Source: Amycolatopsis roodepoortensis
GTDB lineage: Bacteria; Actinomycetota; Actinomycetes; Mycobacteriales; Pseudonocardiaceae
Reading direction: 5' to 3'
Length of the DNA stretch: 64,000 nucleotides
NCBI RefSeq assembly: GCF_014873915.1
Contig: NZ_JADBEJ010000005.1
Coordinates: forward strand, 1,736,001-1,800,000
Shown: piece by piece, positions 1 through 64,000 of the stretch
Numbering within the stretch: position 1 is the first letter of the stretch
Layout: every line of letters starts with the position of its first letter
Position numbers and translations under genes: made by a program
Notes under the pieces: model-generated
What the model saw: only the letters and a program-made list of their open reading frames with translations
Told to the model about the DNA's origin: nothing
Databases searched by the model: none

Positions 1-98
1 AAACTCGCGTCCAGACCGCTCAATCTCTGCATGAGAAGCACCTTAAGTGAACTTTGCAACCCGTTCTAGGCGGTCACCCGGCGGTAGGATCGGTGCCC

Positions 99-1346
99 AT
101 GCAGCCGAGTTTCGTCGTCCGCCAGGCCCTCCAGCTCGCGCTCACCGCGAACGCGCTGAAGCCGCCGAGAGGTGCGCGCACGGCGATCCCGGCGTTCTTC
201 GCGGGCTGGCTCACCGGGGAGCTCGCGCCGCATCTGCTCGCGCTCACCGCGGCCGACGTCGCGGCCCATGTCGCCCGGCACCGGGGCGGTTCGAGCAAGG
301 CCGGGCTCGCCCTCGCGGCGGCGTCGGCGGCCGGGCTCGGCACCCTGATCGCGCAGTCCCAGCGGGCCCGCGACGAGATCGAGACCGCGCTCACCGAAGG
401 CATCGGCAAGGCCTACATCGACGAACTCGAGCACCCGCCGAGCCCGACCGACCTCGCGACGCCGTGGGGCCAGCTGGCCATGCCGTTCCGCATGCGCGAC
501 CCGGCGGTGCGCCGGACCCGCAACATCGCCTACGCGCCCGGCGGGAAGCGGTTCCTGCTCGACGTCTACACCCCGCGCGAACCGGTCACCGGCGCGCCGA
601 TCCTGCTCCAGGTGCACGGTGGCGCCTGGGTGATCGGCAACAAGGACCAGCAGGGCCTGCCGCTGATGCTGCACATGGCCAAACGCGGCTGGATCTGCAT
701 CGCGATCAACTACCCGCTCTCCCCCGCCGCCCGCTGGCCCGCGCATATCGTCGCGGCGAAACGCGCGCTGGCCTGGATCCGGGACAACGCCGAGTCCTAC
801 GGCGGCGACCCGTCGTTCGTCGCTGTCACCGGCGGCTCCGCGGGCGGGCATCTCGCCGCGCTGCTGGCACTGACCGCGAACGACCCGGCGTTGCAGCCCG
901 GCTTCACCGAAGCCGACACGAGCATCCAGGCGTGCGCGCCGCACTACGGCGTGTACGACTTCGCCGCCACCAGCGGACGGCGCTCCAGCCAGGCCCGGCT
1001 GAAGACGCTGATCGCCCGGCACGTCTTCGAGGCGGACCGGGATCCGGAGAACTTCCTCAACGACTACATCGCGGCGTCACCGCTGGACCGGATCACCGAG
1101 GACGCGCCGCCGTTCTTCGTCATCCACGGCGTCCACGACTCGCTGGTGCCGGTGGGCGAGGCCCGCGAATTCGTGCGGCGCCTGCGGGACAAGTCCCGGC
1201 GTGAGGTCGCGTACGCGGAGATCTCCGGGGCGCAGCACGCCTTCGACGTCTTCCCCTCGATCCGCAGTGCCCACGTCGTGCGCGGGGTGGAACGGTTCCT
1301 GGAGTGGAGCTACCGCACCTGGCGGCGCCGGTCCAGCGAGTCGTGA
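99..1346 (+). CDS. alpha/beta hydrolase, HSL-type esterase/lipase
   Basis: This is a 415-aa serine hydrolase of the hormone-sensitive-lipase type, probably cutting short or medium acyl esters. The oxyanion motif HGGAW lies at residues 173-177 and the nucleophile elbow GGSAG at 245-249 (Ser247). Asp347 (in HGVHDSLVP) and His380 (in GAQHAF) complete the triad. An N-terminal extension of about 140 residues precedes the hydrolase fold, as in mycobacterial LipC/LipQ-like esterases. ATG at 99 is preferred over TTG at 54, which would add a non-conserved stretch. The stop codon lies in TCGTGAGTG, the same string that begins the family A palindromes found elsewhere in the window. The gene is convergent with the SWIM protein. 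The substrate is unknown. Confidence 0.88.
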   Translation: MQPSFVVRQALQLALTANALKPPRGARTAIPAFFAGWLTGELAPHLLALTAADVAAHVARHRGGSSKAGLALAAASAAGLGTLIAQSQRARDEIETALTEGIGKAYIDELEHPPSPTDLATPWGQLAMPFRMRDPAVRRTRNIAYAPGGKRFLLDVYTPREPVTGAPILLQVHGGAWVIGNKDQQGLPLMLHMAKRGWICIAINYPLSPAARWPAHIVAAKRALAWIRDNAESYGGDPSFVAVTGGSAGGHLAALLALTANDPALQPGFTEADTSIQACAPHYGVYDFAATSGRRSSQARLKTLIARHVFEADRDPENFLNDYIAASPLDRITEDAPPFFVIHGVHDSLVPVGEAREFVRRLRDKSRREVAYAEISGAQHAFDVFPSIRSAHVVRGVERFLEWSYRTWRRRSSES

Positions 1347-1429
1347 GTGTCGGTTGTCGCCGTGGTGCGAGGTTGGGCCGGCGCGGCTAAGCGTGGGTCC
1401 GGGGCGGCCCCAACGCTCTCCACCGGGCG

Positions 1430-1480
1430 TCGCGAAAGCCACTTTCGGGACACCAGACGTCGCGAAAGTGGCTTTCGCGG
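1430..1480. repeat. family B palindrome (inverted GCGAAAGCCACTTTC pair)
   Basis: A core GCGAAAGCCACTTTC at 1432-1446 is followed by its inverse at 1464-1478. Together they give a hairpin with about 17 perfectly paired bases and a loop of about 15 nt. It lies between two convergent genes (stops at 1346 and 1507), so it probably ends transcription from both sides. Copies recur at 27310-27448 and, as a variant, at 42855. Confidence 0.85.
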
Positions 1481-1506
1481 CAGCACTTCCGACCGGGACA
1501 CGAGGG

Positions 1507-2691
1507 TCAGGGCGGGTAGATCACGTCGGTCGGGCGGGCGGAGGACGGGCCGTCGACTCGCCAGCCTTCGCCGTCGCGCACGAAGCGGTACCACCGTTCG
1601 TCCCGGCCGTAGCGCAGTTGCAGGTCGCCCTGGGTGATCCGGTTCCGCCAGGTCTTCGGCGTCCCCGGCAGCCCCGATTCGGCGAGGTCCGCCCTGGCCT
1701 GGGCGAGCGGTGCCTGCCCAGGCCGCCACGCCTCCCGGACCACCGCCATCCCGCCCCGGCCCGCCTCACGCCAGGCCTGCGCCCAGAGAGCCAGATCCCG
1801 CACCGCGACACCGGCCGCCTCGGCGAGTTCGGCGACCACATCGGGGTCGCTCGCCGCCGCGCGGCGAGCGAGGTCTTCCTCGAACGACAGCTCCACCTCG
1901 CGCTCGGGCCCCATGACCAGCAGTTCCCAGGCCCTCGCGGCGGCGTCGGCCGCCAGTTCGACGAACATCTCACCGCTCCAGCCGGTGCGGTGCGGCGGGT
2001 CGAGGTCGAGGACCGCGGGTGGCCCGACCGTGGCGGGGACGGCCGGGCGCGGCGGGAGCGCGGCGATCCGCCGGGTGTACGCGCGTTTCGGATCCACTCC
2101 GGGCGCGGCGGGGGCGCGCACCCGCTTGCCCGGCGTGCTCGCGGGAGCTCGGCGCGACCGCAGCTCCGCCAGCACGGCCTCCCTCGGCCTGCCGCGCAGC
2201 AGGAACAGCACGAACGGATCGGCGTCGACCTCGTCCGCGACCAGGTAGTACACCGCGGCGACATGCTTGCACGGGTTCGCGCTGTCGGGACAGGAGCACT
2301 TCGGGCGCAGATCCCCGGGGCCGGGCAGCAGGTCCGCGCCGGCGGCTCGCGCGTCCTCGGCCAGTTCGCCGGGCAGCTCGCCGTCGAGCAGGGCCGCGAC
2401 GTGCCCGAGCCGGGAGCCGACCATGCCGAGCAGGCTCTCCCACTGCGAATCGGTGAACGCCCGCATGTGGATGGTCACCCGGTACGGCACCGCCCGGCTG
2501 CCCTGCACCCACGCCGTCACCTCGCCCGCGCCGACCGTGAGCTTGCTGACCGTGCCCTTGCGCGCGTACGTCCGCCCGCGCGGCAGCCGGTTCGGATCGA
2601 GTTTGGCGCGTTCCTCCAGGGCCTCGACCCACGCCTTGCCCCACCACGTGTTGCCGAAGGTACGCCGTTTCCGTCCTGTCACACCGGGCAT
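1507..2691 (-). CDS. SWIM zinc-finger protein
   Basis: This 394-aa protein carries a SWIM motif CxCx6CxH at Cys132, Cys134, Cys141 and His143. SWIM modules bind zinc and are thought to mediate contact with DNA or protein. The C-terminal half is helical and of unknown function. Its ATG overlaps the TGA of the upstream SNF2 helicase by one base (TGATG), so the two are translationally coupled. Pairing of a SWIM protein with a SNF2 ATPase is widespread in bacteria and suggests one chromatin- or RNA-polymerase-remodelling complex. The precise role is inferred from this pairing only. A longer reading frame upstream of 2691 lies inside the helicase gene and was not used. Confidence 0.9.
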   Translation of the reverse strand: MPGVTGRKRRTFGNTWWGKAWVEALEERAKLDPNRLPRGRTYARKGTVSKLTVGAGEVTAWVQGSRAVPYRVTIHMRAFTDSQWESLLGMVGSRLGHVAALLDGELPGELAEDARAAGADLLPGPGDLRPKCSCPDSANPCKHVAAVYYLVADEVDADPFVLFLLRGRPREAVLAELRSRRAPASTPGKRVRAPAAPGVDPKRAYTRRIAALPPRPAVPATVGPPAVLDLDPPHRTGWSGEMFVELAADAAARAWELLVMGPEREVELSFEEDLARRAAASDPDVVAELAEAAGVAVRDLALWAQAWREAGRGGMAVVREAWRPGQAPLAQARADLAESGLPGTPKTWRNRITQGDLQLRYGRDERWYRFVRDGEGWRVDGPSSARPTDVIYPP

Positions 2692-5477
2692 CAGGGCTCC
2701 CCGAGCCGGACGAGATCGGCGAGCTCGTCGTCGGACAGTTCGGTGATCCAGTTCTCGCCCGCGCCGATGACCGCGTCCGCCAGGCCGCGTTTGGTCTCCA
2801 GCACCCTGGCGATGCGCTCCTCGAGCGTGCCCTCCGCGATCAGCCGGTGCACCTGGACCGGCCGGTCCTGCCCGATCCGGTACGCGCGGTCGGTGGCCTG
2901 GTCCTCGACCGCCGGGTTCCACCAGCGGTCGTAGTGGATCACGTGGGTGGCCTTGGTCAGGTTGAGCCCGACACCGCCCGCCTTGAGCGAAAGCAGGAAC
3001 ACCGGCACCTCGCCCGCCTGGAACCGGGCGACCATGTCCTCCCGGACCTGGGGCGTGCTCGACCCGGACAGCAGCATCGTCGGCAGCCCGCGTTCCGCGA
3101 GGCGTTTCTCCAGCAGACGGCACAACTGGACGTACTGGCTGAACACGAGCACGCTGTCGCCCTCGTCGAGGATGACGTCGAGCAGCTCCTCGAACGCGGC
3201 CAGCTTCCCGGACCGGCCGTGCAGCACCCCCGGCTCCTTGAGGTACTGCGCCGGATGGTTGCAGATCTGCTTGAGCTCGGTGAGCAGTTTGAGCACCTGC
3301 CCGCGCCGCGCCACCCCGTCGAGCTCGCGGATCATCGCGAGGTTCTCCCGGACCACGGCCTCGTACAGCGTCGTCTGCTCGGCGGTGAGCGGGACGAACC
3401 GGTCGGTCTCGGTCTTGCGCGGGAGCTCGGGGGCGATGTCCGGGTCGGTCTTCTTGCGGCGCAACAGGAACGGGCGCACGGTCGTGGCGAGGCGTTCGGT
3501 GGCGGCGACGTCACGGTCGCGCTCGATCGGGCGGGCCACCTTGCGGCGGAACCCTTCGAGCGAGCCGAGCAGCCCAGGCGTCGTCCAGTCCACAATGGAC
3601 CAGAGCTCGGTGAGCCGGTTCTCCATCGGCGTGCCGGTCAGCGCGACCTTCGCGGCGGCCGGGATCTTCCGAAGCTCCTTGGCGGTGACCGAAAGCGGGT
3701 TCTTGACGTGCTGCGCCTCGTCGGCGGCGATCATCCCCCAGTCCACTTCGGACAGTGTCTCGCGATCCCGGCGGAGGACGCCGTACGTGGCGAGCACGAC
3801 CTCGTCCGGCGCGACCTCGTCGAGATGCCGACCACCGCCGTGGAACCGGCGTACCGGGATGCCCGGCGCGAACCGGGCGAACTCGCGTTCCCAGTTGCCC
3901 AGCAGCGACGTCGGGCACAGGACCAGGGTGGGGCCCTCGCCGAGGGGACGGCGGTGCAGGTGCAGGGAGATGAGCTGGATCGTCTTGCCGAGCCCCATGT
4001 CGTCGGCGAGGCAGGCGCCGAGACCGAGCCCGGTCATCGTCGCGAGCCAAGCCAGACCCGCCTTCTGATAGGGCCGCAGGGTGGCCTTCAGCTCCGCGGG
4101 CTGCTCGATCGGTTCCGCCGCGCTTTCCCGGATCCGCTGGAGCAGCCCCGTCACCGCCGACGGTGCGGTGAACTCGATCTTTTCGCCGTCCAGCTCCAGT
4201 TCGCCGGTGAGCGCCGCGGCCAGCGCCTCGGCTCCGGACAGCTTCTTCGCGCGGTGGGCGCGCACCTTGGCGAGCAGGCGCGCGTCGACCTTGACCCATT
4301 TCCCCCGCAGCCGCACCAGCGGTCGCTTGGCCTCCGCGAGAGCGGTGACCTCGGCGTCGGTGAGGTCTTCGTCGCCGAGGCTGAGCCGCCAGCGGAACTG
4401 CAGCAGGCTCTTGAGCGTGAACTCGGGACCGGTGACACTGCCGGGTGCCTGCGTCGCGCTCGCCTTCGCCTTGAGCTCACCCGCGAAGAGGTCCTTCGGC
4501 CACTGCACCTCGATGCCGGCGCCGCCGAGCGCCGCGTCCCCGTGGGTCAGCAGGTCGACGACCTCGTCGTACTCCAGCGCCAGCCCGGTCGGCGCGGCGG
4601 ACCGGAGCATGCGGCCGAGCGGAGCCCAGGCCCTGGCGCCTCGGCGCAGGCCGAGCAGCAACTGCGTCTCGACCTGCTCGCCCATCCGTTCCAGCACCGC
4701 TTCGGGCGCGTCCCACAGCGTCGCCGCCTCGACGATCAGGCTCGGATCCGCCGCGCTCCGCACGGCGAGGACGGCGGCGAACGTGGGCTCTTCCTCGGGA
4801 TTTTCGGGTTCGTGCACCTCCATGCGCAGAACGAGATGCGCGCCCTGTGCCTGGCGGGCGCTCAGCTCCGCCAGCCACGCGGCACCGTCCGGCCCGACCA
4901 GCGTCGGCTCGGTCGCGGCGAACGCCGAGCCGCCCGCCGCGACGCTCGCGGCGGGCGTGCGGACCAGCACGTCCGCCGTGGCGTCCCAGAGCGCGCGGAT
5001 CAGCGACTCCGGCGAATGCAGCCGGATCCGTTTCAGCCCGGACAACGGCAGCGCGTGCGCCTCGGGAGGCAGCGCGGCGGCGAGCCCGCGCAGCATCTCC
5101 TCGTCGGCGACGTCGAGCGGCCCGACCCGCCACGAATCCACCCCGCCGGGTGAGGCCGCGGGCAGCAGCCTGCCGCGGGCGATGAGGTTCACCCCGGCTT
5201 CGGCGACAGCCGACCACGCCGCGATGGCCGGGCTCAGGTCGCCGTCCGCGGTCAGCAGCCGCGGAATCGCGCGTGACAACGGGACGAGTGCCGCGTCGAC
5301 CTTCGTGCGCCGGAAGACCTTTCCCACCGGCAGCACGAGTTCGATCGCGGTGTCACCCGCTACGCCGTCTCCCCAGAGCGCCAGCACACCGTCCCGCGGG
5401 GGATCCGAGGGGACGAAGGTGGCCTGGGTTCCTGTGCCGAACTCCACGACCCGCACGTTAGAGCACGAGACCGACAT
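2691..5477 (-). CDS. SNF2-family DEAD/DEAH-box helicase
   Basis: This is a Swi2/Snf2-type dsDNA-translocating ATPase of about 928 aa. Visible motifs in order are DDMGLGKTIQ (Walker A), AADEAQH (motif II), LTGTPMENR (motif III), LSLKAGGVGLNLT (motif V) and DQATDRAYRIGQ (motif VI). The first half matches the bacterial SNF2-associated region. The start is uncertain: ATG at 5477 is chosen, but GTG codons about 21-27 bases further in are possible, and neither has a strong ribosome binding site. A longer frame reaching 5549 would translate a palindromic repeat (MKGPF-like peptides) and is unlikely. It is co-transcribed with the SWIM protein through a TGATG overlap. Bacterial homologues are linked to RNA-polymerase recycling or DNA repair; the role here is inferred. 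Confidence 0.92.
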   Translation of the reverse strand: MSVSCSNVRVVEFGTGTQATFVPSDPPRDGVLALWGDGVAGDTAIELVLPVGKVFRRTKVDAALVPLSRAIPRLLTADGDLSPAIAAWSAVAEAGVNLIARGRLLPAASPGGVDSWRVGPLDVADEEMLRGLAAALPPEAHALPLSGLKRIRLHSPESLIRALWDATADVLVRTPAASVAAGGSAFAATEPTLVGPDGAAWLAELSARQAQGAHLVLRMEVHEPENPEEEPTFAAVLAVRSAADPSLIVEAATLWDAPEAVLERMGEQVETQLLLGLRRGARAWAPLGRMLRSAAPTGLALEYDEVVDLLTHGDAALGGAGIEVQWPKDLFAGELKAKASATQAPGSVTGPEFTLKSLLQFRWRLSLGDEDLTDAEVTALAEAKRPLVRLRGKWVKVDARLLAKVRAHRAKKLSGAEALAAALTGELELDGEKIEFTAPSAVTGLLQRIRESAAEPIEQPAELKATLRPYQKAGLAWLATMTGLGLGACLADDMGLGKTIQLISLHLHRRPLGEGPTLVLCPTSLLGNWEREFARFAPGIPVRRFHGGGRHLDEVAPDEVVLATYGVLRRDRETLSEVDWGMIAADEAQHVKNPLSVTAKELRKIPAAAKVALTGTPMENRLTELWSIVDWTTPGLLGSLEGFRRKVARPIERDRDVAATERLATTVRPFLLRRKKTDPDIAPELPRKTETDRFVPLTAEQTTLYEAVVRENLAMIRELDGVARRGQVLKLLTELKQICNHPAQYLKEPGVLHGRSGKLAAFEELLDVILDEGDSVLVFSQYVQLCRLLEKRLAERGLPTMLLSGSSTPQVREDMVARFQAGEVPVFLLSLKAGGVGLNLTKATHVIHYDRWWNPAVEDQATDRAYRIGQDRPVQVHRLIAEGTLEERIARVLETKRGLADAVIGAGENWITELSDDELADLVRLGEP

Positions 5478-5493
5478 CCCGCGGTCGCCGGTG

Positions 5494-5574
5494 CTGTGAA
5501 AGGTCCTTTCATGGCAGTTTTCGCGAGGAAGGGGCCTTTCATGGCACATGAAAAGGGCGTGACAGGGACTTTCA
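5494..5574. repeat. degenerate family C palindromes downstream of the acyl-CoA dehydrogenase
   Basis: TGAAAGGTCCTTTCA (5497-5511) is a perfect 15-bp palindrome. It is followed within 50 bases by two diverged copies of the same AAGG..CCTTTCAT motif. The stretch lies just past the stop of the dehydrogenase and before the helicase, both on the minus strand, so it is a likely terminator or processing site. In translation it gives MKGPF-like peptides that wrongly extend the helicase frame. Confidence 0.7.
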
Positions 5575-7647
5575 GGACCGAGGCAGCCCCAGCAGCCGCT
5601 CGGCCGTCAGCGATAGCAGCACCTGGGTCGTCCCACCCGCGATACTGAGGCACCGGGTCAGCAGGAACTCGTGCTGCGCCGGATCACCGTCCACGAGGGC
5701 GCGTTCACCAAGCGACTCCAGCGCGAACTCCGCCACCGCCTGCCGATGCCGCACACCCAGCAGCTTGCGCACACTCGACTCGGCGCCGGGGTCCTGCCCG
5801 TCGAGCCGCCGCAGCGTCGCCCGCAGGTCCAGCACCGAACACGCGCTTCCGTCGGCGATCAGCGCGCCGAGCCGCTCCCGATCGGCGTCCTCGCCGAGCG
5901 TGGCGAGCAGATTCTCGACGCCCTCCCCCACCGCGGAGCCGCTTCCGAGGGCCACGCGCTCGTTCGCCAGCGTCGTCCGTGCCAGCCGCCAGCCGCCGTC
6001 GACCTCCCCGACCACCATCTCGTCCGGGACGAAGACGTCGTCGAGGAACACCTCGTTGAAGACGGCGTCGCCGGTGATCTCGCGCAGCGGGCGCGTGCTG
6101 ATCCCGCCGGCGGTCATGTCGACGAGGAAGTAGGTGATCCCCTTGTGCTTCGGCGCGTCCGGATCGGTGCGCGCCAGGCAGATCGCCCAATCGGCTTCGC
6201 GCGCGAGGGAGGTCCACACCTTCTGGCCGTTCAGCAGCCATCCGCCGTCGACTCGGCGGGCCGTCGTGCGGAGCGACGCGAGATCGGAACCCGCCTCGGG
6301 CTCGCTGAACAGCTGGCACCAGGTGATCTCGCCGCGCAACGTGGGCGCGGCGAACCGTTCGCGCTGCTCCTCCGAACCGTGTTCCAGCAACGTCGGCACG
6401 GCCCAGCCGCCGATGACCAGATCCGGGCGGCGGAGACCCGCGCCGTCGAGCGCGGCGTCGATCCGCAGCTGCTCGGCCGCGGTGGCTCCCCGGCCGTACG
6501 GTGCCGGCCAATGCGGGGCCAGCAGTCCCGAATCGGCCAGCGCGACCCGCCGCTCCGGCTCGGGCAGGGCGGCGATTTCGCTTACCAGGTCACGGAGTCC
6601 GGCGTCCTCACCGACGTCGACGCTCAATGTCCGGCGGTCGCCGCGCAGGGCGAGTTCTGCTGCGCGCCGGCGCCAGCGGGCCGAACCGCCGAGCCACTGC
6701 CGCAGGGCGACGGCGCGGCGCAGGTAGAAGTGCGCGTCATGCTCCCAGGTGAAGCCGATACCGCCGAGGACCTGAATGCAGTCCTTGGCGTTGGCCACGG
6801 CCGCGTCGAGCGCGTAGGCCGCCGCGGTCGCCGCCGCGAAGGCGTGCTGCGCCGGGTCTTCGGCCGCCCTCGCCGCGTCCCACGCGAGCGCGTCGGTCGC
6901 TTCGGCCCGGCACAGCATTTCCGCGCACAGATGCTTGATCGCCTGGAACGACCCGATCGGACGGCCGAACTGTTCCCGCACTTTCGCGTACTCGACGGCG
7001 GTCCGAAGACACCATCGCGCGATCCCCGCGGCCTCCGCGGCGCCGAGTGTGGCGGCGTAGGAATCCACCGGTAGCGCCTCGAAAACCGCTTCGGCCCGCA
7101 CCTTCGCGCACCGGATCCGGCCGACCGGCCGGGAGGCGTCGAACGGCTCGCCCGGCTCGATGTCCACTCCGGACGCTCCCGGTGGGATGAGCGCGGAGAC
7201 GTGGCCGTCCGAGACCAGCGTCCACGCCGACGGGTGGACGTCGAGTGCCGGACCCGATTCGCCGTCGACCACCGAATCCGCGATACGGAAGGCGCCGCCG
7301 AGCACCACCGCCAGCCGTTCCGTCCCGTCCGCGATATCGGGCAGGATCTCCTTGGCGGCCTGGGGAACCGTCGCGAGCAACGCGCTGCCCAACGCGGTCC
7401 CGAGGACCGGACCGGGCACGAGCGCTTCGGCCGCTTCGGCGAGCCCGGCGGCCAGATCGGCCAGCGTGCCGCCCGCCCCGCCGACGTCTTCGGGAATCGC
7501 CACGCCGAACAAGCCGAGTCCCGCCAGCCCCGGTGGCGGCTCGGCGATCCGGCCACTTCGGACGGCATCGACGGGACGGGCGGAAGCCGCCCAAGCCCGG
7601 ATCGACGCGGCCAGGGCCGCCTGTTCTTCGGTGAGCGCGATCGACAC
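5572..7647 (-). CDS. fadE34: acyl-CoA dehydrogenase, fused two-domain, FadE34/ChsE3-like
   Basis: This 691-aa protein has two acyl-CoA dehydrogenase modules in tandem, about residues 1-340 and 350-691. The second holds the ITWCQLFSEPEAGSDLAS segment typical of the family. Fusion of two modules, length near 700 aa and divergence from kstR match mycobacterial FadE34 (ChsE3), which oxidises the C5 side chain of 3-oxochol-4-en-24-oyl-CoA in cholesterol breakdown. The GTG start is preceded by GAGGAGG. A KstR-type operator lies 36 bases upstream (7683-7696), implying repression by the divergent KstR and release by sterol CoA-esters. The substrate assignment rests on synteny and architecture. Confidence 0.88.
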   Translation of the reverse strand: MSIALTEEQAALAASIRAWAASARPVDAVRSGRIAEPPPGLAGLGLFGVAIPEDVGGAGGTLADLAAGLAEAAEALVPGPVLGTALGSALLATVPQAAKEILPDIADGTERLAVVLGGAFRIADSVVDGESGPALDVHPSAWTLVSDGHVSALIPPGASGVDIEPGEPFDASRPVGRIRCAKVRAEAVFEALPVDSYAATLGAAEAAGIARWCLRTAVEYAKVREQFGRPIGSFQAIKHLCAEMLCRAEATDALAWDAARAAEDPAQHAFAAATAAAYALDAAVANAKDCIQVLGGIGFTWEHDAHFYLRRAVALRQWLGGSARWRRRAAELALRGDRRTLSVDVGEDAGLRDLVSEIAALPEPERRVALADSGLLAPHWPAPYGRGATAAEQLRIDAALDGAGLRRPDLVIGGWAVPTLLEHGSEEQRERFAAPTLRGEITWCQLFSEPEAGSDLASLRTTARRVDGGWLLNGQKVWTSLAREADWAICLARTDPDAPKHKGITYFLVDMTAGGISTRPLREITGDAVFNEVFLDDVFVPDEMVVGEVDGGWRLARTTLANERVALGSGSAVGEGVENLLATLGEDADRERLGALIADGSACSVLDLRATLRRLDGQDPGAESSVRKLLGVRHRQAVAEFALESLGERALVDGDPAQHEFLLTRCLSIAGGTTQVLLSLTAERLLGLPRS

Positions 7648-7682
7648 GGGTGAGACCTCCTCGCCGGACCTACCCGCGAGTG

Positions 7683-7696
7683 TAGAACGTGTTACA
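7683..7696. promoter_or_regulatory. KstR operator 1
   Basis: TAGAACGTGTTACA fits the mycobacterial KstR motif TnnAACnnGTTnnA at every fixed position. It sits 36 bases upstream of the acyl-CoA dehydrogenase start, where it could block that promoter. Confidence 0.85.
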
Positions 7697-7720
7697 GTTT
7701 CTTGCCCAGTGGGTCACGGC

Positions 7721-7748
7721 TTGAACAGTTCGTCCGCTTAGGTACGCT
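7721..7748 (+). promoter_or_regulatory. putative kstR promoter
   Basis: TTGAAC (7721-7726) and TACGCT (7743-7748) are separated by 16 bases and fit a primary-sigma promoter. Transcription would begin near 7755, which places KstR operator 2 just downstream of the start site and makes the GTG at 7751 an unlikely translation start. Confidence 0.55.
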
Positions 7749-7760
7749 ACGTGAGGAAAG

Positions 7761-7774
7761 TGGAACAAGTTCCG
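7761..7774. promoter_or_regulatory. KstR operator 2 (near-consensus)
   Basis: TGGAACAAGTTCCG matches TnnAACnnGTTnnA except at the final base, and its core GGAACAAGTTCC is almost symmetrical. It lies in the kstR leader, 19 bases before the ATG, so KstR probably represses itself here. Confidence 0.7.
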
Positions 7775-7792
7775 ACGAAGGGGGACGTGGCG

Positions 7793-8440
7793 ATGCCAGG
7801 GAAGGCCAAGGCACCCACGAGCGCGAAGGCGCGCAGCGGCAATGGTCTCTCCGCGCTGGGCGGCGAGGAACTCGGCTCCGCGGCACAACGCGACCGGCGG
7901 CGCCGCATCATCGACGCGACCCTCGCCCTCGCCGCGAAAGGCGGGTACGACGCGGTCCAGATGCGGGCGGTCGCCGAGAAGGCGGACGTCGCGCTCGGCA
8001 CGCTGTACCGCTACTTCCCCTCGAAGATCCACCTGCTGGTTTCCGGGCTGGCCAGGGAATTCGAACGCGCGCAGGAGAAACTCGACCGAGCGGCCATCCC
8101 CGGCGACACCCCGAGCGAGCGGCTGATGTTCGTCCTCGGCCGCAACACCCGGCTGATGCAGCGGGATCCGCACCTCACCGAGGCGATGGTCCGCGCGTTC
8201 ATGTTCGCCGACACGACCGCGGCCGCCGAGGTCGAGCAGGTCGGGCGGCTGATGGAGAACATGTTCGCCAAGGCCATGGGCATCGAGGACCCGACCGAGG
8301 CCGATCGCGACATCTTCCACGTCATCGCCGACGTCTGGATGGCGAACCTGGTCGCCTGGGTGACGCGGCGCGCGTCGGCGGCCGACGTCGCGAACCGGCT
8401 GGAACTGTCGGTGCACCTGCTGCTGGACAAGAACTCGTGA
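7793..8440 (+). CDS. kstR: TetR-family repressor KstR of sterol catabolism
   Basis: This 215-aa TetR regulator contains the helix-turn-helix stretch AAKGGYDAVQMRAVAEKADV and GTLYRYFPSKIHLLV, followed by MQRDPHLTEAMVRAFMFAD and NLVAWVTRRAS. All of these closely follow mycobacterial KstR. KstR represses genes for uptake and side-chain or ring degradation of cholesterol and is released by 3-oxo-cholestenoyl-type CoA esters. ATG 7793 is chosen because AAGGGGGA sits at 7778-7785 and because an upstream GTG (7751) would put an operator inside the gene. The stop TGA is part of a perfect 22-bp family A inverted repeat. Autoregulation is inferred from operator 2. Confidence 0.93.
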   Translation: MPGKAKAPTSAKARSGNGLSALGGEELGSAAQRDRRRRIIDATLALAAKGGYDAVQMRAVAEKADVALGTLYRYFPSKIHLLVSGLAREFERAQEKLDRAAIPGDTPSERLMFVLGRNTRLMQRDPHLTEAMVRAFMFADTTAAAEVEQVGRLMENMFAKAMGIEDPTEADRDIFHVIADVWMANLVAWVTRRASAADVANRLELSVHLLLDKNS

Positions 8441-8479
8441 GTGGCAAGGACGGTTAGAACCGTCCTTGCCACTCACGAG
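8434..8479. repeat. family A palindrome, perfect 22-bp arms, spanning the kstR stop codon
   Basis: Arms 8434-8455 and 8458-8479 are exact inverse complements around a two-base centre (AG). The left arm begins CTCGTGAGTGGCAAGGACGG and its TGA is the kstR stop. It lies between convergent genes, so it is probably a bidirectional terminator without a clear U tract. Related copies are at 15024, 27244/27481 and 53492. Confidence 0.9.
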
Positions 8480-8599
8480 ACCAGACCCACTCGGTACCGG
8501 ACTTCCGCCGGGTGCTGGGCTTGGCCCGGTTGCACCGCCCTGGTGATCACCAGCGGCCGGAAGCCCATAGGTACCTGAGGCTGGAACCGTCGAGGCGGA

Positions 8600-9589
8600 T
8601 CAGGCGGTCAGCTTCGGCAGCACGTCCCGGCCGAACGTCTCGATGAACTGGTCCTGGTTCCGGCCCACGTTGTGGATGTAGATCCGGTTGAACCCGGCGT
8701 CGACGTACTTCTGCAGCGCGGCGCGGTGCACGTCCGGATCGGACGAGACGACCATGCGCCCCTCGAAGTCCTCGCGCCGCACCAGTTTCGCCATCTGCGC
8801 GAAGTCGAACGGCGAGCGGATGTCGGCCTTCGGGAACTTCATGCCGCCGTTGGGCCACTGGTCGAGCGCGTTGGCCCACGCCGTCTCGTCGTCCTCGGCC
8901 CACGACAGGTGCACCTGCAGCAGCTTCGGCATCGAGTCCGGGTCCTTGCCTGCCTTCCGCGCGCCGGTGCCGAAGTTGTCGAGGATCCCCGCCAGCTTCT
9001 CGATCGACGCGCCCGGCGTGATCAGCCCGTCCGCGAGCTCACCGGTCTTGCGTGAGGTGTACGGGCCCGCCGACGCGATGTAGATCGGCGGCGGCTCGTC
9101 CGGCAGCGTCCACAGCCTGGTGGTGTGCAGTTTGAAGAACTCGCCGCTGTGCTTGACGTCCTTGCCGGTGAACAGCTTCCGGATGACCTCGAGCGCCTCG
9201 AACATCCGCCGCACGCGCTCGGGCGCTTCGGGCCAGTAGCCGCCGATGATGTGCTCGTTGAGCGCTTCGCCGGAGCCGATGCCGAGCCAGGTCCGGCCCG
9301 GGTAGGTCGCCTCCAGCGTCGCCGCGGCCTGCGCGACCATCGACGGGTGCAGCCGGAACGACGGGCAGGTCACCCCCGGCCCGAGATCGCCCGTGGTGTT
9401 CTCCGCCAACGACGCGAGCACGCTCCACACGAACGACGCTTCACCCTGTTGAGGGACCCACGGCTGGAAGTGGTCGGCGGCCATCTGGCCGGAAAATCCG
9501 TGCTGTTCGGCCAGCGCGGCCAGCCGGATCGACTCGCGCGGAGAGAACTGCTCCAGCGCCGCGGCCAAGCCGATTTGAACCTCAGTCAC
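8600..9589 (-). CDS. LLM-class F420-dependent oxidoreductase, G6PD-like subfamily
   Basis: This is a 329-aa TIM-barrel luciferase-like flavin-type oxidoreductase expected to use coenzyme F420. The stretches QMAADHFQPWVPQQGEASF, YPGRTWLGIGSGEALNEH and YIASAGPYTSRKTGELADG match the family that includes F420-dependent glucose-6-phosphate dehydrogenase (Fgd-like). The substrate is not fixed by the sequence. Its GTG start overlaps the TGA of the upstream F420 enzyme (9586-9589), so the two form a coupled operon. It ends convergently with kstR, about 160 bases away. Confidence 0.9.
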   Translation of the reverse strand: MTEVQIGLAAALEQFSPRESIRLAALAEQHGFSGQMAADHFQPWVPQQGEASFVWSVLASLAENTTGDLGPGVTCPSFRLHPSMVAQAAATLEATYPGRTWLGIGSGEALNEHIIGGYWPEAPERVRRMFEALEVIRKLFTGKDVKHSGEFFKLHTTRLWTLPDEPPPIYIASAGPYTSRKTGELADGLITPGASIEKLAGILDNFGTGARKAGKDPDSMPKLLQVHLSWAEDDETAWANALDQWPNGGMKFPKADIRSPFDFAQMAKLVRREDFEGRMVVSSDPDVHRAALQKYVDAGFNRIYIHNVGRNQDQFIETFGRDVLPKLTA

Positions 9590-10431
9590 GCCTGCTGCCC
9601 CTTTCGAAAGCTCTCGGCGACCTTCGCGAACTGGTCGAGTCGTTCCAGTGTCTCCGCTTCGGGCTCGGTCGGCAGGAAGAGCGTCGCCTCGTCGACGCCA
9701 CCCTCGGCCAGCCTGCCCAGCGCGTCCTCCTCCGGAGTGGCGCCGAAGGCGGAGAACCTGATGTCGCTACGGCCCTGGTCGGCCAGCCACTGGCGCGCCC
9801 GGCGAAGCTCCTCCGGCGGGGTGTAGGCGTGCGGCAGCCAACCGTCGCCGTACTTGGCGATCCGTTCCATCGCCTTCTGCCCGGCCCCGCCGATGTAGAT
9901 GGGCGGATGTGGTTTCTGCACCGGCTTCGGCCACGCGAAGATCGGGTCGAAGTCGACGTGCTCGCCGTGGAATTCGGCCTCGTCCTTCGTCCAGATCTCC
10001 TTCAGTGCCGCGAGTTGCTCGTCGACGAGCGCGCCGCGGGTGCGCGGATCCGTGCCGTGATTGCGCATTTCCTCCCGGTTCCACCCGACGCCGACGCCGA
10101 AGACGAACCGGCCTCGCGAGACCAGGTCCAGCGAAGCGACCTCTTTCGCCGTGTGGATGACGTCGCGCTGCTGCAGCAACGCGACGCCCGTCCCCAGCTT
10201 CAGCTTCGACGTGGCCCCGGCCGCCGCGGTCAGCGCGACGAACGGGTCCAGGGTCCGGTAGTAGATCCGCGGCAGCTCGCCACCGCCGGGGTACGGCGTT
10301 TCCCGGCTGACCGGGATATGCGAATGCTCGGCGATGTGGAGCGAGCTGAACCCGCGCTCTTCGGCGGCTGCGGCGAGGACGTCCGGCCTGATGCCTTCAT
10401 CGGTGATGAAGGTGGCGATTCCGATCTCCAT
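9586..10431 (-). CDS. LLM-class F420-dependent oxidoreductase
   Basis: This 281-aa luciferase-like monooxygenase-fold enzyme has the N-terminus MEIGIATFITDEGIRPDVLA, then HIAEHSHIPVSRETPYP and FVFGVGVGWNREEMRNHG, characteristic of the Rv2161c-like F420 group. ATG 10431 is preferred over TTG 10440 because the family begins at MEIG. It is the first gene of a two-gene operon with the next F420 enzyme (four-base overlap). The substrate is unknown. Confidence 0.9.
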   Translation of the reverse strand: MEIGIATFITDEGIRPDVLAAAAEERGFSSLHIAEHSHIPVSRETPYPGGGELPRIYYRTLDPFVALTAAAGATSKLKLGTGVALLQQRDVIHTAKEVASLDLVSRGRFVFGVGVGWNREEMRNHGTDPRTRGALVDEQLAALKEIWTKDEAEFHGEHVDFDPIFAWPKPVQKPHPPIYIGGAGQKAMERIAKYGDGWLPHAYTPPEELRRARQWLADQGRSDIRFSAFGATPEEDALGRLAEGGVDEATLFLPTEPEAETLERLDQFAKVAESFRKGQQA

Positions 10432-10473
10432 GCCCAGCAACTACCCGGACACGCGCCGCGATATTCCCGCCCG

Positions 10474-13400
10474 CTAGACGTTGCGCCGGTACTGGCCGCC
10501 CACCTCGAAGAACGCCTCGGTGATCTGGCCGAGCGAGCACACCCGCGCCGCGTCCATCAGCACACCGAACAGGTTGCCGCCCCGGGTCGCGGCCTCGCGC
10601 AGCGTCTTGAGCGCGACCTGTGCCTCGGCCTGGTGCCTGCGCTGGAAGTCCTCGAGCCGCTCCAGCTGCGAGCGCTTCTCGTCCTCCGTCGCCCGCGCGA
10701 GCTCGACCTCGACGTCGTCCTCGCCGCCGTTCGGGTTGCGGAAGGTGTTGACGCCGATGATCGGCAGCGTGCCGTCGTGTTTCTGGCGTTCGTAGAGGAT
10801 CGACTCGTCCTGGATCTTGCCGCGCTGGTAGCCGGTCTCCATCGCGCCCAGCACGCCGCCGCGTTCGGAGACCCGGTCGAACTCCAGCAGCACGGCCTCT
10901 TCGACCAGATCGGTCAGCTCGTCGATGATGAACGAACCCTGCAACGGGTTCTCGTTCTTCGACAGGCCCCATTCCTTGTTGATGATCATCTGGATGGCCA
11001 TCGCGCGCCGCACCGAGCTCTCCGACGGCGTCGTGATCGCCTCGTCGAAGGCGTTGGTGTGCAAGGAGTTCGCGTTGTCGTACAGCGCGCACAGCGCCTG
11101 CAGCGTGGTGCGGATGTCGTTGAAGCTCATCTCCTGCGCGTGCAGCGACCGGCCCGAGGTCTGCACGTGGTACTTGAGCTTCTGCGAACGCTCGTTGGCG
11201 CCGTAGCGCTCCCGCATCGCGACCGCCCAGATCCGGCGCGCGACCCGGCCCAGCACCGAGTACTCGGCGTCCATACCGTTGGAGAAGAAGAACGACAGGT
11301 TCGGCGCGAAGTCGTCGATGTTCATCCCGCGCGCGAGATAGCTCTCGACGTAGGTGAAACCGTTCGACAGGGTGAACGCCAGCTGCGAGATCGGGTTCGC
11401 CCCGGCCTCGGCGATGTGATAGCCGGAGATCGACACCGAGTAGAAGTTCCGCACGCCGTGCTCGATGAACCATTCCTGGATGTCGGCCATCATGCGCAGG
11501 CTGAACTCCGTGGAGAAGATGCAGGTGTTCTGCCCCTGGTCCTCCTTGAGGATGTCCGCCTGCACGGTGCCGCGGACGTTGCGCAGCGCCCATTCGCGCA
11601 GTTCGGCCGCCTCGGTTTCGGACGGCTCGCGGCCGTGCTCGGCCTTGAACGCCGCCATCCGCTGGTCGATCGCGGTGTTGAGGAAGAACGCGAGGATCGT
11701 CGGCGCGGGCCCGTTGATCGTCATCGACACCGACGTGCTCGGCGAGGTCAGGTCGAAGCCGTCGTAGAGCACCTCCATGTCCTCCAGCGTCGCGATGGAG
11801 ACGCCCGAGGTGCCGACCTTGCCGTAGATGTCGGGGCGGGTGTGCGGGTCGTGCCCGTACAGCGTCACGGAGTCGAAGGCGGTCGAAAGGCGCTTCGCCT
11901 CGGAGTCGGCCGACAGGAGCTTGAACCGCTTGTTGGTCCGGAACGGGTCGCCCTCGCCGGCGAACATGCGCGCCGGATCCTCGCCCTCGCGCTTGAACGG
12001 GAAAACGCCCGCGGTGTAAGGGAAGTAGCCGGGAAGGTGCTCGCGACGCAGGAACGACAGCAGCTCACCGGACTCGGTGTAGCGCGGCAGCGCCACGCGC
12101 GGGATCCGGTTGCCGGAGAGCGTGTCACGCCAGAGCTGGGTGTGCAGTTCCTTGTCGCGGATCTTCACGACCAGCTCGTCGGCACGGTAGGACTCGGCCA
12201 GCTCCTGGAAGCGGGTCAGCAGATTCGTCGACTCACCGTCCACATCGGACTCGGCGGCGGCGAGCAGGCCGTCGAGCGCGTCGGTGCTCGCGTCGACGGA
12301 GGCCAGTGCCTCCTTGGCGGCCGCGAGGTGCTCGCGTTTGCGCAGCGCGGCGACCTGCTGCTCGGTCTTGGCGTGGTAGCCGCGGACGGTCTCGGAGATC
12401 TCCGCGAGATAGCGCGTCCGGTTGGCCGGGATGATCGTGCTGGCGTCGATGGACACCTTGCCCTCGACCTTCGGGAGCACGCCTGCCGAGACGGTCAGGC
12501 CACGCTCGGCGAGGGTGTCGCGCAGGTGCTGGTAGAGCGCGGTGACGCCGTCGTCGTTGAACTTCGCGGCGCTGGTGCCGTAGACCGGCATGTCCTCGGG
12601 CGAAGAGCTGAACGCCTCGCGGTTGCGCACGAGCTGGCGCGCGACGTCGCGGCGGGCGTCCTCGGCGCCGCGTCGCTCGAACTTGTTGATCGCCACCGCG
12701 TCGGCGAAGTCGAGCATGTCGATCTTCTCCAGCTGCGACGCCGCGCCGAACTCCGGCGTCATGACGTACAGCGACTGGTCCACGTAGTCGACGATGCCGG
12801 CGTCACCCTGGCCGATACCGGGCGTCTCGACGATCACGAGGTCGAACCCGGCGGCCTTGCACGCGAGGATGGACTCGGAGAGCCCGGTGGGGATCTCGCC
12901 GCTGGTGGTCCGCGTGGCGAGCGAACGGAAGTAGACCGGGCTGCCGTCGAGGCAGTTCATCCGGATGCGGTCGCCGAGCAGCGCTCCCCCGCCCTTGCGG
13001 CGCGACGGGTCGACGGCGAGCACGGCGATGCGGAGCTTGTCCTCCTGGTCCAGCCGGAACCGGCGGATCAGCTCGTCGGTGAGCGACGACTTGCCGGAAC
13101 CACCCGTCCCGGTGATGCCGAGGACCGGCACCGTCCGCGACTTGGCGGCCTCGGTGATCTTGTCGAGCGCGTCCTGCGGCAGCGCCTCGCGCTGAAGCTG
13201 CGTGATGACCCGGGACAGCGCCGGGATGTCACCCGAAAGCAGTTTGTCCAGCGAGCCGGGCGACTGCGCGGACAGGTCCGTGTCGCAGGCCTTGATCATC
13301 AGGTTGATCATGCCCGGGAGGCCCATCTCGTAGCCGTCCTCCGGCGAGAAGATCCGCGCCACACCCCGCGAGTGCAGCAGGTCGATCTCCTCGCGGACGA

Positions 13401-13710
13401 TGACCCCGCCACCGCCGCCGAACACCTTGATATGCCCCGCGCCGCGCTCGTTGAGCAGCTCGACCAGGTAGCTGAAGTACTCGACGTGCCCGCCCTGGTA
13501 GGCGCTGATGGCCACACCCTGGACGTCCTCGGCGATGGCCGCGGTGGCGACCTCGTCGACCGACCGGTTGTGCCCGAGGTGCACGACCTCCGCGCCCTGC
13601 GACTGCAGGATGCGCCGCATGATGTTGATGGACGCGTCGTGCCCGTCGAAGAGGCTCGACGCCGTCACGAAACGAACGGGGTTCACGGGCCGGTGCAGGT
13701 CGCTGGTCAT
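10474..13710 (-). CDS. icmF: fused isobutyryl-CoA mutase
   Basis: This 1078-aa adenosylcobalamin-dependent mutase interconverts isobutyryl-CoA and n-butyryl-CoA. It carries, in one chain, the B12-binding domain (about 1-140, DGHDASINIMRR at 22-33), a MeaB-like G-protein chaperone (P-loop GTGGSGKSSL at 201-210) and the substrate-binding mutase barrel (C-terminal half). Length and order match IcmF exactly. The enzyme links valine and branched fatty-acid breakdown to butyryl-CoA supply for polyketides. Only six bases separate a good -10 hexamer from the ATG, suggesting a leaderless mRNA. It is divergent from an ArsR-DUF899 operon. Confidence 0.96.
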   Translation of the reverse strand: MTSDLHRPVNPVRFVTASSLFDGHDASINIMRRILQSQGAEVVHLGHNRSVDEVATAAIAEDVQGVAISAYQGGHVEYFSYLVELLNERGAGHIKVFGGGGGVIVREEIDLLHSRGVARIFSPEDGYEMGLPGMINLMIKACDTDLSAQSPGSLDKLLSGDIPALSRVITQLQREALPQDALDKITEAAKSRTVPVLGITGTGGSGKSSLTDELIRRFRLDQEDKLRIAVLAVDPSRRKGGGALLGDRIRMNCLDGSPVYFRSLATRTTSGEIPTGLSESILACKAAGFDLVIVETPGIGQGDAGIVDYVDQSLYVMTPEFGAASQLEKIDMLDFADAVAINKFERRGAEDARRDVARQLVRNREAFSSSPEDMPVYGTSAAKFNDDGVTALYQHLRDTLAERGLTVSAGVLPKVEGKVSIDASTIIPANRTRYLAEISETVRGYHAKTEQQVAALRKREHLAAAKEALASVDASTDALDGLLAAAESDVDGESTNLLTRFQELAESYRADELVVKIRDKELHTQLWRDTLSGNRIPRVALPRYTESGELLSFLRREHLPGYFPYTAGVFPFKREGEDPARMFAGEGDPFRTNKRFKLLSADSEAKRLSTAFDSVTLYGHDPHTRPDIYGKVGTSGVSIATLEDMEVLYDGFDLTSPSTSVSMTINGPAPTILAFFLNTAIDQRMAAFKAEHGREPSETEAAELREWALRNVRGTVQADILKEDQGQNTCIFSTEFSLRMMADIQEWFIEHGVRNFYSVSISGYHIAEAGANPISQLAFTLSNGFTYVESYLARGMNIDDFAPNLSFFFSNGMDAEYSVLGRVARRIWAVAMRERYGANERSQKLKYHVQTSGRSLHAQEMSFNDIRTTLQALCALYDNANSLHTNAFDEAITTPSESSVRRAMAIQMIINKEWGLSKNENPLQGSFIIDELTDLVEEAVLLEFDRVSERGGVLGAMETGYQRGKIQDESILYERQKHDGTLPIIGVNTFRNPNGGEDDVEVELARATEDEKRSQLERLEDFQRRHQAEAQVALKTLREAATRGGNLFGVLMDAARVCSLGQITEAFFEVGGQYRRNV

Positions 13711-13716
13711 CCCTCC

Positions 13717-13745
13717 AAAATACTTGGACTTCCTACTGTTTTAAA
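13717..13745 (-). promoter_or_regulatory. putative leaderless promoter of icmF
   Basis: Read on the minus strand, TTTAAA (13740-13745) is followed after 17 bases by TATTTT (13722-13717), and then six bases later by the ATG. Transcription would start at or next to the start codon. The GGAGGG in those six bases is too close to the ATG to act as a normal ribosome binding site. Confidence 0.5.
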
Positions 13746-13780
13746 CCCATCCACTCGCGTGATGGCGCTCTCACTCGTCC

Positions 13781-13808
13781 TTGACAGCTCGACGTGCACC
13801 AGTATATT
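13781..13808 (+). promoter_or_regulatory. promoter of the arsR-DUF899 operon
   Basis: TTGACA (13781-13786) and TATATT (13803-13808) with 16-base spacing are near-consensus for the primary sigma factor, and stand out in this GC-rich sequence. Confidence 0.75.
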
Positions 13809-13809
13809 C

Positions 13810-13829
13810 AACCCGAGGGTTAAACAACC
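13810..13829. promoter_or_regulatory. probable ArsR operator
   Basis: AACCCGAGGGTT (13810-13821) is a near-perfect inverted repeat immediately downstream of the -10 hexamer. It overlaps a second one, GGTTAAACAACC (13818-13829). The position over the transcription start suggests autorepression by the ArsR protein encoded next. Confidence 0.6.
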
Positions 13830-13845
13830 GATTGATTGAGCAGCG

Positions 13846-14184
13846 ATGACCACTGATCAGCTCAGCGCCACGTTCGCCGCCTTGGCGGACCCCACCCGGC
13901 GGGCGATCCTCGCCCGGCTGGCCACCGGCGAGGCCAGCGTCAACGAGCTGGCCGAACCCTTTCCGGTCAGCCTTCAAGCCATCTCCAAACATCTCAAGGT
14001 CCTCGAGCGCGCGGGCTTGGTCAGCCGGAGCCGGACCGCGCAATGGCGGCCCTGCCGGCTGGAGGCCGCCCCGCTCGGCGACGTCTCCGAGTGGGTCGAG
14101 CGGTACCGGCGCTTCTGGGAAGGCGGTTTCGACCGCATGGAAGAACATCTCGCGGAACTGAGGAAAGGCGAACGAAATGACTGA
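13846..14184 (+). CDS. ArsR-family transcriptional regulator
   Basis: This is a 112-aa winged-helix repressor. FAALADPTRRAILARLATGE and SLQAISKHLKVLERAGLVSR form the DNA-binding domain. No CXC metal-binding motif is present, so it is not a classical arsenic sensor. It resembles the SdpR-like group often paired with SRPBCC or thioredoxin-like proteins. Its stop overlaps the downstream DUF899 gene (14177-14184). The palindrome at the promoter suggests autoregulation. Confidence 0.9.
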   Translation: MTTDQLSATFAALADPTRRAILARLATGEASVNELAEPFPVSLQAISKHLKVLERAGLVSRSRTAQWRPCRLEAAPLGDVSEWVERYRRFWEGGFDRMEEHLAELRKGERND

Positions 14185-14830
14185 GACCGTCACCCTGCCG
14201 GCAGTCGTGTCGGCGGACGAATGGCAGATCGCCCGAGACGCGTTGCTGGCCAAGGAGAAGGAGCTCACCCGCGCCGCGGACGCGATCGCCGCCGAGCGGC
14301 GGCGGCTGCCGATGGTCCGCTTCGACAGCACGTACGAGTTCGACGGGCCCCAGGGCCGGGTCACCCTCCTCGACCTGTTCGAGGGACGCCGTCAGCTGAT
14401 CGTCTACCACTTCATGCTCGCCCCCGGGCAGAAGGCGGGCTGCCCCGGCTGCTCGATGCTCGTGGACAACATCGGCCACCTCGCGCACCTGCACGCCCGC
14501 GACACCACGCTGTACGTGGTCGCGCCGGCGACCCTGCCCGAGATCGAGCGGTACAAGGAGCGGATGGGCTGGACCGTGCCGTGGGTTTCGACCGTCGGCG
14601 GCTTCAACCCGGCCTGCGGCATCGACGGCGGGTTCGGCGTCAGTGTCTTCCTGCGCGACGGCGACGACGTGTTCCGGACGTACTTCACCACCGGCCGCGG
14701 CGGGGACCAGCTGGTGGGGACGCTGCGGTACCTGGATCTGACGCCGCTCGGGCGGCAAGAGGCATGGGAGGAATCCGGCCGCGGGACCGACGGCCCCGGG
14801 CACTGGTGGAAGCGCCACGACGAGTACTGA
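14177..14830 (+). CDS. DUF899 thioredoxin-like protein
   Basis: This is a 217-aa protein of the DUF899 family, a thioredoxin-fold group often annotated as dithiol-disulfide isomerase-like. The conserved parts are RRLPMVRFDSTYEF and YHFMLAPGQKAGCPGCSMLVD (the CPGC motif near residue 97). HDEY ends the protein. The reading frame overlaps arsR by eight bases, so expression is coupled to that regulator. The partner and redox substrate are unknown. Confidence 0.88.
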   Translation: MTETVTLPAVVSADEWQIARDALLAKEKELTRAADAIAAERRRLPMVRFDSTYEFDGPQGRVTLLDLFEGRRQLIVYHFMLAPGQKAGCPGCSMLVDNIGHLAHLHARDTTLYVVAPATLPEIERYKERMGWTVPWVSTVGGFNPACGIDGGFGVSVFLRDGDDVFRTYFTTGRGGDQLVGTLRYLDLTPLGRQEAWEESGRGTDGPGHWWKRHDEY

Positions 14831-15023
14831 GCCCGGAAGTCCGTGGAGGCCTCCTTGCCTACCCTGACGGTCAGGGCCCCGGCAAAGTCGCATGAACGCC
14901 GGCGGTGCCGTTCTTGATGATCCGAACTGGACCTCCGGCGGGCAGCTGCCAGCGGGTCCGAACGGGCAATGTCCGCAAAGGACACCAGAGGACGGATCGG
15001 TGTCCTTACGGTTTCGGACAGGG

Positions 15024-15069
15024 CTCGTGAGTGGTTAGGACGGTTCTAACCGCCCTTGCCACTCACGAG
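15024..15069. repeat. family A palindrome (imperfect)
   Basis: Arms 15024-15045 and 15048-15069 pair around CT, with three mismatches in the middle of the stem. The outer CTCGTGAGTGG and CCACTCACGAG are identical to the other family A copies. Confidence 0.85.
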
Positions 15070-15117
15070 ACGTGACCCACCAGACCCGCCGCGTTTGCTC
15101 GCCCGTAGTACGTAATG

Positions 15118-15225
15118 GCCCCCTTCATGTACTGGGGAAGGTGTGAAGGTCGAGTTTCCTCGGCTGAGCCGAGGGAAGGGGTCCTTCACGCGCGACCGCT
15201 GTGACTGCTGGGCCTGGTGGTGTTG
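15118..15225. repeat. dispersed ~100-bp repeat, copy 1
   Basis: This is almost identical to 36712-36825. The shared core runs from GGGGAAGGTGTGAAGGTCGA through an internal hairpin CCTCGGC-TGA-GCCGAGG to GTCCTTCACGCG, with weaker similarity beyond. GTGAAGG and CCTTCAC at its ends make it a relative of family C. Confidence 0.85.
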
Positions 15226-15254
15226 CCGAGGCTGAGGTGGCGATGCGTAGTCCT

Positions 15255-15299
15255 TGAAGGCCTCCTTCCCTACCTTCAAGGTAGGCAAGGAGGCCTTCA
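15255..15299. repeat. family C palindrome
   Basis: TGAAGGCCTCCTT and AAGGAGGCCTTCA pair around an inner CTACCTT/AAGGTAG stem, with one internal mismatch. In translation it gives MKASLPTLKVGKEAF, a peptide seen again wherever this family is read through. Confidence 0.85.
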
Positions 15300-15397
15300 C
15301 GGAACTTTTCGCGGAGCATGTCGAGAACCCCGCGACCGCTCCGACCCCCTGGTGTCCGGCGCCCGGAAGGCGGGCGCCACACCGGAGGGATCAAGCC

Positions 15398-15955
15398 ATG
15401 CGCAAGCTCGTCTACGCCGTCCACACCTCGCTCGACGGCCGCATCGAGGGCCCGAACGGCGAGTTCGACTGGGCCGAGATGGGCCCGGAGCTGTCCGCCC
15501 ACTCGCAGGAGCTCACCGACCGCGCCGACACTCTCCTCTACGGACGGCGGGTCTGGGACATGATGTCGTCGTACTGGCCGCAGGCGGAAGAGATCTCGGA
15601 CCACCCGCACGATCTCGAGTACGCGCCGATCTGGCGGAAGACGCCGAAGATCGTCTTCTCCCGGACTCTGGAAGAGGCGGACTGGAACACCGAGGTGATC
15701 GGCGGCGACCTCGCCGCACGCGTGGCCGAACTCAAGGACAGGCCCGGCAAGGATCTGCTGCTGATGGGCGGGGCCGAACTGGCCACCGCGGTCGCCGACC
15801 ACGGCCTGGTCGACGAGTTCCACATCGTCGTGCACCCGGTGGTGCTCGGCGGCGGCAAGCAGGTGTTCGGCGGCGGCGCGCGCACGGACCTGCGGCTGAC
15901 CGGCACCCGGACGATGGACGGGCGCGCGGTCCTGCTGACCTACGAAAAGAAGTGA
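15398..15955 (+). CDS. dihydrofolate reductase family protein (RibD C-terminal-like)
   Basis: This 185-aa NADPH-binding reductase-fold protein has the N-terminus RKLVYAVHTSLDGRIEGPNG, then DTLLYGRRVWDMM, LLLMGGAELATAVADHGLVDEF and HPVVLGGGKQVF. These are the conserved strands of the RibD_C/YyaP-YwjB group. The substrate is unknown; members rarely act as true dihydrofolate reductases. ATG 15398 has GGAGGGA at 15383-15389, and the longer open frame upstream only translates a repeat. It stands alone, followed by the convergent cvn operon. Confidence 0.9.
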   Translation: MRKLVYAVHTSLDGRIEGPNGEFDWAEMGPELSAHSQELTDRADTLLYGRRVWDMMSSYWPQAEEISDHPHDLEYAPIWRKTPKIVFSRTLEEADWNTEVIGGDLAARVAELKDRPGKDLLLMGGAELATAVADHGLVDEFHIVVHPVVLGGGKQVFGGGARTDLRLTGTRTMDGRAVLLTYEKK

Positions 15956-15992
15956 ACCCCGGGCGGCAGCCCCTACGCTGCCGCCGTCAGGT

Positions 15993-16604
15993 TCACCTCG
16001 CGTTGCTCGCCCGCAAGGCGATCCACTGCCGCATCGCGTACTCGACCAGCGTGATCAGCGTCTGCTTCGTCGACTCCCGTTCCCGGGCGTCGCAGCGGAC
16101 GATCGGGATGTTCGGGTCGATCGACAGCGCTTCACGCACGTCGTTGATGTCGTGCTCGAGGATGCCGTCGAAGGTGTTCACCCCGACGATGTAGGGCAGG
16201 CCCCGGTCCTCGAAGAAGTCGATCGGCGCGAACGAGTCGGCCAGCCGTCGCGTGTCGGCCAGCACCACGGCGCCGATCGCGCCGCGGACGAGGTCGTCCC
16301 ACATGAACCAGAACCGCTGCTGCCCGGGCGTGCCGAACAGGTAGAGGATCAGGTCCGCGTCCAGGGAGACCCGGCCGAAGTCCATCGCGACCGTGGTGGT
16401 CGATTTGTTGGGCGTCTGGTCGAGGTTGTCGATCCCCCGACTGGCGTCCGTCATCATCGCCTCGGTGGTGAGCGGGACGATCTCCGACACCGAACCGACG
16501 AAGGTCGTCTTACCCGCACCGAAGCCACCCGCCACGACGATCTTCGCGGATGTCATGGTCGGGGGCGCGGTTTCCCGCGGTGCCTTAAAGCCGACGGAGT
16601 CCAC
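15993..16604 (-). CDS. cvnD: conservon small GTPase CvnD-like
   Basis: This 203-aa Ras-like bacterial GTPase has the P-loop GGFGAGKTTFVGS, switch segment TTTVAMDFGRVSLD, LFGTPGQQRFWFMWDD (G3) and GVNTFDG in the G4 position. In Streptomyces conservons, CvnD works with CvnA-C as a membrane-associated signalling unit resembling eukaryotic G-protein coupling. GTG 16604 is chosen because AAAGGG sits at the right distance. It overlaps the cvnC-like gene by 20 bases and is the last gene of the operon. No cytochrome P450 (CvnE) follows. Confidence 0.93.
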   Translation of the reverse strand: MDSVGFKAPRETAPPTMTSAKIVVAGGFGAGKTTFVGSVSEIVPLTTEAMMTDASRGIDNLDQTPNKSTTTVAMDFGRVSLDADLILYLFGTPGQQRFWFMWDDLVRGAIGAVVLADTRRLADSFAPIDFFEDRGLPYIVGVNTFDGILEHDINDVREALSIDPNIPIVRCDARERESTKQTLITLVEYAMRQWIALRASNAR

Positions 16605-17331
16605 TCAAAACCCTTTCCATCAACACCAGATGTGCCTCGGCGCCGTCATTGCCCGAAATCGTCTTGTGCACGCTGACCAGCCCCGCGTCCGCCGCGTCGC
16701 TGATCAGCACGCGTGCCACACCCAGCGGCACGCGCAGGGTCGCCGCGATCTCGGCGACCGAACGCGGGGTGCGGCACTCCTCGATGATCGAAACGCACTC
16801 GATCTGGTCCGCGGCGATCGCGGGGAGGCTACCCGAGTCGACGTGGTCCTTGGTGGAGATGAGGGTCTCCAGCTCGAGAGCGTAGTTCGCCTTGGTCCGG
16901 CCCCCGGTGAGGGCATAGGGACGGACGATCGCCGTCTCCTCGAGCGGCGACGGCGCCTGCTCGAAGACGGCGGGCATGATGAACTCGCCACTGGGTGGAC
17001 CCGGGTCGAAAAGACCACCTGGTCTCGGCCCGACGGCGCCTGCGCCGCTGTCGGGTGGAGAAGCAAGTGAGGTCACGCGGTCTCCTTGATCGGTCGGCTG
17101 CGGGACTGCCGATTCCCCGGCGGCGGGTGCTCCGCCCGCCCGGGAATCCTGAGGGTGCTTGTTCTTCTTGCGCTTCCGACGACCACGTCCCGAATCCAGG
17201 GTGAAGCCGTTCAGGACGTCGGCGAAGGTGCCGTCGTCCCGTGAACCGGCGGCATTGGCAGCCCCCGCGTGCGGGGGCTGGTGTTCACCCGTCCCCGGCG
17301 GTTCGCCGAAGGATCCGGACCCGGTGCTCAT
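16585..17331 (-). CDS. cvnC: DUF742 protein CvnC-like
   Basis: This is a 248-aa protein whose C-terminal 120 residues are DUF742 (IVRPYALTGGRTKAN at the start, LRVPLGVARVLISDAADAGL at the end), a winged-helix-like domain of conservons. The first 120 residues are low-complexity, with a basic block RGRRKRKKNKH, and are unusually long. Its gene lies seven bases after the roadblock gene and overlaps cvnD. It is thought to work with the kinase and GTPase. Confidence 0.92.
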   Translation of the reverse strand: MSTGSGSFGEPPGTGEHQPPHAGAANAAGSRDDGTFADVLNGFTLDSGRGRRKRKKNKHPQDSRAGGAPAAGESAVPQPTDQGDRVTSLASPPDSGAGAVGPRPGGLFDPGPPSGEFIMPAVFEQAPSPLEETAIVRPYALTGGRTKANYALELETLISTKDHVDSGSLPAIAADQIECVSIIEECRTPRSVAEIAATLRVPLGVARVLISDAADAGLVSVHKTISGNDGAEAHLVLMERVLSGLRRL

Positions 17332-17338
17332 CGGGACA

Positions 17339-17791
17339 TCATCCCACCGGTTCGCCGATCAGCGACCCACCGGCGCCCTGCAATTGCGCGCGAAGTTCCG
17401 GGGTGAGGATCTGGCCGACGCGATCGACGAGCATCGTCATCTCGTAGGCGACCTGTCCGATGTCGCAGTTCGGGGCGGCGAGGATGGCCAGGCAGGAGCC
17501 GTCGCTGATGGACATCAGCACCATGATGCCGAGTTCCATCTCGACGACGGTCTCGTTGACCGCGCCCGCCTCGAAGCACCGCGCGGCGCCCTGGGTCAGG
17601 CTGACCAGGCCGGACGCGACGGCGGCCAGCTGGTCGGCGCGGTCCAGCGGGAGCCTGCTGGACGCGGTGAGCAGGAGGCCGTCCGCCGACACCACCACGG
17701 CGTGCGCCACTCCGGGTACGCGCTCGGCGAAGTCGTTCACCAGCCACCCGAACTGGTTCTGCTGGGGCTGGGCCGGGTTCGGCGAGGTCAT
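17339..17791 (-). CDS. cvnB: roadblock/LC7 domain protein CvnB-like
   Basis: This 150-aa roadblock/LC7 protein (NQFGWLVNDFAERVPGVAHA, then VVVSADGLLLTASSRLPLDR) is of the type that binds small GTPases and acts as scaffold or GTPase activator. The ATG overlaps the stop of the sensor kinase (17788-17791), so all four genes are translationally linked. The role follows from Streptomyces CvnB. Confidence 0.94.
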   Translation of the reverse strand: MTSPNPAQPQQNQFGWLVNDFAERVPGVAHAVVVSADGLLLTASSRLPLDRADQLAAVASGLVSLTQGAARCFEAGAVNETVVEMELGIMVLMSISDGSCLAILAAPNCDIGQVAYEMTMLVDRVGQILTPELRAQLQGAGGSLIGEPVG

Positions 17792-20700
17792 TCACCCTCC
17801 AGGGTTTCGTGGTTGGCTTCGGTCGCCTGGGCTGTGTGGTGCCGTCCGCGCTGGATGCCCTGCTGGAAACTGCTCAGGCGACCGCGCACGTCGTGCGCGT
17901 CTCGCTGTGGTCGGGGGGTGACCGCCCCGGCGGGCGGTCCCGCGCTGCCCGGGAGCAGCTGCTCCCCGCGACGGCGCCTGGGTAATCCTGCCGAAGTCAT
18001 CCGCGAGGGCACGGACTGGGACACCGCTTGGGCGGCTTTCCAGCCTTCGTCGGAGCCGAAGTTCCAGGCGTCCGTCCGCTCGGTGACGGCGACCGGTTCC
18101 GGTTCCGGGCTCGCTGCCTGCGGTTTCCTGCTCGGCAGTGCGGCGGGCGGGGCCGCGGGACGCGCGGCCGTCTCCGCGGACTCGGCTGCCTTCGCGGGCT
18201 CGGGTGCCTTCGACGGCTCGGGCGCCGCGGCCTGCTCGGTGGCCGCCGTCTGTTCGGGCTTCGCGTCCGGCTGGGTGGTGGCGGGCCGGGCGGCGGCCGG
18301 CGTGGCCTTGTCCGCCGCCTCCTTGCGGCCCCGCTTGACGCCTTGCTGGAAGCTGCTCAGCCTGCCGCGCACGTTCGCCGGGTCACGGACCGGCAGCTCC
18401 GATTTGGCGGCGGGTTCGGCGGCCGGGACCGACGACGCCGCGCTGCCCGGCAGGAGCTGCTCGCCCTTGCGGCGACGCGGCAACCCGGCCTGGGTGAACG
18501 TCGACGGGGCGTTCTGGGAGACCTCCTGCACCGTGCGGAAGGCCTTGTCGCTGGCGAAGTCCCAGGTGCGGGCCTCCTGCTCGGCGGTCGGCGCGGGCTC
18601 GGCCGTCTTCTCCTCGGGCTCCTTCGCCCCCGGCTTCTCCTTCTTGGCCGCGGGTTTCTCCGCGGGCTTTTCCGGAGCGGGCGCGGGCGAACGGAACCAC
18701 GCCGACAGCATCTCGTCGAAGATCGGCGTCGTCTCCGATTTGGGCGCCGCGGTGGGCGGCGGCGGGGTCGCCGGGGCGGGCGGGGTGGTCGCCTGGCTCC
18801 ACCATTCGCTCAGCGTGGTCCCGGTGTTCTTGGCCTCGAACAGTTCCTTGCCGCTGGGCAGATCGCCTTCGGGCGGGGCCTGCTTCTCCGCATCCTTGGC
18901 GACCGGCTCGGGCTCGGCGGCGGGTTCCGGTTCGGGACGGCGCGGTTCCGGCGCGGGCGGCGGTGTCGTCTCGTCCTGGGGGATCGGGCTGAACAGCGCC
19001 GTTCCGGAAATCTCCACATCGGACGGCGGCCGCTCCTTGGGACCGTGCCCGTTGACGCCGGGTTTGGTGTGGCCTGCCAGGTCGTTCGCCGACGGCCACC
19101 GCTCCCCGCCCTGCGAGGGCACGCTCGGCATCGCCGGGCGCGAACCGTTCGCGGGCCGCTGGCGGCGGGGCAGGCCACCCGGCTGCTGCGGCGGAAGCGG
19201 CGCGAGGCGCTGGGTGATCGGGCCGGTGGCGGGACCGGGGTCTCCCCCGGGCGGGGCCATCACGAGATCCGCCGGAACCGAGACGGTCGCGCGCACGCCG
19301 ACGATGTCCTTGCCGCCGTGCAGCGAGACACCGATGCGGTGCCTGCTGGCCAGCCGGCCGACCACGAACAGGCCCATCCGGCGCGAGGTGGTGAGGTCGA
19401 CGTTGGGTGCCTCGGTGAGCCGGGCGTTGGCCTCGGCGACCTCGGCCTCGTTCATGCCGATGCCCTTGTCGAGGATGTCGATGCCGAACGAGCCGTCTTC
19501 GACGAGCCTGGTCGCGACCGTCACCTGGGTTTCCGGGGCGGAGAAGGCCGTGGCGTTGTCCAGCAGTTCGGCGATCAGGCGCATGAGATCGTTGGCCGCG
19601 TACCCGACCAGCCGCACCGGCGGCGGGTTCTGCACGGTGACCCGCTGGTACTGCTCGATCTCGGACACCGCCGCGCGCACCACGTCGGTGGCGGAGACCG
19701 GCTGCCCGGAACGCCTGCCCGGCTCGGCGCCGGAGAGGACCATCAGGTTCTCGTTGTTGCGGCGCATGCGGGTGGCGAGGTGGTCCAGCTGGAACAGCGT
19801 GGCGAGCTGGTCGGCGTCCTCCTCGTCGCGTTCCAGCCGCTCGATCAGCTGAAGCTGCCGCTGCACGAGGCTCTGGCTGCGGCGGGAGAGGTTGACGAAC
19901 ACGTTGCTGTAGCCGGTCCGCATCGAGGCCTGCTCGGTGGCCAGCCGCAGCGCCTGGTGGTGCACCTTGTCGAAGGCCCTGGCGACCTCGCCGATCTCGT
20001 CGTCGCCGCCGACCGGGACCGGCCGCACGTCGGTGCCCTGCGAACGGCCCTCCTGGATGTTGCGGACCGCGTCGGGCAACTGCTTCTCGGCGACGTCGAG
20101 TGCGCTGGCGCGCAACACTTTCAGCGAGCGCAGCAGCTGCCGCGTGATGAGGAAGACGACGGCGACGGCGAGCACCATCGCGCCGAACAGCAGGACCGCG
20201 AGCAGGCCCGCGCCGCTGCTGGCGTCGTCGACCAGTTCGGCCGACACCGCGCTCGTCTCGGCGCCGAATTTGTTCGCGACCTCGCCGACCTTCCCGATCA
20301 CCGCGGTCGAGGCGTCGGTCCAGCCCTGCGCGGACAACGAGCGGAACGCCTGCGGGGACGGGGTTCCCTGTTCGCCGAGGGCGGTTTTCGCGAGCCTGTC
20401 ACGGTTTTCCATCGCCTGGTCGGTGACGGCGGCGCCGAACTCCTGGCGCTGCTGTTCCGAAGCGGCGGCACGGAAGTCGGTGAGGCGGTCGGCCAGCCGG
20501 AGTTCGGCGGTGCGCACCTGGTCGAGCTCGCTCGGCGCGAGGCTCGACCGGGCGATGCCGAAGGAGACCAGGGCCTGGCTGAGCGACAGCTGTTCCTTCA
20601 TCATGGCGAGGTCGTGCAACGCCGTGGGGGTGCCACCGAGGACGTCCTGTCCGGCACCGGCGGCCAGCGCGGTGTCGAGGGCGAGCAGCGCGGTGGTGAC

Positions 20701-21237
20701 GTCGGTGTACTCGCCGATCGCCTGCACCGGGTCGAGCTGCCCGGAGGAGGCCCGCTGCCGGATGTCGGGCAGCCTGTCGAGCTGCGCGGCCGCCGCTTCA
20801 CGCGCCTGACGGAGCGACGGCTCGTTCTCCACGGCACGCGTCGCAGCGGCGCCGTAGAGCGGGATGGCGGTGTCGACGTCGGCGCGCGCCGAAGCGAGCT
20901 CAAGGGTCCCGCCGACGGTGCCGGCGGTCAGCCCCGCGGCGGACTGGGTGCGTTCGCGGCCGAGGCCGTCGGCGAGGGTGCGGATATGCCCGCTCAGCGC
21001 GACGAGCCGGTCGAGCCGCTGGTAGCCGTCGGACCGGCCGACCTGGCCGGCGATGGTGGCGATACCCAGCGCGAGCGCGATGAGGATCGGCACCAGCGTC
21101 ACGGCCGACAGCTTCACCGGCAGGCTCCAGTCCCGCCAGCGCACGAGCGTGCGCCAGCCGGTGGCCCACCGAGATGGCCGGGGAGTGCGTCCCAGCAGCT
21201 CCCCGACCGGCACTTGGCCTTCTCCTGCAACGGTCAC
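17788..21237 (-). CDS. cvnA: nitrate-sensor-type histidine kinase CvnA-like
   Basis: This 1149-aa membrane kinase has transmembrane segment 1 (AVTLVPILIALALGIATIAG), an extracytoplasmic nitrate/nitrite-sensing-like helical domain and transmembrane segment 2 (LLAVLLFGAMVLAVAVVFLI). HAMP follows, then a histidine-kinase core with FQLDHLATRMRRNNENL, LLDNATAFSAPETQV and DKGIGMNEAEV. A proline/alanine-rich tail of about 450 residues comes next. The tail carries two copies of a 75-80-residue module (DNA 17836-18077 and 18324-18573), each with GLPRR..GEQLLPGS and RGRLSSFQQG. GTG 21237 has GGGAGT upstream; longer frames are not conserved in style. It heads the cvnABCD operon. Confidence 0.92.
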   Translation of the reverse strand: MTVAGEGQVPVGELLGRTPRPSRWATGWRTLVRWRDWSLPVKLSAVTLVPILIALALGIATIAGQVGRSDGYQRLDRLVALSGHIRTLADGLGRERTQSAAGLTAGTVGGTLELASARADVDTAIPLYGAAATRAVENEPSLRQAREAAAAQLDRLPDIRQRASSGQLDPVQAIGEYTDVTTALLALDTALAAGAGQDVLGGTPTALHDLAMMKEQLSLSQALVSFGIARSSLAPSELDQVRTAELRLADRLTDFRAAASEQQRQEFGAAVTDQAMENRDRLAKTALGEQGTPSPQAFRSLSAQGWTDASTAVIGKVGEVANKFGAETSAVSAELVDDASSGAGLLAVLLFGAMVLAVAVVFLITRQLLRSLKVLRASALDVAEKQLPDAVRNIQEGRSQGTDVRPVPVGGDDEIGEVARAFDKVHHQALRLATEQASMRTGYSNVFVNLSRRSQSLVQRQLQLIERLERDEEDADQLATLFQLDHLATRMRRNNENLMVLSGAEPGRRSGQPVSATDVVRAAVSEIEQYQRVTVQNPPPVRLVGYAANDLMRLIAELLDNATAFSAPETQVTVATRLVEDGSFGIDILDKGIGMNEAEVAEANARLTEAPNVDLTTSRRMGLFVVGRLASRHRIGVSLHGGKDIVGVRATVSVPADLVMAPPGGDPGPATGPITQRLAPLPPQQPGGLPRRQRPANGSRPAMPSVPSQGGERWPSANDLAGHTKPGVNGHGPKERPPSDVEISGTALFSPIPQDETTPPPAPEPRRPEPEPAAEPEPVAKDAEKQAPPEGDLPSGKELFEAKNTGTTLSEWWSQATTPPAPATPPPPTAAPKSETTPIFDEMLSAWFRSPAPAPEKPAEKPAAKKEKPGAKEPEEKTAEPAPTAEQEARTWDFASDKAFRTVQEVSQNAPSTFTQAGLPRRRKGEQLLPGSAASSVPAAEPAAKSELPVRDPANVRGRLSSFQQGVKRGRKEAADKATPAAARPATTQPDAKPEQTAATEQAAAPEPSKAPEPAKAAESAETAARPAAPPAALPSRKPQAASPEPEPVAVTERTDAWNFGSDEGWKAAQAVSQSVPSRMTSAGLPRRRRGEQLLPGSAGPPAGAVTPRPQRDAHDVRGRLSSFQQGIQRGRHHTAQATEANHETLEGE

Positions 21238-21420
21238 GTAGGTGACTCCCTGTCCGGCGTCCTGGCTCGGTCTGAGGCGCCCGTTCCCGCGAGGTAGGAG
21301 CCTGCGGGGAACTCGGCCCCGGTCTGACCGCGTGATCGATCGCGACGTGAGGGACCCTGTCCGGCGCTCCGGGTGTCCCGAGTGCCCCTGGGTACACCGG
21401 TCCGCTTCGGGAGGTCTTGC

Positions 21421-21436
21421 ACCTGCACGTGCAGGT
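21421..21436. promoter_or_regulatory. perfect 16-bp palindrome upstream of cvnA
   Basis: ACCTGCACGTGCAGGT is fully symmetrical and is followed by a related half (CAACCTGCGAAGTGCA). It lies 184 bases upstream of the cvnA start. A dimeric regulator site is likely; the protein is unknown. Confidence 0.55.
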
Positions 21437-21912
21437 CGCAACCTGCGAAGTGCATGGTCGTCGAGATCAACTTTTCTTTGCCAATCGATCACTGCGGGTC
21501 AGCCGGGCCAAAGAATCGTACACCAATCCGGGTGCCGTCAATTCCGTTCAGTACACGGGTGCTGACCAGCGAAAAGCGTGCGTCCGAACGATCCGCGGGG
21601 CCGGAAAACCGCTCGCGCGTCACAATCGAGGGAATTCCGGTTACGGGTTGCGCGGATACACAGGGTGCCCTAATCACCCGATCAGCCTACGTACGGTAGC
21701 CGCGTCGCCCGGACGAACTACTTTCCGTGCCCCCAACGGGTGGGTCAAGCCCAAATATGTGCCCGATGTTGTGGCCTTGCCCCTCACGCCGGTTCGATGT
21801 CGCCCGACATGGTGATTTCTTTCGAGACACCTGGCCAAGCGGGGGATCTTCCCCGGGCCGGGATGGCGGGCACGGTATCGGAGCCCGTCGCTTCGAGGTA
21901 GCGAAACTACGA

Positions 21913-21936
21913 TCTGTCACCAAATTGGGTGACAGA
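21913..21936. promoter_or_regulatory. inverted repeat with 9-bp arms upstream of DUF485-actP
   Basis: TCTGTCACC and GGTGACAGA flank AAATTG. The GTCAC..GTGAC core is CRP-like in shape though not a match to the classical motif. It lies 256 bases upstream of the DUF485 start. Confidence 0.5.
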
Positions 21937-22191
21937 GCGTGGTCACTGTCCATCATTTGCCGCAGTGGGCCGTTCGGGCGACGACCGCGCGTGACAATCC
22001 TGCTCACTACGACGAGTGATAAAGGCGGTTCATTCCGGCCGAAACGAATTCCGGAAACACCAATGGAAGGTAAAATCGAATACCTCCCCACGCCTTCGTG
22101 GAACCGGGGTCGCCTATTCAGAGCGGGTGAAGCCGTAGTTAGTATGTGCGCTCCCCGTACCGCGCCACGGATGCAAGCCCCGGAGGAACCC

Positions 22192-22614
22192 ATGCCCGAC
22201 GTCGCGCGTCCTTACGCGGCGAGCAACGCCCTGGAGGACACCGGGCAGATGCCCGCGCTGTTCGTCCGCGAGCGCCAGCCCACTCCCCCGCCGCCGCGCG
22301 CCACCGGCCCGGACTTCGACCGGATCCAGCACGGCAAGGAGTTCGTCGCGCTGCGCAAGACCTTCCGCCGGTTCGTCTTCCCGATGAGCCTGCTCTTCTT
22401 CACCTGGTACATGACGTTCGTGCTGCTGGCGGCCTACGCGCACGACTTCATGAGCCGGAAGGTGTGGGGCGAGGTCAACGTCGGCATGCTGCTCGGGCTC
22501 GGCCAGTTCGCCAGCACGATCCTGATCACGATCGCCTACCTGAAGTTCGCGAAGAAGCGGCTCGACCCCAAGGTCGAAGCCCTGCGGGCGTCCGTCGGGG
22601 CGGGTGAGCGATGA
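22192..22614 (+). CDS. DUF485 membrane protein
   Basis: This 140-aa protein has two membrane helices (FPMSLLFFTWYMTFVLLAAY and GMLLGLGQFASTILITIAYL) in the DUF485 pattern. Such proteins are encoded immediately before ActP-type acetate symporters and are thought to assist them. GGAGGA at 22182-22187 fixes the ATG. The stop overlaps the actP start (22611-22614). The N-terminal 55 residues are cytoplasmic and proline-rich. Confidence 0.93.
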   Translation: MPDVARPYAASNALEDTGQMPALFVRERQPTPPPPRATGPDFDRIQHGKEFVALRKTFRRFVFPMSLLFFTWYMTFVLLAAYAHDFMSRKVWGEVNVGMLLGLGQFASTILITIAYLKFAKKRLDPKVEALRASVGAGER

Positions 22615-24185
22615 GCATCCCCGACAACGACCCGGTGCTGAACATCGCGGTGTTCGGGCTCTTCGTCGCGATCACCCTGTTCGTGGTGTACCGCGTCAGC
22701 ACGCGTAACTCGTCCACTTCGGACTACTACGCCGCGGGCAGCGCCTTCACCGGACGACAGAACGGCATCGCGCTTTCGGGTGACTTCCTCTCGGCGGCGT
22801 CGTTCCTCGGTATCGCCGGGGCGATCGCGATCCACGGCTACGACGGCTTCCTGTACTCGATCGGGTTCCTCGTCGCGTGGATGGTCGACCTGCTGCTGAT
22901 CGCGGAGCTGCTGCGCAACACCGGCCGCTTCACCATGGGCGACGTGCTGAGCTTCCGGATGAAGCAACGCCCGGTCCGCGCCGCGGCCGCGACGTCGACC
23001 CTGGTGATCTCCTTCTTCTACATGCTCGCGCAGATGGCGGGCGCCGGCGGGCTGGTGGCACTGCTGCTGGACATCCACGGCGGAATCGGCCAGGCGCTGG
23101 TGATCGGCGTAGTCGGCGTCGTCATGGTGCTGTACGTGCTGGTCGGCGGGATGAAGGGCACCACGTGGGTGCAGATCATCAAGGCGACGATCCTGCTGCT
23201 GACCGGTGCGCTGATCACGGTGTTCCTGTTCGGCAAGTTCGGCTTCAGCTTCTCGAACCTGCTCGCGGCCGCCGCCGACAACAGCCCGCTCGGTGACGAG
23301 CTGCTGGAGCCGGGCGGCTCCTACGGCAAGAGCGAGGTCACGAAGCTGGACTTCGTCTCGCTGGCGCTGGCGCTGGTCCTCGGCGCCGCCGCGCTCCCGC
23401 ACGTGCTGATGCGCTTCTACACCGTGCCGAACTCGCGCGAGGCGCGCCGCTCGGTCGTGTGGGCGACCGCGTGCATGACGATCTTCTACCTGTGCACCCT
23501 GGTCATCGGCTTCGGCGCGGCCGCGCTGGTCGGCCCCGAGGCGATCAAGAACGCGCCCGGCGGGGAGAACTCGGCGGCCCCGCTGCTCGCGCTGAACATC
23601 GGCGGCACGGTCCTGCTCGGCATCGTCTCGGCGGTGGCCTTCGCGACCATCCTCGCCGTCGTCGCCGGGCTGACGATCACCGCTTCGGCGTCCTTCGCGC
23701 ACGACGTGTACGCGAACATCTTCAAGCGCGGCAAGGCGGAACCGGCTTCGGAGGTCCGCGTCGCCCGGCTCACCGCGGTCGCCGTCGGGGCGCTCGCGAT
23801 CGTGGGCGGCATCCTGGCGAACGGGCAGAACATCGCGTTCCTGGTGGCGCTGGCGTTCGCCGTCGCGGCGTCGGCGAACCTCTCGACGCTGCTGTACTCG
23901 CTGTTCTGGAAACGCTTCAACACCACCGGCACCCTGTGGGGTATCTACGGCGGGCTGATCGCCAGCCTGGTGCTCGTGTTCTTCTCGCCGGTGATGTCCG
24001 GGGCCGCGGACTCGATCATCAAGAGCGTGGACTTCCACTGGTTCCCGCTGAAGAACCCGGGCCTGGTGTCGATCCCGTTCTCGTTCCTGTGCGGGTTCGT
24101 GGGCACGTTCGTCGGCCGGTCGAAGGCCGATCCGGTCAAGCACGCGGAGATGGAGGTGCGGTCCCTCACCGGGATCGGCTCCTGA
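22611..24185 (+). CDS. actP: cation/acetate symporter, SSS family
   Basis: This is a 524-aa sodium:solute symporter with about 13 membrane helices. DYYAAGSAFTGRQNGIALSG and DFLSAASFLGIAGAIAI near the start, then PHVLMRFYTVPNSREAR, are strongly typical of ActP/MctC. It imports acetate and perhaps propionate or pyruvate. It is coupled to the DUF485 gene and followed by a family C palindrome shared with a convergent TetR gene. Confidence 0.94.
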   Translation: MSIPDNDPVLNIAVFGLFVAITLFVVYRVSTRNSSTSDYYAAGSAFTGRQNGIALSGDFLSAASFLGIAGAIAIHGYDGFLYSIGFLVAWMVDLLLIAELLRNTGRFTMGDVLSFRMKQRPVRAAAATSTLVISFFYMLAQMAGAGGLVALLLDIHGGIGQALVIGVVGVVMVLYVLVGGMKGTTWVQIIKATILLLTGALITVFLFGKFGFSFSNLLAAAADNSPLGDELLEPGGSYGKSEVTKLDFVSLALALVLGAAALPHVLMRFYTVPNSREARRSVVWATACMTIFYLCTLVIGFGAAALVGPEAIKNAPGGENSAAPLLALNIGGTVLLGIVSAVAFATILAVVAGLTITASASFAHDVYANIFKRGKAEPASEVRVARLTAVAVGALAIVGGILANGQNIAFLVALAFAVAASANLSTLLYSLFWKRFNTTGTLWGIYGGLIASLVLVFFSPVMSGAADSIIKSVDFHWFPLKNPGLVSIPFSFLCGFVGTFVGRSKADPVKHAEMEVRSLTGIGS

Positions 24186-24230
24186 CGCCCGGGTGACGCG
24201 AGTTCGCCCATCGACGCACGCACCACCCCC

Positions 24231-24289
24231 AGGTACGTGAAGGACCCCTTCACTGCGCTAGGCGCAATGAAGGGGTCCTTTATGTACCT
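24231..24289. terminator. family C palindrome, bidirectional terminator between actP and tetR
   Basis: AGGTACGTGAAGGACCCCTT and AAGGGGTCCTTTATGTACCT are the outer arms (two mismatches), with TGCGC-TAG-GCGCA at the apex. The minus-strand TetR gene uses a stop inside the right arm, so its last residues are encoded by the repeat. Confidence 0.8.
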
Positions 24290-24864
24290 CGACCTTCAGA
24301 TACCCGGAGGCCGTCCAGCACGATCGTGAGAAGCCGCTTCGTGTCCTCTTCCGAAGCCTTGCTCGCGGCCGAACCCAGCCCGTGCCCGAGCCGCAGGATG
24401 TCGACGCCCGCGACGTCGGGCCGGAGCACGCCCTCGTCCTGAGCCGCCTTCACGATCGTGTCGGCCGCGGCCCGCAACCGTGCCTGGCACCAGGCGAAGA
24501 CTTCGGAGCCCGCGTCGACGGACGCCTTCAGTGTCATCGCGAGTCCGTGCTTCTCGACCACGTAGACGACGTGCGTGGCCAGCCACGTCTCGAGTGCCTC
24601 GCCCGGCGGCAATTCGTCGAGCAGGTCGTACGCCTGCTGCGCCAGCCCGTCGATCTCATCGCGGTAGACGGCCTCGATCAGCTTGTCGCGCGTCGGGAAG
24701 TGCCGGTACAAAGTGCCCGCGCCGACACCGGCGCGTTTCGCGATGTCGTCGGCGGGCACGTCCACGCCGTCGGCGGTGAACGCCTCCTTCGCCACGGCCA
24801 CGATGCGCTCGTAGTTGCGCCGCGCGTCCGCGCGCATGGGGCGGGCCGGATCGGCCGTGACCAT
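24280..24864 (-). CDS. TetR-family regulator of the divergent MFS exporter
   Basis: This 194-aa repressor has an N-terminal HTH (IAKRAGVGAGTLYRHFPTRDKLIEAV) and a C-terminal domain of the TetR_C_33 kind (LPPGEALETWLATHVVYVVEKHG). ATG 24864 is preferred because GAGGAGG precedes it at good spacing, while GTG 24870 is too close. The stop lies in a palindromic repeat. Three GGAGA-N3-TCTCC sites between it and the MFS gene are its likely operators. Confidence 0.92.
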   Translation of the reverse strand: MVTADPARPMRADARRNYERIVAVAKEAFTADGVDVPADDIAKRAGVGAGTLYRHFPTRDKLIEAVYRDEIDGLAQQAYDLLDELPPGEALETWLATHVVYVVEKHGLAMTLKASVDAGSEVFAWCQARLRAAADTIVKAAQDEGVLRPDVAGVDILRLGHGLGSAASKASEEDTKRLLTIVLDGLRVSEGRGT

Positions 24865-24888
24865 CTGCACCTCCTCGGGCGACGAAAA

Positions 24889-24970
24889 CGGAGACGTTCT
24901 CCGAATTCACTTGCGTAAGCGGAGACTGTCTCCATATCATCGCTCATGACCTCAAGTGGAGAGTCTCTCC
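24889..24970. promoter_or_regulatory. three-site TetR operator array
   Basis: GGAGACGTTCTCC (24890-24902), GGAGACTGTCTCC (24921-24933) and GGAGAGTCTCTCC (24958-24970) share GGAGA-N3-TCTCC. Centres are 31 and 37 bases apart. They cover the whole divergent promoter region, which allows cooperative control of both genes. Confidence 0.85.
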
Positions 24971-25001
24971 GCTTCATCTCGTTACGTCTTCGGAGTATTC
25001 C

Positions 25002-26423
25002 TTGACCGAGCGAACCCTGCGTGCCGAGCCAAGGCCGGAAACGGCCGGGGCCCCGTCACCTCCGCACCGGCTGGTCCTCCCCCTCATCCTGACCTGTCAG
25101 CTCATGCTCATCCTCGACGCGACGGTGATGAACGTCGCGCTCCCCCGCATCCAGTCCGAACTCGGCTTCACCGATACTGGCCTGTCCTGGGTGATGACCG
25201 CGTACAGCCTGGTCTTCGGCGGTCTGCTGCTCCTCGGCGGCCGGGCGGGTGACCTGTTCGGCCGCCGCCGGACGTTCGTCGTCGGCACGGCCGTATTCAC
25301 CGCAGCCTCCCTGCTCGGCGGCCTCGCCGGTTCGGCGGAACTGCTCATCGCGGCCCGGGTCGCGCAGGGCGTCGGCGCCGCGCTCGCCGGGCCGAGCACG
25401 CTCGCGCTGATCACCAGCACGTTCACCGAAGCCAAGGCGCGAGTGCGCGCGCTGGCGTTGTTCTCGGCGATGTCCAGCAGCGGTTTCGCGATCGGCCTGC
25501 TGCTCGGCGGCCTGCTCACCGAATGGATCTCGTGGCGCGCGGCGCTGTACATCAACGTTCCGTTCGGGCTCGCGATCGTGCTGCTCACCTCCCGGTACGT
25601 GGCCGATCCGCCTCGGCGGCGCGCCCGGCTGGACCTCCCCGGCGCGTTCACCGGCACGCTCGGCGTCGGCTCGCTCGTGTTCGCCTTCACTCACGCCGCG
25701 TCGCACGGCTGGGGCGACACGATCACCCTCGGCAGCCTCGCCGTCGGGCTGGCATTGCTGGCCGCGTTCCTCCTCATCGAGACGAGGGTGCGCGAACCGC
25801 TGATCCCCCTGCGCCTGTTCGCCGAACGCGACCGCGCCGCGGCCTACGTCAATTTCTTCCTCGGGCCGATGGCGATGATGTCGATGTTCTTCTTCCTGAC
25901 CCAGTTCCTGCAGGACATCGCGGGTTTCGCCGCGCTGGAGACCGGCTTCGCGTTCCTGCCGATGGCGGTCTGCATGTTCCTGCTGAGCAGGCTGATCCCG
26001 AAACTGCTCCCCCGGTTCGGGCCGAAACCGCTCGCGCTGACCGGGACCGCGCTGATGACCGGCGGCGTCGTCTGGCTGACCACCCTGACCACGGACAGCG
26101 GCTACTTCTCGCATCTGCTCGGGCCGATGCTGCTGATGGGCGTGGGCGCCGGGCTGGCGTTCTCCCCGCTCAGCGTGATCATCATGGCGACGGTGCCCAC
26201 CGACGACGCGGGTGCCGCGGGCGGCGCGCTGCAGACGTTGCAGCAGGTCGGGGCGACCCTCGGGCTGGCGATCCTGATCACCGTGTTCGGCGCGGCGACG
26301 CGGACCCCGTCGGGAAACCCGGCGGAGACCACGGTCGCCGGAATGACCGCGGCGTTCACCGCCGCGGCCGTCGTGACGGCGGTGTCGTTCCTGGTGGCGC
26401 TGACCTTCCGGCGCCGGGCCTAG
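25002..26423 (+). CDS. MFS transporter, DHA2 (14-helix) drug efflux family
   Basis: This 473-aa proton-driven exporter has motif C-type ILDATVMNVALPRIQSELGF at helix 1, GGRAGDLFGRRRTFVVG (motif A) and ARVAQGVGAALAGPSTLALI. These identify an EmrB/QacA-like drug or metabolite pump. TTG 25002 follows CGGAG at a normal distance. It is divergent from its TetR regulator. Its TAG overlaps the stop of the convergent DUF3817 gene as the four bases CTAG. Confidence 0.93.
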   Translation: MTERTLRAEPRPETAGAPSPPHRLVLPLILTCQLMLILDATVMNVALPRIQSELGFTDTGLSWVMTAYSLVFGGLLLLGGRAGDLFGRRRTFVVGTAVFTAASLLGGLAGSAELLIAARVAQGVGAALAGPSTLALITSTFTEAKARVRALALFSAMSSSGFAIGLLLGGLLTEWISWRAALYINVPFGLAIVLLTSRYVADPPRRRARLDLPGAFTGTLGVGSLVFAFTHAASHGWGDTITLGSLAVGLALLAAFLLIETRVREPLIPLRLFAERDRAAAYVNFFLGPMAMMSMFFFLTQFLQDIAGFAALETGFAFLPMAVCMFLLSRLIPKLLPRFGPKPLALTGTALMTGGVVWLTTLTTDSGYFSHLLGPMLLMGVGAGLAFSPLSVIIMATVPTDDAGAAGGALQTLQQVGATLGLAILITVFGAATRTPSGNPAETTVAGMTAAFTAAAVVTAVSFLVALTFRRRA

Positions 26424-26773
26424 AGCTTGACGCCCGCCTGGACCTTGTGCGTGACCTTGCGCTCCATCACGAACGAGAAGAACGGGATGCAGCCGGCGAT
26501 CAGCACGAGGAGCGTGCCCTTCATCGACCAGCGGGCCTTGATCGCGAGGTCGACCGCGAGCAGCAGGTAGATCAGGTAGAGCCCGCCGTGGACCATGGGG
26601 ATCATCTTCACGAACTGGGGAAGTTCCACGCGGAAGACGTACTGCAGCAGCATTTCGACGACCAGCCCGAGCAGGGCCACACCGGTGGCGTACGCCGCGA
26701 CGCGGAACCGGATCAGCGGTCCGCCCAGCGAGACCGGGCGGGCCGGGGCGGCGTCGTCAGTTCGGGTGGTCAT
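26420..26773 (-). CDS. DUF3817 membrane protein
   Basis: This 117-aa protein with three membrane helices (FRVAAYATGVALLGLVVEM, MVHGGLYLIYLLLAVDLAI, MKGTLLVLIAGCIPFFSFVM) matches actinobacterial DUF3817. ATG 26773 has GAGAGG upstream. It forms an operon with the preceding small membrane protein (22-base gap). No function is known. Confidence 0.9.
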   Translation of the reverse strand: MTTRTDDAAPARPVSLGGPLIRFRVAAYATGVALLGLVVEMLLQYVFRVELPQFVKMIPMVHGGLYLIYLLLAVDLAIKARWSMKGTLLVLIAGCIPFFSFVMERKVTHKVQAGVKL

Positions 26774-26795
26774 AGGGTCTCGAACCTCTCTGGGA

Positions 26796-27167
26796 CTACT
26801 TGTCGCGGGCGTTGAGTTCGCGAAGGTACTGGTTGTACGCGGCGAGCTCGTCGTCCTCGGGGGGCGGCGGAGCCGGGGCACGCCGCTGCCGGGGCGCGGG
26901 CACATCCGGGACGGTGGTCTCGGCCACCGGTTCCCGGGTGTCGGCCTCGGCGGCTTGGCGGCGGAGCTTGCGGATCCGCCAGAACATGAACGCGGGGAAC
27001 AGCCCGAACAGCGGCCACTGCAGGACGTAGCCGAGATTCTGGAACGTCCCGCTGGCCGAGGAGAACCGCTCCCACTGCCACCACGCGAGCCCGCAGCACA
27101 GCGCCAGGCTCACCAGGCAGACGGCGGCGATGCCGAGACGGCGCAGGAGGACGGGCGAAGCGGACAC
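26796..27167 (-). CDS. small conserved actinobacterial membrane protein
   Basis: This 123-aa protein has two membrane helices (IAAVCLVSLALCCGLAWWQW and NLGYVLQWPLFGLFPAFMFW) and a proline-rich cytoplasmic tail ending LAAYNQYLRELNARDK. The WWQWERFSSASGTFQNLGYV stretch is a recurrent actinobacterial signature. It is co-transcribed with DUF3817. The function is unknown. Confidence 0.85.
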   Translation of the reverse strand: MSASPVLLRRLGIAAVCLVSLALCCGLAWWQWERFSSASGTFQNLGYVLQWPLFGLFPAFMFWRIRKLRRQAAEADTREPVAETTVPDVPAPRQRRAPAPPPPEDDELAAYNQYLRELNARDK

Positions 27168-27243
27168 ACATCGACGCTAGCACTGGGCGCGCGGCGAATC
27201 CTCGCCGACCTGCACGCTCGGGACCTTGGTCCTACCTCCGACG

Positions 27244-27502
27244 TCGTGAGTGGTAAGGACGGTAAGGGCCTGCCGGGGTCCTGTTGGGTGCTGGGCTTGG
27301 CCGGGGGTTGCGAAAGCCACTTTCACAACCTTCGACGTTGCGAAAGCCACTTTCACAACGTCGACCGTGGCCGGACACGACACCGCCCTGGCGAGCATGT
27401 CGCGAAAGCCACTTTCGAGACGTCTGATGTCCCGAAAGTGGCTTTCGCGACACCTTCCCCGGGCCTTCACCGACCGGACGAACCGTCTTTACCACTCACG
27501 AG
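27244..27502. repeat. composite repeat: split family A palindrome enclosing four family B units
   Basis: Family A arms at 27244-27263 and 27481-27502 are separated by 217 bp. Inside are GCGAAAGCCACTTTC at 27310-27324, 27340-27354 and 27402-27416 and its inverse at 27434-27448. The first two are exactly 30 bases apart within 22-bp identical units. Units three and four form a hairpin with perfect 19-bp arms (27399-27417 and 27433-27451). The right family A arm supplies the stop codon of the lytic transglycosylase. It looks like one element inserted in another. No gene is seen in the 328 bases 27168-27495. Confidence 0.88.
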
Positions 27503-28380
27503 CGGGTGGCGACGGCCTTCGCGTAGTCGTCCGCCAGCCCGAAGACCTTCTGCGCGTACTCGGTCGAGTTGTTGTACGACAGGATTCCCTGCCACCACCC
27601 CGACGCGGCCGCCATGTCCCGGTTGTTCACGCACAGGTAGCGCGCCGCCGCCAGCGTCGCGTCGTCGATCTGCTGCGGGTCGCCGAGGCCGTCGCGGTTG
27701 CCGTCGGCGGCGTACCGGCGCCAGGTGCTGGGGATGAACTGCATCGGGCCGACCGCGCGGTCGACGGCCGAGTCGCCGTCGAACTGGCCGCCGTCGGTGT
27801 CGCCGATCGCCTTGACGCCGGGCGATCCGTCGAGCGGGACGCCGATGATCGGCTTCGACGGCCGCCCGTCCTGGCCGAGGACGGCGCCGCCGTACTGGCC
27901 GTGGTTCGACTCGATCCGGCCGATCCCGGCCAGGGTCGCCCACGAGATCTTGCAGTTCGGCTGCATCTGGCGCATCGCCAGTTCGGCGTTGCCGTAGGCG
28001 AGCAGGGCCCTGGCCGGGATGCCGGTGGCCTGCGCCGCCCTCTCGGTCCAGGCGGTCAGGGGGTCCTTGCCCGGTTTCGGCTGTGCCTGCTGGGGCGCGG
28101 TCTGCTGGGTCGCGCCGCCCGCGACGGTGGCGTTGACCGGCGCGATCGAACCGGGTTCGACGTCCGCCGCCTTGACCTGCAGCGCCGGGATCTCCATCGT
28201 CGTGGGGCTCGCGACCGGGGCGGAGGCCTTGGTGACCAGCCAGATCCCGCCCGCGGCGAGGGCGAGCACGGCCAGCACGATCACCAGCCTGCCGAGTACG
28301 GCGGCGCCCGCCCCGCGGCGGCGCGGAGCGGGCGTGGCCGGGTCGGCGACGAGCTCGTCGTTTTCCGGGGTGGTGCGCAC
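27496..28380 (-). CDS. membrane-anchored lytic murein transglycosylase (SLT-like)
   Basis: This 294-aa peptidoglycan lyase has an N-terminal anchor helix (about 31-50, RLVIVLAVLALAAGGIWLV), a linker rich in Ala/Pro/Gln and a transglycosylase domain. The catalytic Glu157 lies in GIGRIESNHGQYGG, with DRAVGPMQFIPSTWRRYAAD and ATLAAARYLC after it. It acts outside the membrane on cell-wall glycan. Its TGA stop is inside a family A repeat arm. Confidence 0.92.
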   Translation of the reverse strand: MRTTPENDELVADPATPAPRRRGAGAAVLGRLVIVLAVLALAAGGIWLVTKASAPVASPTTMEIPALQVKAADVEPGSIAPVNATVAGGATQQTAPQQAQPKPGKDPLTAWTERAAQATGIPARALLAYGNAELAMRQMQPNCKISWATLAGIGRIESNHGQYGGAVLGQDGRPSKPIIGVPLDGSPGVKAIGDTDGGQFDGDSAVDRAVGPMQFIPSTWRRYAADGNRDGLGDPQQIDDATLAAARYLCVNNRDMAAASGWWQGILSYNNSTEYAQKVFGLADDYAKAVATRS

Positions 28381-28511
28381 GAAGCGGGTCCTCCAGCGTG
28401 GGCGGCGATCACGACCGATGCTCGAACAACGAGCCCGCGCAGGTTAGCGTTACGCGGTCGCCGGAATCGCCCTTGCCACGCCGGTTCACCCGCGCGTGCG
28501 AGAAGTTCTCA

Positions 28512-28994
28512 TCAGGCGGACTTCTGCTGCCTCGCCAGCCGCGCCACGCACCAGGCCGGGGCGCTGCCGCGGCGGAGGTGCTGCAAAACGGTCATCGGGC
28601 CGAGACGGCGGCTCAGGTCGGACGGGGCGAGCCCGGCCGCGCGGTAGTCGAGCGCGCGCTGGTCGAGCGGGCTGATGCCGGCGTCCCACCAGGCTTCGGC
28701 CTCCGCGACCCCGCCGACCATCTGCCACCAGCCGGCGGCCGCGACGAGCAGGTCCTGCGGGACCTCCGGGAGACGGCGGCGCATCGCGTCGAGGTAGCCG
28801 GGATCGGCGGCCTCGACCGGCGCCCAGCGGCCCTGGCCGGACTGCTGACGCTGGCCGGGGATTCCGGGCGCCTGCCTCGGCACGTCGGCCAGCCACGCCG
28901 ACGCGATGCGATCGGCTTCCTGCTCCTCGGGGGTCTGCTCACGCTCGGCCGCCCACTGCCGGATCAACGCATCGACTCCGGGATCTCCGGTCAT
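28512..28994 (-). CDS. conserved hypothetical protein
   Basis: This is a 160-aa soluble protein with no family I recognise. Visible features are an acidic N-terminus (WAAEREQTPEEQEADRIASA), DLLVAAAGWWQMVGGVAEAE and a basic C-terminal half that could include a small helical domain (ISPLDQRALDYRAAGLAPSD). GAGGAGG precedes the ATG and codon bias is normal, so the gene is probably real. Confidence 0.75.
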   Translation of the reverse strand: MTGDPGVDALIRQWAAEREQTPEEQEADRIASAWLADVPRQAPGIPGQRQQSGQGRWAPVEAADPGYLDAMRRRLPEVPQDLLVAAAGWWQMVGGVAEAEAWWDAGISPLDQRALDYRAAGLAPSDLSRRLGPMTVLQHLRRGSAPAWCVARLARQQKSA

Positions 28995-29346
28995 CCCTGC
29001 CTCCTCATGATTCCCCGACTGACAAGCCCTGACTTACTTGCCCGGCTGAAAGTTCCGCTGCCGTGAGGCTTGCACCTGCGGAAACTCCTCGCCCAGGAGG
29101 CCGGCTCCGGCGCCTGGAGGACCAACCGATCACGCAATGTGAGCACCGTAGGGGCGCGGAGGTCTCTTCCGCCAGAGCTTCCCGGGCACGAATTCGTCGA
29201 CCAGCGGGTTTTCGGGGGCAATCCACCCGGATGGTCGAGTCGTGCGACCGAAATGCGAGACGGGTGACGCTGAGTGATAACCGCAGGTGGCTGCGCACGG
29301 TGATCACCGGCGTCACCAAGGACACCGGTGATCACCGGAACGAGGG
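28995..29346. other. 352-bp intergenic region
   Basis: No gene is supported. It must hold the promoter of the hypothetical gene starting at 28994. A stem made of two copies of CGGTGATCACCGG (29298-29310 and 29326-29338) lies just past the stop of the 55-aa protein. I see nothing else. Confidence 0.5.
29298..29338 (-). terminator. stem-loop after the 55-aa membrane protein
   Basis: Two copies of the self-complementary CGGTGATCACCGG are 15 bases apart. They can pair into a 13-bp stem nine bases downstream of the stop codon at 29347. There is no U tract. Confidence 0.5.
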
Positions 29347-29514
29347 TCAGGAGAAGAGGCTCCGGACGAACGTCACGATGGCTTCGGCACCGGACCGGAG
29401 CCAGCCGAGCGCGGTGTGGACGGCGTCCGCGGATTGCGTCGGCCTGCTGATCAGAAAGAAGAGCACGAGCGCGACGACGGCGATGACAACGAATTTCTTC
29501 AAGCCGGGCGACAT
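29347..29514 (-). CDS. 55-aa single-pass membrane protein
   Basis: This is a short gene that length cutoffs would miss. It begins MSPGLKKFVVIAVVALVLFF, a basic start followed by a membrane helix (residues 8-22), then an amphipathic segment ending TFVRSLFS. The pattern is common among small actinobacterial proteins of unknown function. Codon third positions are GC-rich like true genes. A stem-loop follows the stop. Confidence 0.7.
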   Translation of the reverse strand: MSPGLKKFVVIAVVALVLFFLISRPTQSADAVHTALGWLRSGAEAIVTFVRSLFS

Positions 29515-29634
29515 GGCTCCATCCCATCACACCGTAGTGTCCAGACGATGACTCCGCGCGCACTGCGGACTTTGTCACCACTTTAAGGAGAAGCGGGCCC
29601 TGTTGCCCACCCGGATTCCCAGAGGGAGCGATCG

Positions 29635-30420
29635 ATGAGCGAAAACGTCCTCGTCCACCGGGACGGTCCGGTGACGACGATCACGCTGAACCGCCCCGAG
29701 TCGCGCAACGCCGTGGACGGGCCGACCGCGAACGCTCTCGCCGACGCGTTCCGCGCCTTCGACACGGACGAGGAAGCCGCGGTCGCCGTCCTCACCGGTT
29801 CGGGTGACGCCTTCTGTGCCGGAGCCGATCTGAAGGCCATCGGCACCGGCCGCTCCAACTCGCTCAGCCCGGCGGGTGACGGACCGATGGGCCCGTCGCG
29901 CATGGTCCTGTCGAAGCCGGCGATCGCCGCGGTCCGCGGGCACGCCGTCGCGGGCGGCCTGGAGCTGGCGCTGTGGTGCGACCTGCGCGTCGCCGACACC
30001 ACGGCCGTGTTCGGCGTGTTCTGCCGCCGCTGGGGGGTGCCGCTGATCGACGGCGGCACGGTGCGCCTCCCCCGCCTGATCGGGCATTCGCGGGCGATGG
30101 ACCTGATCCTCACCGGCAGGCCGGTCGACGCCGACGAGGCACTCGCGATCGGGCTTGCGAACCGGGTCGTGCCCGACGGCGAGGCACTGGCGGCCGCGCA
30201 AGCGCTGGCACGCGAACTGGCCGCGTTCCCCCAGGCGTGCCTGCACGCGGATCGCAAATCCGCGTACGGCCAGTACGGGCTCACCGAAGAAGAGGCGCTG
30301 CGTGCCGAGTTCTCGAACGCGCTGATCGACGGCGGGCTCGCCGAAGAGGCCGTCGAAGGCGCCGGCCGGTTCAGTGGCGGCGCGGGGCGTCACGGCAGCT
30401 TCGAGGGGGATCGGTCCTAA
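29635..30420 (+). CDS. enoyl-CoA hydratase/isomerase family protein
   Basis: This 261-aa crotonase-fold enzyme has the CoA-binding and oxyanion parts GDAFCAGADLKAIG and AAVRGHAVAGGLELALWCDL, then GVPLIDGGTVRLPRLIGHSR. The position equivalent to the second catalytic acid falls in the DGG loop, so it may be a hydratase with altered chemistry or an isomerase. AGGGAG at 29623 fixes the ATG. It sits beside racemase and acyl-CoA dehydrogenase genes, pointing to beta-oxidation. Confidence 0.88.
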   Translation: MSENVLVHRDGPVTTITLNRPESRNAVDGPTANALADAFRAFDTDEEAAVAVLTGSGDAFCAGADLKAIGTGRSNSLSPAGDGPMGPSRMVLSKPAIAAVRGHAVAGGLELALWCDLRVADTTAVFGVFCRRWGVPLIDGGTVRLPRLIGHSRAMDLILTGRPVDADEALAIGLANRVVPDGEALAAAQALARELAAFPQACLHADRKSAYGQYGLTEEEALRAEFSNALIDGGLAEEAVEGAGRFSGGAGRHGSFEGDRS

Positions 30421-30430
30421 GGTCTGTCGG

Positions 30431-30967
30431 ATGACAGAAACCGGAGTCGCGCTCAGACCGGTGTCCGAAGACGACCTGCCGATGCTCGAAGCGCTCACGA
30501 ACGATCCGCGGGCCGCGGGCCCGTTCGAGTGGCACGGCTGGCACGACCCGCATTTTCTGCGCCGCCGCTGGGCCGAGACCGGCATGCTCGCCGCGGACAA
30601 CGGGATGCTGATGATCGAGCTCGGCGGGCAGCGGCTCGGTTTCGTCTCCTGGCACAAGACCAGGACCGGCTCGACGTCGTACTGCTGGAACGCCGGGCTC
30701 GTGCTCATCCCCGAGGCACGCGGCCACGGCTACGGGACCGAGGCCCAGCGGCTGCTGGTCCGCTACCTCTTCGCGCATACGCAGATGAACCGGGTCGAGG
30801 CGTCGACGGAGGCGGGCAACCTCGCCGAGCAGCGCTCCCTGACGAAGGCCGGCTTCACCCGGGAGGGTGTGCTGCGCGGCTACGGGTTCCGGGACGGGGC
30901 CTGGCGCGACCACATCCTCTATTCGGTGGTGCGATCGGACCTGGGCCCCGACCCGGAACACCTCTAG
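30431..30967 (+). CDS. GNAT-family N-acetyltransferase (RimJ/RimL type)
   Basis: This 178-aa acetyl-CoA transferase has the fold signature LVLIPEARGHGYGTEAQRLL (acetyl-CoA loop RGHGYGT) and VEASTEAGNLAEQRSLTKAG, typical of ribosomal-protein-type or small-molecule acetyltransferases. ATG 30431 lies ten bases after the crotonase stop, so the two are co-transcribed. Its TAG overlaps the racemase stop in CTAG. The substrate is unknown. Confidence 0.9.
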   Translation: MTETGVALRPVSEDDLPMLEALTNDPRAAGPFEWHGWHDPHFLRRRWAETGMLAADNGMLMIELGGQRLGFVSWHKTRTGSTSYCWNAGLVLIPEARGHGYGTEAQRLLVRYLFAHTQMNRVEASTEAGNLAEQRSLTKAGFTREGVLRGYGFRDGAWRDHILYSVVRSDLGPDPEHL

Positions 30968-32112
30968 GCGATCGTCCCCGCGGCCCGGAGCCGTTCGATC
31001 CCGTCGGCGTCCACGCCGAGTTCGGCGAGGACCTCGGCGGTGTCGCCGCCCTTGGGCCGCGGCGGTTCCGGCGTCTCGGCCGGCGTGCGGTCGAACCTCG
31101 GCGCGGGCGCGGGCTGCATCATGCCGCCGACGTCGACGAACGTCTTCCGCGCGACGTTGTGCGGATGCGACGGCGCCTCCTTCGGGGAGAGCACCGCCGT
31201 CAGGCACGCGTCGGTGCCCTCGGCCTTCGCGACCAGCTCGTCGCGAGTGTGCTTCGCGACGGCTTCGGCGACGATCTTGCGCAGCTTCGGCCACTCGTTC
31301 TTGTCGACGTGGACCGGGGTCTCCTCGGGGTCGAGGCCGAGCACCTTCACCAGGTCGCCCCAGAACCGCATCTCGATCGCGCCGATCGCGACGTATTTAC
31401 CGTCGGCGGTCTCGTAGGTGTCGTAGAACGGCGCGCCCCCGTCGAGCATGTTCTCGCCGCGCCCGCCGGGCCACAGCCCGGAGTCCAGCAGTCCGTGCAG
31501 GCTGGTGGTCAGCAGCGCGGCGCCGTCCACCATGGACGCGTCGACGACCTGTCCCTTGCCGGACGTCTGGCGTTCGAACAGCGCCGCCAGCACGCCCATC
31601 GCGAGCAGCAGGCCACCGCCGCCGAAGTCACCGACGAGGTTGAGCGGCACCACCGGCCGCTGCCCGGCGTGCCCGATGGGTTCGAGCGCGCCGGAGATGC
31701 CGATGTAGTTGATGTCGTGCCCGGCGACGGTCGCCAGCGGGCCGTCCTGGCCGTAGCCGGTCATCCGGCCGTAGACCAGCCGCGGGTTGCGGGCGTGGAC
31801 CTGTTCCGGCCCGATGCCCATCCGCTCGGCGACGCCGGGACGGAACCCCTCGATGAGCACGTCGGCGTCGTCGGCGAGTTTCAGCACCAGTTCGACGCCC
31901 TCGGGGGTCTTGGTGTTGATCCCGATCGAGCGCCTGCCGCGGGCGAGCGGATCGTTCGGGAACCCGATGACGTCGTTGCCCGGGGTCGCCCGGTCGATCC
32001 GGACGACCTCCGCGCCGAGATCGGCGAGGATCGTGCAGGCGAACGGCGCCGGGGCGAGCCCGGCCAGTTCGACGACCTTGAGCCCGCTGAGCGGGCCGGC
32101 CTTTTTCGCCAC
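30964..32112 (-). CDS. mcr: alpha-methylacyl-CoA racemase (CaiB/BaiF family)
   Basis: This 382-aa family III CoA-transferase-fold protein inverts the 2-methyl centre of branched acyl-CoAs so that beta-oxidation can proceed, in phytanyl or sterol side-chain breakdown. His132 (AGHDINYI) and Asp162 (NLVGDFGGGG) fall where MCR has its catalytic His and Asp. ENMLDGGAPFYDTYETADGK and AIGAIEMRFWGD continue the match. It is followed in the operon order by an acyl-CoA dehydrogenase upstream (28-base gap). Confidence 0.93.
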   Translation of the reverse strand: MAKKAGPLSGLKVVELAGLAPAPFACTILADLGAEVVRIDRATPGNDVIGFPNDPLARGRRSIGINTKTPEGVELVLKLADDADVLIEGFRPGVAERMGIGPEQVHARNPRLVYGRMTGYGQDGPLATVAGHDINYIGISGALEPIGHAGQRPVVPLNLVGDFGGGGLLLAMGVLAALFERQTSGKGQVVDASMVDGAALLTTSLHGLLDSGLWPGGRGENMLDGGAPFYDTYETADGKYVAIGAIEMRFWGDLVKVLGLDPEETPVHVDKNEWPKLRKIVAEAVAKHTRDELVAKAEGTDACLTAVLSPKEAPSHPHNVARKTFVDVGGMMQPAPAPRFDRTPAETPEPPRPKGGDTAEVLAELGVDADGIERLRAAGTIA

Positions 32113-32140
32113 GTCTTTCCTTTCTGCGCCAACGGTTCCG

Positions 32141-33292
32141 CTACAGCGTGCGGGAGATGATTTCCTTCATGATCTCGCTGGTGCCGCCGAAGATGCGGGA
32201 GATCCGGATGTCGGCCCACGCGCGCGCGATCGGGTACTCGGTCATGTAGCCGTAGCCGCCGAAGAGCTGCAGGCAGTCGTCGACGACCTTGTTGACCCGT
32301 TCGGTGGTCCACAGTTTCGCCATGGCCGCGCCCTGCACGTCGAGTTCCTTGCGCAGGTGCCGCTCGATGCACTGGTCGAGGAACGCGCGGGACACCGCGG
32401 CCTCGGTCGCCGCCTCGGCGAGCTTGAACTTCGTGTTCTGGAAGTTGTAGACCGGGCGGCCGAACGCCTGGCGGTCCTTGGTGTAGGCGATGGTCTGGTC
32501 GATCGCGGCCTCCATCCCGGCGACCGCGGTGACGGCGATGATCAGCCGTTCCTGCGGGAGCTGCTGCATCAGCTGGATGAAGCCGAGGCCTTCCTGGGCA
32601 CCCAGGAGGTTGGCGGCGGGGACGCGGACGTCGTCGAAGTTCAGCTCCGCGGTGTCCTGCCCCTTGAGGCCGATCTTGTCGAGGACGCGGCCGCGACTGA
32701 AGCCCGGGGTGTCGGTCTCGACGGCGATCAGCGAGACCCCCTGCGCGCCCGCGTCGGGGTCGGTCTTCACCGCGACTACGACGAGGTCGGCGTGGAAACC
32801 GTTGGTGATGAACGTCTTCGCGCCGTTGATCACGTAGTGGTCGCCGTCGCGGACCGCGCGGGTCTTGATGTTCTGCAGGTCCGAACCCGTGCCGGGTTCG
32901 GTCATCGCGACGGCGCCGACCATCTCGCCGGAGGCGAACTTCGGCAGCCACGCCTTCTTCTGCTCTTCGTTCGCGTACTCGAGGATGTAGTGCGCGACGA
33001 TTCCATTGTGGACGGTGACGCCCCAGGCGCTGTCGCCGGAGCGAGCCTGCTCTTCGTAGAGCACCGCCTCGTGGGCGAACGTGCCGCCGCCACCGCCGTA
33101 CTCCTCCGGGATGGACAGGGCCAGCAGGCCGACCTCGCCCGCCTTCGTCCACAGCTCGCGGTCGACCTTCTTCTCGGCCGCCCAGCGCTCCTGGTTCGGC
33201 ACGAGTTCCTTCTGGCAGAAGGTCCGGGCGAGGTCCCGGAGGTCTTCGAGCTCCGTCGTGCTCCACGAACTCTTCTGGATCTGCAAGGGCAC
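32141..33292 (-). CDS. acyl-CoA dehydrogenase
   Basis: This is a 383-aa flavin acyl-CoA dehydrogenase. EMVGAVAMTEPGTGSDLQNI (FAD/substrate loop), YKD-type RQAFGRPVYNFQNTKFKLAE and LQLFGGYGYMTEYPIARAW with FGGTSEIMKEIISRTL are all present. GTG 33292 is chosen because AGGAGG sits nine bases before it; upstream ATGs would run into the operator. It heads an operon with the racemase and is divergent from a TetR gene, with a 30-bp inverted repeat between them. The acyl chain specificity is not visible. Confidence 0.94.
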   Translation of the reverse strand: MPLQIQKSSWSTTELEDLRDLARTFCQKELVPNQERWAAEKKVDRELWTKAGEVGLLALSIPEEYGGGGGTFAHEAVLYEEQARSGDSAWGVTVHNGIVAHYILEYANEEQKKAWLPKFASGEMVGAVAMTEPGTGSDLQNIKTRAVRDGDHYVINGAKTFITNGFHADLVVVAVKTDPDAGAQGVSLIAVETDTPGFSRGRVLDKIGLKGQDTAELNFDDVRVPAANLLGAQEGLGFIQLMQQLPQERLIIAVTAVAGMEAAIDQTIAYTKDRQAFGRPVYNFQNTKFKLAEAATEAAVSRAFLDQCIERHLRKELDVQGAAMAKLWTTERVNKVVDDCLQLFGGYGYMTEYPIARAWADIRISRIFGGTSEIMKEIISRTL

Positions 33293-33333
33293 GGCCAACG
33301 CCTCCTGATCGGACCTGGAAAACATGACGCTTA

Positions 33334-33363
33334 GGATGTAAGTTCCATTCGGAATGTACATCC
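33334..33363. promoter_or_regulatory. 30-bp inverted repeat, probable TetR operator
   Basis: GGATGTA..TTCC and GGAA..TACATCC mirror each other (11 of 15 positions) between the acyl-CoA dehydrogenase and tetR starts. Size and place fit a TetR dimer pair controlling both directions. Confidence 0.65.
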
Positions 33364-33396
33364 GTACCGAGCTGCACGTAAAGGGGGCCCGATCCG

Positions 33397-34011
33397 GTGA
33401 GTGTGCTCGGCAGGACCCACCGCACCCAGGCCGAGCGGCGCGAGCAGACCCGCACCGCGCTGCTCGACGCGACCATCGACTGCCTGGTCGACCTCGGCTA
33501 CGCGCGCACGTCGGTCCAGGAGATCTGCGCCCGCGCCGGCGTCTCGAAGGGCGCCGTGCAGCATCACTTCTCCGCGAAGGCCGAGCTCATGGCGGCCGCC
33601 GTCGAACATCTGACGGAGAAACTGCGCGGGCGTCTCGCGACGTCGATCACGGCGCTCCCCGGCGGAGCCTCGGGCGTCGCGGCGGCGATCGACCTGCTGT
33701 GGGAGGGCTATTCCGGCACGCTGTCCACGGCGGCCACGGAACTGTGGGTCGCGGCGCGCACCGATCCCGAGCTCCGGGCGGCGATCCGCCCGGTCGACCG
33801 GGCGCTGGGCCGTTCGACCCTGGAGCACATCACCGCGGTCGCCGGTGATCTGCCGAAGGAACGCGCGGAGATCCTGTTCTGGCTGACCGTGAACCTCACG
33901 CGCGGGCTGGCGCTGGACGCCGAACTCGGCGGCGACCCGAAGCGGCGGCGCCAATTGCTCGACGAATGGAAACGCGTCGCGGTGATGTTGTACGAGGACA
34001 GCTCCGCGTAG
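33397..34011 (+). CDS. TetR-family regulator of the racemase/acyl-CoA dehydrogenase operon
   Basis: This 204-aa repressor has the HTH VQEICARAGVSKGAVQHHFS, an AcrR-like N-domain and an all-helical C-domain. The GTG start is followed two codons later by another GTG, so the exact start is uncertain by six bases. AGGGGG lies upstream. The divergent acyl-CoA dehydrogenase and shared inverted repeat suggest acyl-CoA-responsive control. Confidence 0.9.
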   Translation: MSVLGRTHRTQAERREQTRTALLDATIDCLVDLGYARTSVQEICARAGVSKGAVQHHFSAKAELMAAAVEHLTEKLRGRLATSITALPGGASGVAAAIDLLWEGYSGTLSTAATELWVAARTDPELRAAIRPVDRALGRSTLEHITAVAGDLPKERAEILFWLTVNLTRGLALDAELGGDPKRRRQLLDEWKRVAVMLYEDSSA

Positions 34012-34114
34012 CACGCGCGAAAGCCCTTCACCAGAGCACATCCGGCACTTATCCCGTCGGCCGATCCATGGTGGAATTCCTTGCTGGACAACGGAACCGG
34101 CGGAGGAGTCGACC

Positions 34115-34912
34115 ATGAACGCGCCGCAGCAGCAGCCGTACCAACCGACTGGCCCGTTCGGCGCAATACCGCCCGCCGCCGCCCCGCGCCCGCCGTCCGA
34201 CGTCCGGCTCCCCCGCCTTTTCGCCGCGATGATGGGGGTTTTCGCCGGCTTGCTGGTCCTCATCGCGACCTTTCTCCCGCAGTCGACGTACGAGCAGATC
34301 TCCGACGGCAAGGCGGTGTCGAAATTCGCCGAGACCGGCTGGACGCGGACCTTCGACATCGAACCGTCGGCGGAGGAGAAGGAGTTCTACGACAAGACGC
34401 ATGTCGCCCGCTACGGCATCCCGCTGTCCGCCGCCGCGCTGACCCTGTTCGCCGGGGCCGCGGTCGGTTTCGCCGCGTACCAGCGCAATTCGGGTTCGCC
34501 CGCCGCGACGACGTCGCGGACGCTGCTCATCGCGGGCGGGGCGGGGACCGCGGCCTGCGTCTGGATGCTCGGCATGGACATCTCGGCGAGCCTGAGCTTC
34601 GGACAGGACACCGGCCGGTTCGTCTCGCGTTATGGGACCGGGAGCGGATTCTGGATCCTGCTCGCCGGCGGACTCGTGGCGTTGCTCACGATCGGGCTGG
34701 CGGTCGTGGCGAACCGCCGTGAACCGGCGTCGCCCCGGCAGGCCCCTTACCCCATCGCCTACACCCCTTACCCGCCCGGCGTTCCCCAGCAGCAGTATCC
34801 GCAGGCCTACGAGCCGCCGTCGCCTCCGACCCCGCCCGCGGGATCCGCGTTGCAGCAGCAGGACATCCTTCGCCCCTCCCCCGACAACCCGCCCCAGCCG
34901 GGCAATACGTGA
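34115..34912 (+). CDS. membrane protein with proline-rich tail
   Basis: This is a 265-aa protein with about four membrane helices (AAMMGVFAGLLVLIATFLPQ, a helix at YGIPLSAAALTLFAGAAVGF, one around LLIAGGAGTAACVWMLGMDI and ILLAGGLVALLTIGLAVVAN). The N- and C-terminal tails are rich in Pro, Gln and Tyr. A loop of about 40 residues after helix 1 is likely external. GGAGGAG precedes the ATG. I recognise no family with certainty. Confidence 0.8.
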   Translation: MNAPQQQPYQPTGPFGAIPPAAAPRPPSDVRLPRLFAAMMGVFAGLLVLIATFLPQSTYEQISDGKAVSKFAETGWTRTFDIEPSAEEKEFYDKTHVARYGIPLSAAALTLFAGAAVGFAAYQRNSGSPAATTSRTLLIAGGAGTAACVWMLGMDISASLSFGQDTGRFVSRYGTGSGFWILLAGGLVALLTIGLAVVANRREPASPRQAPYPIAYTPYPPGVPQQQYPQAYEPPSPPTPPAGSALQQQDILRPSPDNPPQPGNT

Positions 34913-34942
34913 AACTGATTCACATCAGCGGTGGACAGTCTC

Positions 34943-34957
34943 CATACCGGCGGTATG
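34943..34957. promoter_or_regulatory. 15-bp palindrome upstream of gabD2
   Basis: CATACCGGCGGTATG has 7-bp perfect arms around one base and lies 73 bases before the dehydrogenase start. It has the size of a TetR/GntR half-turn site; the protein is unknown. Confidence 0.5.
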
Positions 34958-35029
34958 CTGTACTCGTCGGTAACACCTGGGCTCTGCGTGGCGCCTCCCC
35001 GGCTCCGCGCGGCATGGAACGGAGACGGC

Positions 35030-36643
35030 ATGACGAGCACGACACCGGCGAGCGCGGGCCACCACACCGAAGGACCGGCCACCATCGGCGACGTCCCCGG
35101 CGCCCCGGCCACGGCCAGGGCGGAACGGCTAGTGCGCCGGGTCGTGGGCGGGGCGGATTCCGCGCCGGTCCAGATGCGCGCGCCCTTCACCGGGCAGCCG
35201 ATCGCGACGCTGCCCCAGGCCACCGACGCCGACGTTCGCGCCGTGTTCGACCAGGCGCGTGAAGCGCAGCGCGCGTGGGCCGAGCGGCCGGTCGAAGACC
35301 GCCAGCGCATCCTGATCCGCCTGCACGACCTGGTGCTGAAGCGGCAGGAAGAGGCGCTCGACCTCGTGCAGATCGAGGCGGGCAAGGCGCGGATGGACGC
35401 CTTCGACGAGGTCAGCGCCACCGCCCTCGTCGCCGCCTACTACGGCAAGCACAGCGCGAAGATCCTCTCCCCGCGTCGCGCCGCCGGGCTGATCCCGGTG
35501 CTGACGAAGGTCGGCGAGATCCGGCACCCCAAGGGTGTCGTCGGGATCATCTCGCCGTGGAACTACCCGCTCGCGCTGACCGCGATGGACGTCCTCCCCG
35601 CGCTCGCGGCGGGCAACGCCGTCGTGCAGAAGCCGGACAACCAGACCGCGCTTTCGGCGCTGTGGCTGCAAGAACTCGCCGAGGAAGCCGGGCTGCCCGC
35701 CGGTATCTGGCAGATCGTGCTCGGCCGCGGCTCGCAGATCGGCGACGCGCTGGTCGAGGAGTCGGACTATCTCTGCTTCACCGGATCCACGCCCACGGGC
35801 AAGGGTCTCGCCGCGAAGGTGGCGGAGCGGCTGACGAGCTACTCGCTCGAACTCGGCGGCAAGAACCCGATGATCGTGCTGCCCGACGCGGACATCGCCA
35901 AGACCGCGACCGGCGCGGTGACCGCGTGCTTCTCCTCCGCCGGGCAGCTGTGCGTCTCGGTCGAGCGCATCTACGTCCACGAGTCGATCCGCGAGGAGTT
36001 CACTCGCGCGTTCGTCGCCAAGACAGCGGCACTGCGGCTCGGCGGCGCGCTGGATTACCAGGCGCAGATGGGATCTTTGACCTCCGAGGCCCAGCTGGAG
36101 ACGGTGTCGGCGCACGTCGAGGACGCCCGGTCCAAGGGCGCGAAGGTGCTCACCGGCGGTAAGGCCCGGCCCGACCTCGGCCCGCTGTTCTACGAGCCGA
36201 CCGTGCTCACCGACGTCACCGAGGACGTCAAGCTGTTCGCCGAGGAGACCTTCGGGCCGGTCGTGTCGATCTACGGCTACACCGACGTCACCGACGCGAT
36301 CGAGCGCGCCAACGACACGCAGTTCGGGCTGAACGCGAGCGTGTGGTCGCGCAACGGCCGGGCGGGCTGGGAGGTCGCGGCGCGGCTGAAGGCCGGGACC
36401 GTCAACGTCAACGAGGGCTTCGCGGCGACCTTCGGGACCGTGGGGCTGCCCATGGGCGGGATGAAGGAGTCCGGCGTCGGACGGCGCAACGGCGCCGAAG
36501 GCCTGCTCAAGTACACCGAGGCCCAGGCGATCGCGGTACAACGCGGGATGCCGCTGCGCCCCGGCCGCGGAATCCCGCCGAGGCTCTGGGCACGAGGCCT
36601 GAGCGCCGGTCTCAAGGCGCTCCGCCGCCTCCCGCGCCGCTGA
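35030..36643 (+). CDS. gabD2: succinate-semialdehyde dehydrogenase (NADP+)
   Basis: This 537-aa aldehyde dehydrogenase has PKGVVGIISPWNYPLALTAM, catalytic Glu in LELGGKNPMIV and catalytic Cys in SSAGQLCVSVERIYV, ending with GGMKESGVGRRNGAEGLLKY. The pattern and C-terminal extension (about 30 basic residues) match actinobacterial GabD2, which makes succinate from succinate semialdehyde. ATG 35030 has GGAG nine bases earlier. A perfect 28-bp palindrome follows the stop. Confidence 0.93.
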   Translation: MTSTTPASAGHHTEGPATIGDVPGAPATARAERLVRRVVGGADSAPVQMRAPFTGQPIATLPQATDADVRAVFDQAREAQRAWAERPVEDRQRILIRLHDLVLKRQEEALDLVQIEAGKARMDAFDEVSATALVAAYYGKHSAKILSPRRAAGLIPVLTKVGEIRHPKGVVGIISPWNYPLALTAMDVLPALAAGNAVVQKPDNQTALSALWLQELAEEAGLPAGIWQIVLGRGSQIGDALVEESDYLCFTGSTPTGKGLAAKVAERLTSYSLELGGKNPMIVLPDADIAKTATGAVTACFSSAGQLCVSVERIYVHESIREEFTRAFVAKTAALRLGGALDYQAQMGSLTSEAQLETVSAHVEDARSKGAKVLTGGKARPDLGPLFYEPTVLTDVTEDVKLFAEETFGPVVSIYGYTDVTDAIERANDTQFGLNASVWSRNGRAGWEVAARLKAGTVNVNEGFAATFGTVGLPMGGMKESGVGRRNGAEGLLKYTEAQAIAVQRGMPLRPGRGIPPRLWARGLSAGLKALRRLPRR

Positions 36644-36664
36644 CCGCCTCGCCACCGCCGCCGC

Positions 36665-36721
36665 AGTACATGAAGGCCCCCTTCCTTGCGCCTGGCGCAA
36701 GGAAGGGGGCCTTCATGTACT
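36665..36721. terminator. family C palindrome with perfect 28-bp arms
   Basis: Arms 36665-36692 and 36694-36721 are perfectly complementary around a single base. The left arm begins AGTACATGAAGGCCCCCTTC and the apex is TTGCGCC-T-GGCGCAA. It lies between the gabD2 and luxR 3' ends and would serve both directions. Confidence 0.9.
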
Positions 36722-36825
36722 TGGGGAAGGTGTGAAGGTCGAGTTTCCTCGGCTGAGCCGAGGGAAGGGGTCCTTCACGCGCCGCCGCTGTGACTTGTGG
36801 GGCTGGTGATGTTGCCGGGGCCACG
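36712..36825. repeat. dispersed ~100-bp repeat, copy 2
   Basis: It matches 15118-15225 nearly base for base over its first 70 positions, including the CCTCGGC-TGA-GCCGAGG hairpin. It is directly fused to the 28-bp palindrome, forming a tandem of two hairpins between convergent genes. Confidence 0.85.
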
Positions 36826-36875
36826 GAGGGCGGTCGCGTAAGTCCCATGCCGCCACATTCAGAGGACGAAACGCG

Positions 36876-39800
36876 CTAGGAGGACGAGGTGGGCGCGGCC
36901 AGCAGGCCCCGGTCGTAGGCGATCGCGACGGCCTCGGCCCGGCGGCTCGCGCCGAGTTTCGCCATCACGCGCGAAAGATGGACGCTCACCGTCTTCTCGC
37001 TGATGTACAGCTCTTCGCCGACCTGCCGGTTGGTCCGGCCGAGCGCGACGCGCTCCAGCACGTCGCGTTCCCGATCGGTGAGCGGATCGACGACGTCACG
37101 ACGCGGCGCCACGGCCTCCCCGGGCAGCTCGACACGCGCCCGGTGGCTGAGCTCCCGGACGGCTTCGCGCAGCGGACAGGCGCCCAGCCGATCGGCCACC
37201 GCGTGCGCGGCCAGCAGCTCCGACGTGGCGAGCGCGGTGTCGCCGTCCGAAGCCAGCAGGGACTTCGCGTGCTGCAGACGGCACATGGCCTGCTCGTACA
37301 CCGCGCCGTACCCGAACGCCTCGACCGCCTTCGCCCACAGCGCCGGATCCCCCGCGCCACGCAGGCAGCTGCCGAGCGCCTCCAGCCGGGCGAGCCACGC
37401 CAGCGCTTCCGGCCCCAGAGTCACCGAACGCGGGATGCCGTGTTCGGCGCAGTGGCGGCCGTGGGCGAGGAACTTCTCGCCCGACTCCACCGCTGCCTCG
37501 GCCGTGGCCAGATCACCGCGTACCCGTGCTTCGGCCGCCTGCGCGACGGCCGCCGTGAGACCGTGCACGCTGATCCGGATCCCGCCGAGCACTGCGGGTT
37601 CGAGCTCTTCGAGCCAGTCGATCAGCTCGTGCGCCTGCCGCACCGCGCCCGCGTGGTCCCTTCGCCACGACGCGAGCTGGATCGCGGCGTCGGCCGACGC
37701 GAGCGCGATCGAGTAGTCCGCGCTCCAGTGCTGCCGCAGGCTCGGCAGGATCTTGTCCGCGTCCGCGAACCGGCCCCTGCCGACGACGAACTGCGCCCAG
37801 ATGCTCAGGAACCGCCCGGCGACGACGCTCGAAACACCGCGGCCCGCGCGGCCGGCGTCGTCGTCTTCCGGCCAATCGCCGCTGACGTACCGCAGCGTGA
37901 GGTGCTTGGTCCGCAGCTCGATCCCGAACGAGCTCCAGGTCAGCCCGGTCTCCTTGGCCCGCTTGATGCCCTTGGCGTAGTACTTCAGCGCGGAATGGAT
38001 CTCGGCCCGGTCGTCGTAGCTCAGCCCGAGGAAGTGCAGAGCCCGTAGCTCGCCGTTGAGCGCGCCGGAATCCCTGGCCTTCCGCTCGGCCTCGCGCAGC
38101 CGCTCCCGCGCCTCCTCGACGTCGCCCGCCGAATCGGCCAGCGTCCCGAGCGAGACCAGCGCCGCCGCCTCCGCCCCGCCCGCGCCGACGGCCCTGGCGT
38201 CGGCGACCGCGGCCAGCGCGCACTGCAGCGCCTCGTCGTGCCGGTCGATCAGCCGCAGGATCCCGGCGCGGGTGGCGAGCACCCAGGCCCGCGCGGCACT
38301 CGCCTCGGTGTGCTCGACCAGCTTCCAGGCCTTGTCGATCGCCTCGACGACCTCGTCGATCGTGCCGTCGACCGAAAGCAGTGCTTCCGCGTGCCGCCGC
38401 CAGACCTTGGCGGCCCGCTCGTTGCCGATGTCCGGGCCGAGCGCCTCGGTCGCGGACCGCGAGTAGGCCACCGCGCGCTCCGGCTCCCCCGACGTGCTCG
38501 CGAAATACGACGCCTCGTGCAGGAGGCGGAGCTCGTCGACGTCCGGCGGCCGGTCCGCCGCGGGTACGGCGTCCCAAATGGACAGTGCCTGCTCGACGTG
38601 CCGCAGCGCGGAACCGGGCGCGCCCAGCTTCTCGGCCTCGTCCATCGCGCGCAGCAACGCGGCCAGCGCGGTGACGAAGTCCTTGCTCTCCAGGCTGTGG
38701 TGCGCGAGCCGCGCGTCCTGGCCGCGGCCCTGGCCCCGGTCGCGGATGCGGGCCGCGTACGCCGCGTGCATGCGCACCCGCTCGCCGGGCAGCAGGTCTC
38801 CGTACACCGCTTCCTGCAGCAGCGCGTGGCGGAAGGTGTAGAAACCGTTCTCGATCACCAGCACGTGATGCTGCACGGCCTCGCGCAGCGCCTCGTCGAG
38901 TTCGAGCTCGTCCAGCCCGGAGATCTCGGCGAGCGCGGCGTGCGCGACCGCGTCCTTCGCGACCGAGACCACGCGCAGCACCCGGCGCGTGATCTGGGAG
39001 AGCTGCTCCACCCTGGCGAGCAGCACTTCGGCCAGCCCGGCGGGGAGCTCGCGGCAGTCCTTCGCGGACGCGAGCAGCTCCTCGACGAAGAACGGATTGC
39101 CCTCGGACCGGGCGACGATGTCGGCGATCAGGTCCTGGCCGATCGGCTCGTCGGCCAGCGCTTCGACGAAGGCGCGCGCGTCCTCGGCGCCGAACGGCTT
39201 GACCTCGACGCGTTCGACGGCGCCGAGCCGCACCACCTCGGACAGCACCGCCCGGAGCGGATGCCGCCGGTGGACGTCCTCCTCGCGATAGCTCGCCACC
39301 ACCAGCAGCCGCTGGGTGCGCAGCCTGGTCAGGAGGAAGGACAGGAGGTTCCGGGTGGAGCCGTCGGCCCAGTGCAGATCCTCCAGGAGGATCACCACGG
39401 GCCGGCGCTGCGCGATGACGGTCAGCACCCCCAGTACCGCGTCGAACAGCTGGAGCTGGCCGAGGTCCCGTTCGGGCCCGAGGCGTTGCGTCGACACGCG
39501 TTCGCTCGCGGTGAGCTGACCGTCTTCGATGGCGGGGTAGTCCTCCGCCTGCTGCATCTGCGGGAGCAGCCTGCCCAGCGCCGGCCGGGCCCGGAGCGCG
39601 GCGGTGACCGCGGGATCGGACGTCGTCGCCAGCGGCGCCAGCGCCTCGGCGAACGGAAGATAAGGAAGACCGCCCTCATGGACGTCGATACAGCGCCCGG
39701 TGAGCACCAGGGCGCCGGTGCCGGCGGCGTACTCGCCGAGCGCGGTCAGGAGGCGGGTCTTGCCGACGCCGGCGTCACCGGAGAGCAGCACCGCGCCGGC

Positions 39801-39902
39801 CTCGCCCCGTTCTGCACGGGCGAAGGCGGCGCGGAGCTGCCGCATCTCCTGAGTGCGGGCGACGATCGGGATTCCGGAGCCAAGACGGGGCACGAGGTGC
39901 AT
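36876..39902 (-). CDS. large LuxR-family regulator with AAA ATPase domain (LAL type)
   Basis: This 1008-aa regulator has an N-terminal NTPase with Walker A GDAGVGKT (42-49) and Walker B VVILLEDLHWAD, a long helical TPR-like middle and a C-terminal LuxR helix-turn-helix (LTDRERDVLERVALGRTNRQ, then ISEKTVSVHLSRVMAKL). LAL proteins activate target operons on sensing small molecules or protein partners. No adjacent pathway shows its target. It stands alone, with the 70-aa gene upstream. Confidence 0.93.
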   Translation of the reverse strand: MHLVPRLGSGIPIVARTQEMRQLRAAFARAERGEAGAVLLSGDAGVGKTRLLTALGEYAAGTGALVLTGRCIDVHEGGLPYLPFAEALAPLATTSDPAVTAALRARPALGRLLPQMQQAEDYPAIEDGQLTASERVSTQRLGPERDLGQLQLFDAVLGVLTVIAQRRPVVILLEDLHWADGSTRNLLSFLLTRLRTQRLLVVASYREEDVHRRHPLRAVLSEVVRLGAVERVEVKPFGAEDARAFVEALADEPIGQDLIADIVARSEGNPFFVEELLASAKDCRELPAGLAEVLLARVEQLSQITRRVLRVVSVAKDAVAHAALAEISGLDELELDEALREAVQHHVLVIENGFYTFRHALLQEAVYGDLLPGERVRMHAAYAARIRDRGQGRGQDARLAHHSLESKDFVTALAALLRAMDEAEKLGAPGSALRHVEQALSIWDAVPAADRPPDVDELRLLHEASYFASTSGEPERAVAYSRSATEALGPDIGNERAAKVWRRHAEALLSVDGTIDEVVEAIDKAWKLVEHTEASAARAWVLATRAGILRLIDRHDEALQCALAAVADARAVGAGGAEAAALVSLGTLADSAGDVEEARERLREAERKARDSGALNGELRALHFLGLSYDDRAEIHSALKYYAKGIKRAKETGLTWSSFGIELRTKHLTLRYVSGDWPEDDDAGRAGRGVSSVVAGRFLSIWAQFVVGRGRFADADKILPSLRQHWSADYSIALASADAAIQLASWRRDHAGAVRQAHELIDWLEELEPAVLGGIRISVHGLTAAVAQAAEARVRGDLATAEAAVESGEKFLAHGRHCAEHGIPRSVTLGPEALAWLARLEALGSCLRGAGDPALWAKAVEAFGYGAVYEQAMCRLQHAKSLLASDGDTALATSELLAAHAVADRLGACPLREAVRELSHRARVELPGEAVAPRRDVVDPLTDRERDVLERVALGRTNRQVGEELYISEKTVSVHLSRVMAKLGASRRAEAVAIAYDRGLLAAPTSSS

Positions 39903-39965
39903 TCTTGCCTACCGGGCCGACAACTTCGCCTGTGTTTTCGCCGAGAGCTTCATCGCACTCGACCT

Positions 39966-40178
39966 CTACCGGGTGACGTCGCCGCTGCGGGCGGGCGCCT
40001 GCCGGACCTCTCGGCGCTCCTGGGCGGGCACATGGACTTCGTTGCGCTGCGCGCGCATCCGCTTGCCCGCCCGGCGGGCCCGGTCGACCCATACGCTGCG
40101 GCCCGCTCGCTGCAGCTCTTCGCGGCGATACTCGACCTCGGCCAGTACGCCGGTGAGCAGAGCGTCGTTCGTGTTCAT
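39966..40178 (-). CDS. small basic hypothetical protein
   Basis: This 70-aa protein starts MNTNDALLTGVLAEVEYRRE and is very rich in Arg and Glu. AAGGGGAAAAGA directly before the ATG gives a plausible ribosome binding site. It lies upstream of the LuxR gene on the same strand (63-base gap) and could be co-transcribed. It may be a helical DNA- or protein-binding peptide. Real-gene status is uncertain. Confidence 0.45.
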   Translation of the reverse strand: MNTNDALLTGVLAEVEYRREELQRAGRSVWVDRARRAGKRMRAQRNEVHVPAQERREVRQAPARSGDVTR

Positions 40179-40277
40179 TCTTTTCCCCTTAGGAACTCAC
40201 TGCCTTGTTGGTAGTGACGAGATTCGTCCTGAGGGGTGCCCTGAGGCATCGGGTGATCACCTACACCCGGACGTGAT

Positions 40278-40327
40278 TCGACCCCTTACGCCGGCCCATC
40301 CCCTGCTCGGGGGGCGTAAGGGGTCGA
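40278..40327. terminator. terminator of the XRE-DUF397 operon
   Basis: TCGACCCCTTACGCC (40278-40292) and its complement GGCGTAAGGGGTCGA (40313-40327) form a perfect 15-bp stem 13 bases after the DUF397 stop. It resembles family C in design (C-rich stem, CTTAC core). Confidence 0.75.
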
Positions 40328-40339
40328 GTTCAATGGTCT

Positions 40340-40549
40340 CTAGCCGTGATCCGGGCCACTCGCGCGCACAGCGCCGAGCAGCCCCCGCCATGCCTGCGGG
40401 GAGAGGCGGAAGGCACCTCCCTCAGGGTCCTTGGAGTCCCTCAGCGCGGCACCGGAACCGGTGAAGGCGACCTCGACGCAGTCGTTGCCGCCACCGCTGT
40501 GGCTGCTCTTGAACCACCGGGCCTGGGAAAGGTCATCGTTGGGCGTCAT
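40340..40549 (-). CDS. DUF397 protein
   Basis: This 69-aa protein has ARWFKSSHSGGGNDCVEVAF and LRDSKDPEGGAFRLSPQAW, the DUF397 signature. Such proteins are partners of XRE/DUF5753 regulators in actinomycetes (as in the abaA/whiJ families) and may act as their antagonists. ATG 40549 follows AAGGAG at eight bases. It overlaps the XRE gene by 17 bases. Confidence 0.94.
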   Translation of the reverse strand: MTPNDDLSQARWFKSSHSGGGNDCVEVAFTGSGAALRDSKDPEGGAFRLSPQAWRGLLGAVRASGPDHG

Positions 40550-41447
40550 GCTCCCCACTCCTTACTTGTTTCCAGTGACTTTCCGGAAGGGCCGCCTGTT
40601 CGGCGAACCTCCCGGCGGCCTCGGCGATCACCTCGACCGAGTCGTCCGGCTTCAACGCGGCGGCACGCAGATGGTCGAACATCAACGCGTATCGCCGGAC
40701 GTCCGGGGGTTCCTCCAGGTAGAGCCCGCTGGAGGTGCTGTCGACGTAGACCACGTCGGTGTCGGCCAGTTCGGGGAAGCCCATGATGAGGAACGGACCC
40801 TCCATCCCGGGATGGGCGCCCGCGCCGAACGGCACGATCTGGACGGTCACGTTCGCCCTCCCCGCCATCGTGACCATCCGGTACAGCTGTTCCGCCATGA
40901 CCTCGGGCCCGTCGACCACGCGGTGCAGGACCGCTTCGTCGATGACGGCCCAGTACTCCGGGGGCGAGGGATCGGTCAGCAGTTCCTGCCGCGCCATCCT
41001 CGCCGCCACCCGGCGCCTGATCTCGGCGTCCTCCGCGTCGGGCCGCATCGCCCTGATCACGGCCTTGGCGTAGCGCTCGGTCTGCAGCAGGCCCGGCACC
41101 AGCAGCGCCTGGAACGCCCGCAGCGAACTCGCGTCCGCCTCCAGCCCGACGAAGGTGCCGGTGAACACCTCGTTATACGCGTGCCACCAGCCGCGTTTGC
41201 GGGCTTCCCTCGCCAGCTGGACGAGCGCCTCCTGCTCGTCCCCCGCGATGCCGTACAGCTCGAGCATGTCGCGCGCGTCGCGTGGGGTGACGCCGACGTG
41301 CCCCGTCTCGATACGGCTGACCTTCGACGCCGAGCATTCGAGCTTCTCGCTCACCTCGTCGATGGTGAGGTCGGCCGCCTCGCGCAACCGCCTCAGCTCG
41401 CTCGCCAGCCGCCGGCGGCGCACGGTGGGTCCCTGACCCCTCGTCAT
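40533..41447 (-). CDS. XRE-family regulator with DUF5753
   Basis: This 304-aa protein has an N-terminal Cro/CI helix-turn-helix (LREAADLTIDEVSEKLECSA, SKVSRIETGHVGV) and a C-terminal DUF5753 domain (VPGLLQTERYAKAVIRAM, VTVQIVPFGAGAHPGMEGPF, VYVDSTSSGLYLE). Such pairs with DUF397 control development or antibiotic genes in Streptomyces (WhiJ-like). ATG 41447 has GGAGGT six bases upstream. Its promoter region holds a 13-bp palindrome. Confidence 0.94.
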   Translation of the reverse strand: MTRGQGPTVRRRRLASELRRLREAADLTIDEVSEKLECSASKVSRIETGHVGVTPRDARDMLELYGIAGDEQEALVQLAREARKRGWWHAYNEVFTGTFVGLEADASSLRAFQALLVPGLLQTERYAKAVIRAMRPDAEDAEIRRRVAARMARQELLTDPSPPEYWAVIDEAVLHRVVDGPEVMAEQLYRMVTMAGRANVTVQIVPFGAGAHPGMEGPFLIMGFPELADTDVVYVDSTSSGLYLEEPPDVRRYALMFDHLRAAALKPDDSVEVIAEAAGRFAEQAALPESHWKQVRSGEHDAQR

Positions 41448-41897
41448 CACGGCACCTCCACAAGCTGTCCGAGCACCAACGATCGCGACATCGCGGAGAA
41501 CAGTGTTCAGGAACCCCGCACGAAGCACATCTAACCAGCCCGAGACACATTCGGTGAGGTGGTCACACGACCATTTTCACCCACGCGTCGATTTTCATCC
41601 TGCAATTTGCAGATTGCCGTTGTAGGTTGAGCATTGTGCAACGCGGTACGCCCGCCTTCACCGGCGGCAGCGGATCCGCTCGCGGCACGGGCGCGGGGCC
41701 GCGAGCTGCACCGATGGGCTTTCGGAAGGATACCCGTCGAAGCCGGATTCACCCCCGGTGCAGGGCCGGAGCCGTCCCCCGATCGGTTCCGGCCCTCCCT
41801 TTATGCCCGCATTCCCGTAATGCTCTGGCTCCAGATGTTAAAGCGTTTCGTCATTCCCTCTAAAGGGTGGACGAGAAGAGAACTCCGCTGCGGAACG
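41448..41897. other. 450-bp intergenic region upstream of the XRE gene
   Basis: No gene is convincing. A plus-strand frame at 41627-41863 and a minus-strand frame at 41531-41752 lack coding bias. The stretch 41560-41640 is AT-rich and includes palindrome CTGCAATTTGCAG (41600-41612), a candidate autoregulatory site for the XRE protein. The rest is featureless. Confidence 0.5.
41600..41612. promoter_or_regulatory. 13-bp palindrome, possible XRE operator
   Basis: CTGCAATTTGCAG is symmetrical around one base and is followed by a related GCATTGTGCAACG at 41631-41643. It is in the divergent region about 150 bases before the XRE start. Confidence 0.45.
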
Positions 41898-42797
41898 TCA
41901 CACGACTCGGAGCAGACCTTCCTGCACGACGGTGGCGATATGCGTTCCGTCCGCGGCGAAGAACCGGCCGGTCGCCAGCCCCCGGGCACCCGACGCGGTC
42001 GGCGACGCGCTGTCGTAGAGGAACCACTCGTCGGCCCGGAACGGGCGGTGGAACCAGAGCGCGTGGTCGAGGCTCGCGCCGAGCACCTTGTCGAGATCCC
42101 AGTAGACGCCGTGCCGCGCGAGGACCGAGTCCAGAAGCGTCATGTCGGAGGCGTAGGTCAGCACGCAGACGTGCAGCAGCTGCTGATCCGGGAGCTTGCC
42201 GTCGGCCCGCATCCAGACCTGGTTCCTGGCGGGCCGGTCGCCGGACTTCCTGGTCACCCACGGCGGATCGTTGACATAGCGCAGGTCGATCGGGCGCGGC
42301 CGGTCGAGATGGCCCATGAAGTACCCCTCGGCCCGCTCCTGCAGCGTCGGGAGCGACTCGGGATCGGGGACGTCCGGCATGGCCTCGGAGTGCTCGATGC
42401 CGCCTTCGTCCTTCTGGAACGAGGCGGACAGGGAGAAGATCGCCTTGCCGTGCTGGATGCCCACGACGCGGCGGGTGGTGAACGAGCGGCCGTCACGGAT
42501 GCGGTCGACCTCGTAGACGATCGGGACGCTCGGGTCGCCGCCGCGGATGAAGTACGCGTGCAGCGAGTGGACCTTCCGCTCCTCGGGGACCGTGCGGCCG
42601 GCGGCGACCAGCGCCTGCCCCGCGACCTGCCCGCCGAACACCCGCACCGGCGAATGCGCGGGCGAGACGCCGCGGAAGATGTTCTCCTCGATCTTCTCCA
42701 AGTCCAGCAGCGCGACCAGCCGGTCAAGCACGGGCTGTCCGCCCGTCCCGCCGGCGTTGTCGAACCCGGCCGCGGCTTCCCTGGCCATCTCAGTCAT
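41898..42797 (-). CDS. tesB: acyl-CoA thioesterase II
   Basis: This 299-aa double-hotdog thioesterase has the N-domain FRGVSPAHSPVRVFGGQVAGQ and HSLHAYFIRGGDPSVPIVYE, and the C-domain SLDHALWFHRPFRADEWFLY (catalytic Asp) and FAADGTHIATVVQEGLLR (conserved Gln). It hydrolyses medium/long acyl-CoAs, freeing CoA. Its neighbours do not form an operon. Length is normal for TesB. Confidence 0.96.
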   Translation of the reverse strand: MTEMAREAAAGFDNAGGTGGQPVLDRLVALLDLEKIEENIFRGVSPAHSPVRVFGGQVAGQALVAAGRTVPEERKVHSLHAYFIRGGDPSVPIVYEVDRIRDGRSFTTRRVVGIQHGKAIFSLSASFQKDEGGIEHSEAMPDVPDPESLPTLQERAEGYFMGHLDRPRPIDLRYVNDPPWVTRKSGDRPARNQVWMRADGKLPDQQLLHVCVLTYASDMTLLDSVLARHGVYWDLDKVLGASLDHALWFHRPFRADEWFLYDSASPTASGARGLATGRFFAADGTHIATVVQEGLLRVV

Positions 42798-42854
42798 GTC
42801 ATGGACTTTAGGCCGTGCGGGTGCTTGGAGCCTCCGTGAGGCGGGACGTTTGTC

Positions 42855-42958
42855 GCGAAGGCCACCTTCGGGACACCTGGGACGGTACCGGGTGAGCCAA
42901 GAGTGGCGATCTCGCGTGACTGGATGGACGACACGCGTGATCCAACGGACGACACGCG
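42855..42958. repeat. family B variant and 21-bp spaced CACGCG array
   Basis: GCGAAGGCCACCTTC (42855-42869) is family B with paired A-to-G and T-to-C changes. It is followed by three units 21 bases apart with TCGCGTGA/CACGCGTGA/CACGCGAAC cores, including identical GGACGACACGCG at 42926 and 42947. All lie between the tesB start and the pyk 3' end. Confidence 0.75.
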
Positions 42959-42989
42959 AACCCGCTCACGACCACCGGGCCGAGACGTA

Positions 42990-43036
42990 GTGAAGGCCTC
43001 CTTCCCTACTCCGACGGTAGGGAAGGAGGCCTTCAC
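42990..43036 (-). terminator. family C palindrome, pyk terminator
   Basis: GTGAAGGCCTCCTTCCCTAC (42990-43009) pairs perfectly with 43017-43036 over 20 bp with a seven-base loop, 21 bases after the pyk stop. Confidence 0.85.
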
Positions 43037-43057
43037 GGACCTTCGCCGAGACCGGCG

Positions 43058-44482
43058 TCAGGCGTGGTCGTCCTCGCCGAGGCGGTGCACCCGGATGAGG
43101 TTGGTCGAGCCGACGGTCCCGGGCGGGGAACCGGCCACGATGACCACCAGGTCACCCTTGGCGTACTTGCCCATTTCGAGCATCGCGTGGTCGACCTGCT
43201 GGATCATCTGGTCGGTGGAGCCCACCTTCGGCACGATCCGCGTGGTGGTGCCCCAGGTCATCGCGAGCTGGCTGCGGACGCTCTCCTCCGGCGTGAACGC
43301 CAGCAGCGGCAGCCGCGTGTGCAGCCGCGCGAGGCGGCGGACGGTGTCACCGGACTGCGTGAAGGCGACCAGCGCCTTGGCGTTCAGCCGCTCGCCGATG
43401 TCCCGCGCCGCGTAGGAGATGACACCGCGCTTGGTGCGCGGGACGTGCGACAGCGGCGGCACGACGGGCGAGTCCGTCTCGACGGCTTCGATGATCCGGC
43501 CCATGGTCTTGACCACGTCGATGGCGTAGCGGCCGACGCTGGTCTCACCCGAGAGCATGAGCGCGTCCGCGCCGTCGAGCACCGCGTTCGCGACGTCCGA
43601 GGCCTCGGCGCGGGTCGGGCGGGAGCTGTTGATCATCGACTCGAGCATCTGCGTCGCGACGATGACCGGCTTCGCGTTCTCGCGGGCGATCTGGATGGTG
43701 CGCTTCTGCACCAGCGGGACCTGCTCCAGCGGGAGTTCCACGCCGAGGTCACCGCGGGCGATCATCACCGCGTCGAAGGCCAGCACGATGGCTTCGAGGT
43801 TGTACACCGCTTCGGGCTTCTCGATCTTCGCGACGACCGGGAGGCGTCCCTTGCCGACGCGGTCCATCACCTGGTGGACCAGGTCGATGTCGGCGGGCGA
43901 GCGGACGAACGAGAGCGCGATGAAGTCCACGCCGAGTTCGAGCGCGAACTCGAGGTCTTCGATGTCCTTTTCGGACAGCGCCGGCACGGAGACGTCCATA
44001 CCCGGCAGGGAGACGCCCTTGTTGTTGCTGACGGGGCCGCCTTCGGTGACCTCGCAGACGACGTCCGGGCCGTCGACCTCCTTGACCACGAGACCGACCT
44101 TGCCGTCGTCCACGAGGAGACGGTCGCCGGGCTTCGCGTCGTCGGCGAGTCCCTTGTAGGTGGTCGAGACGCGGTCGTGCGTGCCCGCGACGTCCTCGAC
44201 GGTGATGCGCACGATGTCGCCGTTGTGCCACTCGACCGGACCGCCGGCGAACGTGCCGAGACGGATCTTCGGCCCCTGAAGGTCGGCGAGGATACCCACC
44301 GCGCGTCCCGATTCGGCGGCGGCGGTGCGGATGAGGTCGTAGACCTGCTTGTGGTCGCTGTGCGTCCCGTGGCTGAAGTTCATCCTCGCGACGTCCATCC
44401 CGGCGTCGACGAGTTGCCGCATCTTCTCCGGCGTAGCGGTCGCGGGGCCAAGGGTACAAACGATCTTCGCGCGTCGGCTCAC
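43058..44482 (-). CDS. pyk: pyruvate kinase
   Basis: This 474-aa glycolytic enzyme makes pyruvate and ATP from phosphoenolpyruvate. RRAKIVCTLGPATATPEKMR begins the barrel. MARMNFSHG-type ARMNFSHGTHSDH, PVVAKIEKPEAVYNL (catalytic Lys), MIARGDLGVELPLEQVPL and ATQMLESMINSSRPTRAEAS follow. The C-terminal allosteric domain is complete. The GTG start has no strong ribosome binding site; TACGCT eight bases before it could be a -10 box, so the mRNA may be leaderless. A family C hairpin follows. Confidence 0.97.
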   Translation of the reverse strand: MSRRAKIVCTLGPATATPEKMRQLVDAGMDVARMNFSHGTHSDHKQVYDLIRTAAAESGRAVGILADLQGPKIRLGTFAGGPVEWHNGDIVRITVEDVAGTHDRVSTTYKGLADDAKPGDRLLVDDGKVGLVVKEVDGPDVVCEVTEGGPVSNNKGVSLPGMDVSVPALSEKDIEDLEFALELGVDFIALSFVRSPADIDLVHQVMDRVGKGRLPVVAKIEKPEAVYNLEAIVLAFDAVMIARGDLGVELPLEQVPLVQKRTIQIARENAKPVIVATQMLESMINSSRPTRAEASDVANAVLDGADALMLSGETSVGRYAIDVVKTMGRIIEAVETDSPVVPPLSHVPRTKRGVISYAARDIGERLNAKALVAFTQSGDTVRRLARLHTRLPLLAFTPEESVRSQLAMTWGTTTRIVPKVGSTDQMIQQVDHAMLEMGKYAKGDLVVIVAGSPPGTVGSTNLIRVHRLGEDDHA

Positions 44483-44592
44483 GTTCGCACAGCGTAGTCC
44501 CTCATCCCGGATACGTCTGTACCGATACCGAAAGTTCAAGAAAAGTGTCAGTTGACCTGGGCGACGGACAACCGTCGATCAGGGTTCGGTGG

Positions 44593-45258
44593 TTATCGTC
44601 GCGGCTTCTCGCTCGGCCCGACCCGGTCCCGCGCCCACTCGTTGAACGCGCGGACCTGCCGCCACGCCTTCCGCACCCGGTCGAGGGCGCCGCGTTCGTG
44701 CAGGACGTCGTCGGGCTCCCAGCCGCGGACGGCGTACACGGAGCGGTACTTCAGCAGGTCGATGCGGGGATGGTCCTCGGCGAAGCCGCGCGGCTTCGAC
44801 TTCAGCCTGTCCCCCTTGATCTCCCAGCCGGCCTTCTCCAGCTTCGCGAGGATCTTGGCCAGCTCGGCGCCGCGCAGTTCGGTGTCGACGGCCTTGCGGA
44901 ACCGGGCGAGCTGATCGGACTCGAAGTGGAAGCAGCCGCCGCCGACCCGCAGCCCGGCCGGGCCGACTTCGACGTAGTACGCGCCGCCGCCGCGCCCCTG
45001 TTCGATCACCGCGCCGCAGTGGGTCTTGTACGGCGTCTTGTCCTTGGCGAACCGGACGTCGCGGTACGGGCGGAACACCTTGCCCTCGCCGAAGCCGTCG
45101 CCGAACTCCGGGACCAGCTCGGCGAGCAGCGCCTCCATCGGGGCCCGGACGTCCGCCTTGTAGGTGGCGAGGTTCGCGTCCCAATAGGACTTGGAGTTGT
45201 CCGCCTCGAGACCGTCGTAGAAGTCGATGGCGTACTCGCCGAAACCCTCGAAACCCAT
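44593..45258 (-). CDS. DUF2461 (TIGR02453-like) protein
   Basis: This 221-aa conserved protein has FYDGLEADNSKSYWDANLAT, KVFRPYRDVRFAKDKTPYKT and GCFHFESDQLARFRKAVDTE. This is the pattern of DUF2461, a family of unknown function found widely in bacteria. It sits alone between pyk and the chitinase. Confidence 0.9.
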   Translation of the reverse strand: MGFEGFGEYAIDFYDGLEADNSKSYWDANLATYKADVRAPMEALLAELVPEFGDGFGEGKVFRPYRDVRFAKDKTPYKTHCGAVIEQGRGGGAYYVEVGPAGLRVGGGCFHFESDQLARFRKAVDTELRGAELAKILAKLEKAGWEIKGDRLKSKPRGFAEDHPRIDLLKYRSVYAVRGWEPDDVLHERGALDRVRKAWRQVRAFNEWARDRVGPSEKPRR

Positions 45259-45287
45259 GCGGTGACCGTAATCCCCGCCACCGACAG

Positions 45288-45346
45288 AAGTACGTGAAGG
45301 CCCCCTTCACTGCGCTAGGCGCAGTGAAGGGGGCCTTCACGTACTT
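45288..45346 (-). terminator. family C palindrome with perfect 28-bp arms, chitinase terminator
   Basis: Arms 45288-45315 and 45319-45346 are exact complements around TAG. The left arm begins AAGTACGTGAAGGCCCCCTT. It is nine bases after the chitinase stop and a close relative of 36665-36721. Confidence 0.88.
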
Positions 45347-45354
45347 GGAGAGCC

Positions 45355-46575
45355 TTACTTGGCCAGCGCGGTGATCAGCTCGCCGTCGGTGGTGTCACCG
45401 GACAGCTCCCAGAAGAAGGCGCCGCCGAGCCCCTGGTCCTTGGCGTAGGTGACCTTGCCGCCGATCGTCGCCGGGGTGTCGTAACTCCACCAGTCGCTGC
45501 CGCATTTCGCGTAGGCCGTGCCCGCGACGGTGCCGGTGGCCGGGCAGGTGTTCTTCAGGACCTTGTAGTCCTGGATGCCCGGCTCGGTGCCCGCCGCCGG
45601 ACCGGTCGCGGTGCCGCCCGGGGCCTCCTGGGTGACGCCGGTCCAGCCGCGGCCGTAGAAACCGATGCCCAGCAACAGCTTGTTCGCCGGGACTCCCTTG
45701 CTCTTCAGCTTCTGGATCGCGGCGTCGGAGCGGAAGCCGGCGGTCGGGATGCCGTCGTAGCCGGTCAGCGGCGAGTGCGGGGCGGTCGGGCCCTGCGCAG
45801 CCCAGGCGCCGAAGTAGTCGTAGGTCATGACGTTGTACCAGTCGAAGTACTGCGACGCGCCGCCGTAGTCGGCCGCGTCGATCTTTCCGCCGTCGGTGCC
45901 GTCCGCGGTGATCGCGGCGGTGACCAGCTTCGAGCCGAACTTCTCCCGCAGCGCCTGCGCGAGGTTCTTGATGGCGGCCGGTCCGCTGGTGTCGCACGAG
46001 AGACCGCAGGCGTTCGGGTACTCCCAGTCGATGTCGATCCCGTCGAAGACACCGGCCCAGCGCGGGTCGTTGACGAGGTTGTAGCAGGATTCCGCGAACT
46101 TGGCGGGATTCTTCGCCGCCTCGCCGAAGCCGCCGGACCAGGTCCAGCCGCCGAAGGACCACAGCACCTTGAGGTTCGGGTACTTGGCCTTGAGCTTCTT
46201 CAGCTGGTTGAAGTTCCCGCGCAGCGCCCCGGTGTCCCAGCTGTCGGCGACCCCGTCCACACTGCCCGCGGCGTCGTAGAACTTGCTGGTCGCCGCCTCC
46301 GCGTCACCGATCGCGCAGCCGCCGTTCGTCACGTTGCCGAACGAGTAGTTGATATGCGTCAGCTTACTCGCCGAACCCGACGTGTCGATGTTCTTCACAT
46401 GGTAGTTCCGCTGGTAGACGCCCCATTCGGCGAAGTACCCGAGTACCTTGCCGACCGAGGCCGCCGGAGCTTCCGGTTCGGCTGCCGCCTGCTGCGCCGG
46501 CGCCGCGACGGCCAGCGCGCCCAGCGCGACGGCCGCGGCACCCGCGATCGCGGTGAACCTGTTCAAACGGGACAT
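45355..46575 (-). CDS. secreted GH18 chitinase
   Basis: This 406-aa chitin-degrading enzyme of glycosyl hydrolase family 18 has a signal peptide at about 1-32 (basic start, then AIAGAAAVALGALAVAAPAQ). The catalytic DGIDIDWEYP has Glu185 as the acid, after LKVLWSFGGWTWSGGF. YDYFGAW and GAFFWELSGDTTDG complete the barrel. No binding module is attached. AAGGGAGAA precedes the ATG. Two sites resembling DasR-responsive elements lie upstream, as in Streptomyces chi genes. Confidence 0.95.
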   Translation of the reverse strand: MSRLNRFTAIAGAAAVALGALAVAAPAQQAAAEPEAPAASVGKVLGYFAEWGVYQRNYHVKNIDTSGSASKLTHINYSFGNVTNGGCAIGDAEAATSKFYDAAGSVDGVADSWDTGALRGNFNQLKKLKAKYPNLKVLWSFGGWTWSGGFGEAAKNPAKFAESCYNLVNDPRWAGVFDGIDIDWEYPNACGLSCDTSGPAAIKNLAQALREKFGSKLVTAAITADGTDGGKIDAADYGGASQYFDWYNVMTYDYFGAWAAQGPTAPHSPLTGYDGIPTAGFRSDAAIQKLKSKGVPANKLLLGIGFYGRGWTGVTQEAPGGTATGPAAGTEPGIQDYKVLKNTCPATGTVAGTAYAKCGSDWWSYDTPATIGGKVTYAKDQGLGGAFFWELSGDTTDGELITALAK

Positions 46576-46637
46576 GCGTTCTCCCTTCCCGGTCACCAGC
46601 GGTGACGAGAGGACTGCGGCGGGACACGCACAAGCTA

Positions 46638-46674
46638 AGTGGACTAGACCACACCGTCAATGGTTCAGACCAAG
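46638..46674 (-). promoter_or_regulatory. two dre-like (DasR) sites upstream of chitinase
   Basis: On the minus strand TGTGGTCTAGTCCACT (46638-46653) matches the dre consensus ACTGGTCTAGACCAGT at 12 of 16 positions. CTTGGTCTGAACCATT (46659-46674) matches at 11. Their centres are 21 bases (two turns) apart. In Streptomyces such repeats give chitin induction and glucose repression. Confidence 0.7.
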
Positions 46675-46786
46675 ACTTTCGGATGGACATTTTCGAACAT
46701 TCCCAGAGGGGAATATGCCGAAGGCCTCGCGGAGCCTGGTCCAAGTCCTTCAGTCGAGCTGCTCCGTCACAGCGGCACGACGGCAG

Positions 46787-47128
46787 TCAGTGAATCGGTA
46801 ACGGCTCGAACGTGATCCCGCGGTCCGCCGCGCGCCGGGTCCCCCAGTCGTAGAGCGCCTCGAGTGCGGGGCGTAACCGCTCCCCCTCCTCGGTGAGCCG
46901 GTACTCGACGTGCGGCACCCGCCCCTCCCGGCTCTCCCGGAGCACGAGGCCGTCCGCCTCCAGTTCGCGCAGGTGCTGGGTCAGCATCTTCTCGCTGACG
47001 CCCGGCATCCGGCGCCGGAGTTCGCCGTACCGGTGCACCCCTTCCTTCAGATGCGAGAGGATCACCGGCTTCCACTTGCCGCCGATGACGTCGACCGCGA
47101 GCTCGACCGCGCAGCGGTACCGCTTCAT
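46787..47128 (-). CDS. HxlR-family regulator
   Basis: This 113-aa winged-helix protein starts MKRYRCAVELAVDVIGGKWK, followed by YGELRRRMPGVSEKMLTQHL and VEYRLTEEGERLRPALEALY, the full HxlR core. The N-terminal Cys6 is at the position used as a redox or carbonyl sensor in some HxlR proteins. GGGAGTGA precedes the ATG. It is divergent from the truncated haemoglobin and probably controls it. Confidence 0.93.
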   Translation of the reverse strand: MKRYRCAVELAVDVIGGKWKPVILSHLKEGVHRYGELRRRMPGVSEKMLTQHLRELEADGLVLRESREGRVPHVEYRLTEEGERLRPALEALYDWGTRRAADRGITFEPLPIH

Positions 47129-47232
47129 CGTCACTCCCGTTGGCACGCACCGAAAAGTAAGCGGTTGTCCCGAGCGATCCGGGGTGGTTGCCTTGCCGGA
47201 CCGGAAGATCAGCGCCGCTGGGAGGACCCTAC

Positions 47233-47703
47233 GTGACCGAGACGCCGACGTTGTACGAATGGGCGGGCGGGCTTCCCGCCCTGCGACGGCTGACCACCGT
47301 CTTCTACGGCCACGTGCTGAAGGATCCGTTGCTCGAACCGGTCTTCCGCGACATGGACCCCGGCCATCCCGAACACGTGGCGGTCTGGCTCGCCGAGGTG
47401 TTCGGCGGCCCGGAGACCTACAGCCGCGACCACGGCGGCCACCGGCACATGGTCGGGCGGCATCTCGGCCGCGCCATCACCGAAGAGCAGCGCCGCCGCT
47501 GGGTGAACCTGCTCTTCGACGCCGCCGACGAGGCCGGGCTGCCCGCCGATCCGGAGTTCCGCTCCGCGTTCGCCGCGTACGTCGAATGGGGCAGCAGGCT
47601 CGCGGTGATGTTCTCGCAACCGGGCCGCGAGGTCACCGTCCCCGAGCCCATGCCGAAATGGGACTGGGGCAACCGGCCGCCCTGGCAGCCGCCGTCGGAC
47701 TGA
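47233..47703 (+). CDS. group II truncated haemoglobin (trHbO-like)
   Basis: This 156-aa haem protein on the 2-over-2 fold has LTTVFYGHVLKDPLLEPVF (TyrB10 region), GGHRHMVGRHLGRAI (proximal His) and AAYVEWGSRLAVM (TrpG8). It likely handles O2, NO or peroxide. GTG 47233 follows GGAGGA. It is in one operon with the ammonia-lyase-like gene (38-base gap) and divergent from HxlR. Confidence 0.93.
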   Translation: MTETPTLYEWAGGLPALRRLTTVFYGHVLKDPLLEPVFRDMDPGHPEHVAVWLAEVFGGPETYSRDHGGHRHMVGRHLGRAITEEQRRRWVNLLFDAADEAGLPADPEFRSAFAAYVEWGSRLAVMFSQPGREVTVPEPMPKWDWGNRPPWQPPSD

Positions 47704-47741
47704 AGGCGTTCATAGTGGGGCGGTCGTGAAAGGAGGCCGCC

Positions 47742-49184
47742 GTGATCCGGGTGGACGGCCGGACCCTGCGCTGCGCGGACGTCGTGACCGCCGCGAGCAC
47801 CGAGGGCCCGCTGGGTATCGACGTCTCGATCGCCGCGCTGCGTGGCGCGGAAAGCGCGTGGAAGCTCGCCGAGGAGCTGAGCACGCGCCGCATCGTCTAC
47901 GGCCGCACCACCGGCGTCGGCGCCAACAAGGAGGATCCGGTCGGCGAGGGGGAATCGCCGGATCACGGGCTGCGGCTGCTGCGCAGTCACGCCGGTGGCA
48001 GCGGTGACGTCATGTCCCCCGGCCAGACCAGGGCGATGATGCTCATCCGGCTCAACCAGCTGCTCGCCGGACGTTCGGGGCTGAGCCCCGAACTGATCGG
48101 GGCGCTGGCCACCGCCGTGCGGACCGGGGCGCTGCCGCTGGTGCACCGGCTGGGCGCGATCGGCACCGGAGACCTCGCGCCGCTGGCGGAGACCGCGCTC
48201 GCCCTCACCGGCGAACGGCCGTGGCTGGCGGGCAGCGTGCCTCCGGTGCCCGTGCGGGCCGGTGACGCGCTCGCGTTCATGAGCAGCAACGCCGCCACGC
48301 TGGCCGAAGCGACCCTCGCGGCGATGCGGCTCGACACCCTGACGCGGGCGAGTCACGTCGTCGCGGCGCTCACGTACATCGCGCTCGACGGGAACCCGGA
48401 GGCCTACGCGACTCCCGTCCACGAGGCGCGTCCGCACGCCGGGCAGGTCGCGTGCGCGGCGGAGATGCGGCGGCTGCTCGGGATGGAGGGCACGCCCAAA
48501 CCCGGCAGGCGCATCCAGGACCCGTTCGGCCTCCGCGCCTTCCCGCAGGTGCAGGGGCCCGCGCTGGACGCGATCCACTACCTGCGCGACGTGCTCGCGG
48601 TGGAGATCAACGCCAGCACCGAGAACCCGATGATCTCCACGGTGCACCAGGACGCCTACCACCACGCGCATTTCCACACCGCGTACGTCTCGACCGCGCT
48701 CGACCAGGTGCGTGCGACCGTCCACCAGGTCGCCGAGCTGTCGGTGGCCCGGCTGGGCGATCTGGTGGAGCCGGAGTTCACCGGGCTGCGGCCGTTCCTC
48801 GCGGCCGGGCCGTCGGGCAGCTCGGGCGTGATGATCCTGGAGTACGTCGCGCACGACGCGCTCACCGAACTGCGGCAGGCCGCGCTCCCGGCGACGCTGG
48901 GCACCGCCGTCGTCTCACGCGGGATCGAGGACCACGCGAGCTTCTCCACCCAGGCCGCGCGGGCGGCGACCGCGGCGGGCTCGGCGTACCAGCAGGTGCT
49001 GGCGTGCGAACTGGTCGCGGCCGTCCGGGCGCTGCGGATGCGGAAGGCCGACCTCGTCTCCCTCCCGGCTCGGGACGCCTACGAGGCGGCCGCGGCGGTG
49101 CTCGACCCCAGCGTCGAGGACCGGCCGCTCACCGAGGACATCGCGCGCGCCGTGTCCCTTTTGGACACCCTGGCGCGGATCTGA
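47742..49184 (+). CDS. aromatic amino-acid ammonia-lyase-like protein with altered MIO triad
   Basis: This 480-aa member of the HAL/PAL/TAL fold has IVYGRTTGVGANKE (conserved catalytic Tyr53), RRIQDPFGLRAFPQVQGP and INASTENPMIS. The usual Ala-Ser-Gly that cyclises into the MIO cofactor is Gly-Thr-Gly at 141-143 (AIGTGDLAPL, DNA 48162-48170). A standard MIO is therefore unlikely and true lyase activity is in doubt. AGGAGG precedes the GTG. It may form MIO from Thr, or serve another chemistry in concert with the haemoglobin. Confidence 0.85.
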   Translation: MIRVDGRTLRCADVVTAASTEGPLGIDVSIAALRGAESAWKLAEELSTRRIVYGRTTGVGANKEDPVGEGESPDHGLRLLRSHAGGSGDVMSPGQTRAMMLIRLNQLLAGRSGLSPELIGALATAVRTGALPLVHRLGAIGTGDLAPLAETALALTGERPWLAGSVPPVPVRAGDALAFMSSNAATLAEATLAAMRLDTLTRASHVVAALTYIALDGNPEAYATPVHEARPHAGQVACAAEMRRLLGMEGTPKPGRRIQDPFGLRAFPQVQGPALDAIHYLRDVLAVEINASTENPMISTVHQDAYHHAHFHTAYVSTALDQVRATVHQVAELSVARLGDLVEPEFTGLRPFLAAGPSGSSGVMILEYVAHDALTELRQAALPATLGTAVVSRGIEDHASFSTQAARAATAAGSAYQQVLACELVAAVRALRMRKADLVSLPARDAYEAAAAVLDPSVEDRPLTEDIARAVSLLDTLARI

Positions 49185-49202
49185 CTCCCGCGTTTCGGGA
49201 GG

Positions 49203-50720
49203 TCAGCAGCAGCAACCCCGCCGGGCGAGGGCGTGGACCCGGGCGCTCGTGACCGCCGTCGGCCGGTTCGCGGCGACCTCGACGGCATCGAGCATCCGCC
49301 GTCGCTCCGCCCTGTCGAGCACCCGGCCGCGGGTGATCACCGTGTCGATCTTCGCGACGTTGCGGATGTCGGCGGCCGGGTTCGCGTCCAGCAGCACGAG
49401 ATCCGCCTCCTTCCCCACCGCCACCGTGCCCGACGTCGCTTCCCTGCCGAGGAACCTCGCCGCGTCACCCGTGACGGTCTTCAGCGCCTGCACCGGGGAA
49501 AGACCGGCCTCGACCAGGAAGGCGAGTTCCTCGTGCAGCCCGCTGCCGGGGAAGGTGTACGGGTTGAGGCAGTCGGTGCCGCCGACGAGCCCGACGCCCG
49601 CTTCGTGCGCGAGGCCGACCAGCCGCAGGGTCTCCTGGTAGTACCGCTCATGCAGGGCGACGTCCTCAGGCGTCTTGGGCGCCAACCGTTCGATGCCCTT
49701 GGCCCAGCTCTCGCGGACGTCGGCGGGCATGTACTTCAGCCGCGGGTCCTGCTGGTGGGTTTCGGCGGGCTGCGTGACCACCCGGTTGATCGTCAGCGTC
49801 GGGGAATGCCAGGTGCCGTTGCGCCGCAGCCTGCCGAAGTAGGCCTGCGCACGGCCGTGGTCGTACGTGGTGACCGACTCGAACTCCAGCCGCCGCGCCA
49901 GGTCGAAGAAGGCACGCGGCGTCGCGGGGTCGTAGGGCGTCTCCGCCAGCCTGCCGAGGATCTCGTCGCGCCGGGACGAGCAGTGGATGGACACCCCGAA
50001 GTAGTGCTCGAGGCTGTGCTGGCCGAGGTCGCTCACCTCGAGGTGCGACAGCTTGTACGGCCAGTGCCCGGAGAAACGGAGGCCCTGTGCGCGGGCCTCG
50101 CCCGCGAGCGCGCGCACGGCGCCGGGCCCGAGGTAGGAGTAGATCTTGACGAATTCGGCGCCCGCGGCCTTCTCCGCGCGGACGACGGCTCGCGCTTCGG
50201 CCGCTGTCGACACGTGAAGCACCGGTGGCGCCAGCAGCGTGACCGGCCCGTCGACGATCCCGCTCGCCAGCACCATGCGCGGGCCGAGCAGTTCACCGCG
50301 TTCGACCTTGGCCTTCGTCTCGCGGTTCTCCGCGTACCCCCACATCTCGCGGACGCCGGTGACACCGTGGACCAGGTGCAGCGGCGGGACGATGTCTTCG
50401 AGGTCCGCGCTGTGGGTGTGCATGTCCCACAGACCCGGGACGAGGTATTTGCCGCGGCCGTCGATCACCCGCGCGCCGACGATGTCCGGCAGCCCGGCGG
50501 AGCCGCCCACCCGGACGATCCGGTCGCCGGCGAGCACGACCGAAACGCCCGGCCGCGGCGCGGCACCCGTGCCGTCGATCAGCGTGACGTCGGCGATGAC
50601 GACGATCTCGCCGAGGTCGGCGCCCGCCGTGCCGGGCAGCAGCCCGGTGAACGCCATCCCGGTCCCCCCGGCGGCCAGCAACCTCAAGAACTCGCGCCTA
50701 CTGGATCCCGCACCCGCCAT
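49203..50720 (-). CDS. Tat-exported amidohydrolase
   Basis: This 505-aa metal-dependent hydrolase has an N-terminal twin-arginine signal (SRREFLRLLAAGGTGMAF) and then the imidazolonepropionase/prolidase-like pattern. Present are LWDMHTHSADLED (HxH), SLEHYFGVSIHCSS, VGLVGGTDCLNPYTFPGSGL (catalytic Asp) and GKEADLVLLDANPAADIRNV. The substrate is unknown. It ends with ARRGCCC, three terminal cysteines, an odd feature. ATG 50720 is used because the Tat motif follows closely; GTG 50741 is possible. Confidence 0.88.
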   Translation of the reverse strand: MAGAGSSRREFLRLLAAGGTGMAFTGLLPGTAGADLGEIVVIADVTLIDGTGAAPRPGVSVVLAGDRIVRVGGSAGLPDIVGARVIDGRGKYLVPGLWDMHTHSADLEDIVPPLHLVHGVTGVREMWGYAENRETKAKVERGELLGPRMVLASGIVDGPVTLLAPPVLHVSTAAEARAVVRAEKAAGAEFVKIYSYLGPGAVRALAGEARAQGLRFSGHWPYKLSHLEVSDLGQHSLEHYFGVSIHCSSRRDEILGRLAETPYDPATPRAFFDLARRLEFESVTTYDHGRAQAYFGRLRRNGTWHSPTLTINRVVTQPAETHQQDPRLKYMPADVRESWAKGIERLAPKTPEDVALHERYYQETLRLVGLAHEAGVGLVGGTDCLNPYTFPGSGLHEELAFLVEAGLSPVQALKTVTGDAARFLGREATSGTVAVGKEADLVLLDANPAADIRNVAKIDTVITRGRVLDRAERRRMLDAVEVAANRPTAVTSARVHALARRGCCC

Positions 50721-50797
50721 GAGAACCGCCGTCCCTTTCACCTGGATCCCCAGATGGCCGATTCAACTTGCCGCGGCGGCGGGGCCGCAAGAAAACG

Positions 50798-50837
50798 AAG
50801 GCCCCTTACCCGGATTCAGCACAAAGTAAGGGGCCTT
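50798..50837 (-). terminator. pfk terminator (family C-like)
   Basis: AAGGCCCCTTAC (50798-50809) and GTAAGGGGCCTT (50826-50837) form a perfect 12-bp stem 16 bases after the pfk stop. Confidence 0.75.
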
Positions 50838-50852
50838 GTCATCAAACCGGGC

Positions 50853-51878
50853 TCAGCCGAAGAAGACCTCGGCCTCTTCGTACCGCTCGACCGGGACGGT
50901 CTTCAGCTCGGCGGTGGCTTCGGAGAGCTTGACGCGGACGATGTCCGTGCCGCGCAGCGCCACCATCACGCCGAAGTCACCGTCGGCCACGGCGTCGACG
51001 GCGTTGAGGCCGAACCGGGTGGCGAGCACGCGGTCGTACGCCGTCGGGGTGCCACCACGCTGGACGTGCCCGAGCACGACCGCGCGGGACTCCTTGCCGG
51101 TGCGGGCGGCGATCTCGTCGGCCAGCCAGGTGCCGATGCCGCCGAGCCGGACGTGCCCGAAGGCGTCCTTCTCCCCGGTCAGCAGCTTCTCCTCGCCGCC
51201 CTCGGGCAGCGCGCCCTCGGCGACCACGATGATCGGCGCGTACTCCTTCTCGAACCGGCGCTCGACCCACGAGACGACCTGGTCGACGCTGAAGTGCCGC
51301 TCCGGCACCAGGATCACGCTCGCGCCGCCGGCGAGGCCGGAGTGCAGCGCGATCCAGCCCGCGTGCCGTCCCATGACCTCGACGACCAGGGCCCGGTGGT
51401 GCGATTCGGCCGTGGTGTGCAGCCGGTCGATGGCCTCGGTGGCGATCGAGACGGCCGTGTCGAAGCCGAAGGTGTAGTCGGTGGCGCCGAGGTCGTTGTC
51501 GATCGTCTTGGGCACCCCGACGACGCCGACGCCGTCGTCCGTGAGCCGCTTCGCGACGCCGAGGGTGTCCTCGCCGCCGATCGCGATCAGCGCGTCGACC
51601 TGCTGCTCGGCGAGCACGGCCTTGATCTTGTCGACCCCGCCGTCGACCTTGTAGGGGTTGGTCCGCGACGACCGCAGGATCGTGCCGCCGCGGGTCAGGA
51701 TGTCCTCGACGTCGTTCAGGCCGAGCGGGCGGCTGTCCCCGGTGAGGGGACCGTTCCAGCCGTTGCGGAACCCGACGATGTCCCAGCCGTGCACCTCGAT
51801 GCCCTTGCGCACCACAGCGCGGATCACCGCGTTGAGCCCCGGGCAGTCGCCACCGCCGGTCAGCACACCGACACGCAT
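50853..51878 (-). CDS. pfkA: 6-phosphofructokinase, pyrophosphate-type residues
   Basis: This 341-aa phosphofructokinase has TGGGDCPGLNAVIRA, GGEDT at 101-105 and VPKTIDNDLGATDYTFGFDT. In E. coli numbering, residue 104 is Asp and 124 is Lys. Asp104 with Lys124 is the pair known for pyrophosphate-dependent enzymes such as A. methanolica PPi-PFK, whereas ATP enzymes have Gly104. PPi would drive a reversible step. EVMGRHAGWIALHSGLAGGA confirms the family. It is followed by a terminator hairpin and divergent from the aroF leader. Confidence 0.93.
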   Translation of the reverse strand: MRVGVLTGGGDCPGLNAVIRAVVRKGIEVHGWDIVGFRNGWNGPLTGDSRPLGLNDVEDILTRGGTILRSSRTNPYKVDGGVDKIKAVLAEQQVDALIAIGGEDTLGVAKRLTDDGVGVVGVPKTIDNDLGATDYTFGFDTAVSIATEAIDRLHTTAESHHRALVVEVMGRHAGWIALHSGLAGGASVILVPERHFSVDQVVSWVERRFEKEYAPIIVVAEGALPEGGEEKLLTGEKDAFGHVRLGGIGTWLADEIAARTGKESRAVVLGHVQRGGTPTAYDRVLATRFGLNAVDAVADGDFGVMVALRGTDIVRVKLSEATAELKTVPVERYEEAEVFFG

Positions 51879-52002
51879 GAGAAGCCTCCGTCTTGTGTTC
51901 CGTAGAGATGACAGTCACATGTCCCGCCGCCAGCGTAGCGGGAGTTCTCTGGATCGGTGCAGGGCGGACCACCTCGGGAATCGGTCCACGCCGGCGATGT
52001 GC

Positions 52003-52008
52003 TAGCTT
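52003..52008 (+). promoter_or_regulatory. -10 box of a leaderless aroF leader mRNA
   Basis: Extended TGTGCTAGCTT ends seven bases before the GTG of the leader peptide, so transcription likely begins at the start codon. No good -35 is seen. Confidence 0.6.
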
Positions 52009-52014
52009 GGCCCC

Positions 52015-52080
52015 GTGCAGCGCTATTTCTGGTTTACGAAGCTGGCCCCGGGTGGGCACGGCCGCGTGAACCTGCGCTGA
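52015..52080 (+). CDS. 21-aa aromatic-rich leader peptide of aroF
   Basis: The peptide reads MQRYFWFTKL at its start, with Tyr-Phe-Trp-Phe at positions 4-7: four consecutive aromatic codons. It ends at TGA 52078-52080. It sits 80 bases before the DAHP synthase start, with two hairpins between, as expected for ribosome-mediated attenuation by aromatic amino acids. There is no ribosome binding site, so it is probably leaderless. Confidence 0.8.
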   Translation: MQRYFWFTKLAPGGHGRVNLR

Positions 52081-52090
52081 CCTCCACCCC

Positions 52091-52160
52091 GAGCCGGAAT
52101 CACACCGGCTCGGCGAGTTCCCGCGGGTCGGTATCCCTTTCGAAAGGAACCAGACCCGCG
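52091..52160 (+). promoter_or_regulatory. attenuator hairpins before aroF
   Basis: Hairpin 1: GAGCCGG (52091-52097) with CCGGCTC (52105-52111). Hairpin 2: CGCGGGTC (52122-52129) with GACCCGCG (52153-52160), enclosing palindrome CCTTTCGAAAGG (52136-52147). Hairpin 2 ends at the base before the ATG and hides the AAAGGA ribosome binding site, so ribosome stalling in the leader could open it. A rho-independent U tract is lacking, favouring translational control. Confidence 0.7.
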
Positions 52161-53237
52161 ATGTCTCCCTCCGCTGACACCCTGATCGCCCTCGACGGGC
52201 ACCGCACGGCGGCCATCAACCCGCTGCTGTCGCCCGCGATGCTGCGGCACGAACATCCGATGACGGCGGAAATCGCCGATACCGTCCTAGCCGGGCGGGC
52301 CTCGGCCGTCGACATCCTCGACGGCCGGGACGACCGGCTCCTCGTCGTCGTCGGGCCCTGCTCGGTGCACGACGCGGACGCCGCGCTCGACTACGCCCGC
52401 CGCCTCGCCGCCAAGGCCGAAGAACACCGCCGCGACCTGCACATCGTCATGCGGGTCTACTTCGAGAAGCCGCGGACCACGCTCGGCTGGAAGGGGCTCA
52501 TCAACGACCCCGGGCTCGATGGGACGTACGAGGTCAACCACGGCCTGCGGATGGCGCGCAAACTGCTGCTCGACATCTCCGCGCTCGGCCTGCCGGTGGG
52601 CTGCGAGTTCCTCGACCCGATCACCCCGCAGTTCATCTCCGACACCGTGACCTGGGGTTCCATCGGCGCGCGGACCGCGGCGAGCCAGGTGCACCGGCAG
52701 CTGTGCAGCGCGCTGTCGATGCCGGTCGGGATCAAGAACTCCACCGAGGGCGACGTCCAGGTCGCCGTCGACGCCACCCGCGCGGCCGGCGCCAGCCACG
52801 TCTTCGCGGGGATCAACCCCGACGGCCTCGCCGCCCTGATCACCACGGCGGGCAACGAGGATTGCCACGTGATCCTGCGCGGCAGTTCGGCGGGCCCGAA
52901 CTACGACCCCGCGACGGTGGCCGACACGCTGGCGCGGCTGGCGAAGTCGGGGCTGCCGGAGCGCGTGATCATCGACGCGAGCCACGGCAACAGCGCGAAG
53001 GACCACGTGCGGCAGGCCACGGTCGTCCGCGAACTCGCCGGCCGGATCGGTGCCGGTGAGCGGGGCATCGCCGGGCTGATGCTGGAAAGCTTCCTGGTGG
53101 AGGGGCGACAGGACCTGACGCTGGGCTCGGCCGCTTCGCTCACCTACGGGCAGTCGATCACGGACGCGTGCCTCGGGTGGGACACGACGGCGGAGCTGCT
53201 GGACACCCTCGCGGAGGCCGTCGACTCACGCCGCTGA
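52161..53237 (+). CDS. aroF: 3-deoxy-7-phosphoheptulonate synthase, class I
   Basis: This 358-aa DAHP synthase (phosphoenolpyruvate plus erythrose 4-phosphate, the first shikimate step) has LLVVVGPCSVHDADAALDYA, MRVYFEKPRTTLGWKGLIND, GIKNSTEGDVQVAVDA and RVIIDASHGNSAKDHVRQ. All catalytic blocks of the AroFGH type are present. Actinomycetes usually keep a class II enzyme for housekeeping; class I copies often serve aromatic-derived secondary metabolism. An aromatic-rich leader peptide controls it. A family C terminator follows. Confidence 0.96.
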   Translation: MSPSADTLIALDGHRTAAINPLLSPAMLRHEHPMTAEIADTVLAGRASAVDILDGRDDRLLVVVGPCSVHDADAALDYARRLAAKAEEHRRDLHIVMRVYFEKPRTTLGWKGLINDPGLDGTYEVNHGLRMARKLLLDISALGLPVGCEFLDPITPQFISDTVTWGSIGARTAASQVHRQLCSALSMPVGIKNSTEGDVQVAVDATRAAGASHVFAGINPDGLAALITTAGNEDCHVILRGSSAGPNYDPATVADTLARLAKSGLPERVIIDASHGNSAKDHVRQATVVRELAGRIGAGERGIAGLMLESFLVEGRQDLTLGSAASLTYGQSITDACLGWDTTAELLDTLAEAVDSRR

Positions 53238-53268
53238 CTCCAGGCCTCTTAAGTAGCTACTGGTCCGA

Positions 53269-53325
53269 AGTCCGTGAAGGCCTCCTTGAGGGACTCTGGG
53301 TCTCTCAAGGAGGCCTTCACGGACT
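53269..53325 (+). terminator. family C palindrome, aroF terminator
   Basis: AGTCCGTGAAGGCCTCCTTG and its complement at 53306-53325 form a long stem, at least 22 bp perfect, starting 32 bases after the aroF stop. Confidence 0.85.
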
Positions 53326-53356
53326 GGGAACGCGGGTGCGCGGCGTGCGTAGAGGC

Positions 53357-53477
53357 GTAACTCGCGTGTTCAGGCACGTAACTCGCGTGTCTGGAAGCGA
53401 CACTCACGAGTTACGCCGCTGATCACGCGAGTTACGCCTCTACGCACGCGAGTTACGCCTTCAAGCACGCGAGTTAC
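53357..53477. repeat. 21-bp periodic array of CACGCGAGTTAC (family D)
   Basis: GTAACTCGCGTG occurs at 53357 and 53378, and the inverse CACGCGAGTTAC at 53424, 53445 and 53466. A shortened copy, CACGAGTTAC, is at 53405. Within each orientation, starts are exactly 21 bases apart. The two orientations face each other, giving a large inverted repeat. A similar 21-bp array is at 42911-42958. Confidence 0.85.
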
Positions 53478-53491
53478 GCTTTAGCGCACGC

Positions 53492-53537
53492 CTCGTGAGT
53501 GGTGAGGACGGTTAGAACCGTCCTTACCACTCACGAG
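53492..53537. repeat. family A palindrome
   Basis: Arms 53492-53513 and 53516-53537 pair over 22 bp around AG with one G-T wobble. It lies 11 bases past the exoribonuclease stop, between convergent genes. Confidence 0.88.
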
Positions 53538-53547
53538 GGCGAAGGGC

Positions 53548-54033
53548 TTACCGGTGCCAGTAGGACTCGATGATCTGCCACCGCTGGTAGTTGTGCCGCG
53601 CGTCCGCCAGCGCGTCGTGCTGGTCGTCCGGCGCCGAGGGCAGCTTCGGCTTGCCCGCGTCCTCCCAGCGTTGCCGCAGGTCACGCGTGAACCGGGGCAG
53701 CTGGCGCGGCAGCGCGGGCATCGGCCCCCACAGCTGCGCCAGCGCGACGTGGTCGTAAGCGGCGAACCAGGCCCACAGCTCGATCCCGCCGGGAGGTTTG
53801 CCGAAGAACTCGAGCAGATCCGTGCGGATCTTCTCGCGGCTGCGCCACGCCGGGTCGGCGGGCGACGGGAGTTTCGGGAGCACGTTGTCGCGGACCCAGG
53901 GGCCGGCCTTGCCGGGATCGAAATCGGTCGAGACCGCGTAGAACTCGCGTCCTCTTTCGTCCACGACACCGATCGACACCAGATCGATGGTCACGCCGTC
54001 CTCAATGAATTCGGTGTCGTAGAAAAAGCGCAC
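53548..54033 (-). CDS. DEDDh-type 3'-5' exoribonuclease (Rv2179c-like)
   Basis: This 161-aa RNase H-fold exonuclease begins MRFFYDTEFIEDGVTIDLVS (Asp6, Glu8), then WFAAYDHVALAQLWG and DDQHDALADARHNYQRW, giving the DEDD metal set. Mycobacterial Rv2179c degrades 3' overhangs of RNA. In M. tuberculosis this gene also neighbours a DAHP synthase. It opens a block syntenic with Rv2179c-Rv2187. Confidence 0.92.
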   Translation of the reverse strand: MRFFYDTEFIEDGVTIDLVSIGVVDERGREFYAVSTDFDPGKAGPWVRDNVLPKLPSPADPAWRSREKIRTDLLEFFGKPPGGIELWAWFAAYDHVALAQLWGPMPALPRQLPRFTRDLRQRWEDAGKPKLPSAPDDQHDALADARHNYQRWQIIESYWHR

Positions 54034-54053
54034 CGGAGAACCCTAGTGGGGCG

Positions 54054-54815
54054 TCAGCCGACCTTGGTGTCCGGGATGCGGGCGACGTCCTGGGCGGACG
54101 GCTGCGCGGGCACCTTGGGGCGGAGCCCCGCCTCCTCGGCGGCGAGCAGTTCCTTCGCCTTGGCGGCGTAGATGTCGACGTACTCCTGGCCGGAGAGCTC
54201 CATGAGCGCGTACATGATCTCGTCGGTGATGGACCGCTCGATGAAGCGGTCGCCGGCGAGGCCCTCGTAGCGCGAGAAGTCGAGCGGCTTGCCGAAGCGG
54301 ATCTCGAGGCGGCGCGGCCACCACATCTTCGAGCCGATCGGGTTGACCTTGTCGGTGCCGATCATGGCGACCGGGACCACGACGCCGCCGGATTCGAGCG
54401 CGATCCGCGCGACGCCGGTCTTGCCCTTGTACAGGCGGCCGTCCGGGGAGCGGGTGCCTTCGGGGTAGATGCCGAGAAGGTGGCCCTCGCGGACCAGCCG
54501 GGTCGCGGTGTCGAGCGCGGCCTGCGCGGCGTTGCCGCCGGAGCGGTCGATCGGGAACTGGCCGACGCCGGTGAAGAACCACTTCTTCAGCAGGCCCTTG
54601 AAGCCCTTTTCGGTGAAGTACTCCGATTTGGCCGGGAAGGTCACCTTGCGCTTGACCCGCAGCGGCATGAAGAAGGAGTCGGCGACCGCGAGGTGGTTGC
54701 CCGCGAGGATCGCGCCGCCGTCGTCGGGGATGTTCTCCGCGCCGACGACTTTGGTGGGCCACAGCGCCTTGAGCAGTGGCCCGATAAACACGTGTTTCAT
54801 GAGCCAGTACAGCAC
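54054..54815 (-). CDS. plsC: 1-acyl-sn-glycerol-3-phosphate acyltransferase
   Basis: This 253-aa membrane-associated acyltransferase has NHLAVADSFF (His41, Asp46), GQFPIDRSGG and YPEGTRSPDGRLYKG, the PlsC motifs. It makes phosphatidic acid; the likely orthologue is Rv2182c. GTG follows AGGAGG. It is 20 bases upstream of the exoribonuclease in one operon. Confidence 0.95.
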   Translation of the reverse strand: MLYWLMKHVFIGPLLKALWPTKVVGAENIPDDGGAILAGNHLAVADSFFMPLRVKRKVTFPAKSEYFTEKGFKGLLKKWFFTGVGQFPIDRSGGNAAQAALDTATRLVREGHLLGIYPEGTRSPDGRLYKGKTGVARIALESGGVVVPVAMIGTDKVNPIGSKMWWPRRLEIRFGKPLDFSRYEGLAGDRFIERSITDEIMYALMELSGQEYVDIYAAKAKELLAAEEAGLRPKVPAQPSAQDVARIPDTKVG

Positions 54816-55031
54816 TGCGAAAACTCCTCCTAGCAGCTCGACCCCCGCGCCCGATGGTCAAGACTACGAATCGCGCACCCCAGGCACAACGAAGTCCACC
54901 CGGTTACCCGCACCCAGCGACGGATCTCACATCGGATCCGGCCCGATTTTCGAAGTGAGAGCGGGGGCCCACAAGCCGCTCCGGTCGTGCGAACATAGGA
55001 GACCTACCCAGCTCTCACGGAAGGCGATCGC

Positions 55032-55802
55032 ATGGCCGTCCTCGCCGGCGCGGAACCGTTCGCTCACACCGGTTCGACCGAAGCAGGGTTCCTGCTGTGC
55101 CACGGATTCACCGGCACCCCCGCGAGCATGCGGCCCTGGGGAGACCATCTGGCCGAAGCCGGTTACACGGTGCGCTGCCCGCTCCTTCCCGGGCACGGCA
55201 CCCGGTGGCAGGACATGAACCGGACCGGCTGGGAGGACTGGTACGGCGCGGTCCGTGAAGAGCTGCTGGCGCTCTTCGCGACCTGCGACACGGTGTTCGT
55301 CGCCGGGATGTCGATGGGCGGGACACTGACGCTGCGGCTCGCCGAGGAGTTCGGCGACCGGATCGCCGGCATCGTGCTGGTGAACCCGTCGATCCTGACT
55401 TTGCGCTGGGACGCCAAGCTGCTGCCGGTCCTGTCGAGGATCCTGCCGTCGGTACCGGGCGTGGCGAACGACATCGCGAAGCCCGGCGAGACCGAGCTGG
55501 CCTACTCGCGGACGCCCGTGCGCGCCGCGGCCAGCCTGGCGAAGCTGTGGAAACTCACCCGCGCGGATCTGCGCAAGGTGACCCAGCCGGTGCTCCTGCT
55601 CCACTCGGCCGTCGACCACATCGTGGAGCCGGTCAACTCCCAGGTGATCCTGGACGGGATCGGCAGCGAGGACGTCACCGAGGTGGTGCTGGAGAACAGC
55701 TTCCACGTCGCCACGCAAGACCACGACGCGGGCCTGATCTTCACGCGTACGGTGGACTTCGCCCGGTCCGTACGCCGGGCGGGACAGGTGGACGCCGGAT
55801 GA
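55032..55802 (+). CDS. alpha/beta hydrolase, Est30-like carboxylesterase
   Basis: This 256-aa hydrolase has GFLLCHGFTGTPASMRPWGD, VAGMSMGGTLTLRLAEEF (Ser), LLHSAVDHIVEPVNSQ (Asp) and ENSFHVATQDHD (His). The pattern matches Geobacillus Est30 and bacterial monoacylglycerol-lipase-like esterases. It overlaps the next gene by four bases. Confidence 0.93.
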   Translation: MAVLAGAEPFAHTGSTEAGFLLCHGFTGTPASMRPWGDHLAEAGYTVRCPLLPGHGTRWQDMNRTGWEDWYGAVREELLALFATCDTVFVAGMSMGGTLTLRLAEEFGDRIAGIVLVNPSILTLRWDAKLLPVLSRILPSVPGVANDIAKPGETELAYSRTPVRAAASLAKLWKLTRADLRKVTQPVLLLHSAVDHIVEPVNSQVILDGIGSEDVTEVVLENSFHVATQDHDAGLIFTRTVDFARSVRRAGQVDAG

Positions 55803-56302
55803 ACAGAGGCAAGGACGGGCCGGAGGACGTCGACGCGACGTTCGCCGAGATCGTGGCCGACCTCCGTGCGGAGGGCGTCGGCCTGTTCCCCGACGACGAC
55901 GTGGAGAAACCGGCCGGGAAGACGGCGGAGAAGCCCGCCGAGAAGACACCCCGGCCCGAGCCGTCGGACGCCGAACCCGAACCGGGCTGGCGCGGCGGCG
56001 GCACCAGCTGGGACAAGACCCTCTTCGAGGACGACCCCGCCGGGCCGAGCGACGACGAGGGCCATTTCGTGCCGCCGGAGCCGCCTCCCCTGCCGCGTCC
56101 GCGCAAGGGCGCGTTCATCGTCCTGCTGTTCTTCGTGCTCGGCCTGCTGCTCCTGATCGCGCCCAATCTGATCGGCATGGGCACCCGGCTCGGCACCCCC
56201 CTCGGCATCCTCGCCCTCGCGACCGCGATCGCCCTGCTCCTGCTGCGGGTGCGTCAGGGGCCGCCGCCCGGCGCGGATCCGAACAACGGCGCCCAGGTCT
56301 GA
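55799..56302 (+). CDS. membrane protein with charged N-terminal domain
   Basis: This is a 167-aa protein. The first 105 residues are acidic and proline-rich (FAEIVADLRAEGVGLFPDDD at the start), followed by two membrane helices (AFIVLLFFVLGLLLLIAPNL and LGILALATAIALLLLRV). No catalytic motif is visible. It is coupled to the esterase by ATGA overlap. The DUF308-like end may be a membrane anchor. Confidence 0.8.
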   Translation: MNRGKDGPEDVDATFAEIVADLRAEGVGLFPDDDVEKPAGKTAEKPAEKTPRPEPSDAEPEPGWRGGGTSWDKTLFEDDPAGPSDDEGHFVPPEPPPLPRPRKGAFIVLLFFVLGLLLLIAPNLIGMGTRLGTPLGILALATAIALLLLRVRQGPPPGADPNNGAQV

Positions 56303-56322
56303 TCTGCCGGACAATTCGGAAG

Positions 56323-57465
56323 ATGAAGATCGACTTCACCCCCTCGCGCCGGTCGACGGTCGGCGCGGAATGGGAACTCGCCCTCGTCGACCGGCGGACC
56401 GGTGAGCTCTCGTCGGTCGCGGAGCAGGTGCTCGACGCCGTCCGTCCGGACGGCGAGGAGGAGCATCCGAAGATCAAGCAGGAGCTGCTGCTCAACACCA
56501 TCGAGGTGATCAGCGGGATCTGCGACACGATCGCCGAGGTCAAGGCCGATCTGAGCGACTCGCTGGACGTCGTGCACTCGGTGCTCGACCCGCTGGGCGT
56601 CGAGCTGTTCTCGGCGGGGTCGCATCCGTTCTCGACGTGGTACCAGCAGAAGGTCACCGACAAGGAGCGCTACGCCAAGCTCATCGACCGGACCCAGTGG
56701 TGGGGGCGGCAGATGCTGATCTATGGCGTCCACGTGCACGTCGGCGTCGACCACCGCGACAAGGCCCTGCCGATCCTGGACGCGCTGCTCAAGTACGCGC
56801 CGCATCTGCAAGCGCTTTCGGCGTCTTCGCCGTACTGGGGCGCGGAGGACACCGGGTACGCCTCGAACCGCGCGCTGATGTTCCAGCAGCTGCCGACGGC
56901 CGGGCTGCCGTTCCAGTTCCGGAAGTGGACCGAGCTGGAGAGCTACGTCGACGACATGTTCACCACGGGCGTGATCGACCACTTCTCGGAGATCCGCTGG
57001 GACATCCGGCCCGCGCCGCATTTCGGGACGATCGAGATGCGGGTGTGCGACGGGCTGCCGACGCTGGAGGAGGTCGGTGCGATCTCCGCGCTGACCCAAT
57101 GCCTGGTCGACGATTTCAGCGCGCGTCTCGACGACGGCGAGATCCTGCCGACGCTGCCGCCGTGGCACGTCCAGGAGAACAAGTGGCGCGCGGCGCGCTA
57201 CGGCGTCGACGCGATCGTCATCCTCGATGCGGCGGGCAACGAGCGGCTGGTCACCGACGACACCTACGACCTGCTGAACCGGCTGGAACCGGTGGCCCGG
57301 CGCCTGGGCTGCGCCGACGAGCTGCGGTCGGTGGAGACCATCCTGGCCTACGGGCCCAGCTACCTGCGCCAGCGCGCGGTGGCGAAGCAGTACAACGGCA
57401 GCCTGCGGGCCGTGGTCGCTTCGCTCATCGCGGAGATGCGGGACGGGAAGATCGCGCGCCCTTAG
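56323..57465 (+). CDS. carboxylate-amine ligase, YbdK/GCS2 family
   Basis: This 380-aa glutamate-cysteine-ligase-like enzyme has STVGAEWELALVDRRTGELS, LLNTIEVISGICDTIAEVKA, HVHVGVDHRDKALPILDALL and WDIRPAPHFGTIEMRVCDGL. These match YbdK and mycobacterial Rv0433. The ligated amine is unknown; a real glutathione or ergothioneine role is not shown. It is third in the esterase operon. Confidence 0.92.
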   Translation: MKIDFTPSRRSTVGAEWELALVDRRTGELSSVAEQVLDAVRPDGEEEHPKIKQELLLNTIEVISGICDTIAEVKADLSDSLDVVHSVLDPLGVELFSAGSHPFSTWYQQKVTDKERYAKLIDRTQWWGRQMLIYGVHVHVGVDHRDKALPILDALLKYAPHLQALSASSPYWGAEDTGYASNRALMFQQLPTAGLPFQFRKWTELESYVDDMFTTGVIDHFSEIRWDIRPAPHFGTIEMRVCDGLPTLEEVGAISALTQCLVDDFSARLDDGEILPTLPPWHVQENKWRAARYGVDAIVILDAAGNERLVTDDTYDLLNRLEPVARRLGCADELRSVETILAYGPSYLRQRAVAKQYNGSLRAVVASLIAEMRDGKIARP

Positions 57466-58325
57466 TCGAGGTGCCCCAAAAGGGTGCCGGGGCCGAAGGT
57501 CGAAGCGCCCAGGGCCTCGACGCGGGACCGCAGCTCACGATCCGCGGTCACCACGACGACGTGGTCGTCCGGGCCGGCCGCCCGGGCCTCCCGTGCGACC
57601 GCCACGATCCGGGAGTCACCGTCGGACTCGGCGTCCACTACCTCGACGCCCGGCACAGCCGCGACTCCCCGCGCCTTGCCCTCGACGACCAGCACGACCT
57701 TCGGCCACCACGACCATCCACCGCCACCGGGCAGTGCCGGATCGGCGAGCCCGGTCTCGGACAAGGTCGCGAGCTTGTCCCGCAACCGTTCCGCGGCGCC
57801 ACGCCGGTCGCGCCACCAGCCGTCCGGCCTCGACCCGACGACGTTCGCGCCGTCGACCACCAGTACCAGCCTGCGATCCAAGTGTTCCCTCAATCCCGGC
57901 CACGCCGCCGCGAAGTCGCGATGCAGCCGGAAGTCCGCGACCTCGGCCGCCCGGACCCACCGCAGTTCCGCGCTCTCCGCACTCGTCACCCTGGCCGAAA
58001 GCGGGCCGATCGGCGCGGCCAGGACCGTGGTGTACCGCCAGTTCCCGTGGTCGACGTGCGACGCGGCCAGCGCGCGGACCCGCCCGGGCGGGATGTCGGC
58101 CTCCTCGTGCGCCTCACGGGTGGCGGCCTCGCGCGGGCTCTCCCCCGCCTCGACGGCGCCCCCGGGCAGCGCCCAGGTACGTCCATGATGGACCCACCAG
58201 GCCCGCCGCTGCAGCAGGACACCGCGCGCGGGATCGGACAGCAGCAGCCCGGCGGCGCCGTTCAACCCCCAGTGAAGATGCCCGAAGTCGCATTTCACGA
58301 AGCCGTTGCCGTCCTGCCGGGTCAC
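57462..58325 (-). CDS. NUDIX hydrolase fused to a NYN/PIN-like nuclease domain
   Basis: This 287-aa two-domain protein has a NUDIX box at 55-78 (GGAVEAGESPREAATREAHE, then EADI). The C-terminal half has RLVLVVDGANVVGSRPDGWW, VVLVVEGKARGVAA and HVVVVTADRELRSRVEALGA, an acidic-residue set like NYN ribonucleases of the YacP sort. A nucleotide-cleaning and RNA-cutting pair in one chain is suggested. GTG start; last gene of a long minus operon. Its stop overlaps the convergent ligase stop. Confidence 0.85.
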   Translation of the reverse strand: MTRQDGNGFVKCDFGHLHWGLNGAAGLLLSDPARGVLLQRRAWWVHHGRTWALPGGAVEAGESPREAATREAHEEADIPPGRVRALAASHVDHGNWRYTTVLAAPIGPLSARVTSAESAELRWVRAAEVADFRLHRDFAAAWPGLREHLDRRLVLVVDGANVVGSRPDGWWRDRRGAAERLRDKLATLSETGLADPALPGGGGWSWWPKVVLVVEGKARGVAAVPGVEVVDAESDGDSRIVAVAREARAAGPDDHVVVVTADRELRSRVEALGASTFGPGTLLGHLD

Positions 58326-58329
58326 GGCT

Positions 58330-59304
58330 TCAGCCTGTCACACCGACCTCGGCGCCGGGAGCCTTCGCAGCGTCGACGGCGAGCGCGGCGGCACCGACGA
58401 TCGCCGAATCGTCGCCGTGGTGCGCGGCCCGGATCCGCGCCAGCGGACGGTGCCCGGCGCCGGTGATCTTGCCCGCGTAGCGTTCGCGCGCCTCGTCGAG
58501 GAACAGCGGCGCCGATTCGGACACCCCGCCGCCGATCACGATGATCTCGGGATCGAAGACGTCGGCGACCAGCGCCAGGCCCTCGGCCAGCCATTTCGCC
58601 AGTTCGGTCATCGCGCGCTGGGCGATCGGGTCGCCGTCACGGGCCGCGCCGGCGACCCGGCGTCCGGTGACCGAGCCGGGGTCTCCCCTGGTCTCGCGCG
58701 CGAGCACGGTCGAACGGCCGGGATGGCGCGCGAGCAGCTCCACCGCCGTGGCGGCCAGCGCCGTCCCGCTGCAGTACCGCTCCCAGCAGCCGTATTTCCC
58801 GCACGGGCAGGGCCTGCCGCCGGGGACGACGGTCAGGTGCCCGAGTTCCGGCGCGACACCGTACGCGCCCCGGTAGATCTTGCCGTCGAGCAGCAGTCCC
58901 GCGCCGATCCCGGTGCCCAGCGCGATCAGCGCGGCGACATGGGCGCCGCGGGCGGCCCCGAAGCGGTACTCGCCGACCGCGGCGGCGTTCACGTCGTGTT
59001 CCAGGGTCACCGGCAGGCCGACCCGCTTTTCGATGCGCTCGGCGACCGGCGCGGCACGCCAGGACAGATGCGGCGCGAACATCACCGTCCGCCGGTCCTT
59101 CGCGACGAACCCGGCGACCGCGAGTCCGACGCCGGAGACCTCGTGCCGGTTGCGGAGGTCTTCGACGACCCCGGCGATGGCGTCCTCGAGCGCGTCCTCC
59201 CCGCTGGGCGTCCCGACCCTGGCCGTGTCCATCAGCGAGCCGTGCTCGTCCACCACGCCGGCGCGCACACTCGTGCCCCCGACGTCCACCCCTACCGTCA
59301 GCAA
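58330..59304 (-). CDS. glkA: ROK-family glucokinase
   Basis: This 324-aa sugar kinase has VGVDVGGTSVRAGVVDEHG (phosphate loop), LEHDVNAAAVGEYRFGAARG, ALGTGIGAGLLLDGKIYRG and the Zn site CPCGKYGCWERYCSG (CxCGxxGCxE). ROK kinases in actinomycetes mediate glucose phosphorylation and carbon repression. The TTG start follows GGGAGAA, one base after the previous stop. Confidence 0.95.
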   Translation of the reverse strand: MLTVGVDVGGTSVRAGVVDEHGSLMDTARVGTPSGEDALEDAIAGVVEDLRNRHEVSGVGLAVAGFVAKDRRTVMFAPHLSWRAAPVAERIEKRVGLPVTLEHDVNAAAVGEYRFGAARGAHVAALIALGTGIGAGLLLDGKIYRGAYGVAPELGHLTVVPGGRPCPCGKYGCWERYCSGTALAATAVELLARHPGRSTVLARETRGDPGSVTGRRVAGAARDGDPIAQRAMTELAKWLAEGLALVADVFDPEIIVIGGGVSESAPLFLDEARERYAGKITGAGHRPLARIRAAHHGDDSAIVGAAALAVDAAKAPGAEVGVTG

Positions 59305-59305
59305 C

Positions 59306-59725
59306 TCAGTTCTCCCGGTCCGGCTGCCAAGCGTCGCGCCTGGTCACCGTGATGTGCTGGACCCGCGAAGCTCCCACCTGCACATCTTCGGCCGTGGGAT
59401 CCTTCCGCGCAGGCTGGAACCCCGGCATGTGCACGCCGGCCTCGGGTTCCCAGCGATCGGCGAGCACCGCCCGCAGCAGCGCGACGAGCTGCGCGGCCTG
59501 CTCCATCAGGCTGGCCACGAACTCGGGCCGCTCGCCGCGGAAGATCCCGACGATCGCGCAGAGCGGGCACCACCCGCCGGAATCGTGGTCGGTGCAGCCG
59601 TGCCCGGCGGAGATCAGTCCCTCCAGCCACGGCGCGGCGTGCTCGACGACCAGCTCGACCAGCAGCCGGATCTCTTCGGCCAGGTCGAGCGGCGCCGATC
59701 CGGTGTTCTCGTCGTTCTCGCTCAC
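59306..59725 (-). CDS. conserved hypothetical with Cys/His cluster
   Basis: This 139-aa protein has APLDLAEEIRLLVELVVEHA, then GHGCTDHDSGGWCPLCAIVG (two Cys pairs and two His, possible zinc site) and VASLMEQAAQLVALLRAVLA. It is found between ArsA-like ATPase and glucokinase genes. GTG overlaps the ATPase stop by four bases. The function is unknown. Confidence 0.8.
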   Translation of the reverse strand: MSENDENTGSAPLDLAEEIRLLVELVVEHAAPWLEGLISAGHGCTDHDSGGWCPLCAIVGIFRGERPEFVASLMEQAAQLVALLRAVLADRWEPEAGVHMPGFQPARKDPTAEDVQVGASRVQHITVTRRDAWQPDREN

Positions 59726-60864
59726 CCGGGTCCCCGGTTCCCGGCCAGGTTCACGACCAGGCCGTGCGCGTCGGATTCCGCACCGGTGATCCGGCACGGG
59801 CGCAGCATCTCCGGCAGGGCGATCAGCCGCCGGAAACCGTCCACGGTGACGGCGAGATCATCGTCCACTCTGGCCAGGTCCACTTCGGAGTCACGGTGCA
59901 GCGGCACCGCGATCCGCAGCTCGTAGCCACTGTCCGATTCGGACACCCGCAGCAGCGGGGTCACCCCTTTTTCGCTTCCCGCCAGGGGATCCAGGCCTTG
60001 GTAGAGCTCGTACGCGATTTCCTGCAGCGCCTCGAGCCCCACCGGCTCGACCGCGCGATACTCGACGGGCTTCACCTGCCCGGGCCCGAACCCCGCGTCG
60101 GCGAGTTCGGCGAGGACGGTGTTCTGCTGCGCGCGCCGGGTCCGCATCCAGGTGGCCGCCGCGCCGCGCCAGAACCCGGGCGCGGGCATCAGCCGGTTGA
60201 CGATCAGGCCGTCGACCAGGATTCCCCGCAGGGCAAGGGAACTGAGCGTCCGGCGGGCTTCCGCCACGACGACGCGTTCCGGCGTCAGGACGAGCCGCAC
60301 GGTCGTGGTGGCCGGATCGGTCAGCAGGGTGCGCAGCGACTCCAGATGCGCGCCGAGCCGCCGCACCGCGGCCGCCGTCCGCCGCGCGCCCGGTTTGAAC
60401 ATCCTCGACAGATAGCCGGAGACGGCTTCGGGCAAGGCCAGCAGGCGCAGCGTTTCCGCGGTCGGTCCACAGTCGACGACGACCGTCTCCCAGGGACCGC
60501 GCTCGGCGAGGCGCTGCACTTCGGTGAGGGCGAGGAGTTCGTCGACGCCGGGCACCACCGTGAGCTCTTCGGCGTCGAGCGAGTCGAGACCCGCTCCCGC
60601 GAGCGCGATCTGGAGTTCCTGCCGGAGTTCGCGCCAGGTGCTGTCGACGAGGCCGCGCGTGTCGATCTGGGCGGCGTGCAGCAGCGTGTCCACTTCGGAC
60701 GGTTCGCCGCCGAGCGCGCGGCCGAAGGCGTCACCGAGGGAATGCGCCGGGTCGGTCGAGACCACGAGCGTCTTCCTGCCCCGCCCGGCCAGTGCCGCCG
60801 CCGTCGCCGCGGCCAGCGTGGTCTTGCCGACACCCCCCTTGCCGGTGAACAGCAGGATCCGCAT
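59722..60864 (-). CDS. ArsA/GET3-like ATPase (Rv2184c-like)
   Basis: This 380-aa P-loop ATPase has MRILLFTGKGGVGKTTLAAA (deviant Walker A GKGGVGKTT at 8-16), VVSTDPAHSLGDAFG (switch I) and TVVVDCGPTAETLRLLALPE (switch II). It is a single half, like mycobacterial Rv2184c (379 aa), and no Cys-rich metal site is present, so arsenite transport is unlikely. It may chaperone membrane proteins. It is tightly coupled with neighbours in the operon. Confidence 0.93.
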   Translation of the reverse strand: MRILLFTGKGGVGKTTLAAATAAALAGRGRKTLVVSTDPAHSLGDAFGRALGGEPSEVDTLLHAAQIDTRGLVDSTWRELRQELQIALAGAGLDSLDAEELTVVPGVDELLALTEVQRLAERGPWETVVVDCGPTAETLRLLALPEAVSGYLSRMFKPGARRTAAAVRRLGAHLESLRTLLTDPATTTVRLVLTPERVVVAEARRTLSSLALRGILVDGLIVNRLMPAPGFWRGAAATWMRTRRAQQNTVLAELADAGFGPGQVKPVEYRAVEPVGLEALQEIAYELYQGLDPLAGSEKGVTPLLRVSESDSGYELRIAVPLHRDSEVDLARVDDDLAVTVDGFRRLIALPEMLRPCRITGAESDAHGLVVNLAGNRGPG

Positions 60865-60878
60865 GCCTACCCTTCGAC

Positions 60879-61319
60879 TCAGGATGCTTCAGCGCGCTTC
60901 TTGAGCTCCTTGAGCGCGGTGTCCATGACCATCTTCTCGGCCTTGCGGCGCAGCAGCCCGATCATCGGCAGCGCCAGCTCGACGGACAGCGTATACGTGA
61001 CCTTGGTGCGGCCGCCGCCCAGCGCTTCGAGGGCGTAGCGGCCGTTCTGGGCCTTCTGCATCTGCCCCTTGACCAGGTGCCAGCTGACTCCGTGGCCGTC
61101 GGCGTCCCAGTCGTACTCGAGGGTGTAGACGTCCTTGATGGGTCCGGCGTCGAGGGTGAGTTTCACCTGCTTGGCGCGGCCGTTGTCGTCCTCGGCGAGG
61201 ACCTCGGTCTCCCGGACGGCCTTGGCCCATTCCGGGTACGCGGGGAAGTCGGCGATGACGGCCATCACCCGCGCGGGCTCGGCGTCGACCTCGATGGACT
61301 GCGTGGACTGCTCGGCCAT
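60879..61319 (-). CDS. SRPBCC-fold protein (TB16.3/Rv2185c-like)
   Basis: This 146-aa START-like protein has QSIEVDAEPARVMAVIADFP, then VKLTLDAGPIKDVYTLEYDW, HLVKGQMQKAQNGRYALEAL and KKRAEAS at the end. A hydrophobic ligand pocket is expected. Synteny matches Rv2185c. ATG 61319 fits. It is 14 bases upstream of the ATPase. Confidence 0.92.
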   Translation of the reverse strand: MAEQSTQSIEVDAEPARVMAVIADFPAYPEWAKAVRETEVLAEDDNGRAKQVKLTLDAGPIKDVYTLEYDWDADGHGVSWHLVKGQMQKAQNGRYALEALGGGRTKVTYTLSVELALPMIGLLRRKAEKMVMDTALKELKKRAEAS

Positions 61320-61460
61320 GGAGTGAAGCCTAGAGCGTGTCGTGCGGTTCCCGGGCGGGCGGGTGACCACACGCGCGCGTTTCTTTTCGCCGAAGGCCCG
61401 GATTCGGGGAGGATCCGGCGGCGCGCGCCCGAGGATCAGGCTCTAACCGGGACCGGCAAG

Positions 61461-62249
61461 TCACCAGCGAAGCACGTACGGCTGAGAGGTCTCTTTGAAG
61501 TGACCGACGTTACGGCATTCGGTCCTGCCGAGCCTCGTCCTCGGGGTCAGCGGCTGGTGGACGTGCCCGAAGACCGACCAGCGCGGCCGCTGCTCGCGGA
61601 TGAGATCCACCAGCGCCGCCGACCCGATCTCGGAGCGCCGGGCGATCACGTCGTAGGTCAGTTCCGGGACGGCGGGCGGGATGTGGGTGCACAGGACGTC
61701 CACCTTCTCCAGGCCGGCGACCGCGACGTCGTACTCCTCGCGGGTGCGCAGGTACGGCCGCCAGAAGCCGTTGCGGCGCGGGACCACGTTCGGCGGGAGC
61801 AGCGCGCCGCCGATGAACCCGAAGCGCAGCCCGCCGAACTCGGCGACCTCGCCGTCGAGGACGGTGATGCCGTCGCCGGCGAACTCGGGCCACAGCGACG
61901 GGTCGTCGACGTTGCCGGGGGTCGCGAACGTCGGCGCGGTCAGCGCTCCGAAGAGGACGGCGTACTGGTCCTGGATCGCCTCGCCGACCGCAGCGGCGGG
62001 ATCGGCCAAAGTGGCCCACAACGATCGCGAGAAGGCAACGGTCTCATCACGAGTGCCCTCACGTCGCAGCCGCGCGAACTCGCCGACCTTCTCGGCGCCG
62101 AACAGCGCGCCCATGATGCCCTTGTCGTGTTCGCGGTAGTCGACGAAGTCCAGCAGGTCGCCCAGCACGATCAGCGCGTCGGCGCCGTCGCCCGCGCGTT
62201 TGAGCGCGTCGGCGTTGCCGTGCACGTCCGACACCACGTGAACCCGCAT
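61461..62249 (-). CDS. metallophosphoesterase
   Basis: This 262-aa calcineurin-like phosphoesterase has MRVHVVSDVHGNADAL (DxH), VLGDLLDF (GD), TPGNVDD (GNxD), LCTHIPP and FGHVHQPL (GHxH). All five metal blocks are intact. Mg/Mn-dependent hydrolysis of a phosphoester is expected; the substrate is unknown. It is eight bases downstream of an SRPBCC gene. Confidence 0.94.
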   Translation of the reverse strand: MRVHVVSDVHGNADALKRAGDGADALIVLGDLLDFVDYREHDKGIMGALFGAEKVGEFARLRREGTRDETVAFSRSLWATLADPAAAVGEAIQDQYAVLFGALTAPTFATPGNVDDPSLWPEFAGDGITVLDGEVAEFGGLRFGFIGGALLPPNVVPRRNGFWRPYLRTREEYDVAVAGLEKVDVLCTHIPPAVPELTYDVIARRSEIGSAALVDLIREQRPRWSVFGHVHQPLTPRTRLGRTECRNVGHFKETSQPYVLRW

Positions 62250-62257
62250 GCTCTCCC

Positions 62258-62668
62258 CTACTCGGCCCGGGGACCGACCCCGGGCTCGCGCCCGTCCTCG
62301 AGGACCTCTTTGAGCCCGAGCGCGATCGCCTTGGCGGCACGGGCCCTGCGATCGAACTCCCGCCGCAGGTCACGGGCCTGGAGCGGACGAGGCTCCCCGT
62401 CCGGACCGGCGGGCGTGGCGCGCAGGAAGTAGTGCAGCAAAGTGCCGTCGAGCACCGGCTCGAGCCAGACCTCCATGGTACCGATCAAGGCGCCGCGCAC
62501 GGTCCAGCGCAGTCCTTGGTCGCCACGGTCGGTGTAGACCTCCAGGACGAGGTCCGGCCAGTAACGTGACCAAGATCGCGGATCGGCGAAGGCGGCGGCG
62601 ACGGTGGAGGGCGGGACCACGATGAAGGTCTCGTCGACGATGTCGAGAGCTGGCGGCGCCTGGTTCAC
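62258..62668 (-). CDS. SRPBCC-family protein (Rv2186c-like)
   Basis: This 136-aa START-fold protein has IVDETFIVVPPSTVAAAFAD, WSRYWPDLVLEVYTDRGDQG and LHYFLRATPAGPDGEPRPLQ, ending in a charged helix. GTG start; first gene of the minus-strand operon and divergent from fadD. The ligand is unknown. The order parallels Rv2186c and Rv2187. Confidence 0.85.
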   Translation of the reverse strand: MNQAPPALDIVDETFIVVPPSTVAAAFADPRSWSRYWPDLVLEVYTDRGDQGLRWTVRGALIGTMEVWLEPVLDGTLLHYFLRATPAGPDGEPRPLQARDLRREFDRRARAAKAIALGLKEVLEDGREPGVGPRAE

Positions 62669-62793
62669 AGCGGCAGAATGTCATGCCCTGGGTATGGCCG
62701 ATTCGTCAGCATGGTCTTAAGGTGCACGGCACGCTAAGTTGACTGGCGGGTAACACCGGTCACACCACTTGCACGCGAACACGGAGGTTCCTC

Positions 62794-64000
62794 GTGCGCG
62801 AATACAGCGCCCCCGCCGCCACTCCGGTGAACGACGACGAAAATCTCGCCGACGTCGTCTGGGCGAACGCCGAGCGGTTCTCCGATGTGGTGAGTTTCCG
62901 CCGCCAGGTCGACGGTACCTGGTTGGACGTCACCGCCAAAGACTTCGCCGCCCAGGTTCTGGCCGTGGCCAAGGGAATGGCCGAGGCCGGCATCGCTCCG
63001 GGCGACCGGATCGGGCTCATGTCGAAGACCCGCTACGAATGGACCCTGATCGATTTCGCGATCTGGGCCGCCGGCGCGGTCACCGTCCCGATCTACGACA
63101 CGTCTTCGGCCGAACAGGTCCACTGGATCCTCTCGGACTCGGCCGCGAAGGCCGTGTTCGTCGAGACCGACGAACACGTCGCCACGCTGGAGACCGTCAA
63201 GGGCCGTCTCGACGCCCTGGAGCACACCTGGCAGATCGAGGGAGGCGCCGTCGAGCGCCTCACCGAGCAGGGCACCGGGCTCAGCGACGACGACCTGCAC
63301 GAGCGGCGCCGCACGGTGAAGGCCGGCGACCTGGCCACGATCGTGTACACCTCGGGCACCACCGGCCGCCCCAAGGGTGTCGAGCTGACCCACCGGAACC
63401 TCCTCGCCGAGATCCGCGCCGACATCGCCGCGTTCCCGCAGCTGATGGAGCAGGGCAACTCGCTGCTGGTGTTCCTGCCGCTCGCGCACGTCCTCGCCCG
63501 CGCCATCGCGGTGACCGCGCTCAGCGCGCGGGTGACCCTCGGGCACACGTCGGACGTCAAGAACCTCGTCGCCGACCTCGGCACCTTCCGGCCGACGTTC
63601 GTCGTCGCCGTGCCCCGGGTGTTCGAGAAGGTCTACAACGGCGCGAAGCAGAAGGCGCACGGTGACGGCAAGGGCAAGATCTTCGACGCCGCCGAAGCCA
63701 CCGCCGTCGCGTACAGCCAGGCCCAGGACACCGGCGGCGCCGGGCTGGGCCTCAAGATCAAGCACGCGCTGTTCGACAAGCTGGTGTTCACCAAGCTGCG
63801 CGCGGCCCTCGGCGGCCGGTGCGTGGCCGCGGTGTCCGGCGGTGCCCCGCTCGGCGTGCGGCTCGCGCACTTCTTCCGCGGCATCGGCGTCCCGGTGTTC
63901 GAGGGCTACGGCCTGACCGAGACGTCCGCCGCCGCCTGCGTCGGCACCCAGGACGGTTTCCGCGTCGGCACCGTGGGCCGTCCGGTCGCCGGGACCTCGG
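62794..64000 (+). CDS. fadD15: long-chain acyl-CoA ligase (FadD15-like), truncated by the window end
   Basis: The first 402 residues of an AMP-forming ligase are present. WANAERFSDVVSFRRQVDGT, GDRIGLMSKTRYEWTLIDFA, TIVYTSGTTGRPKGVELTHR (P-loop), VFLPLAHVLARAIAVTAL and VFEGYGLTETSAAACVGTQD (A5 motif) are seen. It activates long-chain fatty acids with ATP and CoA. GTG 62794 has GGAGG at 62782. Synteny supports FadD15 (Rv2187). The C-terminus lies outside the window. Confidence 0.93.
   Translation, partial: MREYSAPAATPVNDDENLADVVWANAERFSDVVSFRRQVDGTWLDVTAKDFAAQVLAVAKGMAEAGIAPGDRIGLMSKTRYEWTLIDFAIWAAGAVTVPIYDTSSAEQVHWILSDSAAKAVFVETDEHVATLETVKGRLDALEHTWQIEGGAVERLTEQGTGLSDDDLHERRRTVKAGDLATIVYTSGTTGRPKGVELTHRNLLAEIRADIAAFPQLMEQGNSLLVFLPLAHVLARAIAVTALSARVTLGHTSDVKNLVADLGTFRPTFVVAVPRVFEKVYNGAKQKAHGDGKGKIFDAAEATAVAYSQAQDTGGAGLGLKIKHALFDKLVFTKLRAALGGRCVAAVSGGAPLGVRLAHFFRGIGVPVFEGYGLTETSAAACVGTQDGFRVGTVGRPVAGTS

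Follow-up and report, generated by a model that had tools for sequence, protein, structure and literature searches.

An aromatic leader frame and a predicted five-arm RNA relay upstream of a class I DAHP synthase gene in Amycolatopsis and other actinomycetes

In Corynebacterium glutamicum, aroF is preceded by a leader containing Phe-Tyr-Phe (PMC4046766, PMC3890552; these and the other papers cited here are represented by excerpts of their text). Ribosome stalling in this leader is described as raising transcription under Phe limitation, with Tyr irrelevant (PMC11802643), and AroR is elsewhere termed a translational regulatory leader peptide (PMC7356990). In mycobacteria, leaderless polycysteine frames attenuate translation (PMC13236596, PMC9031893, citing Canestrari et al. 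2020). Actinobacterial leader attenuators with terminators have been reported for trp, ilvB and leuS (Seliverstov et al. 2005, PMC1262725); according to the excerpt of that study, the phenylalanine and tyrosine operons have no conserved RNA structures in front of them, and DAHP is not mentioned there. The Acholeplasma uORFC-13-1 motif puts a frame containing one or more Phe codons ahead of the gene for 3-deoxy-7-phosphoheptulonate synthase (PMC8632094), and the eight leaders listed for Streptomyces lividans in the excerpt of a further paper include none for DAHP synthase (PMC8079986). Our literature search covered titles and abstract openings, with most subscription journals outside its range, and within it we found no description of the leader considered here in Amycolatopsis, Nocardia, Rhodococcus or Micromonospora.

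Layout and conservation of the aroF leader

A first-pass annotation of the window, by which we mean the whole 64,000-nucleotide stretch of Amycolatopsis roodepoortensis DNA analyzed here, had proposed that a short frame with four consecutive aromatic codons, located just behind a -10 box and followed by two hairpins, controls a DAHP synthase gene. All of these elements were recovered (Table 1). The frame comprises 21 sense codons and includes TAT TTC TGG TTT at 52024-52035; six bases separate TAGCTT (52003-52008) from the GTG at 52015; and the second hairpin abuts the aroF ATG and encloses the ribosome binding site, as the annotation had described. Hairpin 1 is formed by CCGAGCCGG and CCGGCTCGG (52089-52097 and 52105-52113), while hairpin 2 spans 52122-52160 and holds AAAGGA. 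The aroF ATG at 52161 lies eighty bases beyond the leader stop, and the encoded protein of 358 residues is, by profile match, the expected class I DAHP synthase (TIGR00034, 480.9 bits against a cut-off of 173.2).

Table 1. Features of the aroF leader locus (window positions).
Feature	Position	Strand	Remarks
Extended -10-like element (TG C TAGCTT)	52000..52008	+	TAGCTT at 52003-52008; 6 nt, then start codon
Leader ORF, GTG 52015 to TGA 52078-52080	52015..52080	+	peptide MQRYFWFTKLAPGGHGRVNLR; no SD in front; presumed leaderless
Control codons TAT TTC TGG TTT (Tyr Phe Trp Phe)	52024..52035	+	strongly biased codon choice in relatives
Arm 1, CTGGCCCCGGGTGGG, within the leader frame	52042..52056	+	predicted to pair with arm 2; inverted repeat; swap z -5.5 / -4.1
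Arm 2, CCACCCCGAGCCGG	52084..52097	+	predicted to pair with arm 1 or arm 3
Arm 3, CCGGCTCGG	52105..52113	+	predicted to pair with arm 2 (default hairpin) or arm 4
Arm 4, CGCGGGTCGGT	52122..52132	+	predicted to pair with arm 3 (anti-sequester) or arm 5; both covary
Shine-Dalgarno (SD) AAAGGA of aroF	52143..52148	+	inside sequester hairpin; also local CCTTTC/GAAAGG hairpin
Arm 5, GACCCGCG	52153..52160	+	adjoins aroF ATG; perfect 8-bp complement of arm 4
aroF-like class I DAHP synthase, putative regulated gene	52161..53237	+	TIGR00034, 480.9 bits

The arrangement stands out from the rest of the window. TANNNT occurs 6-7 nt ahead of an ATG or GTG at 15 sites on the two strands, and only one of these, the aroF leader, opens a short frame with four consecutive aromatic codons; none of 40 dinucleotide shuffles of the window gave a site of this kind with such a frame. 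The RNA from leader to gene folds with a z-score of -4.84, and none of 200 shuffles was equally stable. In the genome, the aromatic-core pattern has a single exact match, again the aroF leader, and one-mismatch matches at four places. The leader observation is confirmed as real and far from chance, and conservation is stronger proof of it than these chance statistics. A search of the window with Rfam models gave no match at the gathering score, with sub-threshold matches only (E 0.33 and 4.8) at 51900-52300. Five DAHP synthase loci, three of class I and two of class II, are present in the genome. Behind aroF, at 53340-53480, a GCGAGTTACGCC-like unit was seen by eye to recur in a cluster, in both direct and inverted orientation.

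Protein searches for aroF relatives gave a match in 71 of 100 genomes and in 120 of 298 genomes. We examined the DNA upstream of 109 genes, comprising 61 from Amycolatopsis and 20 from other genera of its family (all family matches of the 298-genome search), 14 from family f8, eight from f15, two from f4 and one each from f3 and f16 (part of the matches in these five families), together with two class I paralogs. A leader with clustered aromatic codons precedes 104 of the 109. It is not missing from close relatives, being found in all 61 Amycolatopsis genomes examined, and it also occurs in 18 of the 20 other family members, in 14/14, 2/2 and 1/1 loci of f8, f4 and f3, and in 8/8 of f15, where one leader (L107) was recognized by eye only. 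No leader was found upstream of the other five genes: two from family members at 56-57% identity (L117, L118), one from f16 at 50% identity (L098), and both class I paralogs in the genome of the window (L095, L096).

The scan of named genomes with the pattern TGGTTTANNNNGCCGGCYCSSRRKSSG returned at least 120 stretches, 80 of them readable as loci. Of the 80 listed loci, 79 carry a short leader frame whose aromatic core is what the pattern matched; the remaining one, from Streptomyces rimosus, is an unrelated sequence. Behind 76 of the 79 listed leaders lies a class I DAHP synthase; in the other three, the locus ends too near to tell. The genera represented include Amycolatopsis, Saccharomonospora, Prauserella, Pseudonocardia, Rhodococcus, Prescottella, Nocardia, Micromonospora and Plantactinospora, among others, so that the aromatic leaders expected before class I DAHP synthases in other actinomycetes are present in versions carried by many genera. 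Patterns applied at higher ranks gave few matches: one pattern matched the window locus alone over 396 genomes of the phylum (a subset of a larger group), and a wider pattern gave four matches over 393 genomes of the class, all in the same order, neither result being proof of absence elsewhere; the wider pattern misses the window locus itself, which has CTG instead of CCG.

Several individual loci show variations. In two loci from other genera (L107, L113), the arm sequence GGCTCC/GGAGCC stands behind the same control-codon position, and the L107 leader is without a Trp codon. One genome of the same order (L112) has a class I DAHP synthase gene preceded by a short frame that contains FYF. In genome G091, the aroF match (L097) has one in-frame TGA, and the leader is nonetheless present.

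We defined the leader start as the nearest in-frame ATG or GTG with TANNNT within the preceding 13 bases, a rule that permits gaps of 0 to 7. Both leader and gene start were assigned by script in 170 records (95 protein-found and 75 named; 152 distinct sequences), with some genes entered twice and 17 protein-found loci remaining outside the set. The gap between TANNNT and the leader start is 6 or 7 nt in 163 of the 170 records and in 146 of the 152 distinct sequences, with no other gap value, and TG occupies the extended -10 position in 131 of the 163. This spacing fits a start codon presumed to lie at the 5' end of the transcript. The earlier proposal of a leaderless aromatic leader controlling DAHP synthase is strongly supported by this comparison, given a spacing kept in 146/152 and a leader kept with its gene across several actinomycete families. 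Judged by comparison, the leader is real, conserved and functional. Further upstream, at 51948-51965, the window holds a block like (T)GATCGGTGCAG. Such a block occurs in 88 of the 170 records, mostly 63-65 or 73-76 nt upstream of the leader start, and is absent from most Rhodococcus, Nocardia and Micromonospora records. It is possibly an operator, a part of the promoter, or an element of the divergent upstream gene, which we take to be phosphofructokinase-like.

Covariation of the RNA arms and choice of control codons

The original description of the RNA as two hairpins held in part. Both hairpins exist, but two further pairings, arm 1 with arm 2 (1:2) and arm 3 with arm 4 (3:4), had been missed, and the evidence favors a relay of five arms, with arm 1 supplied by the leader frame. 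Bases 52044-52055, toward the 3' end of the leader frame, are complementary to 52084-52095, after its stop, and this pairing competes with hairpin 1; the 3:4 pairing competes with both hairpins. In relatives, arm 1 is usually CCGGCCCNGGGTGGG, the window having CTGGCC; arm 2 reads CCACCC..GAGCCGG after the stop, arm 3 CCGGCTC, and arm 4 GGG.CGG with variable neighbors, while arm 5 follows the SD and precedes the start codon.

Covariation was assessed on dereplicated short-spacer loci (n = 62), 60 of which (33 protein-found and 27 named) have all arms by rule, L085 and L163 being excluded for arm 4. In 54 of these 60, all seven core 2:3 pairs are standard. In partner-swap permutations, the 1:2 helix gave z-scores of -5.5 (GGGTGGG part) and -4.1 (whole arm), the 3:4 helix -5.1 (outer part alone, -4.6) and the 4:5 helix -9.0, with none of 2000 permutations as good for any of the three; these permutations ignore relatedness, which is shared by three control arm pairs outside the model that gave 0.2, -0.5 and 0.3. 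For 3:4, pairs were also counted over 50 distinct rows, with four irregular rows excluded and identical rows merged. The covariation score of 0.165 lies above all 500 shuffles (0.130 ± 0.009) and compares with 0.020-0.076 for slid arms; the share of paired cells is 80.2% against 78.1% in shuffles, and 29 cells are changed on both sides against 20.1. Two of the five measures are not above the shuffles, namely pairs changed on both sides (5 vs 4.8) and pair types (18 vs 17.5), and the five outer 3:4 pairs are unformed in 44, 20, 14, 9 and 20 of the 50 rows.

Changes in step between lineages can be read directly from the arms. For 4:5, the window has CGCGGGTC/GACCCGCG, Nocardia-type loci CGTGGGT/ACCCACG and one locus (L189) TTCGGGT/ACCCGAA; the best 4:5 stem is 4 bp or shorter in 13 of 60 rows. 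For 1:2, GGGTGG/CCACCC is replaced by GGGATGG/CCATCCC in Pseudonocardia rows and by AGTGG/CCACT in L047. By these comparisons the three competing helices 1:2, 3:4 and 4:5 are judged to coevolve, and the role of the second hairpin as an SD sequester, suggested at first pass, gains support from the covariation of its outer stem. Two other pairings were considered. A long-range pairing of TCTGGTT (52028-52034) with AACCAGA (52148-52154) was rejected, as its second half is, by eye, lost in many relatives. The best fold of the window also includes a stem, CAGCGC/GCGCTG, joining the start of the leader frame with its end, whose arms are too invariant for a covariation test.

Codon choice within arm 1 is equally restricted. 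Among the 33 protein-found dereplicated loci, Ala is always GCC and the second Gly always GGG (33/33 each), and the first Gly is GGT in 26 of 28; the corresponding usage in window ORFs is 43%, 23% and 11%. The synonymous sites of arm 1 are thus fixed, which indicates pairing rather than peptide as the conserved property.

A comparable bias marks the control codons. TTT encodes the last Phe in 90 of 92 protein-found loci, and TAT the preceding Tyr in 87 of 96, against 1.6% and 5.6% in a reference of 37 window ORFs picked by base composition, the leader rows being related and not independent; the other Phe is TTC in 78 of 80 protein-found loci. Two fixed places are thus kept for TTT and TAT, codons that are rare and wobble-read. 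The aromatic codons also keep a constant spacing to arm 1, as would follow if the front edge of a stalled ribosome fell beside that arm. This constant spacing, together with the nearly invariant TTT at the last Phe, makes ribosome stalling a plausible trigger.

Proposed mechanism and alternative readings

We consider a leaderless, ribosome-mediated translational attenuator of aroF to be the best explanation, with a probability of roughly two in three. RNA polymerase would start at or beside GTG 52015, where the -10 spacing suggests that a 70S ribosome begins without an SD. With ample charged tRNA-Tyr, tRNA-Phe and tRNA-Trp, the ribosome would pass arm 1 to the stop codon and 2:3 would form, leaving arm 4 free for arm 5 and the aroF SD shut. 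If an aromatic tRNA is scarce, the ribosome would wait on TAT TTC TGG TTT, and arm 1, just ahead of it, could pair with arm 2. The freed arm 3 would then capture arm 4, opening arm 5 and the SD so that DAHP synthase is made. The decision would fall during transcription, before arm 5 is synthesized. The sign of this predicted response fits a biosynthetic gene.

To model this decision, the front edge of the ribosome was moved along the leader in 60 loci, with the transcript ended after arm 4. The median predicted 3:4 probability was 0.00 with the Tyr codon in the A site, 0.02 with the first Phe, 0.50 with Trp and 0.09 with the last Phe, followed by 0.11 one codon past the last Phe and 0.00 further on. 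The mean at Trp was 0.47, against 0.10 when arm 1 was shuffled once per locus (median 0.00 throughout), and edges +9 and +27 differed with a Wilcoxon p of 4e-11, the rows being related. A Trp stall thus gives a 3:4 probability above 0.5 in half of the 60 loci before arm 5 is made, the window excepted. With the stop codon in the A site, the median is 0.26, which blurs the off state. Our confidence in the attenuator is slightly reduced because Tyr and first-Phe stalls predict almost no switch. Simultaneous sensing of all three aromatic amino acids, as put forward in the first-pass annotation, is at present a hypothesis; for the C. glutamicum aroF leader, the review excerpt names Phe limitation as relevant and Tyr as irrelevant (PMC11802643). 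In the window sequence, none of the stall positions tested raises the 3:4 probability above 0.00, and the stop codon gives 0.15; its 2:3 stem is 9 bp long, and its arm 1 has CTG where most relatives have CCG. Several other Amycolatopsis loci likewise stay at about 0. Folding of the full transcript at equilibrium under a ribosome mask showed no switch: SD-open probability was at most 0.1 in 70-89% of 62 loci (well-sampled positions), and 2:3 was dominant in 75-97% of 60 loci at any ribosome position. Since neither equilibrium folding nor the window's own fold gives a switch, the proposed switch rests on the relatives and on a co-transcriptional decision. The leader, the arms, the spacing and the covariation of 1:2, 3:4 and 4:5 are themselves established by comparison across relatives.

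The same leader and stalling could instead act on transcription, with the 2:3 or 4:5 hairpin, or Rho, stopping the polymerase upon ribosome release. Spacer length, from leader stop to gene start, bears on this reading. It is 100 nt or less in 156 of the 170 records and longer in 14 (139 and 13 distinct sequences). By a rule made for this analysis (6 or more stem pairs, then TTT), 13 of the 14 long-spacer records have such a hairpin at the corresponding place, in line with a transcriptional output, whereas only three of the 156 short-spacer records pass, and in these three the stems are those of arms 3 and 4. The long-spacer group includes records of Micromonospora and Plantactinospora as well as genomes from families f4 and f8, and its head is alike, with aromatic codons and then an arm 1 matched after the stop (more examples were seen by eye). 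In the window, an intrinsic terminator was sought and rejected: the scanner calls no terminator-like site at 51850-52250, a result that is weak alone, as the scanner is also blank in two long-spacer relatives, probably because A-T stem pairs consume the T run. Some actinomycete terminators are without long U runs, which leaves more room for a transcriptional output. The 2:3 stem of the window is followed by CGAGTTCC, without a T run. The covariation of 4:5, whose arm 5 adjoins the start codon, argues instead for control of the SD. C. glutamicum AroR is said, in the excerpt of the review, to act on transcription (PMC11802643). For the window locus, we regard a transcriptional output as unlikely. 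The comparison tends to favor, by a little over even odds, one sensing head, composed of aromatic codons ending in a fixed UUU and the arm 1 spacing, with two output platforms, evolution having exchanged transcriptional and translational readout. The five-arm SD relay platform would be that of Amycolatopsis, Saccharomonospora, Pseudonocardia, Rhodococcus and Nocardia, and the terminator-like hairpin that of Micromonospora, Plantactinospora and others.

Two further readings dispense with the sensing of uncharged tRNA. A nascent leader peptide together with a free aromatic amino acid could halt the ribosome in the manner of TnaC, and the residues past the aromatic codons (PA, GG) are indeed conserved. 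These residues coincide with arm 1, however, where the codons themselves are fixed (GCC and GGG throughout), which disfavors a conserved peptide as the signal; residues beyond arm 1 are variable and the aromatic residues lie near the N-terminus, making an arrest peptide highly improbable. The frame might also be translated without any sensing role, its conservation reflecting a constitutive 5' UTR fold, as would suit equilibrium calculations in which the SD stays mostly closed wherever the ribosome sits. Such a fold would leave unexplained the retention of aromatic codons at a fixed spacing to arm 1, with the rare TTT and TAT kept, the covariation of both mutually exclusive pairings of arm 4, and the swap of output platform between lineages with the sensing head retained; we consider it improbable.

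Relation to described leaders

All aromatic amino acids draw on the flow set by DAHP synthase, the first enzyme of their synthesis, and in these genera so do many antibiotics built from them. If the proposed switch before its gene is real, it could be engineered directly. Among the relatives, transcriptional and translational readouts behind a shared sensing head could be compared in naturally occurring variants, as could a chain of five arms with covariation in both competing pairings of one arm.

Like AroR of C. glutamicum, which attenuates by ribosome stalling, the window leader is a short frame that bears aromatic codons and immediately precedes a DAHP synthase gene. It differs from the Phe-Tyr-Phe leader, transcriptional according to the review excerpt, in its Tyr-Phe-Trp-Phe block and SD hairpin, a comparison made by description and not by sequence; attenuation by a terminator hairpin, as in the AroR type, was not found at the window locus. 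With the polycysteine frames, which control downstream translation, it shares a presumably leaderless short frame and a run of codons for the relevant amino acids, TAT TTC TGG TTT encoding end products of the controlled pathway. Those frames concern cysteine and other genes, and the likeness is again one of description rather than sequence, as the excerpts present them. A control-codon leader peptide with competing RNA arms is common to the trp, ilvB and leuS attenuators; the latter, on the excerpted account, have terminators. The uORFC-13-1 motif shares an upstream Phe-codon frame before aroF and differs in having its own RBS and an apparent intrinsic terminator, in its occurrence in distant bacteria, and in that the excerpt describes no Tyr-Phe-Trp-Phe block (PMC8632094). 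Attenuation of the AroR type and by leaderless polycysteine frames is thus known, and what is new here is a presumably leaderless Tyr-Phe-Trp-Phe leader with a predicted SD relay before aroF.
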